Below are positions 1 to 38,738 of a DNA stretch of 38,738 nucleotides, piece by piece. Location: positions 1 through 38,738 of the forward strand of contig CANQMW010000027.1 in NCBI GenBank assembly GCA_947625045.1, in the 5' to 3' direction. The translations under genes and the position numbers were made by a program. Position 1 is the stretch's first letter. Every line of letters starts with the position of its first letter. This DNA is from an uncultured Oscillospiraceae bacterium (GTDB taxonomy: Bacteria; Bacillota; Clostridia; Oscillospirales; Oscillospiraceae). The notes below the pieces were generated by a model that worked only from the letters and a program-made list of their open reading frames with translations, had not been told where the DNA came from and searched no databases.

Positions 1-1225
1 TGTTCATCACGTGCTCGCCGTTGGCATAGGCCCCGGCGGACTGGTAGCCCTTGGCGGCGGTGCGCTCGCCCAGGCACATGTTGTAGTTGAACTCCTCCCC
101 CGGCTGGAGCACTACGCCGTTCATGGCTTTGGCAGCAAGCGTTATATTGTTGATGCGGGCAGAGCTGGAGCCGGAGAGACTGGTGCTCTTCTCGCTGAGC
201 ACGTCCTGGAACAGCTGCCCATTGATATCCGAGGCCATGACCGCCGGGTCGTCGAAGATATAGGGGATGGTGACGGACGCGCCGGGCGCGGCCTCGTTCC
301 AGAGGCGGGCGGCCTCATCCTTATCGATGTGGATGCCCTGCACGCCCTCCCTCACGGTGCCGGCGGTCTCGTCATAGACCGCGTCCTCCGGGGCCCGGTA
401 TACCGCGTCGTAGAGGGCGTCCACCAGCTCCTGCACGTCCACGTCGGGGGCCTCGGCCCCCTCGGGCAACGCCGGTTCCACCGGCGTGACCATGATGGGC
501 GCGGCGTAGTCCTCGTTCACGAACGCCTGCCGCACGGCGGCGCACACCGCGTCCACATCCACCTGGGCCGTGCCGGTGTTCTTGATGAGCGTGACGGCGT
601 CCTCGCCGTAGCTGGCCTGGACGATGTCCAGCTTCTTGTCAACCTGCTCCGCCACCGGCTCCACCAGGGCCCGCAGGGCCTCCATGTCCGGTTCTATGGC
701 CGCCCGCTGGACCGCGATGTCCACAGGCTTGGATTCGCAGGCACGGTAGTCCATGAAATTGGAAAGGAGCGTCCCCTCCCGGCCGTATTCATAGGCAAGC
801 TTTGCAAAATCCGCGCCGTCCTCCGCCTTCAGGCCCAGCTGCTGGGCCGTAACGGTGAGGCTGTCCCCGGTGGGGAAGTTCACGGTGACAGCGGCGTTAT
901 CGTACCGCCCGGCGGGGTCGCCCAAAGCGGCGGCCGCCTCCTGGACCGTCATGCCCCCCACGTTCACGCCGTTCACAGACACATTGGGGTAGATGGTGTC
1001 CAGCTCCGCCACTTGGTTTGCGTAGGTGAAGCCCACGGCAAGGCCGATGACCCCCGCCAGGAGCACCACCGCCAAAATGACCAGCGCCCACATCCCGCCG
1101 CTGTGCCGCTTTCTGCGCCGGGGGGCGGGCCGGGGCCTTGCCGCGGTGCGCTGGCCGGTCACGCCCGCCCGGGCGCTCTCCTGCCGGACCAACTCTTCAA
1201 AGCTCGTGTCATTCCTGTCCGCCAT
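1..1225 (-). CDS. VanW-family membrane-anchored protein, 3' end cut by window
   Basis: Reading the minus strand from the ATG at 1225 gives an uninterrupted frame of 408 codons that runs off the window start, so the C-terminus is missing. The start has a strong AGGAGG site about 8 nt upstream (TAAGGAGGGGCTTTG). A basic proline/arginine-rich cytoplasmic tail (residues 1-44) is followed by one membrane helix (about 45-67). The extracellular part starts with repeats of the type seen in putative peptidoglycan-binding PF12229 domains (NVSVNGVNVGGMT, then a second unit). Near the cut comes the VanW/YoaR signature (SSSARINNITLAAKAMNG, then LQPGEEFNYN). VanW-family proteins sit with envelope functions, but their biochemical role is unknown; the name comes from a vancomycin-resistance cluster and does not imply resistance here. 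It lies 52 nt downstream of hemW on the same strand, so co-transcription is likely. Confidence 0.85.
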   Translation of the reverse strand, partial: MADRNDTSFEELVRQESARAGVTGQRTAARPRPAPRRRKRHSGGMWALVILAVVLLAGVIGLAVGFTYANQVAELDTIYPNVSVNGVNVGGMTVQEAAAALGDPAGRYDNAAVTVNFPTGDSLTVTAQQLGLKAEDGADFAKLAYEYGREGTLLSNFMDYRACESKPVDIAVQRAAIEPDMEALRALVEPVAEQVDKKLDIVQASYGEDAVTLIKNTGTAQVDVDAVCAAVRQAFVNEDYAAPIMVTPVEPALPEGAEAPDVDVQELVDALYDAVYRAPEDAVYDETAGTVREGVQGIHIDKDEAARLWNEAAPGASVTIPYIFDDPAVMASDINGQLFQDVLSEKSTSLSGSSSARINNITLAAKAMNGVVLQPGEEFNYNMCLGERTAAKGYQSAGAYANGEHVMN

Positions 1226-1277
1226 GGTCAAAGCCCCTCCTTATCTCCGTGATAGACGATGCTTTCTCTTATACGCT

Positions 1278-2515
1278 TTATATGCGCAGGTCCTGGGCCG
1301 TGGTGCCGGTGAGCTCCCCTACCGACTCCTCCAGCGTCTCCCCGATCCAGGGGTTGCCGCTGATGCGGTGCTGGGCCTGGGCCTCCCACAGGGAGCCTAT
1401 GAGGATATTGGAGAGCAAAAATCCCTGGGGGGTGAAGCACCAGCGGCCGTTGAATTTCTTCGTCCAGCCGTCCTTTTCGTATTCCAGCAGCAACGCCTCG
1501 ATGGGGGCAAAGTCGCTGCGGTAGACTTTCTTGTATTCCTCCTCAGATATGCCCCGGCTACGGCGCATGCCCAGCATGAGGTATTCTGAGGCCCGGTCCA
1601 GCTCGTCCAGCTTCTCATACTCGTCCAGGATGTTCCCGTCCTGGGTGACGCCCCTGATGTAGCCGTCCAGGTCCCGGACGAAGCTGTAGCGGGTATTGCC
1701 GATGCAGGAATGGGCCCCAGGGCCGAAGCCCAGGTAGTCGTCCATGTCCCAGTATTTCATGTTGTGCCGGGAGGCCTTGCCCCGGCGGGCGAAGTTGGAG
1801 ACCTCGTACTGCTGGTAGCCGTAGTGGTTCAAGGTCTCCACGGTGTAGAGGTACATATCCGCCTGGTCGTCGTCGGAGGGGATGACGGGGCTGTCCTTGT
1901 AGTCCCGGTACATAGGCGTGCCCTCCTCCAGCTTCAGACCGTAGCAGGAGAGGTGGTCCGGCTCCAGGTCCAGCACCCGGGCCAATGTCTCCGCCCAGTC
2001 CCCCTTTGTCTGGTTGGGCAGGCCGTAGATGAGGTCCATGCTCAGGTTATCGTACCCCGCGGCGCGGATGTTCTCCACCGACTTTTTCACCTGGGTGAAG
2101 TTGTGCCGCCGGCCTATTATTTTCAGCAGATCGTCGCTGGCGGACTGTACCCCCAGGGAGATGCGGTTCACGCCCTCCTTGCGCATGACGTCCAGGTCGC
2201 GGCGCTTCACGCTGTCCGGGTTGCACTCCACGGTGACCTCGGCGGTCTTTAATACCTTCGCCTCCCGCTTCAGGGCGTTGAAGATGGCGGCGATGCGCTT
2301 GCCGCCGAAGTAGCTGGGGGTGCCGCCGCCGAAGTAGATGGTGTCCACATAGTAGGGCGCCATAGTGCTGGCGGCCTCGTGGATGTGCTTTACGAGGGCA
2401 TCCTGGTACTTTCCCATGAGCTTGTCGCAGCCGGCCAGGGAATAGAAGTCGCAGTAGCCGCACTTGGAGGCGCAGAAGGGTATGTGGATGTAAACGCCCA
2501 GGTGTCTGTCTTCCA
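1278..2515 (-). CDS. hemW: HemW-like radical SAM protein (coproporphyrinogen III oxidase-like)
   Basis: The product is about 412 aa. Near the N-terminus is GVYIHIPFCASKCGYCDFYS, which carries the CX3CX2C motif that binds the radical SAM [4Fe-4S] cluster, followed by the FGGGTPS glycine-rich motif and the NPDS and SLGVQS motifs typical of the HemN/HemW family. The C-terminal half carries a HemN_C-like region (YLMLGMRRSRGI). HemW proteins are heme chaperones rather than true coproporphyrinogen oxidases; the family cannot be split with certainty by eye. A TTG at 2522 is also in frame, but the ATG at 2515 gives a normal N-terminus (MEDRHLGVYIHIPFC) and has a weak TAGG site 8 nt upstream, so I chose it. 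The VanW-family gene follows at 52 nt, and a palindromic repeat separates it from the AAA+ gene upstream. Confidence 0.9.
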
Positions 2516-2544
2516 TAATCAAAAACCTATAACCCGCTTATTCG

Positions 2545-2654
2545 GCCCCCTCTGACGAGGGGGCTGTCGGCGGAGCCGACTGGGGGAGAGATTTTAAATT
2601 CTCTCCCGACCTCTCGCCCTCCCGGGCGAGCCACCTCCCTCGTCAGAGGGAGGC
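2545..2654. repeat. Multi-hairpin palindromic repeat element (MITE/REP-like)
   Basis: About 110 bp made almost entirely of inverted repeats. Hairpins: GCCCCCTC-TGAC-GAGGGGGC (2545-2564), GTCGGC-GGA-GCCGAC (2566-2580), GGGAGAG-N10-CTCTCCC (2584-2607), CTCGCCC-N4-GGGCGAG (2613-2630), CCTCCCTC-GTCA-GAGGGAGG (2634-2653). The outer ends are inverted copies of each other (CCTCTGACGAGGG against CCCTCGTCAGAGG). It separates the AAA+ gene from hemW and overlaps the last codons of the AAA+ gene. From memory, short repeats with CCTCCCTCTGACGAGGGAGG-type ends are common in gut Ruminococcaceae genomes. Only one copy is in this window. Confidence 0.75.
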
Positions 2655-4100
2655 TTTATCTTCCTCTTGCTCCGGCTCTTCCAAAAAGTCTTCCTTTGTA
2701 AACCGCACCAGGTCCTCCTTGGTGGGGGCTTCCATGGCCGCCACCCGGTTGGCCTGGCGGACCACCATGTCCTCAAAGCGGTTGCGCACGTCCCGGCCGT
2801 TGCCGAAGTTTTCGTCCCGGCCCTCATAGAGGGCGTTGAAGAACTCCTTGGCGTATTCCTCCGCCTCCTCATCCAGCTCATAGCCGTTCTTTTTGCACTG
2901 GAGATGGAAGATGGCGTTCAGTTCCTCGCCGTTGTAGTCGTCGAAGAAGATGTACTTGTTGAACCGGCTCTCCAGACCCGGGTTGGAGTCCAAAAACTTC
3001 TCCATGGGCCCGGTATAGCCCGCCACGATGACCACCAGCTCCTCCCGGTGGTCCTCCATGGCCTTCAATATGGTCTCGATGGCCTCCCGGCCGAAGTCGT
3101 TCTCCCCGCCGCTGGACAGGGAATAGGCCTCGTCGATGAAGAGCACCCCGCCCAACGCGGAGGATATGACCTCCTGGGTCTTGATGGCCGTCTGGCCCAC
3201 ATAGCCCGCTACCAGGCCGGACCGGTCCACCTCGATGAGCTGGCCCTTCTGCAGGGCCCCGATGGCGGCGTAGAGCCCGCCCACCAGCCGGGCCACGGTG
3301 GTCTTGCCGGTGCCGGGGTTGCCCATGAACACCATGTGCAGGCTCAATGGCGGCACGGGCAGGTCCGCATCCTTGCGCAGCTGACGGACCTTCACCAGGT
3401 TCATCATGCTCTTGATGTCTTTCTTCACCTGTTCCAATCCCACCAAGGCGTCCAGCTCCGCCATGAGCTCGTCCAGGTCCGGCTTCTCCGCCGGCTGTTC
3501 CCCGGCGGTCTTGTCGCCGTTCTGGCCCTGGGCGGGGCCGGTCTGGCCTGCCGCCTGGGGCGGGTTCTTATCCAAAAACGAGGGCTGGGCGCTGGTGACG
3601 AAGTCCGCCGCCCGCAGGCCGGGCTTGCCCTTCTTGACCCCCGCGCCGTCGCACAGAGCGGAGAGCTTGTCCGCGCACTCGGTGATATACTCCGCCTCGG
3701 CGTAGGTCACGTCGTCGTCCACGGCGGCGAGACACAGGAGGATGTTGGTCAGCATGCGGATGAACAGCCGGGAGAGGTCCGTGCCCTCCCTGGCGTCCCG
3801 CTCGGTGAGCTGCCAGTAGAAAAGCGGCGGCAAAAACTGCCCGCTCTTGCCCACTTCGGTGGTGAGGGCCCACAGAAGCCACGTGGGCTGGGGCCGGCCC
3901 CTGGAATAGAGGGCGTTCACCGCCTGGGCGTGGTCCTCCGTGAGGCAGGCGCTGCGGGCAAATAGCTGCAGCGCGCAGTTTACGCAGAACTCATCCATCT
4001 GCTCCGCCAGGCCCCGGCCGGCAGCCCGGTAAAAGGCCTCCGTATTGGCGACGTATGTTTTATGAAGCTCCTCCGGGGAGCGCTTCCACTGGGTAGGCAC
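2643..4100 (-). CDS. AAA+ ATPase of the CbbX/SpoVK type
   Basis: About 485 aa. The N-terminal 200 residues are helical, resemble nothing I recognise, and end in a Gln/Pro-rich linker. The C-terminal part is a single AAA+ module: Walker A GNPGTGKTTVAR, Walker B GGVLFIDEAYSL, a sensor-like VIVAGYTGPM segment, and the arginine-finger region NPGLESRFN. This order and the DLDELMAELDALVGLEQVKK lead-in match the CbbX/stage V sporulation protein K family, whose members remodel protein partners; the target here is unknown. A TTG at 4145 extends the frame by 15 codons but lacks a ribosome site; the GTG at 4100 has GAGAGGAAG about 6-10 nt upstream and is preferred. The last residues (KASL and the stop) are encoded by the end of the palindromic repeat, so the original C-terminus has probably been replaced. 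Confidence 0.85.
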   Translation of the reverse strand: MPTQWKRSPEELHKTYVANTEAFYRAAGRGLAEQMDEFCVNCALQLFARSACLTEDHAQAVNALYSRGRPQPTWLLWALTTEVGKSGQFLPPLFYWQLTERDAREGTDLSRLFIRMLTNILLCLAAVDDDVTYAEAEYITECADKLSALCDGAGVKKGKPGLRAADFVTSAQPSFLDKNPPQAAGQTGPAQGQNGDKTAGEQPAEKPDLDELMAELDALVGLEQVKKDIKSMMNLVKVRQLRKDADLPVPPLSLHMVFMGNPGTGKTTVARLVGGLYAAIGALQKGQLIEVDRSGLVAGYVGQTAIKTQEVISSALGGVLFIDEAYSLSSGGENDFGREAIETILKAMEDHREELVVIVAGYTGPMEKFLDSNPGLESRFNKYIFFDDYNGEELNAIFHLQCKKNGYELDEEAEEYAKEFFNALYEGRDENFGNGRDVRNRFEDMVVRQANRVAAMEAPTKEDLVRFTKEDFLEEPEQEEDKASL

Positions 4101-4234
4101 GGTATGCTTCCTCTCTTCCCTGCGGCAGAATGGCCGCCGTTCCAACGGTATAGGACCGTTAGTTTATATTATATTACAAAAATTACAAAAAACAAGTGCT
4201 ATCGCGCAAATCCCGCAGGAAAATGAATGTATTA

Positions 4235-4260
4235 AGGGCGGCTCTCGTAAGAGCCACCCT
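4235..4260 (-). terminator. Hairpin downstream of the three-peptide operon
   Basis: On the minus strand AGGGTGGCTCT-TACG-AGAGCCGCCCT forms an 11-bp stem with one G-U pair, starting about 28 nt after the stop at 4288. The following bases (TAATAC) are not a good U-run, so this may be a weak terminator or an RNA-stabilising stem. Confidence 0.45.
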
Positions 4261-4287
4261 GTGCATGCAACAATTACAATTACGCAT

Positions 4288-4437
4288 TTAACCTTTTAAC
4301 GCCTTTCCGCCACCTGCCGCGCCTATGCTCATCATAAGCAATATAGCGTCGTCAATGGGACCCGGTACAAGGTCCACAGGAGAGACGATATAAGCCGCCA
4401 CTGCCAGAAAAGCGCAAAATTTAAGAAAACCCTTCAT
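4288..4437 (-). CDS. 49-aa DUF1232/YkvA-like membrane peptide
   Basis: The minus-strand frame from the ATG at 4437 encodes 49 aa with an excellent ribosome site (AAAGGAGTTTGTATC before ATG). The peptide has a hydrophobic N-terminal stretch (FCAFLAVAAYIV) followed by SPVDLVPGPIDDAILL, which matches the core of the DUF1232 (YkvA) family: S-P-x-D-L-x-P followed by a D-D pair. The family's domain is only about 40 residues, so this is a minimal, near-complete member. Its function is unknown. It is the third gene of a compact set of tiny genes; the 21-aa peptide just upstream is an obvious relative of its first 20 residues. Confidence 0.75.
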   Translation of the reverse strand: MKGFLKFCAFLAVAAYIVSPVDLVPGPIDDAILLMMSIGAAGGGKALKG

Positions 4438-4467
4438 GATACAAACTCCTTTCATTAGTTAAAACGT

Positions 4468-4533
4468 TTATACCGGGGAGAGAATGTAGACCACAACCGC
4501 AAGAAAAATTATGCCTTTAACAATATCATTCAT
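4468..4533 (-). CDS. 21-aa hydrophobic peptide, truncated paralogue of the next gene
   Basis: The ATG at 4533 is preceded by TTAGGAGGGATATCTC, a strong ribosome site, and the frame encodes MNDIVKGIIFLAVVVYILSP plus one Val before TAA. It aligns with the start of the 49-aa DUF1232 peptide (hydrophobic helix then Y-I-x-S-P-V) but ends exactly where that protein continues with DLVP. Its start overlaps the stop of the 47-aa gene (ATGA), implying coupled translation. It is either a real single-helix peptide or the remnant of a tandem duplication. The good ribosome site and coupling favour translation. Confidence 0.55.
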   Translation of the reverse strand: MNDIVKGIIFLAVVVYILSPV

Positions 4534-4673
4534 GAGATATCCCTCCTAACCATGTTGAATTGCTGTTTCTTTTTCTTCAGCTTCACTTTCACGCCGAGAC
4601 GTTTGGCATAGGCCGGGTCCCGTTCAGCGTCCTCCATGACGCGGATGGCAAGTATCCGCTGCCTTACAGTCAT
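4530..4673 (-). CDS. Small basic protein, 47 aa, unknown function
   Basis: The minus-strand frame from the ATG at 4673 encodes 47 aa and has a very strong ribosome site (AAAAAGGAGGTGAAGCAAT before ATG). It starts MTVRQRILAIRVMEDAERDP, continues AYAKRLGV, and then has a lysine-rich stretch (KVKLKKKKQQ). I recall similar short proteins beginning with a T-x-x-Q-x-x-LAIR-type helix and an AYAKxLG segment in other Clostridia, without a known function. It is the first gene of a three-gene set and overlaps the 21-aa gene by four bases. Confidence 0.7.
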   Translation of the reverse strand: MTVRQRILAIRVMEDAERDPAYAKRLGVKVKLKKKKQQFNMVRRDIS

Positions 4674-4754
4674 ATTGCTTCACCTCCTTTTTCCGGCGGG
4701 TTCCGCCTTTGTGACTATATCTTACCGCCGGGCGCTTTCGGAAAAAAGGGACGC

Positions 4755-4787
4755 TTCTGCGGGATAGGCCGCCCTATTTCCGCAGAA
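4755..4787 (-). other. Imperfect inverted repeat upstream of the tiny-gene operon
   Basis: TTCTGCGGGATAGG (4755-4768) pairs with CCTATTTCCGCAGAA (4773-4787) around a four-base loop, with mismatches in the middle. It lies about 80-115 nt upstream of the 47-aa gene and could be a leader hairpin or an operator for the adjacent XRE regulator; no direct evidence selects between them. Confidence 0.4.
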
Positions 4788-4802
4788 AGTGGGAAATAGC
4801 AA

Positions 4803-4830
4803 AACGCACCGCTCGAAAAAGCGGTGCGTT
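4803..4830 (-). terminator. Rho-independent terminator of the 171-aa XRE gene
   Basis: AACGCACCGCT (4803-4813) and AGCGGTGCGTT (4820-4830) form a perfect 11-bp stem. On the minus strand the stem runs into TTTT. It sits 15 nt after the stop of the gene at 4845. Confidence 0.8.
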
Positions 4831-4844
4831 CGTACATGTTCAAT

Positions 4845-5360
4845 TTATTGGTTCGCGTTTTTGTATGCCTCGTAGGCCTCCCGGTCAATGTGGCCATTCG
4901 CCAGCATCTGTTCCGACCAGGCCTGAAGGCTGTCTACCGCCATGGAGATATGGGCCAGTTCCTCCTGGATATGGAAGAACTCCTCCACCTCGTTCTTCTC
5001 AATGCGCCCATCGGCGGCGAGCTCTATGATCCTGTCCTTCTTCCGCTCCACCGCGTTCAGGGACGCCAGCACCTCCAAAACGATCTCGCTCAGGGCGCGG
5101 CCATAGCGCACTTCAGGAACATATTTCCGACCAATGTCACACTGGTAGGTGCAGTAGTAATTGCACAGCCTGGGCTCATTGTACTTCTCGGCCATGCAGA
5201 TGACCTCGTCGGGGCGGGGTACCTCCCCGCCGTCTATCCGCTCGATACGGTCTGAGCTTATCCACCCCAGTATCTCGCTGGCCTTCTCCCGTGAGAGCTT
5301 TAGCTTTTCCCGTGTGATATGGTAGATGTTTTTATCTTCCTTTATCGATACGCGGCCCAT
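4845..5360 (-). CDS. XRE-type helix-turn-helix protein, 171 aa
   Basis: The ATG at 5360 has GACAGGAGGGG upstream. Residues about 12-60 form an XRE/Cro-like helix-turn-helix (NIYHITREKLKLSREKASEI, later PRPDEVICMAEKYNEP). A cysteine-containing segment (CNYYCTYQC) follows and then a long helical C-terminal half that is probably a coiled-coil dimerisation region. Proteins of this build occur in clostridial accessory regions; the target is unknown. It lies upstream of, and on the same strand as, the three-peptide operon, but a terminator separates them, so any control would be in trans. Confidence 0.8.
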   Translation of the reverse strand: MGRVSIKEDKNIYHITREKLKLSREKASEILGWISSDRIERIDGGEVPRPDEVICMAEKYNEPRLCNYYCTYQCDIGRKYVPEVRYGRALSEIVLEVLASLNAVERKKDRIIELAADGRIEKNEVEEFFHIQEELAHISMAVDSLQAWSEQMLANGHIDREAYEAYKNANQ

Positions 5361-5437
5361 GGCTTTCCCCTCCTGTCAAAACATCCCTTTTGGTTCAGTA
5401 TACCATATGAGTTATTTCGACGCAACCGGGGCCGGGG

Positions 5438-5908
5438 TCACTGGAACACCACGCCCGGGGAGATGGTCAGGTCGCAAGGGATTTGGAGTATCATCCAATC
5501 GCCCTCTTCCGCGATGATGTAGGCTTCATAGTCTTCATCACTGGATATGTAATCGTACAGCTTGGAAGGGGTATCATCCACCGTTTGATCCGCAGTAAAC
5601 AACCCTATTTTTCCGCTGTCTTGGGCCTGTTCACTTTTCGTGAGAATATACTTTCCGGCGGGTATATCCTCGCCGAACACGTATGTCCCGGCCCGGAGCA
5701 ATGCAGTCTTTTCGATATGGCGGGCCACTATCTCGCTCTGCACCTGATCCAGCAGAGCCACCAGCGTATCGTCGTCATACCCGCTCAGATCGATGATCTC
5801 CTCCACCGGTGCGGCTTCCGGCTCCGCCGTTTCGCCCTCCGCCGGCGCGGCGGCGACAGCCGTCCCCATCAGGCAAAGGCTCAGCAAAATGATCCATACT
5901 TTTTTCAT
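5438..5908 (-). CDS. Secreted protein, 156 aa, unknown function
   Basis: Two in-frame ATGs lie at 5914 and 5908; the second is correctly spaced (7 nt) from ACGGAGGC, so I use it. A signal peptide (MKKVWIILLSLCLMGTAVAA) is followed by an acidic Glu/Pro/Ala linker, a helix (LSGYDDDTLVALLDQVQSEI) and a beta-rich end with RAGTYVFGEDIPAGKYIL. The 'G-x-D-I-P-A-G-x-Y' motif recurs in many secreted or lipoprotein-like Firmicute proteins without an assigned role. It is divergent from the small XRE gene at 6077. Confidence 0.75.
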   Translation of the reverse strand: MKKVWIILLSLCLMGTAVAAAPAEGETAEPEAAPVEEIIDLSGYDDDTLVALLDQVQSEIVARHIEKTALLRAGTYVFGEDIPAGKYILTKSEQAQDSGKIGLFTADQTVDDTPSKLYDYISSDEDYEAYIIAEEGDWMILQIPCDLTISPGVVFQ

Positions 5909-6076
5909 GGTCATGCCTCCGTTTCTCTTTTTGATACCTTCATCTTAGCCCCGCCGCCCGCAAAGTTGTCTACCATCGGTGACAATTTCGCAGGCGGCTG
6001 TTTCTATCATGGAGGCAGTAAATTCGCGTAAAAAACACGGGCTGTTGTAAAGGCACATTTGAAAGGAGAAAAGAAT

Positions 6077-6319
6077 ATGCTTTACAACAGTAAGATAACA
6101 GGCCAAATCATAGGTATCCTGAGAACGCGGCGGGGCATGTCTCAAGAGGTATTGTCCGGCCTGGCCGGCATCTCCCGCAGCCACTTGGCCATGATCGAAA
6201 ACGGCCGCAAGAAAGCCAATGTGGAGACGCTCTGGCGCATTGCCGCCGCACTGGATATGCCCCTGAGCGACCTCATCCGCATGGTCGAGGAGGAGACGAC
6301 CGCCACAGCACGAAAATAA
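6077..6319 (+). CDS. Small XRE-family regulator, 80 aa
   Basis: The ATG at 6077 has AAAGGAGAA 7 nt upstream; a TTG at 6059 in the same frame overlaps no ribosome site. Almost the whole protein is an XRE/HTH_3 domain: ILRTRRGMSQEVLSGLAG, ISRSHLAMIENGRKKANVET and LWRIAAALDMPLSDLI. There is no C-terminal sensing domain. It is transcribed away from the secreted-protein gene at 5438, which is a plausible target because the two share an intergenic region. A strong hairpin terminator follows its stop codon directly. Confidence 0.85.
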   Translation: MLYNSKITGQIIGILRTRRGMSQEVLSGLAGISRSHLAMIENGRKKANVETLWRIAAALDMPLSDLIRMVEEETTATARK

Positions 6320-6351
6320 GGGATGCGCCCAGGCGCATCCCTTTTCCCTTT
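6318..6351 (+). terminator. Bidirectional terminator between convergent genes
   Basis: GGGATGCGCC (6320-6329) and GGCGCATCCC (6332-6341) form a 10-bp stem followed by TTTTCCCTTT on the plus strand. On the minus strand the stem is followed by TTATTTT, so it can also end the gene at 6360. Confidence 0.85.
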
Positions 6352-6359
6352 GTTTCAAC

Positions 6360-7148
6360 TCACCCCGCGACAGACGCCAGCGTCACCGCCGAGGTGATAG
6401 GCACGTAGACCGCCGCGGCGTCACGGGCCATGGCCAGCAGGCCCTCCCGGGAGGCGGTATAGGCGCCGCTGTCCCAGCGGTACACGCCCTTGGCCTCATA
6501 GCCCGCGTCCTGGCCCTCCTGGTAGACCAGTGAGGCCTTATCGTAGCCCACGTTGTCGGCGGACACGCCGCCCACGGAATAGCTCTCCGTCACCACAAGG
6601 CCGCTGTACATGTCGAATTCCAGATACCGCTGGCATACACTCACCGGCGTCAGAACGCCGGAACCATTGTCGAAGCGCACTATCTCGTCCCAGGTGGACT
6701 CCATGGTGCCGTTGCTGCTGTCCACCCAGAAGCACCAGCCCGCCTCCGTTTTGCTCAGGCGGAAGGCCTCGAAAAAGCCCGCATTCACGTGCACGGAGGA
6801 AAAATAGCTGCCGTTGAAAGCGCCGGCGGCGCTGTCCAGAGCGCTGGACACGCAGTATACCTGCCCGCCGATGAGGTCGAAGATATGGGCCCCCATGGCC
6901 ACGGACGCGCCCTGGTCAAACAGCACCATCTCCGGCGTGCCGTCCAGGTCCAGGTCCATGAACGCCGCGCCGCCCATCCCGTCGGGCCACAGGGCCGCGA
7001 AGATGTCATAGTTGCTGTCCAGGAAGGCGATATAGCTGTCCGCCCAGCCGTCCACAGCCGGGGCCAGGGTCAGGGTATCGGGCACAGCGGAGCCCATGGC
7101 GGCCGCCAGGAAGACAACTGTCAGGACCAATGCCAGCACCCGTCTCAT
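6360..7148 (-). CDS. Secreted protein, 262 aa, unknown function
   Basis: Starts at the ATG at 7148 (MRRVLALVLTVVFLAAAMGS signal peptide) with a G-rich ribosome site (GGGTGGGGG) about 9 nt upstream; an in-frame GTG at 7163 is less likely because it sits on that site. The mature part has a calcium-loop-like or VCBS-like segment (AAFMDLDLDGTPEMVLF), a pattern common in secreted clostridial proteins with short FG-GAP-like modules, and ends in small hydrophobic residues. No catalytic motif was recognised. It has its own promoter and shares the terminator at 6318. Confidence 0.75.
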   Translation of the reverse strand: MRRVLALVLTVVFLAAAMGSAVPDTLTLAPAVDGWADSYIAFLDSNYDIFAALWPDGMGGAAFMDLDLDGTPEMVLFDQGASVAMGAHIFDLIGGQVYCVSSALDSAAGAFNGSYFSSVHVNAGFFEAFRLSKTEAGWCFWVDSSNGTMESTWDEIVRFDNGSGVLTPVSVCQRYLEFDMYSGLVVTESYSVGGVSADNVGYDKASLVYQEGQDAGYEAKGVYRWDSGAYTASREGLLAMARDAAAVYVPITSAVTLASVAG

Positions 7149-7202
7149 GCCATACACCCCCACCCATGCGATATTGTATATTATGTAAATCTCTCTGTTC
7201 GT

Positions 7203-7232
7203 ATTATACCGATAGTAATATATAAAAGTAAA
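7203..7232 (-). promoter_or_regulatory. Sigma-A-type promoter of the secreted protein gene at 6360
   Basis: On the minus strand TTTACT (7232-7227) and TATAAT (7208-7203) are separated by 18 nt; the -10 is a perfect match. The start codon lies 55 nt downstream. Confidence 0.55.
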
Positions 7233-7299
7233 GGGGAAGTTTAAAACTGTAATAAATTGTAAAATTTTTATGCAGGCCGCTCATCCCGCCCCGCGGGGC

Positions 7300-7328
7300 T
7301 TGACAAGAACCGGAAATCGTGGTAGATT
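7300..7328 (+). promoter_or_regulatory. Promoter of htpG
   Basis: TTGACA (7300-7305), 17 nt, TAGATT (7323-7328). The -10 overlaps the first bases of the CIRCE operator, the arrangement expected for direct repression by HrcA. Confidence 0.8.
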
Positions 7329-7353
7329 AGCACTCGGCAGAAAAGAGTGCTAA
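7327..7353 (+). promoter_or_regulatory. CIRCE operator (HrcA binding site)
   Basis: TTAGCACTC (7327-7335), nine bases, GAGTGCTAA (7345-7353): an exact match to the CIRCE consensus. CIRCE normally precedes groES-groEL and hrcA-dnaK operons. Here the only gene downstream is htpG, 27 nt after the operator. Confidence 0.95.
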
Positions 7354-7379
7354 ATCTTCACAAAAGGAAGCGACTATAC

Positions 7380-9287
7380 ATGGCAAAGAAACAGTTCAAG
7401 GCCGAGTCCAAGCGGCTCCTGGACCTGATGATCAACTCCATCTACACCCACAAGGAGATATTCCTCCGGGAGATCATCTCCAACGCCTCCGACGCCATCG
7501 ATAAGCTGTGCTACCGTTCCCTGACGGACGAGAGCGTAGGCATGAGCCGGGAGGACTTCCTCATCCGCGTGGACGCGGACAAGGACGCCCGAACCCTCAC
7601 CGTCCGGGACAACGGCATCGGCATGACGAAGGAGGAGCTGGAAGCCAATCTCGGCGTCATCGCCTCCAGCGGCACCCGCCACTTCCGGGACAGCCTGGCG
7701 GAGGATGAATCCGCCGCGGATGTGGACGTCATCGGCCAGTTCGGCGTGGGCTTTTATTCCGCCTTCATGGTCTCCGACAAGGTCACAGTCATCTCCCGGG
7801 CCTTCGGCGAGGACCAGGCCTGGAAGTGGGAGTCCTCCGGCGCGGACGGCTACACCGTCACGGCCTGCGAGAAGGATTCCGTAGGCACGGACGTCATCAT
7901 GCACATCAAGCCCGACGCCGACCAGGAGGACTACAGCACCTACTTGGAGAGCTGGCGGCTGAAGGAGCTCATCAAAAAATATTCCGACTACGTGCGCTGG
8001 CCCATCCGCATGATGGTGGAGCGCCGGGAGTGGGACGAAAAGGGCGGTGAGGACGGCAAGGGCGCCTACAACACCGTCACCGAGGACCAGGTGGTGAACA
8101 CCATGGTGCCCATCTGGCAGCGGCCCAAGAGCGAGGTCTCCGACGACGACTGCAAGGCCTACTATAAGGAGCACTTCCACGACGGCACGGACCCGGTGGG
8201 CGTCATACGCGTCAATGCCGAGGGTCTCACCAGCTACAAGGCCATGCTCTTCATCCCCGCCCAGGCGCCTTACGACTACTACACCCGGGACTACCAGCCG
8301 GGGCTGCAGCTCTACTCCGCCGGCGTGATGATCATGGACAAATGCCCGGACCTGGTGCCGGAGCACTTCCGGTTCGTCCGGGGCGTGGTGGACTCCCCCG
8401 ACCTGAGCCTCAACATCTCCCGGGAGCTCTTGCAGCATGACCGGCAGCTGAAGATCATCGCCGGGAACCTGGAGAAGAAGATCCAGGCGGAGCTCACCCG
8501 GCTCATGGCCGAGGACCGGGACCACTACCTCACTTTCTATAAGGCCTTCGCGCCCCAGCTCAAATACGGCGTGGTGGGCGACTACGGCATGCACAAGGAC
8601 CAGCTGAAGGACCTTCTTATGTTCTACAGCGTAAGCCAGGACAAGCTCATCAGCCTCAAGGAATACGCCGACGCCATGCCCGAGGGCCAGAAGAAGATAT
8701 ACTACGCCTGCGCCGAGACGGAAAAGCGGGCCTCCGCCCTGCCCCAGGCCGAGACGGTGAAGGCGGCGGGCTACGACATGCTGTGCCTCACCGACAGCGT
8801 GGACGAGTTCGTCATGCAGATGCTGGGCAAGTACGATGAGAAGGAGTTCTGCAACGTCACCAACGACGATCTGGGCCTTGAGTCCGACGAGGAGAAGAAG
8901 GACACGGAGGAGAAGGCCGAGAAGAGCAAAGAGCTTCTGGATTTCGTGAAGGAGAGCCTGGGCGGCGCGGTGGAGACCGTGCGCCTGAGCCATAAGCTCA
9001 AAAGCCAGCCCGTGTTCCTCACCACCGACGGCGAGGTGACGCTGGAGATGGAGAAGTACTTCCAGAACCTGCCCGGCGTACCGGAGAGCCAGAACATCAA
9101 GGCCCACCGGGTGCTGGAACTCAACGGCTCCCATCCCGCCTTCGCCGCCCTGGAAAAGGCCTACGCCGAGGATAAGCCCCGGGCCGCGCGCCTTTCCATG
9201 GTCCTGCTGGCCCAGGCCCAGCTCATCGCGGGCCTTCCCCTGGATGACCCCGCGGCGTATACCGAGCTCGTCTGCGGGCTGTTCTGA
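7380..9287 (+). CDS. htpG: HtpG, Hsp90-family molecular chaperone
   Basis: 635 aa, the usual length for bacterial Hsp90. The start is the ATG at 7380 with AAAAGGAAG upstream; an upstream ATT/GTG-type extension would run into the CIRCE operator. The GHKL ATPase domain shows ISNASDAIDKL, DNGIGMTKEEL, GQFGVGFYSAFMVSD and GTDVIMHIK. The middle domain has VDSPDLSLNISRELLQ, which holds the conserved arginine that contacts ATP. The C-terminal dimerisation domain is complete. It is a cytosolic ATP-driven chaperone for client proteins under heat or other stress. Monocistronic as far as visible. The operator shows it belongs to the HrcA regulon, unlike B. subtilis htpG, which is not CIRCE-controlled. 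Confidence 0.97.
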   Translation: MAKKQFKAESKRLLDLMINSIYTHKEIFLREIISNASDAIDKLCYRSLTDESVGMSREDFLIRVDADKDARTLTVRDNGIGMTKEELEANLGVIASSGTRHFRDSLAEDESAADVDVIGQFGVGFYSAFMVSDKVTVISRAFGEDQAWKWESSGADGYTVTACEKDSVGTDVIMHIKPDADQEDYSTYLESWRLKELIKKYSDYVRWPIRMMVERREWDEKGGEDGKGAYNTVTEDQVVNTMVPIWQRPKSEVSDDDCKAYYKEHFHDGTDPVGVIRVNAEGLTSYKAMLFIPAQAPYDYYTRDYQPGLQLYSAGVMIMDKCPDLVPEHFRFVRGVVDSPDLSLNISRELLQHDRQLKIIAGNLEKKIQAELTRLMAEDRDHYLTFYKAFAPQLKYGVVGDYGMHKDQLKDLLMFYSVSQDKLISLKEYADAMPEGQKKIYYACAETEKRASALPQAETVKAAGYDMLCLTDSVDEFVMQMLGKYDEKEFCNVTNDDLGLESDEEKKDTEEKAEKSKELLDFVKESLGGAVETVRLSHKLKSQPVFLTTDGEVTLEMEKYFQNLPGVPESQNIKAHRVLELNGSHPAFAALEKAYAEDKPRAARLSMVLLAQAQLIAGLPLDDPAAYTELVCGLF

Positions 9288-9301
9288 CTGGGTTTTCAAG
9301 C

Positions 9302-9352
9302 TTGTTGCAATCACCACTTTTTTGTTGCAAACTGACACTACCCCCGTAAAGT
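9302..9352 (+). promoter_or_regulatory. Promoter region with paired 9-bp direct repeats
   Basis: TTGTTGCAA occurs at 9302-9310 and again at 9322-9330, 20 bp apart (two helical turns). The second copy contains TTGCAA, which with TAAAGT (9347-9352) at 16-nt spacing makes a plausible promoter for the gene at 9387. The repeats could be binding sites for a regulator acting on the same face of the DNA. Confidence 0.5.
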
Positions 9353-9386
9353 TTTTTCTCTAAAAAATTTATTGGAGGAGACCAGC

Positions 9387-10340
9387 ATGAAAAAAGCAGC
9401 GATCTTTCTTCTCACAGCATCCCTGATATTCTCGCTCGCCAGTGTGGGCGCCTTTGCCGCCGAAGAGTCTTCCGATGGATGGCTCCAGACCGATGGAGGG
9501 TGGTACTATGAAAAATCCGACGGGACCCAGGCCGCAGACGAGATACTGACCATTGACGGCGCCGACTATATGTTCGCCGCCGACGGGCACATGTATACCG
9601 GCTGGATCGATGTCGGCGACGGCGATTTTTATTACGCCGACGACTCAGGCGTATTGGCCTATGACAAGTGGCAGAAGTCCGGCTCTTCCTGGTATTACCT
9701 CAAGGAAGACGGCCTGATGGCACGGGACGAGTTGCTCGTCATTGATGGGGTCAACTGCCAGTTTGACGCCTCCGGAGTATGCGCCAACGGGCAAAACGCC
9801 AGCGGCAGCGGCGACGACGTGATCACAGGCGTCACCCTTGAAAGCGGTATATTCAGAGTCCACTTCAAGCATGACGGCAGCCGCAATTTTATCGTTAAAT
9901 CATATGATGATACCGGCGATACCAACTTGCTGGTCAACACGATCGGGGCCTATGACGGATATGTCCTTTTAGACGGCACGTCCCCCTATGCTTTTGAGAT
10001 AACGGCTGACGGATCCTGGACATACACCATTGAACAACTCTCCGAGGCAAACGAGGATGACGCCCATATCGTCTTTACAGAGGATGGTTCCGCCGTCTCC
10101 TTTACGGGCACAGGCGACTACGTTACAGATATTTGGACAGGCAGTTCCGGCGCCTGGCAATTCACCCACGACGGCGAACGCAACTTCGCCATATGGCTCT
10201 ATACCGCCGATGGCCGTGATCTTCTGGTAAACGAGATCGGCGCCTATGACGGAAAGAAGATGGTGTCCATCCCCGCCGGCAGCAAGGCGTTTTTTGAGAT
10301 CCACGCCTCCGGAAACTGGAGCGCAAACATTGTCAGTTGA
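9387..10340 (+). CDS. Secreted protein with cell-wall-binding repeats and a duplicated C-terminal domain
   Basis: 317 aa from the ATG at 9387 (GGAGGAG 6 nt upstream); the in-frame TTG at 9372 overlaps that site. Residues 1-24 are a signal peptide ending AFA-AE. Residues about 30-138 are choline/cell-wall-binding-type repeats (GWLQTDGGWYYEKSDGTQAA, GWIDVGDGDFYYADDSGVLA, SGSSWYYLKEDGLMA). The C-terminus has two copies of a domain of about 63 aa (153-215 and 253-315), both with the pattern HDG-x-RNF, LLVN-x-IGAYDG and a final EI-x-A-x-G-x-W. I recognise this repeat only as a recurring, unnamed beta-rich extracellular unit. It is probably a wall-associated protein; no catalytic domain is visible. 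Codon use is less GC-rich than neighbours. Confidence 0.85.
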   Translation: MKKAAIFLLTASLIFSLASVGAFAAEESSDGWLQTDGGWYYEKSDGTQAADEILTIDGADYMFAADGHMYTGWIDVGDGDFYYADDSGVLAYDKWQKSGSSWYYLKEDGLMARDELLVIDGVNCQFDASGVCANGQNASGSGDDVITGVTLESGIFRVHFKHDGSRNFIVKSYDDTGDTNLLVNTIGAYDGYVLLDGTSPYAFEITADGSWTYTIEQLSEANEDDAHIVFTEDGSAVSFTGTGDYVTDIWTGSSGAWQFTHDGERNFAIWLYTADGRDLLVNEIGAYDGKKMVSIPAGSKAFFEIHASGNWSANIVS

Positions 10341-10360
10341 CACAGCATCTGCTTTCCCAA

Positions 10361-10401
10361 CGTAAAAAATACCCGGTCCGTCGGACCGGGTATTTTTTAC
10401 G
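10361..10401. terminator. Bidirectional terminator, perfect inverted repeat
   Basis: Arms 10361-10380 and 10382-10401 are exact complements (core AATACCCGGTCCG / CGGACCGGGTATT), with A-runs and T-runs at the outside so that the stem ends in U-rich RNA in either direction. It serves the plus gene ending at 10340 and spoIVB ending at 10397; the spoIVB stop codon (TAA, 10399-10397) lies within it. Confidence 0.9.
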
Positions 10402-11404
10402 CGGCTGCATCCAGCATGGTATCGATGAAAATCCCATACCCCCGGGTGGGGTCATTCACCAGCACGTGTGTCACCGCGCCGATGAGCTTGCCGTTCTGCA
10501 ATATGGGGCTGCCAGACATGCCCTGGACGATGCCGCCGGTGCGGGCCAGCAGCTCCGGGTCCGTCACGTGCACGGAAAGGTCCCGGCCGCTGCCTGCGGC
10601 CATGCCGGTGCGGGCGATCTCCACGTCATACTCCTTGATCTGGCTGCCCGCCACGCAGGCCAGGATGGTGGCCGGACCCTTCTGCACGTCCTCCGCCCCG
10701 CCCACGGGCATAGGCGGCCGCAGGGAGCCCAGGCCCCCGGTGATGGTGCCGAATATGCCGCAGGGGGTGTTTGTGTTGATGCACCCGATGACGGCGCCGG
10801 GGTCAAAGCTGCCGGTCAGCTCTCCCGGCGTGCCGCTCTGGCCCCGCTTCACGTCCACGATCTGGGCCCGGCACACGTCCCCGTCCGCCACGGGCAGCAG
10901 CACGCCGGTGTCCACGTCGTTCACTCCGTGGCCCAGGGCGCCGAAGGCCCCGGTCTCCGGGTCGATATAGGTCACCGTGCCGATGCCGGCTACCCCGTCC
11001 CGAAGCCACAGCCCCAGCCGCAGGCCGCCCTCCGTCTCCCGGGCGGGGGTAACGGACAGGGTGCGGTTCCCGCCGCTGCGCCGCACCGTCACCTCGACGC
11101 TCCCGCCGTCCTTATCCTCCACCGCCTGGATAAGCTCAGCGGCGGTCTCCACCGCCTTGCCCTCCACGGCCATGATCATGTCGCCGGTACGAAGCCCGGC
11201 GTCCCGGGCGGGGCTGACGCAGCCTTTGTCCGTCTCCACGTCGGACAGGCCCGCCACCAGCACGCCCTCCATTTCAATTTGTATGCCCACCGTCTCTCCC
11301 ACGGGGATGAGCGCCCCGTCCGCAAAGGCCGTCACCGTACAGACGGCCGTCAGTATCCACGCCGTGACCGCCACAGGCAGTCCCTTGAGCCAACGCTTTC
11401 CCAT
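10397..11404 (-). CDS. spoIVB: SpoIVB-family serine peptidase
   Basis: 335 aa with GGGAGGAT upstream of the ATG at 11404. An N-terminal membrane/secretion segment (LPVAVTAWILTAVCTVTAFA) is followed by a PDZ domain (residues about 58-115, ARDAGLRTGDMIMAVEGKAV) and the S55 peptidase domain. The catalytic His is in ALGHGVND (His159) and the catalytic Ser in the family signature GIVQGMSGSPILQNGKLIGA (Ser299), with VNDPTRGYGIF after it. SpoIVB is made in the forespore and cleaves SpoIVFA to activate pro-sigma-K processing in the mother cell. In B. subtilis it is next to spo0A; no spo0A is in the adjacent window sequence, so here the gene is isolated. Confidence 0.93.
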   Translation of the reverse strand: MGKRWLKGLPVAVTAWILTAVCTVTAFADGALIPVGETVGIQIEMEGVLVAGLSDVETDKGCVSPARDAGLRTGDMIMAVEGKAVETAAELIQAVEDKDGGSVEVTVRRSGGNRTLSVTPARETEGGLRLGLWLRDGVAGIGTVTYIDPETGAFGALGHGVNDVDTGVLLPVADGDVCRAQIVDVKRGQSGTPGELTGSFDPGAVIGCINTNTPCGIFGTITGGLGSLRPPMPVGGAEDVQKGPATILACVAGSQIKEYDVEIARTGMAAGSGRDLSVHVTDPELLARTGGIVQGMSGSPILQNGKLIGAVTHVLVNDPTRGYGIFIDTMLDAAA

Positions 11405-11466
11405 AGTTCATCCTCCCGTCATTTCTGTCGGCCTCATCAGTATGCGAGAAAGCGGGCATGAAAACC

Positions 11467-11486
11467 GCGCTAAAATATTTCAGCGC
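11467..11486. other. Near-perfect 20-bp palindrome upstream of spoIVB
   Basis: GCGCTAAAATATTTCAGCGC differs from its own reverse complement at only one symmetrical pair. It lies 63-82 nt upstream of the spoIVB start. It could be an operator; no known consensus was recognised. Confidence 0.4.
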
Positions 11487-11689
11487 TTCCACCGGCCCCG
11501 AAAGCCGCGCGCCCTTGGTATCCGCCGGCGAAAGGCGATATTTTCCAGTTCAAACGTGGTTTCGCATCATAGCTATGGTATCCGCGCGCGCGGAAAAACC
11601 CCATGGCAATTTCTCCGCTGGGGAATCCATTGGGTGCAATCTAAATTTGAGGCCGTCAAGGAGCCCGCAAAGCGGATAAATTAATAGTC
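11487..11689. other. Intergenic stretch without a recognised gene
   Basis: Between the palindrome upstream of spoIVB and the terminator at 11690 I see no convincing gene or known RNA. A 73-codon plus frame (11458-11679) lacks a good ribosome site and resembles nothing. Short G+C-rich hairpins (CCGCGCGCGCGG) are present. Confidence 0.4.
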
Positions 11690-11728
11690 AAAAAGAGGTC
11701 ATTCATCAATGATGGATGACCTCTTTTT
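11690..11728. terminator. Bidirectional terminator
   Basis: AAAAAGAGGTCATTCATC (11690-11707) pairs with GATGGATGACCTCTTTTT (11711-11728), one mismatch, with A-runs and T-runs outside the stem. On the minus strand it lies 85 nt past the end of the GG-leader peptide frame and probably ends that transcript. Confidence 0.8.
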
Positions 11729-11812
11729 CTTTTTGTATTGGCGTCACGATAGACAAATCGTGAGTACATCAGTCTGAGTGTTTTGACCGGTCCATGGCCG
11801 CCGTTTCCTCGC

Positions 11813-12002
11813 TCATTGCTGCTCCGTACCCTCGTTCACGCCGAACATCTCTTTTGCGAAGTCCCAGGCCTGGTCTGCCCAGGATTTCTGCGCGGGCGCT
11901 TTCGTCCCGCCGGAGACAGCCTCCAGGGCAACATCATCCAGGGAGGCGTCCTTATGTTCTGGGGTTAGCCCCCCCCCGCAGGGTTTTCTTCTCTTCGTTC
12001 AT
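11813..12002 (-). pseudogene. Frameshifted short peptide gene with a double-glycine leader motif
   Basis: The ATG at 12002 has an ideal ribosome site (CAAAGGAGGAACTACC). The frame reads MNEEKKTLR, enters a run of nine G (plus-strand C run 11969-11977) and ends after 16 codons. Removing one G joins it to a frame that runs to TGA at 11813, giving a 62-aa product whose middle is DASLDDVALEAVSGG, a typical double-glycine leader motif of class II bacteriocin or RiPP precursors. A 30-aa tail follows (TKAPAQKSWADQAWDFAKEM, then FGVNEGTEQQ) without Cys. No processing protease, exporter or modification enzyme is adjacent. The homopolymer suggests slippage, a recent inactivating mutation or a sequencing error. 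Confidence 0.65.
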
Positions 12003-12075
12003 GGTAGTTCCTCCTTTGATCATTCCTATTCAGCGTTATTCCCCCAACAGGGCATAACTCTGAATATCCAGTTAT

Positions 12076-12104
12076 AGTATCGACCGATCTGAGGCAGTTA
12101 TCAA
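12076..12104 (-). promoter_or_regulatory. Candidate promoter of the GG-leader peptide
   Basis: On the minus strand TTGATA (12104-12099), 17 nt, GATACT (12081-12076). The -35 matches at five of six positions, the -10 at four of six. The start codon is 73 nt downstream. Confidence 0.4.
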
Positions 12105-12187
12105 TAGCGTTGTCCCGAATCGTTATAATTTGAACCCAAATGACATTGCCAAAGTTGGGGAGGCTTTCCAATTTAATCGATGATTTT

Positions 12188-14179
12188 TCAGGCGGGAGCA
12201 GCGGTCCTCTTGCTCATGAAGGTCTGGAACAGGAAGATGCCGATCACGACCGCAAGGCCCACCAGGTCGCTGACGGTGCCCGGATAGATGAGGAACAGGC
12301 CCGCGGCCAGGGCCACGATGCGCAGCACCCAGGGCACATTGCCCTTCAAATACCCCTCCAGGCCCACGCCCAGGGCTAGGATGCCCAGGATGGAGGTGAT
12401 GACCACCTGCACCACCTGGAAGGCGGTGGTATCCACCAGGAGCATGGCAGGGTTCAAAGCGAAGATATAGGGCACTACGAAGGCGGCGATGGCCAGCTTC
12501 GTGGCGTTCAGGGCCGTCTTCATGGGCGGCGCCTTGGCGATGGCGGAGCCGGCGTAGGCCGCCAGGGCCACCGGCGGGGTGATATCCGCCACGATGCCGA
12601 AGTAGAACACGAAGAAGTGGGCCGCCACGGGGGCAATGCCGATTGCGTCGCTCATGAGGATGGGGGCGCAGGTGGAGGCCATGATGCAGTAGTTGGCGGT
12701 GGTAGGCACGCCCATGCCCAGCACGATGCAGCACAGCATCGTCAGGAACAGAGCGATGATGGCCCGGCCGCCGGAGATGGCGACCACGGCGGTGATGAGC
12801 TTGGAGGCAAGGCCGGTGGAGGTGATGCACCCGGCGACCAGACCCGCCATGGCGCAGGCCACGGCCACGGTGATAGTGCTCTTGGCGCCGGCCGCCAAAG
12901 CGTCGAAGAACTTCGCCAGCGTGAGGCAGTCGGTCTTGTCGTCGCTCTTGGTCACCTTGGCCACCACGTTGTTCACGAGACCGATGGCGATGGTCACCAG
13001 AATGGCGATGGCGGCGGAGAACTGCATCGTGCGGGTGTTGGTGGATACCAGCCACACCAGGATAATGAGCGGCAGCAGCAGGTAGATCTTCGGCAGCAGC
13101 TTCATGAACTTGGGCAGTTCGCTGCGGGGGATGCCCCGCAGGCCCAGCTTCTTGGCCTCCAGATGCACCACGATGTAGATGCCGGTGAAGTAGAGCACCG
13201 CGGGCAGGATGGCCTTCAGGGCCACCTGGCCGTAGGGGATGCCCATGTACTCGCTCATGAGGAAGGCCGCCGCGCCCATGATGGGGGGCATGATCTGTCC
13301 GCCGGTGGAGGCAGCCGCCTCCACGGCGCCGGCGAATTCGCCCTTGTAGCCGGTCTTCTTCATCATGGGGATAGTGACCGAGCCTGTGGTCACGGTATTG
13401 CCCACGGAGGAGCCGGACACCATGCCGCACAGGGCGGAGGAGATGACCGCCACCTTGGCCGGGCCGCCGGAGGAGGCGCCCGCCACGCAGTTGGCCAGGT
13501 TTATGAAGAAGGTGGATATGCCCGTGCGCTCCAAAAACGCGCCGAAGATGATGAACACCACGATGTACTTGGAGCAGACGTTTATGGGCGTGTTCATAAG
13601 GCCCGTGGTGGTGTAAAAGAGGTCATAGATGACCTTTCCGAAGCGGACGTTGGCGAAGGTATAGACACCCAGCGCGCCGACCACGCACAGGATGGGGATG
13701 CCCACGCACCGGCGGCACAGCTCCATGAACGCCAGGATGGACACGATGGCCATGACCACCATCTTGGGGTCACGGGTGACACGGGTGGCGAGGCCTATGA
13801 TGCTGCGGGCGTTCAGGGCGAAGTAGAAAAACGGCAGCGCCCCGGCCACCATGATGATGATGTCGTACCAAGGCAGGGAGTTGACCCTCACATGGCCCTT
13901 CTTGATGGGGTAGTTGAGGTAGCCCAGTATCAAAATCAGACCCAGGAACACGTTCAGCTTCTGCTCCGGCATCCACGTCAGAAACAGTGTGGACACGATG
14001 CAGTACACCGAGAAGGCGGCGGCCAGGCCGTTCATCAGGTACTTCTGCCAGCCCTCCCAGACCCGGACGTTGGACTCCCGGTCGTATTTTTTCATGACCT
14101 CCTCTACGTCGGCGGCGCTGCCGGTGGCGGTATCGGTCTCCGGCGCGGGCGGGGCCACAGTCTTTTTCTCCTCTGCCAT
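12188..14179 (-). CDS. TRAP transporter permease, fused 4TM/12TM type
   Basis: 663 aa with GAAAGGAGTTCCCCCA before the ATG at 14179. After a soluble tail (1-45) there are about 17-18 predicted membrane helices. The N-terminal block corresponds to the small DctQ-like subunit and the larger one to DctM, with the signature regions SGSSVGNTVTTGSVTIPMMK, AASTGGQIMPPIMGAAAF and GMGVPTTANYCIM. Fused permeases of this kind pair with TAXI-type receptors. They import organic acids using an ion gradient; the substrate cannot be read from sequence. The receptor gene is 139 nt upstream on the same strand, separated by a hairpin. Confidence 0.95.
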   Translation of the reverse strand: MAEEKKTVAPPAPETDTATGSAADVEEVMKKYDRESNVRVWEGWQKYLMNGLAAAFSVYCIVSTLFLTWMPEQKLNVFLGLILILGYLNYPIKKGHVRVNSLPWYDIIIMVAGALPFFYFALNARSIIGLATRVTRDPKMVVMAIVSILAFMELCRRCVGIPILCVVGALGVYTFANVRFGKVIYDLFYTTTGLMNTPINVCSKYIVVFIIFGAFLERTGISTFFINLANCVAGASSGGPAKVAVISSALCGMVSGSSVGNTVTTGSVTIPMMKKTGYKGEFAGAVEAAASTGGQIMPPIMGAAAFLMSEYMGIPYGQVALKAILPAVLYFTGIYIVVHLEAKKLGLRGIPRSELPKFMKLLPKIYLLLPLIILVWLVSTNTRTMQFSAAIAILVTIAIGLVNNVVAKVTKSDDKTDCLTLAKFFDALAAGAKSTITVAVACAMAGLVAGCITSTGLASKLITAVVAISGGRAIIALFLTMLCCIVLGMGVPTTANYCIMASTCAPILMSDAIGIAPVAAHFFVFYFGIVADITPPVALAAYAGSAIAKAPPMKTALNATKLAIAAFVVPYIFALNPAMLLVDTTAFQVVQVVITSILGILALGVGLEGYLKGNVPWVLRIVALAAGLFLIYPGTVSDLVGLAVVIGIFLFQTFMSKRTAAPA

Positions 14180-14264
14180 TGGGGGAACTCCTTTCTTCCG
14201 CGGGATACATGGCTGCGTATCTTAAAAGCGGTGCGCGGCCATCTGTCCCGCCCATCCATTTAGG

Positions 14265-14294
14265 TTGCCGCGGCGGGCAAGCCCGCCGCGGCAA
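14265..14294 (-). terminator. Intercistronic hairpin between TRAP receptor and permease
   Basis: TTGCCGCGGCGGGC (14265-14278) and GCCCGCCGCGGCAA (14281-14294) are perfect complements. There is no U-run after the stem on the minus strand, so it more likely acts as an attenuator or mRNA-protecting stem that keeps receptor expression higher than permease expression. Confidence 0.6.
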
Positions 14295-14318
14295 GATATC
14301 AAAGCTCGGTAAGAGATA

Positions 14319-15305
14319 TCACTCGGCTTCCTTCACGGGGACCTCGAAGCCCTTGTCGGCATAGTAGGCAGCCGCGCCGGGGTGATAGGGAACATCCGCG
14401 ACGGAGGTGGCGAACTCCAGGCTCAGCTCCTTGGCCTTATCGTGGCTCAGGTTGTCCAGGTTCTCGAACACGCCGTACAGGAAGTTGTAGACATCCGCGT
14501 CGGACACGTCGTCCCGGGCGATGACCACGGCGCCGATGGCCACGGTGGTCACGTCATCGTCGGTGCCGTAGGCGTCCTTGGAGATGACGTTCTTGCTGTA
14601 GTAGGGGCTGGTCTCCTGCAGGGCCTCGATGTGCTCGTCGTCCAGGCTCACCAGGTACACGGGGCTGGTGGCGGCCAGGGAGGTGACGGCGGTGGTTGGA
14701 GCGCCGGCGACCACGAAGGCGGCGTCGATCTGGCCGTCCTGCAGGGCCTCGGCGGAATCACCGAAGGACTGGTAGGTGGGCTCGATGTCATCCTCGGTCA
14801 GGCCATAAGCGCCCAGCACGTCGATGGCGTTGAAGTAAACGCCGGAACCGGCAGCGCCGATGGAGACCTTCTTGCCGGCCAGGTCGGCCACGGTCTTGAT
14901 CTCGGGGTCAAGGGTGACGATCTGGACCTGCTCCATGTACAGAGCGCCCACGGTGGAGAAGTCGGTGATGGCGCCGTCTTCCTCGAACAGGCGCTCGCCG
15001 TTGTAGGCGTAAGCCATAACGTCGGACTGGACGAAGGCCAGCTCCGCGTCGCCGTCCTGCAGGGCGTAGATGTTGGCCTGGGAGCCGCCGGAGGTGATGG
15101 CGGTGACGGAGGTGCTGGTGACCTCGCCGACCTTCTGGGCCATGACGCCGCCAAAGCCGTAGTAGGTGCCCTGGTCGCCGCCGGTGGTGAAGTTCAGGGC
15201 GGAACCGCCCTCCTTGGCCTCAGCGGCAAAGGCGACAGCGCCCATGCAGCCGAACACCATGACCAGCGCCATGACCAGCGCCAGCATCTTCAGTGTCTTC
15301 TTCAT
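14319..15305 (-). CDS. TAXI-family TRAP solute receptor
   Basis: 328 aa. The ATG at 15305 follows GAGGAGGATCCATATC; an upstream ATG at 15323 abuts that site and is rejected. A signal peptide (KKTLKMLALVMALVMVFG, then CMGAVAFAAE) could be cleaved at AFA-AE or treated as a lipoprotein at the Cys. The mature protein begins LNFTTGGDQGTYYGFGGVMA, the hallmark start of TAXI receptors, and has AELAFVQSDV, GKKVSIGAAGSGVYFNA and the ASVADVPYHPGAAAYYADKG-like end. It binds the solute outside the membrane and delivers it to the permease downstream. Confidence 0.95.
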   Translation of the reverse strand: MKKTLKMLALVMALVMVFGCMGAVAFAAEAKEGGSALNFTTGGDQGTYYGFGGVMAQKVGEVTSTSVTAITSGGSQANIYALQDGDAELAFVQSDVMAYAYNGERLFEEDGAITDFSTVGALYMEQVQIVTLDPEIKTVADLAGKKVSIGAAGSGVYFNAIDVLGAYGLTEDDIEPTYQSFGDSAEALQDGQIDAAFVVAGAPTTAVTSLAATSPVYLVSLDDEHIEALQETSPYYSKNVISKDAYGTDDDVTTVAIGAVVIARDDVSDADVYNFLYGVFENLDNLSHDKAKELSLEFATSVADVPYHPGAAAYYADKGFEVPVKEAE

Positions 15306-15370
15306 GATATGGATCCTCCTCATTGATATGTGTTTGCATTTTTCGCTTTCGCGATTTTCGTTACAAGCCG

Positions 15371-15399
15371 ATTATACCGGCTTCGCCTCGATTTTTCAA
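15371..15399 (-). promoter_or_regulatory. Promoter of the TRAP receptor-permease operon
   Basis: On the minus strand TTGAAA (15399-15394), 17 nt, TATAAT (15376-15371). About 65 nt of leader precede the start codon. Confidence 0.75.
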
Positions 15400-15533
15400 G
15401 GAAAAAATGAAATTTAAAGTTTCAAAACTTTCAAGATCATCAATTCCCACGATATATTCCCCTGCCCCGGCGGCATTTTTGTATGAATCTACAACTGTAA
15501 ATCGCCAAAGCGCCCGCCCCCGGCGGTTTTACG

Positions 15534-15561
15534 TTGACTTTTGGCCGGTATCCGTTATAAT
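15534..15561 (+). promoter_or_regulatory. Promoter of the FMN-dependent enzyme gene
   Basis: TTGACT (15534-15539), 16 nt, TATAAT (15556-15561). The start codon is 51 nt downstream. The rest of the 307-nt divergent intergenic region shows no further motif. Confidence 0.75.
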
Positions 15562-15612
15562 GGATGCAAGACGACTACATATAAATTAAAAATATAACGG
15601 AGGTACATAGCC

Positions 15613-16632
15613 ATGACATATAATGAGATCCTCGCCGCCGCCCGAGACCAGGTGGGCCCCATCTGCAAGGCCTGCCCTGTCTGCGACGGCCGGGCCTGCG
15701 GCAACCTCATCCCCGGCCCCGGCTGCAAGGCCCCCAACAACACCGCCGCCCGCAACTATGCCAAGTGGCAGGAGGTGCTGGTGAACATGGACACCCTCTG
15801 CCCCAACGCAACGCCCGATACCTCCTTCCGCCTGTTCGGCTGGGACTTCAAGGCTCCCATCTTCATCGCCCCCCTGGGCTCTCTGAAGCTCCACTACGGC
15901 GAGAAATATGACGACTTTGCCTACAACAGCGTCCTGGTCCCCGCCGCGGCCCAGTACGGCGTCGCCGCCTTCACTGGCGACGGGGTGGATCCGGAGATCA
16001 TGAAGAGCTCCGTGGAGGATATGAAAAAGGTCCAGGGCATAGGCGTGCCCACCATCAAGCCCTGGAACAAGGAGGCCGTCTTTGAGAAGCTGGACATCCT
16101 CAACAAGGCCGGCGTCTTCGCCGCCGCCATGGACGTGGACGGGGCTGGACTGCCTTTCCTCAAAGCCATGAACCCCAACGCCGGCAGCAAATCCGTTCCC
16201 GAGCTCAAAGAGATCACCGCCTACGCCAAAATGCCCTTCATCGTCAAGGGCGTCATGACCGTCCGGGGGGCCGAGAAGGCCATCGAGGGCGGCGCGTCCG
16301 CCATCGTGGTGTCCAACCACGGCGGCCGGGTGCTGGGCGGCGTGCCCGCCACGGCGGAGGTGCTGCCCGCCATCGCCAAGGCGGTGAACGGCCGCGTCCC
16401 CGTGCTGGTGGATGGGGGCATCCGCTCCGGCGTGGACGTGTTCCGGGCCCTGGCCCTTGGCGCGGACGCGGTGCTGGTGGGCCGGCCGGTGGTGCCCTTC
16501 GTATACGCCGCCGGGGCCGAGGGCCTGAACGTATACCTGGACAAGATGATCGCGGAGCTTCGCGACACCATGACCATGTGCGGCACGCCCACCCTGGCCG
16601 ACATCGGCCCGGACAACGTGACCGTCTTCTGA
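15613..16632 (+). CDS. FMN-dependent alpha-hydroxy-acid oxidase-like protein
   Basis: 339 aa with ACGGAGGTACATAGCC before the ATG. The TIM-barrel family features are present: IFIAPLGS, FIVKGVM (FMN-contacting Lys), VVSNHGGR with the catalytic His and Arg pair, LVDGGIRSGVDVFRALALGA and VLVGRPV, the phosphate-binding end. Relatives are glycolate/lactate oxidases, lactate monooxygenase and type 2 IPP isomerase. The N-terminus has a cysteine cluster (C18, C21, C24, C29: CKACPVCDGRACG) absent from classical oxidases; similar clostridial proteins carry it as I recall. An anaerobe would more likely use it as a dehydrogenase than an oxidase; the substrate is unknown. The hybrid kinase starts four bases after its stop. 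Confidence 0.85.
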   Translation: MTYNEILAAARDQVGPICKACPVCDGRACGNLIPGPGCKAPNNTAARNYAKWQEVLVNMDTLCPNATPDTSFRLFGWDFKAPIFIAPLGSLKLHYGEKYDDFAYNSVLVPAAAQYGVAAFTGDGVDPEIMKSSVEDMKKVQGIGVPTIKPWNKEAVFEKLDILNKAGVFAAAMDVDGAGLPFLKAMNPNAGSKSVPELKEITAYAKMPFIVKGVMTVRGAEKAIEGGASAIVVSNHGGRVLGGVPATAEVLPAIAKAVNGRVPVLVDGGIRSGVDVFRALALGADAVLVGRPVVPFVYAAGAEGLNVYLDKMIAELRDTMTMCGTPTLADIGPDNVTVF

Positions 16633-16636
16633 GAAG

Positions 16637-18526
16637 ATGAGCTCTGACATCCTGGCCCTGGCGGCGGGCTACGACCTGCTGCCGGGCCCGGCCCTTCTGG
16701 TCCGTCCCGATGGGCCCAACGGCTGGAAAAGTGAATACGAAAATCCGGCGGCGGTCAGCCTGGCGGACAGGTCTTCCCTGCTCACCTGGCTGACGCCTTT
16801 TTTGGACAAGGTCCGGGTCGGGGAGCTGGAGGAAGAGCATAACGTGGAGTGGAAGGGCCAGCAGATGGAGCTGTGGGCCGCCCCCGCCGGAGAGGGGCTG
16901 TATCTGGTCCTTATCCGGGACATGACCGACGAGCAGCGCCGCCAGCAGGAGCGCCTGGAGGCGGCCAGCGCCGCTCTGCGCAGCGCCCTGGACGCGGCCA
17001 ACGCCGCCAACCAGGCCAAGAGCGACTTCCTCTCCCACATGTCCCACGACATCCGCACGCCCCTGAACGCCATCATCGGCATGACCACCATCGCCCAGGC
17101 CCATATGGACGAGCGGACCCGGGTGGAGGACTGCCTGGGGAAGATAGACCTGTCCTCCCGGCACCTTCTGAGCCTGATCAACGACATCCTGGATATGTCC
17201 CGCATCGAGAGCGGGAAGATGACCCTGAGCCCGGAGCCCTTCTCCATGGAGGAGTTCCTCCGGGGGCTTCTGGCGGTGCTCCAGCCCCAGGCGGACAAAA
17301 AGCGTCAGAACCTCATGGTGGACGCAGGCTCTGTCACCGCCGGTCAGGTCCGGGGCGACCAGCTCCGCATCCAGCAGGTGCTCATCAACATCCTCAACAA
17401 CGCCGTGAAATTCACCCCCGAGGAGGGGACCATCTCCCTCACCATCCGCCAGGTCGGCGACACGCACACCAGCGCCGGCCACGTCTTTTATGAGTTCGTC
17501 ATCCAGGACACCGGCATGGGCATGACCCCGGAATTTCTCGCGAAGATATTCCAGCCCTTCGAGCGGGCGGAGGGCACCGGCCGCATCGAGGGAACGGGTC
17601 TCGGCATGACCATCACCCACAACCTTGTGAAGATGATGAACGGCTCCATCGCCGTCACCAGCGCCCCCGGCCAGGGCACCTGCTTCACGGTGACCCTGCC
17701 CCTGGAGCAGCTGGACGAGGCCCAGGAGGGCGCCGGAAAGCTCCAGGGCCTGCGGCTGCTGGCGGCAGAAAAGAAGACCGCCCTGGACCACATCCGGGAG
17801 ATGGCCCAGGTGCTGGGCATGGACTGCGACACGAGCACCGGCACGCCGGAGGTCTTGGACATGGCCGCCCGGGCCCACATGGAGGGCCGGGATTACGACG
17901 CGGTGCTCCTGGGCTGGCGCATGCCCGTAGTGGACGGCGTCCAGGCCGCCCGGGAGCTGCGGGCCATGCTGGGGGACGGCGTGATGATCCTTCTCACCTC
18001 CTCCTACCAGTGGCCCCACAGCGAGGACGACACACAGAAGATGGGCATAGACGCCTTCCTGCCCAGTCCTCTGTACCTGGCCCAGCTGAGCAAGACCCTG
18101 GGCGCGCTGACCACCCTGCGGCAGACTGCCAAGCCCGCAGATTACTCCGGCAAGCGCATCCTCCTGGCCGAGGACAACGAGATCAACCGGGAGATCGCTC
18201 TGGAGCTCATCGGCGAGGAGGGCCCCGCCATCGACGAGGCCGAGGACGGCAAACAGGCCCTGGACATGTTCACCGCCAGTGCCGAGGGCTATTACGACCT
18301 CATCTTCATGGACGTGCGCATGCCCGTGATGGACGGTCTGGCCGCCACCCGGGCCATCCGCGCCCTGAAGCGCCCCGACGCGGCCGCCGTGCCCATCGTG
18401 GCCATGACCGCCAACGCCTTTGTGGAGGACATCCGCGCCTGTGAGGAGGCGGGGATGAACGCCCACCTGGCCAAGCCCATCGGCGTGCCCCAGCTCCGGG
18501 ACACCCTGCGCAAGTATCTGGGGTGA
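16637..18526 (+). CDS. Hybrid sensor histidine kinase with one degenerate and one intact receiver
   Basis: 629 aa, no membrane segment, so a cytoplasmic sensor. Residues about 10-97 look PAS-like and end in YLVLIRDMTDEQ. HisKA follows with FLSHMSHDIRTPLNAI (phospho-acceptor His137), then the HATPase domain (VLINILNNAVKF, DTGMGMTPEF, GTGLGMTITHN). Receiver 1 (about 375-485) has lost the phospho-acceptor: the usual D is Gly426 (LLGWRMPVVDG). Receiver 2 (about 507-627) is intact, with LLAEDNEINRE, LIFMDVRMPVMDG (Asp559) and the MTANAF and AKPI motifs. The start is ATG at 16637, only four bases after the preceding stop, with a weak GAGAAG. No DNA-binding output is attached; the HD-GYP-like gene follows at 10 nt. 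Confidence 0.93.
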   Translation: MSSDILALAAGYDLLPGPALLVRPDGPNGWKSEYENPAAVSLADRSSLLTWLTPFLDKVRVGELEEEHNVEWKGQQMELWAAPAGEGLYLVLIRDMTDEQRRQQERLEAASAALRSALDAANAANQAKSDFLSHMSHDIRTPLNAIIGMTTIAQAHMDERTRVEDCLGKIDLSSRHLLSLINDILDMSRIESGKMTLSPEPFSMEEFLRGLLAVLQPQADKKRQNLMVDAGSVTAGQVRGDQLRIQQVLINILNNAVKFTPEEGTISLTIRQVGDTHTSAGHVFYEFVIQDTGMGMTPEFLAKIFQPFERAEGTGRIEGTGLGMTITHNLVKMMNGSIAVTSAPGQGTCFTVTLPLEQLDEAQEGAGKLQGLRLLAAEKKTALDHIREMAQVLGMDCDTSTGTPEVLDMAARAHMEGRDYDAVLLGWRMPVVDGVQAARELRAMLGDGVMILLTSSYQWPHSEDDTQKMGIDAFLPSPLYLAQLSKTLGALTTLRQTAKPADYSGKRILLAEDNEINREIALELIGEEGPAIDEAEDGKQALDMFTASAEGYYDLIFMDVRMPVMDGLAATRAIRALKRPDAAAVPIVAMTANAFVEDIRACEEAGMNAHLAKPIGVPQLRDTLRKYLG

Positions 18527-18536
18527 GGGGGCGGCC

Positions 18537-20393
18537 ATGAGGGAGTATCAGGAAAAATACCTGGCCTTGCTGGCCGAGCTGCGCCGGGACGCAGACGTGC
18601 CCACCGGGCAGGAGAGCGCCCAGGCTCTGCTGAACGATGTCTCCCAGGCCACCCTCCGCTCCCGGGAGCAGGCGGACCGGGGCATGGCATTGCTGCGCGC
18701 TGAGCTCTTCCCCGCCCTGGACAACATCTTCTCCGCCTCGGCGGAGGATATCGCCGGCCTGCAGGAATTCGCCGACCGGCTCATGCAGGGCGTGGCCCAG
18801 AAGGACTCCGCTCTGGCCTGCCGCATCCACATGGCCCTGGTGGACTACGCCCGCCGGAAGAACGACCGGGACATGCTCATCCGGGAGCTCTACTGGGTAG
18901 GCATGAGCCTTTACAACATGGAGACCTCCCTCTCCCCCGGCGGGGCGCGGCTGTTCACCTACCGGATGCGCCTCAGCTTCGCCGAGAGCGCCTCTTACTT
19001 CGACACCGCCTACGACGACATCACCGACCCGGAGATACGGGGCTACATCCACCGGAGCATGGGCAATCTGGCCCTCACCTACTCCACCGACAATCTGGCC
19101 GACGCCAAGGCAAAGCTGGCCGCCACCATGCGGTCTATCAGTATCCTCTCCGACCCGGAGATACGGGCCAAGACCCCCTCCCTGCCCTGGGACCGGTACC
19201 TCTACCTGAGCAATCAGGAGCAGACCACCATGCTGGCCTTCCTCCGCTCGGGCAGCGCGGAGCCTGACATGTTCGTCCAGGTCATGGAATCGGCCCAGCT
19301 CATCCAGCAGAAGCAGATGGAGCAGGCCCGGGAGCAGGGCGAGCCCCTGCAGCCCCGGTGGCAGTATACCTATTACGCCGCGCTGTACCACTGCGGAGCC
19401 ATATCTCTGGAGGAATTCCTGGACGTGCTGTACGCCCTGTCCACCGCCCGGCTGGAGGACGACTTCGACCCTCAGAGCATGTTCTCCCACCTGAGCGCCC
19501 CGGCCATGTTCATGGAGTACAGCAAGACCCTGAGCCAGCGGAAGATGCTGAGCCAGCGGCCACGGGTCAAAAAGATGCTCCGGCGCATGTTCCGTTGGCT
19601 GGCCCAGGTGCCGGGAAGCGACTATGCCCGGCAGATGGGTTTTTACCTGCGCCAGATCCTGTACGCCTACCGGGAGCTGCCCGGGTGCACCAGCTACTAT
19701 GAGCTGCTGTTGAACGTATTCGCCTGCCAGCATCCCACCGGCTACGCCCGGATGTGGCGGACCGCCCAGATCGCCCGGACCCTCTGCCGCTGGGCCATAG
19801 AGGACTGCCCGGAGCAGTTCACGGGCTTCATGGATTGTGCCGACGCCGCCGGTGTGGCCGCCAAAGCGGAGGAACTGGCGGACTTCGCATGGCGGGCCGG
19901 GCGGGTGTACGACGCGGGCATGGTCCACTGCATCGACATGGTGCGCACCACCTGCCGGGGCCTTCTGGAGGAAGAGTACTCCCTTTTGCAGCTGCATGCC
20001 TATTATGGGGCCAGCCTGCTGTCCAAACAGCCCTCCACCGCCCCCTACGCCGACGTGGCCTACGGCCATCACTGCCATTACGACGAGCAGGGCGGCTACC
20101 CCGTGAGCTTCAGCCCCGCCGCTTCCCCCGCCCGGGCCATGATCTACATCGTCTCCGCGGCGGACGCCATCTCCGCCGCCACGGACAGCGTGGGCCGGTA
20201 TTACAGCCCCGCCAAGGACCTGGAGGAACTGTACGGGGAGCTGAAGGACGCCTCCGGCACCCGGTACGCCCCCTTCGTGGTTGACCTGCTCTCAGACCCC
20301 GCCCGCCGGGAGGAATTGAAAAAGGACCTGGGCCGCTGGATCGGGGAAAGCTATGAGGACCTCTTCCGCCGGCGGCAGGAGATGATGAAATGA
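18537..20393 (+). CDS. Large helical protein with a degenerate HD-GYP domain
   Basis: 618 aa; GAGGGGGCGGCC precedes the ATG at 18537. Residues 1-420 are mainly alpha-helical and resemble TPR-type repeats in amphipathic pattern, but no named domain was recognised. The C-terminal part shows HD-GYP features: an N-terminal helix with VHCIDMVR, LHAYYGASLL, then YGHHCHYDEQGGYP (HH at 511-512, GYP at 520-522), and a DAISAATDSVGRYYSPAKDL region like the typical 'DAF.AL...RPYR' stretch. The central HD pair (normally LLHDIGK) is missing and the stretch is shorter, so c-di-GMP phosphodiesterase activity is doubtful. It probably acts as a partner or output of the kinase just upstream. Confidence 0.75.
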   Translation: MREYQEKYLALLAELRRDADVPTGQESAQALLNDVSQATLRSREQADRGMALLRAELFPALDNIFSASAEDIAGLQEFADRLMQGVAQKDSALACRIHMALVDYARRKNDRDMLIRELYWVGMSLYNMETSLSPGGARLFTYRMRLSFAESASYFDTAYDDITDPEIRGYIHRSMGNLALTYSTDNLADAKAKLAATMRSISILSDPEIRAKTPSLPWDRYLYLSNQEQTTMLAFLRSGSAEPDMFVQVMESAQLIQQKQMEQAREQGEPLQPRWQYTYYAALYHCGAISLEEFLDVLYALSTARLEDDFDPQSMFSHLSAPAMFMEYSKTLSQRKMLSQRPRVKKMLRRMFRWLAQVPGSDYARQMGFYLRQILYAYRELPGCTSYYELLLNVFACQHPTGYARMWRTAQIARTLCRWAIEDCPEQFTGFMDCADAAGVAAKAEELADFAWRAGRVYDAGMVHCIDMVRTTCRGLLEEEYSLLQLHAYYGASLLSKQPSTAPYADVAYGHHCHYDEQGGYPVSFSPAASPARAMIYIVSAADAISAATDSVGRYYSPAKDLEELYGELKDASGTRYAPFVVDLLSDPARREELKKDLGRWIGESYEDLFRRRQEMMK

Positions 20394-20395
20394 AC

Positions 20396-20440
20396 AAACG
20401 GGCCTGTGCACAGCGCACAGGCCCGTTTCCTATTCTTTTT
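20396..20440. terminator. Bidirectional terminator
   Basis: AAACGGGCCTGTGC (20396-20409) and GCACAGGCCCGTTT (20415-20428) are exact complements, followed on the plus strand by CCTATTCTTTTTT. It ends the HD-GYP-like gene and can also end rsmI, which reads from the other side. Confidence 0.9.
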
Positions 20441-21328
20441 TCAGCCGAACATGTCCTTGAGCTTCAGGCTCGCGGCGTAGAGCTCGTTTTTGCTGTAGGT
20501 GTTGGCTTGGTCTGCCAGCACCACCCTGATGGCGTCCTTGGGCCGGCAGCCCTCCCGGACCATGGCGTCCACTAAGAGCGCCTCGGCGGAGACCACATGC
20601 TCCTGCTTCGGCGCCAAAAATTCCTCTGAAAGCTCCACCACCAGGCAGAACTCGCCTTTTTCATATTCTCCCTTGGCCAGCAGCTGGTCCCGGACCTCCG
20701 AGGGGCTGCCCCGGAAGGCGGTCTCGTGGAGCTTCGTAAGGTCGTTCAAAAGGCACATCCGGCAGGGGACGCCCTCCCGCAGGAAGAACTCCACCGCGTC
20801 CATGACCCGCTTGGGGGACTCGTAGAACACATAAGTCCTCACCGCCCCCCGGCGCATCTGGTCCAGGAGCTTTCCCCGGTCGGCGTTTTCACGGGGCAGG
20901 AACCCCCGGAACACGAAGGACGAGAGGTCGAACCCGCTTACCGACAGAGCCGTCACCGCGGCGCATGGCCCCGGCACGCCCACCACCCGTATGCCCTCCT
21001 CCACGGCGCACTTGATGAGTTCGTTGCCCGGGTCGGAGATGCAGGGGGTGCCCGCGTCGGTGACGACCGCCACGCTCTGGCCCGCTTTCAGAAGGTCCAC
21101 GAAATACCGGGCCTTGCCGTGTTCGTTGAACTTGTGGTTGCTGGCCAGCTTGTTGCGGATGCCCAGTTTATTGAGGAGCACCACGCTCCGGCGGGTGTCC
21201 TCCGCGGCGATGACGTCCACGCTCTCCAGGATATCGGTGCCCCGGGGGGACATGTCCCGGGCGTTGCCGATGGGCGTGGCCACGATGAACAGCACGCCAT
21301 AGCCGTTCTTGGTCTGCATTTTATCCAT
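20441..21328 (-). CDS. rsmI: RsmI, 16S rRNA (cytidine-1402-2'-O)-methyltransferase
   Basis: 295 aa with AAAAGGAGAAAACGT before the ATG at 21328. The tetrapyrrole-methylase-fold motifs are all present: FIVATPIGNARDMSPRG, IAAEDTRRS, SNHKFNE, VTDAGTPCISDPGNEL, GVPGPCAAVTALSVSG and YESPKR. RsmI uses S-adenosylmethionine to methylate the ribose of C1402 in 16S rRNA, a decoding-site modification. In many Firmicutes the gene sits next to a TrmN6-like methyltransferase; here the nearest such gene is at 37168, so the usual pairing is broken. Confidence 0.95.
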   Translation of the reverse strand: MDKMQTKNGYGVLFIVATPIGNARDMSPRGTDILESVDVIAAEDTRRSVVLLNKLGIRNKLASNHKFNEHGKARYFVDLLKAGQSVAVVTDAGTPCISDPGNELIKCAVEEGIRVVGVPGPCAAVTALSVSGFDLSSFVFRGFLPRENADRGKLLDQMRRGAVRTYVFYESPKRVMDAVEFFLREGVPCRMCLLNDLTKLHETAFRGSPSEVRDQLLAKGEYEKGEFCLVVELSEEFLAPKQEHVVSAEALLVDAMVREGCRPKDAIRVVLADQANTYSKNELYAASLKLKDMFG

Positions 21329-21422
21329 ACGTTTTCTCCTTTTGGCCCGCGGCTGTCCGTTTTATGGGACGGCCCGTGGGCTATCCTTCTGTCATAAACA
21401 AAAACAGAAGGGAGATCTTACA

Positions 21423-21530
21423 ATGTCCAAGCACAAGCATCTTGTTCAGAACGTGGTATTTTTCGCGGTCCTGGGTCTCGCCGTCACGGCGGAGGGCTGG
21501 ATGGACCTGCTGTGCCGGGTGATCTACTGA
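21423..21530 (+). CDS. 35-aa single-helix membrane peptide
   Basis: The ATG at 21423 has AGAAGGGAG about 8 nt upstream. The peptide starts MSKHKHLVQNVVFFAVLGLA, followed by VTAEGWMDLLCRVIY: a basic tip, a transmembrane-length hydrophobic stretch and a short aromatic tail. No family was recognised. The gene stands alone between the start of rsmI and the end of the WYL regulator and overlaps the latter's stop by seven bases on the opposite strand. The clear ribosome site and the membrane-peptide design make it likely to be translated. Confidence 0.6.
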   Translation: MSKHKHLVQNVVFFAVLGLAVTAEGWMDLLCRVIY

Positions 21531-22516
21531 TCGTACTGCGCCGCCACAGTCCTGAGGTGCCGGGCCATCTCCTCCGCGGCGGAAGCGGGGGCCAGTATCC
21601 TGGCCCGGGTGCCGAAGCCGGAGAGCCACCCGAAGAACTGCACGTTCACCGCCACGTTCACCGTCACGGAGAAGTGGCCCTCGTCCAGGGGCACCAGGCT
21701 CACCTCCGCGCCGAACTGGTCGATGACCGGCCCGGCCAGGGCATTTTCAAAGCTGAGCCGCACCGGCTGCACGTCCCCGGAGAACATGCCGAAGTGGGTG
21801 TTGGTATAGGCGACCATATCCAGCTTTCCGAAGGCCTCCTTCCCCTGCCGGGGTCCCTCCCCCAGGGCGATGGAGGCCATCTTGTCCACCCGGTAATGCT
21901 TCATCTGTCCCGCCTCGGGGTCGTAGGCCAAGAGATAGTAGTTCTCGTCGTCCCACATGAGGGCCCAGGGGCTCACGGCGTAGCGTTTGCCGTCGTGGCG
22001 CCACACCCGGCGCTTTTCCCTGTCCCACTCAAAGTACTTGAAGGTGATGGGCTTGTCCCCGTCGATGGCGGACTGGAGCTCGTCCACGTTGTAGTAGATG
22101 GACTCGTTCATGGTCTTGATGCGGCCCCGGACGTACACGTGGCGGTGAAGCTCTTTCGCCTCCAGATCACTGGCCAGGCTCTCCAGCTTTCGGATGAGCT
22201 CCAGGCTCTTGCGCTCGGTGATGAATTTGGAGGACTGGACCGCGTCCACCAGGAGCTTCAGTTCCGGCAGCTGGAACCCCCTGTCGCCGATGAAGTACCC
22301 TGTGGCGGAGCCCACCCGCACGCTCTGCACGTCCAGGCCGAACAGCCGCAGGGCCTCCATGTCGTCGTAGATGCTCTTGCGCTCGGCGGCGATGTCCTGC
22401 ACGGCCAGGTGCTCGATCATCTGCGCCACCGTCACGGGGTGGCCCTCGTCGGAGGCCCGCATCAGGTACCGGGCCAGATATAAAAGCTTCAGCTTTTGGT
22501 TGGATGACCTTGCCAT
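21524..22516 (-). CDS. WYL-domain transcriptional regulator
   Basis: 330 aa with GAGGAGGGG just upstream of the ATG at 22516. The N-terminal DeoR-like winged helix covers about residues 1-65 (KLKLLYLARYLMR, VTVAQMIEHL, IAAERKSIYDDMEALR). The WYL domain runs from about 150 to 245 (KPITFKYFEW, YAVSPWALMWDDENYYLLAY, HYRVDKM), and a WCX-like C-terminus follows (residues about 255-325). WYL regulators respond to nucleic-acid or nucleotide ligands and to stress in several bacteria; the target here is unknown. It lies 10 nt downstream of murI, so both probably form one transcript. Confidence 0.9.
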   Translation of the reverse strand: MARSSNQKLKLLYLARYLMRASDEGHPVTVAQMIEHLAVQDIAAERKSIYDDMEALRLFGLDVQSVRVGSATGYFIGDRGFQLPELKLLVDAVQSSKFITERKSLELIRKLESLASDLEAKELHRHVYVRGRIKTMNESIYYNVDELQSAIDGDKPITFKYFEWDREKRRVWRHDGKRYAVSPWALMWDDENYYLLAYDPEAGQMKHYRVDKMASIALGEGPRQGKEAFGKLDMVAYTNTHFGMFSGDVQPVRLSFENALAGPVIDQFGAEVSLVPLDEGHFSVTVNVAVNVQFFGWLSGFGTRARILAPASAAEEMARHLRTVAAQYDQ

Positions 22517-22526
22517 CGTCCCCTCC

Positions 22527-23336
22527 TCACAGCGCGGCGAGCTCTGTCCGGGGGCCTATGTCCCAGCCCAGGAAGGCGGAGCCCGTCTTCACGAACCGCT
22601 CAAGACCAGCACTGCAGTAAAACCTGCGGCCGCCGGTCTTTTCCTTATCTCCCAATGCGTCCCGCGCCTCCAGGGCCCGCAAAAGCGCCCCCACGGAGGC
22701 GGCCCCGGAGTCGATGAGCGCTATATCCGGGCCCAGGGCGGAGCGGATGGCGTCCTGGACGATGGGATAGTGGGTGCAGCCCAGTATCACCGTGTCCGCG
22801 CCCGCCGCCAGGAGGGGCACCGCGTATTCCCCCACAGCGGCCATCAGCTCCCCGTCGGCGGGATCGGTCCGCCCGCTCTCCACCAGGGGCACCAGCTTGG
22901 GACAGGCCACCGCCGTGACCGCCGCCTCCGGCAGGAGGGCCCGCACCGCCCGCTCATAGGCCCCGCTGGCCACGGTGGCGTGGGTAGCCAATACGCCCAC
23001 GCGGCCTATCTTTGTGGCGGCCGCAGCCGCAGCCGCGGCGGGCTCGATGACGCCGAGGACCGGCATATCGGGGTTATCGGAGAGCATCTGGTCCATGGCG
23101 TTGGCGTTGGAGGTATTGCAGGCCACCAGCAGGGCCTTCACCCCCCGGGCCCGGAGAAAGCCGGTGTTCTGCCGGGAAAAGCCCCGTATCTGGGCGGGTG
23201 CCCTGTCCCCATAGGGGGCGTTGGCCGTGTCGCCCAGGTACACGAAACTCTCCCAGGGGGCGGCGGCCAGCAGGGCCTTCACGGCGGTGAGGCCGCCGAC
23301 GCCGGAGTCGAATATGCCGATGGGACGGGTATCCAT
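22527..23336 (-). CDS. murI: Glutamate racemase
   Basis: 269 aa with CTCACGGAGGACCACTCTT before the ATG at 23336. The MurI signatures are clear: IGIFDSGVGGLT with Asp10, the catalytic Cys in VACNTSNANA (Cys73) and the second catalytic Cys in VILGCTHYP (Cys187). An alanine-rich stretch (E-P followed by a run of eight Ala) precedes TKIGRVGVLAT. The enzyme makes D-glutamate from L-glutamate for peptidoglycan. It is divergent from a second racemase-family gene at 23417 and is followed by the WYL regulator. Confidence 0.95.
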   Translation of the reverse strand: MDTRPIGIFDSGVGGLTAVKALLAAAPWESFVYLGDTANAPYGDRAPAQIRGFSRQNTGFLRARGVKALLVACNTSNANAMDQMLSDNPDMPVLGVIEPAAAAAAAATKIGRVGVLATHATVASGAYERAVRALLPEAAVTAVACPKLVPLVESGRTDPADGELMAAVGEYAVPLLAAGADTVILGCTHYPIVQDAIRSALGPDIALIDSGAASVGALLRALEARDALGDKEKTGGRRFYCSAGLERFVKTGSAFLGWDIGPRTELAAL

Positions 23337-23362
23337 AAGAGTGGTCCTCCGTGAGATAATGC

Positions 23363-23391
23363 TTGACGCGGGGGCACGGTGCGCCTAAAAT
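23363..23391 (+). promoter_or_regulatory. Promoter of the aspartate/glutamate racemase-family gene
   Basis: TTGACG (23363-23368), 17 nt, TAAAAT (23386-23391), 26 nt before the ATG. It lies in the 80-nt gap between the divergent racemase genes, so control of both could overlap. Confidence 0.7.
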
Positions 23392-23416
23392 AGGGAAAAA
23401 ACGGGAGGCGGGGACA

Positions 23417-24127
23417 ATGAAAAAGACACTGGGCGTCATCGGCGGCATGGGCCCCGCGGCCACCTGCGACCTGATGGAGAAGATCATCTCCCTCACCCGC
23501 GCCGCCTCGGACCAGGAGCATATCCATATGCTGGCCGACGTGAACACCGCCATCCCGGACCGCACCGCCGCCATACTCCACGGCGGGCCGGATCCGGTGC
23601 CGGAGCTCACCAAGAGCGCGAAGCGCCTCATCTCCGCCGGGGCAGAGGTGCTTCTCATGCCCTGCAACACCGCCCACTATTACTATGACGACGTGGCCCG
23701 ATCCGTGTCTGTCCCGGTGCTGCACATGCCCCGGGAGGCCGCCGCGGCGCTGAAGGCCGCCGGGGTGAAAAAGGCTGGGGTCCTCGCCACGGACGGCACC
23801 GTGCAGGCCGGGGTCTACGAAAAGGCCCTCACTGGGGCGGGCATAGAGCCGGTCTACCCTTCCCCTGCCATGCAAAAAGAGGTCATGCGCCTTATATACG
23901 ACGGCGTGAAGGGCCGGAGCGTGCCGCTGGAGAGCATCCCCGTTGGGGACATCCTGCAAGACCTGCGGGACCAGGGCGCGGAGAAGGTGGTGCTGGCCTG
24001 CACGGAGCTGCCCATCGCTTTCGCGGAACTGGGGCTCATGGAGGGGTGTCTCGACGCCACACGGGCATTGGCCTTTGCCGCCGTCCGGGCGGCGGGGGCG
24101 GAGACCACAGCCCCGGACCCCTGGTGA
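23417..24127 (+). CDS. Aspartate/glutamate racemase-family protein (YgeA/RacD type)
   Basis: 236 aa; GGGAGGCGGGGACA precedes the ATG at 23417. It begins KKTLGVIGGMGPAATCDLME, the standard start of aspartate racemases, and has both catalytic cysteines (LLMPCNTAHYYYDD, Cys83; VLACTELPIAF, Cys195). This subgroup acts on aspartate, glutamate or broad amino acids; sequence alone does not fix the substrate. Lying back-to-back with murI suggests a shared role in D-amino acid supply. Confidence 0.9.
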   Translation: MKKTLGVIGGMGPAATCDLMEKIISLTRAASDQEHIHMLADVNTAIPDRTAAILHGGPDPVPELTKSAKRLISAGAEVLLMPCNTAHYYYDDVARSVSVPVLHMPREAAAALKAAGVKKAGVLATDGTVQAGVYEKALTGAGIEPVYPSPAMQKEVMRLIYDGVKGRSVPLESIPVGDILQDLRDQGAEKVVLACTELPIAFAELGLMEGCLDATRALAFAAVRAAGAETTAPDPW

Positions 24128-24163
24128 AGTATACCACATACCCTGGAAATACGCAACAGCCGC

Positions 24164-24181
24164 TGTCCCATTCTTGGGACA
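24164..24181 (+). other. Short perfect inverted repeat before proC
   Basis: TGTCCCA-TTCT-TGGGACA lies 27 nt upstream of the proC start. It could be a weak stem in the transcript or a small operator. No U-run follows. Confidence 0.35.
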
Positions 24182-24207
24182 ACGCCATCATACAAGGAGG
24201 AAGAACT

Positions 24208-25008
24208 ATGTACCTGTTAGGCTTTATCGGCGTAGGCAACATGGGCGGCGCCATGGCCCGGGCCGCCGGGACCGCCACGGCCCCTTCGGACATCATCGTG
24301 GCCAACCGCACCCCCGCCAAGGCGGAGGCCCTGGCCAAGGAACTGGGCTACACTGTCGGAACGGCGGAGGATGTGGCCGCGAAGGCCCAATACATCTTCC
24401 TGGGCGTGAAGCCCAAGGACATGCCCGGCATGCTCGCCTCCATCGCCCCCACCCTCGCCGCCCGGACCGATCGGTTCGTGCTGGTATCCTTTGCCGCCGG
24501 GATGGCCTGCGCCCGGGTGCAGGAGCTGGCCGGCGGGACGTACCCCGTCATCCGCCTCTGCCCCAACACCCCCGTGGCCGTTGGCAAGGGGCTCATCGCC
24601 TGGTGTGAGAAGGACACGGAAGCAAGCGACGCCGAGGCTCTCACCGCCGCTATGGCCGGGGCGGGCGCCTGGGACCCCTGCCCGGAGCACCTCATGGACG
24701 TGGCCGGCACCATCGGCGGGTGCACCCCCGCCTTCACCTATATGTTCATCGAGGCCCTGTCCGACGGGGCGGTGGCCTGCGGCATGCCCCGGGCCCAGGC
24801 TCTGCGCTACGCCGCCCGGGCGGTGGAGGGGGCCGCGGCCCTTTATCAGGCGGACGGCCGCCATCCGGGGGCCCTCAAGGACGCGGTATGCTCCCCCGGC
24901 GGCTCCACCATCCAGGGGGTGCTCACGTTGGAGCGCAGCGCCTTCCGGGCCGCCGCTTCTGACGCCGTCATCGACGCGGTGGAGAAGACGAAGGTCATGG
25001 GCAAATGA
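24208..25008 (+). CDS. proC: Pyrroline-5-carboxylate reductase
   Basis: 266 aa; ACAAGGAGGAAGAACT precedes the ATG. The N-terminal Rossmann motif is LLGFIGVGNMGGAMA, followed by IVANRTPAKAEAL, which reads the cofactor phosphate, and IFLGVKPKDM. The P5CR signature region is GALKDAVCSPGGSTIQGVLT near the C-terminus. The enzyme performs the last step of proline synthesis with NAD(P)H. The gene overlaps ybaK by four bases (ATGA), so the two are co-translated. Confidence 0.93.
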   Translation: MYLLGFIGVGNMGGAMARAAGTATAPSDIIVANRTPAKAEALAKELGYTVGTAEDVAAKAQYIFLGVKPKDMPGMLASIAPTLAARTDRFVLVSFAAGMACARVQELAGGTYPVIRLCPNTPVAVGKGLIAWCEKDTEASDAEALTAAMAGAGAWDPCPEHLMDVAGTIGGCTPAFTYMFIEALSDGAVACGMPRAQALRYAARAVEGAAALYQADGRHPGALKDAVCSPGGSTIQGVLTLERSAFRAAASDAVIDAVEKTKVMGK

Positions 25009-25475
25009 GCGGGCAGACCAAGACCAACGCCCTGCGGCTCTTGGACGCCGCGGGCATCGCCTATAGCACGCGGGAATTCGACTACAACGACGCGGACCCC
25101 TGCGGCACGGCAGACGCCGCTCTCCGGGAGCGGATGTTCAAGACCCTGGTGGCCCGGGGGGACAGGCGGGGACTGCTGGTATTCTGCATCCCGGTGGACC
25201 AGGAGCTGGACCTCAAAAAATGCGCCGCGGCGGCCGGAGACAAGCGGGTGGAGATGATACACTTAAAAGAACTCCTCCCCCTCACCGGCTACATCCACGG
25301 AGGCTGCTCCCCGGTGGGCATGAAAAAGGCCCTGCCCACCCTCTTCGACGAGACGGCCCTTCTCTACGACCGCATATTCGTCAGCGCCGGCCAGCGGGGA
25401 TTGCAAATGGAAGTGGCCCCGGAGGACCTGATAGCCTATGTGGGCGCGGATACCGCCGACCTCATCAAGACGTGA
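25005..25475 (+). CDS. ybaK: YbaK/EbsC-type Cys-tRNA(Pro) deacylase
   Basis: 156 aa, starting inside the proC stop (ATGA). The YbaK pattern is clear: TNALRLLDAAGIAYSTREF at the start, VFKTLV-like RMFKTLVARGDRRGLLVFCI with the catalytic Lys, KKCAAAAGDKRVEM, and GYIHGGCSPVGMKKALPTLF. These enzymes hydrolyse Cys mischarged on tRNA-Pro. Coupling to proC links proline synthesis to proline-charging quality control. Confidence 0.92.
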   Translation: MSGQTKTNALRLLDAAGIAYSTREFDYNDADPCGTADAALRERMFKTLVARGDRRGLLVFCIPVDQELDLKKCAAAAGDKRVEMIHLKELLPLTGYIHGGCSPVGMKKALPTLFDETALLYDRIFVSAGQRGLQMEVAPEDLIAYVGADTADLIKT

Positions 25476-25477
25476 AA

Positions 25478-25517
25478 ATATCGCCCCGGCTCGGTGAGCC
25501 GGGGCGATATGATTTGT
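25478..25517. terminator. Bidirectional terminator
   Basis: ATATCGCCCCGGCTC (25478-25492), loop GGT, GAGCCGGGGCGATAT (25496-25510), then GATTTGTTTT on the plus strand. It lies between convergent ybaK and mscL. Confidence 0.85.
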
Positions 25518-25518
25518 T

Positions 25519-25998
25519 TTACGCCTTGGGCAGCTCGGAGGTGCAGTGGGGGCACTTGGTGGCGCCGATGGGGATCTCCGACAGGCAGTAGGGGCAGGTC
25601 TTGGTGGTGGGGGCGGCAGGGGCCTCCTCAGGCTTCTTCCGCAGGGAGCTTGCCTTGTTGATGGCCTTGACCATCAGGAAGATGACGAAGGCCATGATCA
25701 AAAAGTCGATGACCGCGGAGATGAACGCGCCGTAGTTGAAGGTAGTGACGCCCAGCTCCGTGGCGGTGGCGAGGCTGGTCACCTGGGCCCGTTCCACGCC
25801 CTCCGGCAGGCGGAGGATGAAGAAGGCGTCGTTGAAGTTGGAGTTGCCGGTGATCAGGCCGATGAGGGGCATGACCAGGTCGTTGACCGCGCTGGTCACG
25901 ATCTTCTGGAAGGCGGCGCCGATGATGACGCCCACGGCCAGGTCCACCACGTTGCCGCGGGTGGCGAATTCCTTGAATTCCTGGAAGAACTTTTTCAT
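25519..25998 (-). CDS. mscL: Large-conductance mechanosensitive channel with a zinc-ribbon tail
   Basis: 159 aa from the ATG at 25998 (AAGAAAGGTCGG upstream). The first 120 residues are a normal Msc[36 protein letters not shown], two membrane helices and a basic end ([12 protein letters not shown]). A Pro/Ala/Thr linker leads to a C-terminal zinc ribbon with CPYC and CPHC (about 135-155). MscL opens under membrane tension to release solutes during hypo-osmotic shock. The zinc ribbon is not part of the classical protein and would lie in the cytoplasm. Confidence 0.93.
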
Positions 25999-26157
25999 GT
26001 TTTTCCGACCTTTCTTATGTTGTGCCGCATTTGCTTGCAGGCATTATAACACGATATACGGATTTGCGCCATACTTTCCCAAAAAAACTGCGCCACTTCT
26101 CCTCCATTGTGCTATAATCCCTTGGGCGCTGATGAGAGGCGTCAAGAGGAGTCAAAA

Positions 26158-27261
26158 ATGATCGCATACTTAAAGCGGGAGAAGGTGCTGACCATCTCCC
26201 TCATTCTGGCGGTGATATCCGCCTTTTTCGTGCCCCCGGACAGGGGGTATTTGGACTACATCGACCTGCGGGTGCTGGGGCTTTTGTTCTCCCTCATGCT
26301 CCTGGTCCGGGGGTTCCAGCACGCGGGGCTATTTGACCTGCTCATCGAAAAGCTCTTCGGGAACGTGACGGGCAGCCGGCGGCTGTGCCTGACGCTGGTG
26401 CTCCTTTGCTTTTTCACCAGCATGGTCATCACCAACGACGTGGCCCTCATCACCTTCGTCCCCTTCGCCATCCTGACGCTGGAGCTGTGCGAAAAGCGGG
26501 AGCTCATCATCCCCGTGGTGGTCCTGCAGACCATCGCGGCGAACCTGGGCAGCATGGCCACGCCCATCGGCAATCCTCAGAACCTCTACCTCTTCTCCGC
26601 CTCCGGCATGAGCTCCGGAACATTCCTGCGGGTCATGCTCCCGCCCACGGCGCTGTCCTTCGTCCTGGTGACGGGGGCGGCCCTGGTCCTGCCCGCGGGG
26701 CCGGTGACCATGAAAAAGGGCCCCGGCGCGGCGGCCATGCCCAAAAAAGAGGTGCTGGCCTACACGGGGCTGTTCCTGTTGAATTTGCTGGTGGTGTTTC
26801 GGGTCCTGAGCTGGGCGCCGGCCCTCGTCGTCACCGTGGCGGGGGTGGTGCTCCTGGGGAAAAAGCAGCTTTTGGGCCGGGTGGACTACGCGCTTTTGCT
26901 GACCTTCGTGGGCTTTTTCATCTTCGTGGGCAACCTGGGGCGGATAGAGCCCGTCCGGGACCTGGTGACCCGGCTCATCCAGGGCCGGGAGGTCCTGATG
27001 TCCGCGCTCTTCAGTCAATGTTTGAGCAATGTGCCCGCGGCGCTGCTGCTCTCCGGCTTCACCGACGACTGGGCGGGGCTGCTGCTGGGAGTGAACATCG
27101 GCGGTCTGGGCACACTCATCGCCTCCATGGCCAGCCTCATCTCCTACAAGCTCTACGCCGCCCGGCCCGGCGCCAGGGCAGGGAAGTATTTCCTCCGGTT
27201 CACCCTCTGGAACATCGCCTTCCTGGCCATCCTCCTCCCCTTCGGGGTGTTCATACACTGA
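26158..27261 (+). CDS. ArsB/NhaD-type ion transporter
   Basis: 367 aa; CAAGAGGAGTC precedes the ATG at 26158. About 10 membrane helices are visible. VITNDVALITFVPFAIL and GSMATPIGNPQNLYL are the paired hairpin motifs of the ion transporter superfamily that includes ArsB, NhaD, CitMHS and SLC13 proteins, and the C-terminal pseudo-repeat has FSQCLSNVPAALLLSGF. It lacks the associated ArsR/ArsC genes, so an arsenic role is not supported; citrate, arsenite, phosphate or sodium are all possible substrates. A terminator follows. Confidence 0.82.
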   Translation: MIAYLKREKVLTISLILAVISAFFVPPDRGYLDYIDLRVLGLLFSLMLLVRGFQHAGLFDLLIEKLFGNVTGSRRLCLTLVLLCFFTSMVITNDVALITFVPFAILTLELCEKRELIIPVVVLQTIAANLGSMATPIGNPQNLYLFSASGMSSGTFLRVMLPPTALSFVLVTGAALVLPAGPVTMKKGPGAAAMPKKEVLAYTGLFLLNLLVVFRVLSWAPALVVTVAGVVLLGKKQLLGRVDYALLLTFVGFFIFVGNLGRIEPVRDLVTRLIQGREVLMSALFSQCLSNVPAALLLSGFTDDWAGLLLGVNIGGLGTLIASMASLISYKLYAARPGARAGKYFLRFTLWNIAFLAILLPFGVFIH

Positions 27262-27276
27262 TAAAAGAACATAACA

Positions 27277-27304
27277 AAAGGCAGGCACTGACGTGCCTGC
27301 CTTT
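27277..27304. terminator. Bidirectional terminator
   Basis: AAAGGCAGGCAC (27277-27288), loop TGAC, GTGCCTGCCTTT (27293-27304). It separates the convergent transporter and PQ-loop-like genes. Confidence 0.8.
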
Positions 27305-27313
27305 ATCACGTTT

Positions 27314-27655
27314 TCAGGTCTTCTGGCCCTTGGCGGCTTTGCGCTCGGCGATCTTGTCCAGGGCCTTGTTCCGGTAGTAGATGAGGATGCCTATCAGGAC
27401 CATGGCCGCGTTGATGAAGTAGAACACCATCACGTACCACTTCACCGTCACCCACCAATGCTGGGGGGCATAGTAGGCGATGAGGATGAACTTGCCGACG
27501 ATGGCGAAGATGTAGCCGATGAAGATGAAGAAGTAGAAGAGCACGCTGGTTCCCTTGGCGGTCCGGGCCTTCCAGGCCTTGGCGATGTTCAGAGGCCAGG
27601 ATACGCCGAAGCAGATGACCATCAGCATCTCCATGATGCTCGCAATAGTTAACAT
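27314..27655 (-). CDS. Small PQ-loop-like membrane protein, 113 aa
   Basis: The ATG at 27655 follows AAAGGAGAAAGTATT. Three membrane helices are predicted. GVSWPLNIAKAWKARTAKGTS resembles the PQ-loop/SWEET helix start, where proline and a following polar residue pair mark the transport helix. Half-transporters of this type dimerise (semiSWEET); three helices fit that size. It is 18 nt downstream of the CoA-transferase and so is probably the last gene of that operon. The substrate is unknown. Confidence 0.7.
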   Translation of the reverse strand: MLTIASIMEMLMVICFGVSWPLNIAKAWKARTAKGTSVLFYFFIFIGYIFAIVGKFILIAYYAPQHWWVTVKWYVMVFYFINAAMVLIGILIYYRNKALDKIAERKAAKGQKT

Positions 27656-27673
27656 AATACTTTCTCCTTTTGT

Positions 27674-29191
27674 TTATTCGTTGGGCTCCAGCATGGTGCC
27701 GGTCTCCCGGAAGCGCTTGTGGAACGAGAAGGCTTCGTCCAGGATGTGGGGGGTCTGGGCCCCGTGGGATGCCTCGCAGGCCCGCCCGAAGTACCGCCTG
27801 AGCTGGGGCCGGAAGTCGGGGTGGGCGCAGTTTTCAATGATGAGCGCGGCCCGCTCCTTGGGAGATTTGCCCCGCAGGTCGGCATAGCCCTGCTCCGTCA
27901 CCAGCACGTCCACATCGTGCTCCGTGTGGTCCACGTGGGTCACCATGGGCACGATGGAGCTTATCTTTCCGCCCTTGGCGCTGGAGGCGGTCATGAAGAT
28001 GGTGACCGAGGCGTTGCGGGCGTAGTCCCCGGAGCCGCCGATGCCGTTGTAGATGGTGGTGCCGTTCATCTGGGAGGAGTTGATGTTGCCGTAGATGTCC
28101 GCCTCCACGGCGGTGTTCATGGCGATGACCCCCAGGCGGCGGATGGTCTCCGCGCCGTTGGATATCTCCGAGTCCCGCAGGACGATGCGGCCCCTGTAGG
28201 ATTCCAGATTCTCCTTGAAGTGCATCATTCCCTCATGGGACATGCTCAGGCTGGTTGCGGAGGCCATGTCCGCGCACCCGGCATCCAGCAGCCGTATGAC
28301 CCCGTCCTGGATGACCTCGGAGAAGAAGGTGAGGTGTTCAAACCCCGCTTTTTCCAGACCCATCAGCACCGCGTTGGCCACCGAGCCCACCCCGGACTGC
28401 AGCGGCACGTCCCCGGCGGAGAGGCGGCCCGCCGCCTTTTCTGCCTTCAAAAAGGCCACGATGTTGTCCGCGATGGCCTGGCTCACGGCGTCCGCCGGGG
28501 CCAGGGGCCGGGGATTCACGGAGAGAGAGCACTCCACCACGGCGGCGATCTTGTCCGCGCCGCAGGTGATATAGGGCTTTCCGATGCGCTGGTCCACCCT
28601 TGTCAAAGGGATGGGCTCCCGGTGGGGCGGGTCCGCGGGCATGTAGATGTCGTGAAAACCCTCCAGGCCCTCCGGCTGGATGGAGTTCACCTCCACGATC
28701 ACCTTTTTCGCCAGGGCCACGTAGGTCTGGGTGCAGCCCACGGCGGTGGAGGGGATGATGTTGCCCTCCTCCGTGATGGCCACGGCCTCCACGACGGCCA
28801 CATCGATGGGCCCGTAAAAGCCGTAGCGTGCGTTCTGGGCCGTCATGCCCAGGTGCTGGTCAAGATAGGCCACGCCCTGCTCGCTTGCCCCGTTCACTGC
28901 CTTGCGCAGGGCCGTGCTGGTGATGTAGGGCACCCGCCGGGCGATCATGTCCAGCTCCGCCCAGGTGTTGTCGATCTCCGGGCCGGTGGAGGCGCCGGAG
29001 AGGAGGTTGACACGGACTTTCCGCTGTCCCGAGCGGACCTGTTCCGCCAATGCCAGGGGCACGGCCTTGGGGTTGCCCGAGGGAGTGAAGCCGCTGACGG
29101 CCACGGTCATGCCGTCCTCTATGAGCATGGCGGCCTGGTCCGCGGTCATGACCCGGTCCAGGACCGCTTTGCATCTTATGCGCTCTGCCAT
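27674..29191 (-). CDS. Acetyl-CoA hydrolase/CoA-transferase family protein
   Basis: 505 aa from the ATG at 29191, with GAGAGGGACC upstream. The family fold is clear: MTVAVSGFTPSGNPKAVPLA, NLLSGASTGPEIDN, DVAVVEAVAITEEGNIIPS, PLQSGVGSVANAV, FFSEVIQDG with the active-site Glu that forms the glutamyl-CoA thioester, and GGSGDYARNA. It resembles succinyl-CoA:acetate CoA-transferases (Cat1/AarC) most closely. Immediately after the 2-oxoacid oxidoreductase genes, it would exchange the product CoA with acetate or another acid; the acyl group is not determined. Confidence 0.88.
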   Translation of the reverse strand: MAERIRCKAVLDRVMTADQAAMLIEDGMTVAVSGFTPSGNPKAVPLALAEQVRSGQRKVRVNLLSGASTGPEIDNTWAELDMIARRVPYITSTALRKAVNGASEQGVAYLDQHLGMTAQNARYGFYGPIDVAVVEAVAITEEGNIIPSTAVGCTQTYVALAKKVIVEVNSIQPEGLEGFHDIYMPADPPHREPIPLTRVDQRIGKPYITCGADKIAAVVECSLSVNPRPLAPADAVSQAIADNIVAFLKAEKAAGRLSAGDVPLQSGVGSVANAVLMGLEKAGFEHLTFFSEVIQDGVIRLLDAGCADMASATSLSMSHEGMMHFKENLESYRGRIVLRDSEISNGAETIRRLGVIAMNTAVEADIYGNINSSQMNGTTIYNGIGGSGDYARNASVTIFMTASSAKGGKISSIVPMVTHVDHTEHDVDVLVTEQGYADLRGKSPKERAALIIENCAHPDFRPQLRRYFGRACEASHGAQTPHILDEAFSFHKRFRETGTMLEPNE

Positions 29192-29200
29192 AGGTCCCTC

Positions 29201-29764
29201 TCAGTCCAGGCTCTGGCGGAACGCGGCGGCCTGCTCGTCGCTCACAAGGGCCGCGCCGGCCTCCAGGGCCTTCCAGTTCAGTTCCTCCGTGCCCGCCGGA
29301 ATGTGGCGGCGCACGCCCTCATAGAGGGCCTCCTCGCCAAAGAGGCCCAGGGCCTTGTTGATGGCCCCCACCGCCACGATGTTGGCGGTCATCAGCTTGC
29401 CAACCTTGTCCCGCGCGGTATCCAGGATGGGCAGGCGCAGTACCTGGCTCTCCTCCAGCCCCGCCGGAACGGTGAGACTGCTGTCCGCCATGACCACGGC
29501 ACCCTCCGCCAGGTCCCCGGCAAATTTGTCCAGGCTCTGCTGGGTCAGGGCCAGCAGGAAGTTGGGCCGGATGACCTTGGAAAACCATATCTGGTCCCGG
29601 CTCAGGATGGTCTCGGCCTTGCACATGCCGCCTCTCGCCTCCGGGCCGTAGGCCTGGGACTGGACGGTCTGCAGGCCCTGGGCTACCGCGGCCTCCGCCA
29701 CGATGACGCTGGCCAGGATGACCCCCTGGCCGCCGGAGCCGGAAAAACGCATCTCATATCGCAT
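29201..29764 (-). CDS. korC: 2-oxoacid:ferredoxin oxidoreductase, gamma subunit
   Basis: 187 aa; GAGGAAG lies close to the ATG at 29764. It starts RYEMRFSGSGGQGVILASVI, the gamma-subunit glycine-rich motif, and has QSQAYGPEARGGMCKAE, typical of KorC/VorC. It is the third catalytic subunit of the complex and ends 9 nt before the CoA-transferase start. Confidence 0.92.
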   Translation of the reverse strand: MRYEMRFSGSGGQGVILASVIVAEAAVAQGLQTVQSQAYGPEARGGMCKAETILSRDQIWFSKVIRPNFLLALTQQSLDKFAGDLAEGAVVMADSSLTVPAGLEESQVLRLPILDTARDKVGKLMTANIVAVGAINKALGLFGEEALYEGVRRHIPAGTEELNWKALEAGAALVSDEQAAAFRQSLD

Positions 29765-29773
29765 AGCTCTTCC

Positions 29774-30619
29774 TCACTTTCCGGCCTTGGCCTGGGCCCG
29801 CTCGATGAGCTTGGCGTACTCCGCGGTATACTCGGGGAAATCGATATGGGTCAGGGTGCCCACCAGCAGCTTCCCCTTCTTCTCCTCCTCGCTCATGGCG
29901 TAGTACCGGGCCGCGGGGACCATGTGCTCCTTCTGCCATTGGAGCATCTCCACAGCCCCGCCCTTGTGATTTTTGCGGCCGTAGTAGGTGGGGCATACGG
30001 AATAGACGTCTATGAGGGAGAAGCCCTTGTGCATGATGCCCTGGCGGATGAGCTCGGTAGTCTCCCTTACATGATAGGCCGAGCCCCGGGCGGTGAAGGT
30101 GGCCCCGGCGCCCGCCGCCAGCTGGGCGATGTCGAAGGGCCGGTCGATGTTGCCGTAGGGGGCGGTGGTTGCCATGTCCCCGGTGGGGGTGGTGGGGGAA
30201 TACTGGCCGCCGGTCATGCCGTAGATGTCGTTATTGAAGGTGACCACGGTAAGGCCGATGTTCCGCCGTGCGGCGTGGATGAGGTGGTTGCCGCCGATGG
30301 CGGAGCAGTCCCCGTCGCCGGTGAGGACGATGACCTCCAGCTCGGGGTGGGCGATCTTGATGCCCGTGGCGAAGGCGATGGCCCGGCCGTGGGTGGTGTG
30401 GATGGAGTCGAAGTCCATGTACCCTGCCGCCCGGGAAGAGCAGCCTATGCCGGACACGACCACCACCTTGCCCCGGTTCAGGTTCACCTCCGGGTCGTCT
30501 ATAAGCTCCTGCAGGGCCACAGCCACGTCCCGCATGATGATGCCGTTGCCGCAGCCGGCGCACCAGATGTGGGGCAGGTGGTCGATGCGCATAAATTTAT
30601 GTATAAGCTCGCTGGGCAT
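29774..30619 (-). CDS. korB: 2-oxoacid:ferredoxin oxidoreductase, beta (TPP) subunit
   Basis: 281 aa starting at the ATG at 30619. PHIWCAGCGNGIIMRDVAVA is the [4Fe-4S]/TPP beta-subunit start, VLTGDGDCSAIGGNHLIHA contains the GDG...N thiamine-diphosphate motif, and FNNDIYGMTGGQYSPTTPTG is diagnostic for the KorB/VorB type. It binds TPP and works with the alpha and gamma subunits. It starts only three bases after the korA stop, so translation is coupled. Confidence 0.93.
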   Translation of the reverse strand: MPSELIHKFMRIDHLPHIWCAGCGNGIIMRDVAVALQELIDDPEVNLNRGKVVVVSGIGCSSRAAGYMDFDSIHTTHGRAIAFATGIKIAHPELEVIVLTGDGDCSAIGGNHLIHAARRNIGLTVVTFNNDIYGMTGGQYSPTTPTGDMATTAPYGNIDRPFDIAQLAAGAGATFTARGSAYHVRETTELIRQGIMHKGFSLIDVYSVCPTYYGRKNHKGGAVEMLQWQKEHMVPAARYYAMSEEEKKGKLLVGTLTHIDFPEYTAEYAKLIERAQAKAGK

Positions 30620-30622
30620 TTA

Positions 30623-31762
30623 TCAGCCCTCCATTTCCCGCAGTTTTTGAAGGATATCCGCCGGGGGGATCACGGTGCCGTCGAAGCGGCCCAAAAATTC
30701 CACCGGCAGCCTCTCCGCCGCCACCCGCTGGACCTCCAGCAGCATCTGGCCGTAGTTGTGCTCTACCACCAGGATGCGCTTGAGGCCATGGATACGGGCG
30801 CGCAGCCGCGCCTCCGGGAAGGGCCAGACGGTGACGGGCCTGAACATACCCACCTTCATGCCGGCGGCCCTCGCTTCCTGGATAGCGCTCATGACCGCCC
30901 TTGTGGTGCCGCCGAAGCACACCACAGCGGTGTCCGCGTCGTCCAGCATGTACTCCTCCACCCGGATGATGTCGTCCAGGTTGTGGTCGATCTTCTCCAT
31001 GAGCCGGGTGTACAGGGCCCCCGCCACGGCGTTGCTGCCGGTGGGGAAGCCGGACACGTCGTGGGCCAGGCCCGTGATGTTGTACCGCTCGCCCTGGCCG
31101 AAGGGCTTCATGGCGGGCACGTACTGTCCCTCGGGCACATAGTAGCACTGCTTGTTGGCCCCGTCGTGATAGGAGATGTGGCGCTTGTTGATGATGAGCT
31201 CATCGGCCCCGGGCAGCACCACGCCCTCCCGCATGTGGCCCACGATCTCGTCCATGAGGAAGATGACCGGCGTGCGGTATTTCTCCGAGAGGTTGAAGGC
31301 CCGGATGATGAGCCGGTATGTCTCCTGGACGGAGGCGGGGCTCAGGGCGATGACCGGGTGGTCGCCGTGGGTGCCCCAGCGGGCCTGCATATAATCCCCC
31401 TGGGCGGGGCTGGTGGGAAGGCCCGTGGAGGGGCCGGAGCGCTGTACGTCAACCACCACGCAGGGTATCTCCGCGAGACACCCGTAGCCCAGGTTCTCCT
31501 GCTTCAAGGAGAAGCCCGGCCCGGAGGTGGCGGTCATGGCCTTCACACCGGTGACCGACGCGCCCAGCACGGCGGCCATGCTGGCCAGTTCGTCCTCCAT
31601 CTGGACGAATTTGCCCCCCACCTGGGGCAGGCGCACGGCGCACTGCTCCGCGATCTCGGTGGACGGGGTGATGGGATAGCCGGCGTAAAAGCGCATGCCT
31701 GCGGCGATAGCGCCCTCCACGCAGGCCTCGTTGCCCTGCATCAAAACAGCTTTTTTACTCAT
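30623..31762 (-). CDS. korA: 2-oxoacid:ferredoxin oxidoreductase, alpha subunit
   Basis: 379 aa from the ATG at 31762, which overlaps the ferredoxin stop (ATGA). It begins SKKAVLMQGNEACVEGAIAA and continues GMRFYAGYPITPSTEIAEQ, followed by KAMTATSGPGFSLKQEN and VVDVQRSGPSTGLPTSPAQG. Together with korB and korC it catalyses CoA-dependent oxidative decarboxylation of a 2-oxoacid (2-oxoglutarate or 2-oxoisovalerate); the exact substrate cannot be read here. Confidence 0.93.
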   Translation of the reverse strand: MSKKAVLMQGNEACVEGAIAAGMRFYAGYPITPSTEIAEQCAVRLPQVGGKFVQMEDELASMAAVLGASVTGVKAMTATSGPGFSLKQENLGYGCLAEIPCVVVDVQRSGPSTGLPTSPAQGDYMQARWGTHGDHPVIALSPASVQETYRLIIRAFNLSEKYRTPVIFLMDEIVGHMREGVVLPGADELIINKRHISYHDGANKQCYYVPEGQYVPAMKPFGQGERYNITGLAHDVSGFPTGSNAVAGALYTRLMEKIDHNLDDIIRVEEYMLDDADTAVVCFGGTTRAVMSAIQEARAAGMKVGMFRPVTVWPFPEARLRARIHGLKRILVVEHNYGQMLLEVQRVAAERLPVEFLGRFDGTVIPPADILQKLREMEG

Positions 31763-31959
31763 TCCTCCAGGTCCTCCAACCACACGGCGTAGTCCGGGCA
31801 GCGCTGCTCGCACTGGCCGCACAGCACGCACTCGTTGGGCTCCTTGAGATGCGCCTTCTCCCCCACAAGCTCCAAGGCGTTTTTGGGGCAGAAGGCCACG
31901 CAGATGCCGCATCCCTTGCACCAGGCCGGGTCCAGCACCAGCTTCTTCTTTCCTGCCAT
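31759..31959 (-). CDS. korD: 2[4Fe-4S] ferredoxin-type subunit of the 2-oxoacid oxidoreductase
   Basis: 66 aa from the ATG at 31959 (AAGGAGAGAGGTAT upstream). Two complete cluster motifs are present: CKGCGICVAFCP and CVLCGQCEQRCP. As the first gene of the korDABC operon it passes electrons from the catalytic subunits to soluble ferredoxin. The last four bases overlap the korA start. Confidence 0.92.
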   Translation of the reverse strand: MAGKKKLVLDPAWCKGCGICVAFCPKNALELVGEKAHLKEPNECVLCGQCEQRCPDYAVWLEDLEE

Positions 31960-31985
31960 ATACCTCTCTCCTTTTTTCCGGCATA

Positions 31986-32010
31986 AACGGCGCCCCTGTA
32001 GGACGCCGTT
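31986..32010 (-). other. Hairpin between the membrane protein gene and korD
   Basis: AACGGCG (31986-31992 and inverse at 32004-32010) forms a stem, on the minus strand read after the membrane protein stop at 32018. No U-run follows, so it may be an attenuator rather than a full terminator; korD lies 27 nt further on. Confidence 0.5.
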
Positions 32011-32017
32011 CAAAGCA

Positions 32018-32818
32018 TTATTCCTGCGCCGGGGCCTTTTCCGGCTCCAGCGGTTTGGTCTTGAGATTCTCCACCGCCACGAAGGCCCAGATCAAAAACT
32101 GCATGGCCGCGGCGGCATAGGTGACGCTCTCGGCCATAGAGCTCTGGTCGATGGCGCTCATGACGCACAAAAACGCCCCGAAGTTACAGCTGAATATGGC
32201 CCAGAAGGGATGGGGGGAATTGAAGAACCACCCGGCGGCATAGTACACGGCCAGCAGCGCCATGCACCGGGCCAGGATGCCCACCACGAACCGCCACACC
32301 ACGGGATCCCCCGCCGCGTCCCGGTAGCCCGTGACCAGCCACGCGCCTACGAACAGGAGCATCATCCCCGCGCCCTTCCGGCAGGCGGCCGCGCCGTCTT
32401 CCTTGGCCGCGTTCATGGCGATCATGCCGGCGCCCAGGCCGCCCAGCACCGTGAAGGCCCCGCATATGCGGTGGGTGGTTGTCCACAGCACGTCTCCGGG
32501 ATGGACAAGCCGCAGCAGGCCCGCCGCCGCCAGCAGCACCGCCGGCACCAGGCTCACCGCCCCGTACAGGGGGGTATGGCCCTCGTAAGCCGCCGGGTGG
32601 GTCATAGGCGGGTCGAACTGCCTGAGCCGCAGAACCAGCAGGGCCAGGATGAGCGCCGTCAGGGCAATGACGCCCGCCACCAGAAAGCTGATGGGAGCGT
32701 GGTCCGCAAGACCGTTCTCCTCGTCCAGGATGCGCATGTCCTGCAGCCACCGCAGCAGAAAGCCCAAGGCGCTTATGATGATGGTGAAACCGGATATTTT
32801 ATACGCTTCGCTTCGCAT
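32018..32818 (-). CDS. Polytopic membrane protein, 266 aa, unknown function
   Basis: The ATG at 32818 has ACGGAGCGG upstream and lies 38 nt after the -10 of its promoter. About seven or eight hydrophobic helices are visible (ISGFTIIISALGFLLRWL, ISFLVAGVIALTALILALL, and similar). No known motif was seen. The C-terminus is short, charged and cytoplasmic-like. It precedes the kor operon by 58 nt on the same strand; a hairpin lies between them, so joint transcription is possible but not shown. Confidence 0.7.
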   Translation of the reverse strand: MRSEAYKISGFTIIISALGFLLRWLQDMRILDEENGLADHAPISFLVAGVIALTALILALLVLRLRQFDPPMTHPAAYEGHTPLYGAVSLVPAVLLAAAGLLRLVHPGDVLWTTTHRICGAFTVLGGLGAGMIAMNAAKEDGAAACRKGAGMMLLFVGAWLVTGYRDAAGDPVVWRFVVGILARCMALLAVYYAAGWFFNSPHPFWAIFSCNFGAFLCVMSAIDQSSMAESVTYAAAAMQFLIWAFVAVENLKTKPLEPEKAPAQE

Positions 32819-32855
32819 ACGCCGCTCCGTAATACCATAGTATTTTCCACCGGCG

Positions 32856-32884
32856 ATTATATACCCAACCGCCGGTACAGTCAA
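32856..32884 (-). promoter_or_regulatory. Promoter of the membrane protein gene
   Basis: On the minus strand TTGACT (32884-32879), 17 nt, TATAAT (32861-32856). This is one of the best sigma-A matches in the window. Confidence 0.8.
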
Positions 32885-32928
32885 GAAGCGGCCGGGGTTT
32901 TTCCGGCCCTGGAAGGAGGCGGTCCGGG

Positions 32929-33849
32929 ATGAAGCACGCGGCATATGCACTCGCTTGGTGCGCTCTGGTCATGGCGCTGGCATTGCTCTTCGCCCGGGCC
33001 GTCCCGGAGACGCCCGCCGGGGCCCTAGACGGGCGCACCCTGCTCTCCGTCCTGACGGCGGAAGGGCCGGCGGAGATGACCATGGAGGACTGGCTGCCCC
33101 ACGCCGTGGCGGCGGAGATGCCCGTGTCCTTCGGCCCGGAGGCTCTGAAGGCCCAGGCCGTGGCCGCCCGGACCTACGCCCTCAGCGCCCGGCGGCATGA
33201 GAATGCCGATATCTGCATCCTGGGCGGGGGCTGCTGCGTCGCATACCGGGACGAGGCGGCTCTACGAGAACTGTGGGGCGAGGATTACGAAAAAAATATG
33301 GCCGCCGTTTTGGCGGCCGTTCGCGATACGGACGGGCAGTATCTCACATATGACGGCGAGGCCATCCAGGCAGTGTTCCACGCAAGCTCCTATGGTGCCA
33401 CCGAGGCCAGCGCCGCCATCTGGACGGACCAGCCCTATCTGGTGAGCGTATCCACCCCGGAGAGCCCGGAAGACGTGCCGGACCTCATCACCACCGCCGC
33501 CTTCACGGCGGCGGAGCTTTCCTCGGCGCTGGACATCTCCCCCGCCGGGGACCCGGGCCAATGGCTGGGCGAGCCCCTATTGGATGGCGCGGGCCGGGTG
33601 GCCAGCATGGCCGTGGGCGGCCAGATCTTCTCCGGCGCGGCGCTGCGCCGGGCCCTGGGCCTTCGCAGCACCGCCTTCACCGCGGACTGGGACGGAGAGC
33701 GGTTCCTCTTCACCGCCGCCGGCCACGGCCACGGGGTGGGCATGAGCCAGTACGGGGCCGCCGCCTACGCCGCCATGGGCTGGGGGTATGAGGCTATCCT
33801 GGCCCACTACTACCCGGGCACAGAGCTTACATCTCTATCTTCCCGATGA
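32929..33849 (+). CDS. spoIID: SpoIID-family lytic transglycosylase
   Basis: 306 aa; GGAAGGAGGCGGTCCGGG precedes the ATG. One N-terminal membrane helix (YALAWCALVMALALLFA) is followed by the SpoIID domain: MEDWLPHAVAAEMPVSFGPE, ALKAQAVAARTYALSA, FHASSYGATEAS and near the end GHGHGVGMSQYGAAAYAAMG. SpoIID cleaves peptidoglycan in the engulfing mother-cell membrane with SpoIIP. Its 3' end overlaps the 3' end of the convergent thioesterase gene by 23 nt. Confidence 0.93.
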   Translation: MKHAAYALAWCALVMALALLFARAVPETPAGALDGRTLLSVLTAEGPAEMTMEDWLPHAVAAEMPVSFGPEALKAQAVAARTYALSARRHENADICILGGGCCVAYRDEAALRELWGEDYEKNMAAVLAAVRDTDGQYLTYDGEAIQAVFHASSYGATEASAAIWTDQPYLVSVSTPESPEDVPDLITTAAFTAAELSSALDISPAGDPGQWLGEPLLDGAGRVASMAVGGQIFSGAALRRALGLRSTAFTADWDGERFLFTAAGHGHGVGMSQYGAAAYAAMGWGYEAILAHYYPGTELTSLSSR

Positions 33850-34237
33850 AGAACATCTCCACCTGGGCGGTGACGATGAGCTCCTCCCGGTCGTTATAGA
33901 GCTTCACATCCGCCAGGGCCATGTGCAGCCCCTCATGGACCACCTGGGCCCGGGCGGTCACGTATGCCCCGTCGCCGGGGTGGATGTAGTGCACGTCCGC
34001 CGAGCGGCCCACCACGTTCCGGCCCCGGGTGCTGGCGGCGATGCCCGCCACGCTGTCGCACAATGTGAACAAAAAACCGCCGTGGGCCATGCCGTGGGGG
34101 TTCACCTTGTCCGGGCCCATGGGAGCTCTTGCCTCACAGAAGCCGGGGGCCAGCTTGGTCACCTCGATGCCGTTGAAGCGCATATAGCCCTCCCGGCTGT
34201 TCACCAGGTCCTTGAATTTTTCCAGGTCCATCTCCAT
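33827..34237 (-). CDS. PaaI-like hotdog thioesterase
   Basis: 136 aa; TTAGGAGGTAGAGAG precedes the ATG at 34237 (an ATG at 34231 is also in frame but less well spaced). The hotdog-fold core is NPHGMAHGGFLFTLCDSVAG, with the HGG motif and an acidic residue on the following helix, as in PaaI/YdiI-type acyl-CoA thioesterases. The substrate is not known. The gene is monocistronic and convergent with spoIID. Confidence 0.85.
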   Translation of the reverse strand: MEMDLEKFKDLVNSREGYMRFNGIEVTKLAPGFCEARAPMGPDKVNPHGMAHGGFLFTLCDSVAGIAASTRGRNVVGRSADVHYIHPGDGAYVTARAQVVHEGLHMALADVKLYNDREELIVTAQVEMFFIGKIEM

Positions 34238-34257
34238 CTCTCTACCTCCTAAGGAAA

Positions 34258-34277
34258 GGGCGGGCTCAAGCCCGCCC
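34258..34277 (-). terminator. Terminator of clpC
   Basis: GGGCGGGCT (34258-34266) and AGCCCGCCC (34269-34277) form a 9-bp stem; on the minus strand it runs into TTTCC. It lies about 16 nt after the clpC stop at 34293. Confidence 0.65.
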
Positions 34278-34292
34278 GCGCCGATGATTTTA

Positions 34293-36758
34293 TCATTCTC
34301 CCCCCGTTTCGTCAACCTTTTCCACCCGTATCTCCCCGTCCCGGAGGGCCACACGCACCCGGTCCCCCGGGCCGGCGGCGCCGGAAAGGAGCATCTCCGC
34401 CAAGGGATCCTCCACCGCCTGGCGCAGCTTCCGGCGGAGGGGCCGGGCCCCATAGTCCGGGTCGTAGCCCTGCCGGGCCAGCTCGTCCAGGGCTTCAGGC
34501 GTGACCTCCATCGCGATATCCTTGTCGGCGAGTCTCGCCGCCACCTTGTCCGTGAGCCCGGCGGCGATGGCGCGTATCTCCTCCTGTTCCAGGGCCCTAA
34601 ACACCACGATGGCGTCCAGCCGGTTCAAAAGCTCCGGCCGGAACACCTGCCGTGCCTCCGCCATCACCTGCTCCTTCAGGAGCTCATACCGCGCCCCGGC
34701 GCCATCCTCCCGGCCGGAGAAGCCCAGCTTCCGCCCGCCGCCCAGGATGGCCCGGGCCCCTACGTTGGAGGTCATGACCACCACGGCGTTTTTGAAATCC
34801 GCCTTCCGGCCGTGGGAGTCGGTGAGGGTGCCGTCCTCCAGTATCTGCAAAAGGAGCCCCCACACGTCCTCGTGGGCCTTCTCCATCTCGTCAAAGAGCA
34901 CCACGCTCCAGGGCCGCCGCCGGACCCGGTCCGTGAGCCAGCCCCCCTCCTCGTGGCCCACGTACCCCGGGGGCGCGCCGATGAGCCGGGAGACGGCGTG
35001 CTTTTCCATATACTCGGACATGTCCACGCGGATGACGGCCTTCTCGTCCCCGTAGACCGCCTCCGCCAGCGCCCGGCACAGCTCCGTCTTCCCCACGCCG
35101 GTGGGGCCAAGGAACAGAAAACTCCCCACGGGCCGCCCAGGGTCGGCCAGGCCCACCCGACCCAGGCGGATGGCCCGGCACACGGCGGACACCGCCTCCT
35201 CCTGGCCGATGAGCCGCCGGTGGATGATCTCCTCCAGGTGGAAAAGCCGCTCGCTCTCCTCCTTGGTGAGGCTCTCCACGGGCACCCCCGTCCAGCCGGA
35301 CACTACCGCCGCCACATCCTGGGCGGTCACCTGCCGCCGGCCGCCCCCGACCCGGGCGGTCCAGGCGCTTCTCTCGGCGTCCAGGGCCTCTCTCTGCCGC
35401 CGCTCCTGGTCCCGGAGGGAGGCGGCCCCCTCGAAGTCCTGATTTTTCACCGCCTGCTCCTTCATGGCACGCAGGCTCTCCACCCGCTCCTCCGCCGCCC
35501 GGACCCCCTCCGGCACCCGGGAGCCCGCCATGCGCACCCGGCTGGCCGCCTCGTCCATCAGGTCGATGGCCTTGTCCGGCAGGAACCTATCCGGGATATA
35601 CCGGGCGGACAGGGTCACCGCCGCCCGGATGGCCTCGTCGGTGATGATGAGGCCGTGGTGGCTCTCGTACTTATCCCGCAGGCCCTCCAAAATGCGCACG
35701 CTCTCCTCCCGCCCCGGCTCCGGCACCGTCACGGGCTGGAACCGGCGCTCCAATGCCGCGTCCTTCTCTACATGAGTGCGGTACTCGTCCAGGGTGGTGG
35801 CTCCGATCATTTGGATGAGCCCCCGGCCCAGGGCGGGCTTCAGGATGTTGGCCGCGTCGATGGCCCCCTCCGCCGCCCCAGCGCCGATGATGGTGTGCAT
35901 CTCGTCCACGAAGAGAATGACATCCCCCGCCCGGGAGACCTCCTTTATGACCGCCTTCACCCGGTCTTCAAAGTCCCCCCGGTACTTGGTGCCCGCCAGC
36001 ATGCTGGGCACGTCCAGGGCCACGATGCGCTTGCGCCGCAGATGCTCCGGCACATCCCCGGCGGCCACCCGCCGGGCCAATGCCTCCGCCACCGCCGTCT
36101 TCCCCACCCCGGGCTCCCCGATGAGCACCGGGTTATTCTTCGTCCGGCGGGACAGTATCTGAATGACCCGCTCCAGCTCCCGCTCCCGGCCCACCACCGG
36201 GTCCAGCTTGCCCCGGGCAGCTAGGTCGGTCAGGTCCCGGCTGTACTGGTCCAGGGTGCGGGTATCCCCCCGGCGGGCCGTGGCCCGGGCCCCGCCCTCC
36301 TCCGGCCGGGTCCGGTATTCGGGCCGGTCGAACACGTCCAGCACGTCCGTATAGAGCTTGTTGGGGTCCACCCCCGCCTCCTCCACGGCCCGGGTCCCGG
36401 CGCAGTCCGATTGCCGCAGGATGCCCATGAGGATATGCTCCGTGCCCACGAAGCCGTGGCCCAATCGGGCCGCATCCTCGCAGGCCAGTTCTATGCTCCG
36501 CTTGGCCTTGGGGGTCAGCCCCTGGGCGGGCGGGCCCGGTGTGCCCTTCCCAGCGGCGGCCGTCACCAGCTCCGTCACCATGCCCGCCTCCAGGCCGCTT
36601 CGCCGGAGGCACCGGCAGGCCAGGCCCTCCCCCTCCCGCATGAGCCCCAGCAATAGATGCTCCGTGCCCACATAGCTGTGGCCCAGCTGGTGGCTGGCCT
36701 GGTAGGCCTCCTCGATGGCCTTCTGGGCCCTTAAGGTGAACCGCTCCGTGTGTTTCAT
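34293..36758 (-). CDS. clpC: ClpC, ATP-dependent Clp protease ATP-binding subunit
   Basis: 821 aa. Two N-terminal Clp repeat domains (FTLRAQKAIEEAYQASHQLG and a second at about 80-145), first AAA module with GEPGVGKTAVAEAL and VILFVDEMHTIIGAG, a UVR coiled segment (KNQDFEGAASLRDQE), second AAA module with GPTGVGKTELCRAL and VVLFDEMEKAHEDV, and a C-terminal D2-small domain. This is the ClpC rather than ClpA/ClpB layout. ClpC unfolds proteins for ClpP. The usual ctsR-mcsA-mcsB partners are absent from the neighbourhood and no CtsR heptad repeat was seen, so regulation may differ. Confidence 0.95.
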   Translation of the reverse strand: MKHTERFTLRAQKAIEEAYQASHQLGHSYVGTEHLLLGLMREGEGLACRCLRRSGLEAGMVTELVTAAAGKGTPGPPAQGLTPKAKRSIELACEDAARLGHGFVGTEHILMGILRQSDCAGTRAVEEAGVDPNKLYTDVLDVFDRPEYRTRPEEGGARATARRGDTRTLDQYSRDLTDLAARGKLDPVVGRERELERVIQILSRRTKNNPVLIGEPGVGKTAVAEALARRVAAGDVPEHLRRKRIVALDVPSMLAGTKYRGDFEDRVKAVIKEVSRAGDVILFVDEMHTIIGAGAAEGAIDAANILKPALGRGLIQMIGATTLDEYRTHVEKDAALERRFQPVTVPEPGREESVRILEGLRDKYESHHGLIITDEAIRAAVTLSARYIPDRFLPDKAIDLMDEAASRVRMAGSRVPEGVRAAEERVESLRAMKEQAVKNQDFEGAASLRDQERRQREALDAERSAWTARVGGGRRQVTAQDVAAVVSGWTGVPVESLTKEESERLFHLEEIIHRRLIGQEEAVSAVCRAIRLGRVGLADPGRPVGSFLFLGPTGVGKTELCRALAEAVYGDEKAVIRVDMSEYMEKHAVSRLIGAPPGYVGHEEGGWLTDRVRRRPWSVVLFDEMEKAHEDVWGLLLQILEDGTLTDSHGRKADFKNAVVVMTSNVGARAILGGGRKLGFSGREDGAGARYELLKEQVMAEARQVFRPELLNRLDAIVVFRALEQEEIRAIAAGLTDKVAARLADKDIAMEVTPEALDELARQGYDPDYGARPLRRKLRQAVEDPLAEMLLSGAAGPGDRVRVALRDGEIRVEKVDETGGE

Positions 36759-36928
36759 GTGTATCCATCGCCTCCTGGAGGATTATATCCGTTCCCGGCC
36801 AAATAAAAGCGCGCAGTCCGGCTTATTTTGTCGGAACGCATAATTATGGCACAGCGCAAAAAACTGTTGCATTACCCCCTTTCTTTGTGTTAGTATATGG
36901 CCGTACATAAAAAACGGAGGTAATCGAC

Positions 36929-37099
36929 ATGGCTTATAAGATCTCTGATGCTTGCATCTCCTGCGGCTCCTGCGCCGACCAGTGCCCCGTGGAAGCCATC
37001 AGCGAGGGCGATGCCCACTATGTCATTGATCCCGACAAGTGCATCTCCTGCGGTTCCTGCGCCGAGCAGTGCCCCATGAGCGCCATTGCTGAGGAGTAA
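36929..37099 (+). CDS. 2[4Fe-4S] clostridial-type ferredoxin
   Basis: 56 aa from the ATG at 36929; AAACGGAGGTAATCGAC precedes it. Both cluster motifs are complete: CISCGSCADQCPVEAI and CISCGSCAEQCPMSAI, with a short acidic linker between them. This is a standard small soluble ferredoxin that carries electrons for anaerobic metabolism, probably accepting from enzymes such as the kor complex. A possible promoter with TTGCAT and TAGTAT lies 35-65 nt upstream. A stem lies just after the stop. Confidence 0.95.
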   Translation: MAYKISDACISCGSCADQCPVEAISEGDAHYVIDPDKCISCGSCAEQCPMSAIAEE

Positions 37100-37117
37100 A
37101 TCCACAAGCAGACCTGC

Positions 37118-37144
37118 GGGCGGTATGCGCTGAGCATACCGCCC
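37118..37144 (+). terminator. Hairpin after ferredoxin gene
   Basis: GGGCGGTATGC (37118-37128) and GCATACCGCCC (37134-37144) form a perfect 11-bp stem around GCTGA. No clear U-run follows (GTCACTATTTAT), so read-through into the methyltransferase gene is possible. Confidence 0.55.
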
Positions 37145-37167
37145 GTCACTATTTATGAGGATATTTT

Positions 37168-37869
37168 ATGAAGCTGCTATGGCCCGGCGGGCCCTCCTAT
37201 TCGGATGACCCCGTCTTTAAAATAACCACCGACTCGGTGCTGCTGGCCCACTTCACCGCCGGCGCGGGGGACTTCTCCCGCGCGATGGACATAGGCTGCG
37301 GCGGCGGGCTTTTGAGCGTGCTCATCCACGCCCGGGCGTCGGAGGCGGAATACGACAGCGTGGACATCCGGCCCGACGCGGTGCGGCTGTGCCGGGAAAA
37401 TTACCGGGCCAACGGCATAGAGGGCTATGTGGACTGCCTGGACGCCCGGGAGTACCGGGCCATGGGCGGCCAGGGGGAGTATGACCTGGTGGTCTGCAAC
37501 CCGCCCTACTATTACGCGGGCAAGACCTCTCCCGACGGGGCCCGGGCCGCGGCCCGGGGCGACAGCCTCTCCCCCGCCCAGTTCTCCGGCGCGGCGGCCT
37601 ATCTTTTACGCCGGGGCGGGGCCTTCTGCCTGGTCCACAAGCCGGAGTTCTTGACGGACATCTTCTCCGCCATGCGCCTGGCGGACATCGAGCCCAAGCG
37701 CCTGCGCATGGTATCCCACAGGGCCGACAGCGCCCCCGCCCTGGTCCTCATCGAGGGCCGCCGGGGCGGCCGGCCCGGCCTCACCGCCCAGCCCAACCTG
37801 ATCCTGACCGCCCCTGACGGCTCCCCCACCGACGAGGTGAAGGAGATATACCACATGCGGGGGAAGTGA
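37168..37869 (+). CDS. TrmN6-like methyltransferase (tRNA1(Val) A37 N6 type)
   Basis: 233 aa; ATGAGGATATTTT precedes the ATG. The Rossmann methyltransferase motif I is MDIGCGGGLLSVL, and DLVVCNPPYYYAGK carries the NPPY motif of N6-adenine/tRNA methyltransferases. Proteins of this type usually sit next to rsmI in Firmicutes; here rsmI is 16 kb away. It is the first gene of a pair with the GNAT that follows. Confidence 0.85.
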   Translation: MKLLWPGGPSYSDDPVFKITTDSVLLAHFTAGAGDFSRAMDIGCGGGLLSVLIHARASEAEYDSVDIRPDAVRLCRENYRANGIEGYVDCLDAREYRAMGGQGEYDLVVCNPPYYYAGKTSPDGARAAARGDSLSPAQFSGAAAYLLRRGGAFCLVHKPEFLTDIFSAMRLADIEPKRLRMVSHRADSAPALVLIEGRRGGRPGLTAQPNLILTAPDGSPTDEVKEIYHMRGK

Positions 37870-37877
37870 GGGCGGCT

Positions 37878-38426
37878 ATGGAACGGAACATAAAGACCTG
37901 CACAGCGCAGTATAAAATGGCGGCGCTGGACCTGATCGATACTGTCTTCACCGAGCATGAGAACGCCGCGGAGGGCAGGATGGTCCGGCGGCTGGCGGAG
38001 GAGATACGGGCAAAAGAATACTACGTCCCGGAGCTGGAGCTCATCATGACGGATGAGGCCGACGAGGTCATCGGCTACGCCATGTTTTCCCGGTTCCACC
38101 TGGAGGGCCGGTATTCGGACGAATTATTACTCCTGTCCCCCGTGGCCGTGAAGACCGCGCTTCAGCGGCAGCATATCTCCAAGGAGCTCATCGAATACGG
38201 CCTCAAGAAGGCCCGGGCCCTTGGCTACAAGGCCGTTTTGGTGGAGGGCGACCCCAAAAATTACCGGCCCCGTGGCTTCAAAACGGCGGCGAACTACGGC
38301 ATCTGCCCGGGCCCAAACATGCACCTGCCCCACATCGACTGCCTGATGGTACGGGAGCTCGTCCCCGGTGCCTTGGAGCATATCCACGGCCTCGTCGATT
38401 ACGGGTTCTACGAGGCGCTGAGGTGA
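37878..38426 (+). CDS. GNAT-family N-acetyltransferase
   Basis: 182 aa using the ATG at 37878, which has GTGAGGGCGG at correct spacing; a GTG at 37866 overlaps the previous gene and is an alternative. The GNAT fold is visible: ELIMTDEADEVIGYAMFSRF, LSPVAVKTALQRQHISKELI (acetyl-CoA loop) and YGLKKARALGYKAVLVEGDP, then NYRPRGFKTAANYGI. The CoA-binding loop lacks the classical glycines (RQHISK). The substrate is unknown. Confidence 0.85.
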   Translation: MERNIKTCTAQYKMAALDLIDTVFTEHENAAEGRMVRRLAEEIRAKEYYVPELELIMTDEADEVIGYAMFSRFHLEGRYSDELLLLSPVAVKTALQRQHISKELIEYGLKKARALGYKAVLVEGDPKNYRPRGFKTAANYGICPGPNMHLPHIDCLMVRELVPGALEHIHGLVDYGFYEALR

Positions 38427-38454
38427 TCTCCGCAAGGCTCGCCACAGAGGCGGA

Positions 38455-38637
38455 AAGGAGGCTGTATTAAAAAAACATGCTTCTGCCGATTCGGAGGCCA
38501 AAGTAAAAGCGTATGGCACAGAGCATTTGTCGGGTGGCTACAGACCGGTCAAATACTATTTCGTTGATAAATTCCCCTTGACAAAGATTGGGAAGGTTGA
38601 CTACCACACATTAGAGGAACGAGCTTTAGAAAACTGA
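38455..38637 (+). pseudogene. 3' remnant of an AMP-forming acyl/aryl-CoA synthetase
   Basis: The plus frame that stops at TGA 38635-38637 encodes KEAVLKKHAS and then VKAYGTEHLSGGYRPVKYYF and VDKFPLTKIGKVDYHTLEER, the characteristic C-terminal segment of AMP-binding (ANL) synthetases with the P-x-T-x-x-GK-x-D-x motif and catalytic Lys. No start codon or N-terminal domain is present: a stop at 38421 closes the frame just after the GNAT end. The stretch is visibly more AT-rich than its neighbours, implying transfer or a different history. It is a truncated fragment, cut on its 5' side. Confidence 0.7.
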
Positions 38638-38661
38638 ACATAGAAACCCCCGGGACGGCAA

Positions 38662-38738
38662 TGAACAGCACCCCATTTGTTAGACAGTATGGTATACTGA
38701 TAACGAATGGGGTGTTGCTTATGCCAAAAGGGAAACCG
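38662..38738 (+). mobile_element. Left end of an IS3-family (IS150-type) insertion sequence
   Basis: The sequence starting TGAACAGCACCCCATTTGTT followed by AGACA resembles the terminal inverted repeat of IS150-type elements, and an imperfect inverted repeat pairs AGCACCCCATTTGTTA with TAACGAATGGGGTG downstream. The element continues beyond the window. The exact end and any target duplication cannot be fixed without the right end. Confidence 0.6.
38721..38738 (+). CDS. Start of transposase OrfA-like gene, cut by window end
   Basis: ATG at 38721 begins MPKGKP before the window ends. From memory, transposase OrfA proteins of IS3/IS150-type elements in Firmicutes often begin MPKGKPN; with only six codons and the neighbouring IS end, this is a context-based call. 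Confidence 0.5.

Follow-up and report, generated by a model that had tools for sequence, protein, structure and literature searches.

The best-known examples of phase variation through numerous poly-G tracts are pathogens, among them Campylobacter and Neisseria. Campylobacter is not known to have MutS1. A 2010 paper (PMC2831843) presents homopolymeric tracts, by its title, as a general regulatory mechanism in prokaryotes. A close parallel to the gene described here is napR, in the nap island of Neisseria gonorrhoeae, which encodes a double-glycine-leader peptide and has a 5' poly-G tract of 6 to 12 (PMC11798529). There, napR was judged phase-variable from genomes, and its tract decides whether the double-glycine leader is made. 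Bifidobacterium breve has pilus genes with a G-tract inside the coding region, and its slippage during replication was measured in populations (PMC9187656).

The gene studied here lies in a stretch of 38,738 nucleotides (the window) from an uncultured Oscillospiraceae bacterium, whose genome is called G000. The relatives compared with it are G009, G014, G030, and G033. We think it likely that the window gene encodes an exported peptide with a double-glycine leader, that it is phase-variable as a poly-G contingency gene, and that it was assembled in the OFF state. Like napR, it has a 5' poly-G tract in a double-glycine-leader peptide gene. NapR is one gene on one island in a Gram-negative (PMC11798529), whereas in these gut Oscillospiraceae the copies are numerous, scattered or in tandem, and in some the G-run itself codes for the double-glycine site. 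The B. breve pili (PMC9187656) share with our locus an intragenic G-tract in a gut commensal. Here, however, the products are exported peptides and slippage is deduced from assemblies, not from populations. Campylobacter jejuni also has many repeat tracts per genome that switch surface-structure genes; its poly-G contingency loci are the subject of PMC8437040. In the genomes studied here, tracts also occur in promoter spacers and peptide genes, and MutS1 is intact in G000.

NHLP/NHLM systems with Nif11-like leaders (TIGR03796, TIGR03797, TIGR03798) are similar in having both exporter subunits, adjacent double-glycine peptides, and Nif11-like leaders, but the poly-G peptides studied here stand outside the exporter locus. 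Among the literature matches listed, which mostly did not extend to subscription papers, no title concerned poly-G switching in Oscillospiraceae. The class of mechanism is known; the multi-copy peptide use, the scale, the promoter-spacer partners, and the clade look new.

The window gene and its insertion site

The sequence-only reading had described a ribosome site, an N-terminal frame, a run of nine G/C, and a second frame with a double-glycine leader and a 30-aa tail. All of these are present, on the minus strand (Table 1). From ATG to stop the gene measures 190 nt, a multiple of three plus one. Its neighbors are a DctM-type TRAP permease and a SpoIVB-type peptidase, one on each side. Promoter scoring gave TTGATA-17-GATACT, 9 of 12, which is a consensus match only. 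The 15-codon ORF that follows is probably, from its sequence, the remnant of a second double-glycine peptide gene seen 3' of several homologues; such second genes are intact at several homologous loci.

Table 1. Coordinates of the window gene, its surroundings, and poly-G loci elsewhere
Feature	Position	Strand	Basis
Stretch missing from three relatives	11619..12148	.	Comparison with G030, G033, G014
Long hairpin, T runs on either strand, probable terminator	11690..11728	.	
15-codon ORF, starting on ATGA overlap with stop of window gene	11769..11816	-	Read
Peptide gene, ATG to stop, out of frame as assembled	11813..12002	-	Read and homologues
Stop codon	11813-11815	-	Read in sequence
Second frame: LTPEHKDASLDDVALEAVSGG double-glycine leader and 30-aa tail (P0001)	11816..11968	-	51 open codons after tract
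G9 tract (C9 on plus strand), proposed slippage switch	11969..11977	-	Position conserved in homologues
N-terminal frame before tract: MNEEKKTL and first base of next codon	11978..12002	-	
Start codon ATG	12000-12002	-	Read in sequence
Ribosome-binding site AAAGGAGG, strong	12010..12017	-	Read in sequence
Promoter-like boxes TTGATA ... TACTAT	12074..12104	-	By eye; consensus match only
Direct repeat ATTTGGGTT-N12-ATTCGGGAC, period 21 bp, common to other family promoters	12112..12141	-	0/300 shuffles equal score
Promoter-spacer G10/G11 tracts before very large ORFs	L144, L146, L153, L154, L156, L160 (G000 C3, C4, C18, C24, C49)		
AraC-type regulator, poly-G near start, length differs between sister genomes	L148:3011 and L204:1271		
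LytTR response regulator, poly-G near start	L145:3041 and L215:1263		

In three relatives (G030:C19, G033:C51, and G014:C49), the flanks of 11619-12148 are only 12 to 20 bases apart and form a terminator-like hairpin. Because the flanks nearly adjoin there, the stretch is probably a 530-bp insertion at a terminator in G000, carrying the gene with its promoter and terminator. A general element bounded by inverted repeats was considered and rejected, as the inverted pair TTGGGTNCAA flanks the window copy alone (1 of 24 loci).

Curated bacteriocin families gave no fit: the highest NCBIfam score was that of lactococcin G-beta, at 15.5 bits against a cut-off of 37, and Pfam gave no match.

A peptide family with poly-G tracts near the start

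The second frame of the window gene has a paralogue on another G000 contig, with 58% identity. Peptide matches at E ≤0.1 were found in 6 of the 60 genomes searched, its own included, and four of these have two to seven each. Many copies have a G-run at the same place, between an MTDEKK- or MSEEKK-like start and an [LV]TPE leader ending in GG. Tails are of two main kinds, one Trp-bearing, acidic, and mostly ending in EQQ, the other Cys-rich. A tblastn search of the phages collection gave no match to the peptide. When genome_contigs was scanned with the second frame, 252 stretches came up and none was confirmed. Spread of the exact DNA form to other taxa was rejected after a genome_contigs pattern scan. 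It returned 16 stretches, 14 of them in four rabbit-gut (Lapin) uncultured Oscillospiraceae MAGs, which are G009, G014, G030, and G033; the other two encode a double-glycine-leader peptide in no frame.

Reading frames were compared in two sets of copies that overlap in part. The first holds 26 copies whose tracts have at least six G's: the frame is kept in 11 and lost in 15, by one in 8 of these and by two in 7. Since the out-of-frame copies are off both by one and by two, no single programmed frameshift can account for them. The second set covers runs of at least 8 in four genomes, except for 4 of the 51 such runs of G014 and 1 of the 35 of G030. Here 33 of 146 tracts were recognized as leader peptides, by a recognizer that misses some peptides seen by eye (e.g. 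L151:15903 and L216:1664); 15 are in frame and 18 out. Homologues that were all equally broken would have spoken against a switch, and this homologue search found them not to be so. G9 is the commonest length both in frame (12) and out of frame (11).

The EQQ-tail kind, to which the window gene belongs, is out of frame in 11 of 11 copies in G000, G014, and G033. Members in frame were seen only in G009, in 2 of 3. The leaders of these 11 out-of-frame copies, compared in 55 pairs, have a pN/pS of 0.49 when read in the coding frame, and of 1.31 and 1.04 when read in the other two. This supports continued purifying selection on the leaders but does not prove it, because the 55 pairs depend on one another and the copies have probably recombined. 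At L006, L021, and L023 (G014:C11, G033:C1, and G014:C97), one upstream region is found with different tails and one tail with different upstream regions. Such shuffling in G014 and G033 points to recombination between copies.

Other arrangements were also seen in G000. On C13, three Cys-rich peptide genes stand in tandem (L151:15903, 16138, and 16324), and the codons of their double-glycine site lie in the tract; the frame is lost in the first gene and kept in the second and third. Two genes for Nif11-like leader peptides (L143:2835 on C2 and L159:3211 on C45) have an early G9 tract, which keeps the frame in one of them and breaks it in the other. In the comparison with TIGR03798, a Nif11-like leader with poly-G scored 30.6 bits, just below the cut-off of 32.3.

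Upstream of the promoter, 15 of 26 poly-G peptide genes (a set that leaves out most inner genes of tandem clusters) have a direct repeat near ATTC[AG]GGTC-N12-ATTCGGGAC, with a period of 21 bp, just upstream of the -35 box. Its score was reached by 0 of 300 shuffles in 14 genes and by 2 of 300 in one. The 11 genes without it are seven Nif11-like genes, three inner genes of tandem clusters, and L070. With two mismatches or fewer allowed, the pattern occurs 7, 8, 23, and 16 times in G000, G030, G014, and G033, against 2, 5, 1, and 0 times for the reversed control. At least one site precedes a gene of another kind. Sites of LytTR proteins (ComE/AgrA-like) are direct repeats of about 9 bp with a 21-bp period, just upstream of the -35 box. 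In period and placement the repeat found here resembles them and may be a putative site of this type; G000 has 7 LytTR proteins.

The sequence-only reading had seen no export genes nearby and proposed a search elsewhere for a C39 transporter. One is present in G000 (G000:C34), adjoining a second ABC protein. The two pass the NCBIfam cut-offs as an NHLP exporter pair (952.9 against 853.3 bits and 751.1 against 709.4 bits), and three double-glycine peptides without poly-G come after them. C39 matches were found in 5 of the 6 genomes with peptide matches; in G009, which is 78% complete, peptides are present and no C39 match was found. The window gene has the properties of a double-glycine exported peptide, namely a GG leader, small size, a good ribosome site, and a C39 ABC transporter in its genome. 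The poly-G peptides may be cargo of the NHLP-type exporter.

Poly-G tracts across genomes

G-runs of length nine or above number 28 in G000, and a single run has length eight. Dinucleotide shuffles of the window average 5.09 matches to a nine-C run, and 1 was found. Since such a run is not rare, the G9 tract alone proves nothing. For the genome, the expected number of runs of at least 9 is about 14 to 143 under Markov models of order 0-4 and about 1.9 under order 5, so that the count in G000 is not above the low-order expectation. The case rests on comparison, that is, on the run at the same place in homologues and on a run-length spectrum with two humps. In a sample of 233,795 bases of G000, picked so as to include those of length 8 and above, G-runs with an exact length of 3, 4, 5, 6, 7, 8, 9, 10, and 11 number 6346, 1693, 471, 81, 0, 1, 10, 15, and 3 (both strands). 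Across 35 genomes of the genus, runs of at least 9 range from 0 (8 genomes) to 45. In an order sample of 394 genomes counted by eye, 169 have no runs, 7 have 20 or more, and G000, with 28, is among the top two. Loss of MutS as the cause was rejected, as MutS1 is full length in G000 and 32 of 35 genus genomes are above the cut-off.

The sequence-only reading was right to point to a tract but treated a single gene, and this proved too narrow, as the set is genome-wide and includes promoters of large secreted-protein ORFs, regulators, and transporters. Of the 29 G000 runs of at least 8, 8 lie in GG- or Nif11-like-leader peptides, the tandem trio included. Further tracts touch two regulators (AraC-type and LytTR) and two dicarboxylate symporters. 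Promoter spacers were tested at 28 of the 29 G000 tracts (all except that of the window) and at 36 tracts in G033. Seven of the 28 sit between a TTG-type -35 and a TANAAT-type -10 box with a spacing of 17 or 18 bp. Each of the seven beats shuffled flanks at ≤0.032, where about 1 of 28 is expected at p 0.032 (uncorrected). In G033, only 2 of 36 tracts attain a promoter score of 9. Six of the seven each precede one long ORF, no shorter than 966 codons, whose start resembles a signal peptide by eye; four of these large ORFs extend beyond the stretch read. The seventh precedes a 169-codon ORF, which is followed by one of 1,908 codons.

Other genomes of the order Oscillospirales also have such tracts. 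At L290 and L292 (G336) and L298 and L301 (G383), poly-G separates promoter boxes ahead of secreted-type ORFs and also falls within ORFs resembling, by eye, a glycosyltransferase and a DNA methyltransferase.

Tract lengths, all taken from assemblies, were compared between orthologous tracts that pair one to one and whose flanks are each at least 85% identical, in the pairs G000/G030 and G033/G014. They differ in 8 of 22 ortholog pairs (5 of 12 and 3 of 10, respectively). This amounts to 8 tract events in 205 bases against 62 flank indels in about 6,600 bases, and 3 of the 9 pairs without any flank indel differ in the tract. A Cys-rich peptide has G10 and a 14-codon ORF in G014, and G9 and a 72-codon ORF in G033, with flanks 98-99% identical. 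From the same ATG, the AraC-type regulator has 31 codons with G9 in G000 and 312 with G10 in G030 (flanks 97-99%); in G000, an alternative ATG 13 bases further upstream gives a 316-codon ORF. A tract upstream of a dicarboxylate symporter gene is G11 in one orthologue and G9 in the other (flanks 97-100%). From the ATG preceding its tract, the LytTR gene is out of frame in G000 and G030 alike, and an ATG downstream of the tract may serve as its start.

As in contingency loci, the frame is set by the length of a 5' tract, and this length differs between near-identical alleles in sister genomes, a comparison that covers other loci since the window locus is absent at this site from G030, G033, and G014. 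Comparison supports the earlier proposal of a slippage-prone tract in a double-glycine-leader gene, through homologues that are not all equally broken, variation in tract length between orthologues, and the C39 exporter elsewhere in the genome.

Explanations for the tracts and their meaning

If the window gene is a contingency gene, a tract length that keeps the frame would let the ribosome make leader and tail, and with other lengths translation would stop shortly past the tract. The tail would leave the cell through the NHLP-type exporter, whose C39 domain would cleave the precursor after GG. DNA polymerase slippage on the G-run within a population would change its length reversibly, so that each family copy would switch on its own and peptide sets would differ among the cells of a population. 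The peptides may have a role in competition or signaling. The conserved G-run, copies in and out of frame side by side, leader selection, and ortholog length differences all argue for this reading, as do the two-humped run lengths, the promoter-spacer tracts, where no frame is at stake, and the NHLP exporter pair. Against it are tract lengths that come from assemblies, the uniformly out-of-frame EQQ-tail copies of G000, G014, and G033, G9 as the commonest length in both states, and G009 without a C39 match. The window copy also has no second gene, and no curated bacteriocin family or Pfam entry fits.

Another explanation is that the DNA itself does not switch and that transcriptional slippage or frameshifting on the G-run steadily yields mixed products. 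It would accommodate the G9 that prevails in and out of frame, as well as the 11 EQQ-tail copies of three genomes, all out of frame with their leaders selected, if a minority product suffices. We consider it unlikely, since offsets by one and by two do not fit a single programmed frameshift, promoter-spacer tracts require no frameshift, and orthologues differ in tract length. An unusual RNA hairpin at the tract was also rejected: three tracts were folded, with z-scores of 0.29, -0.47, and -0.25, no better than shuffles.

We think it quite improbable that the family is a normal one and its window copy a pseudogene in decay. This copy has lost its frame, and the next double-glycine peptide gene is probably cut down to 15 codons, yet the start, ribosome site, promoter repeat, and entire second frame are intact, and the sole lesion lies at a tract that is conserved and variable across the family. 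We give the least credence to the idea that an ordinary gene was misread in sequencing or assembly. The metagenome-type assemblies and error-prone homopolymers could speak for it, but out-of-frame tracts recur in several genomes and an error would not yield a family-wide tract, a two-humped spectrum, or tracts in promoter spacers.

Beyond the contingency gene itself, we tentatively suggest, as a possibility somewhat short of even, that this clade of gut Oscillospiraceae has a population-diversifying system. It would comprise mobile, shuffled double-glycine peptides with their own poly-G switches, one NHLP-type exporter, and an often shared direct-repeat site. Very large secreted proteins would be switched by poly-G in their promoter spacers, and further tracts would stand at LytTR and AraC regulators. 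Each cell would then have another combination of peptides and surface. In this uncultured gut bacterium, many of the 28 runs of nine or more G's lie where genes for exported peptides, surface-type proteins, and regulators begin. If the tracts switch, gene callers have recorded many such genes as missing or broken in metagenome assemblies, and these commensals would vary their secreted peptides and surface cell by cell.
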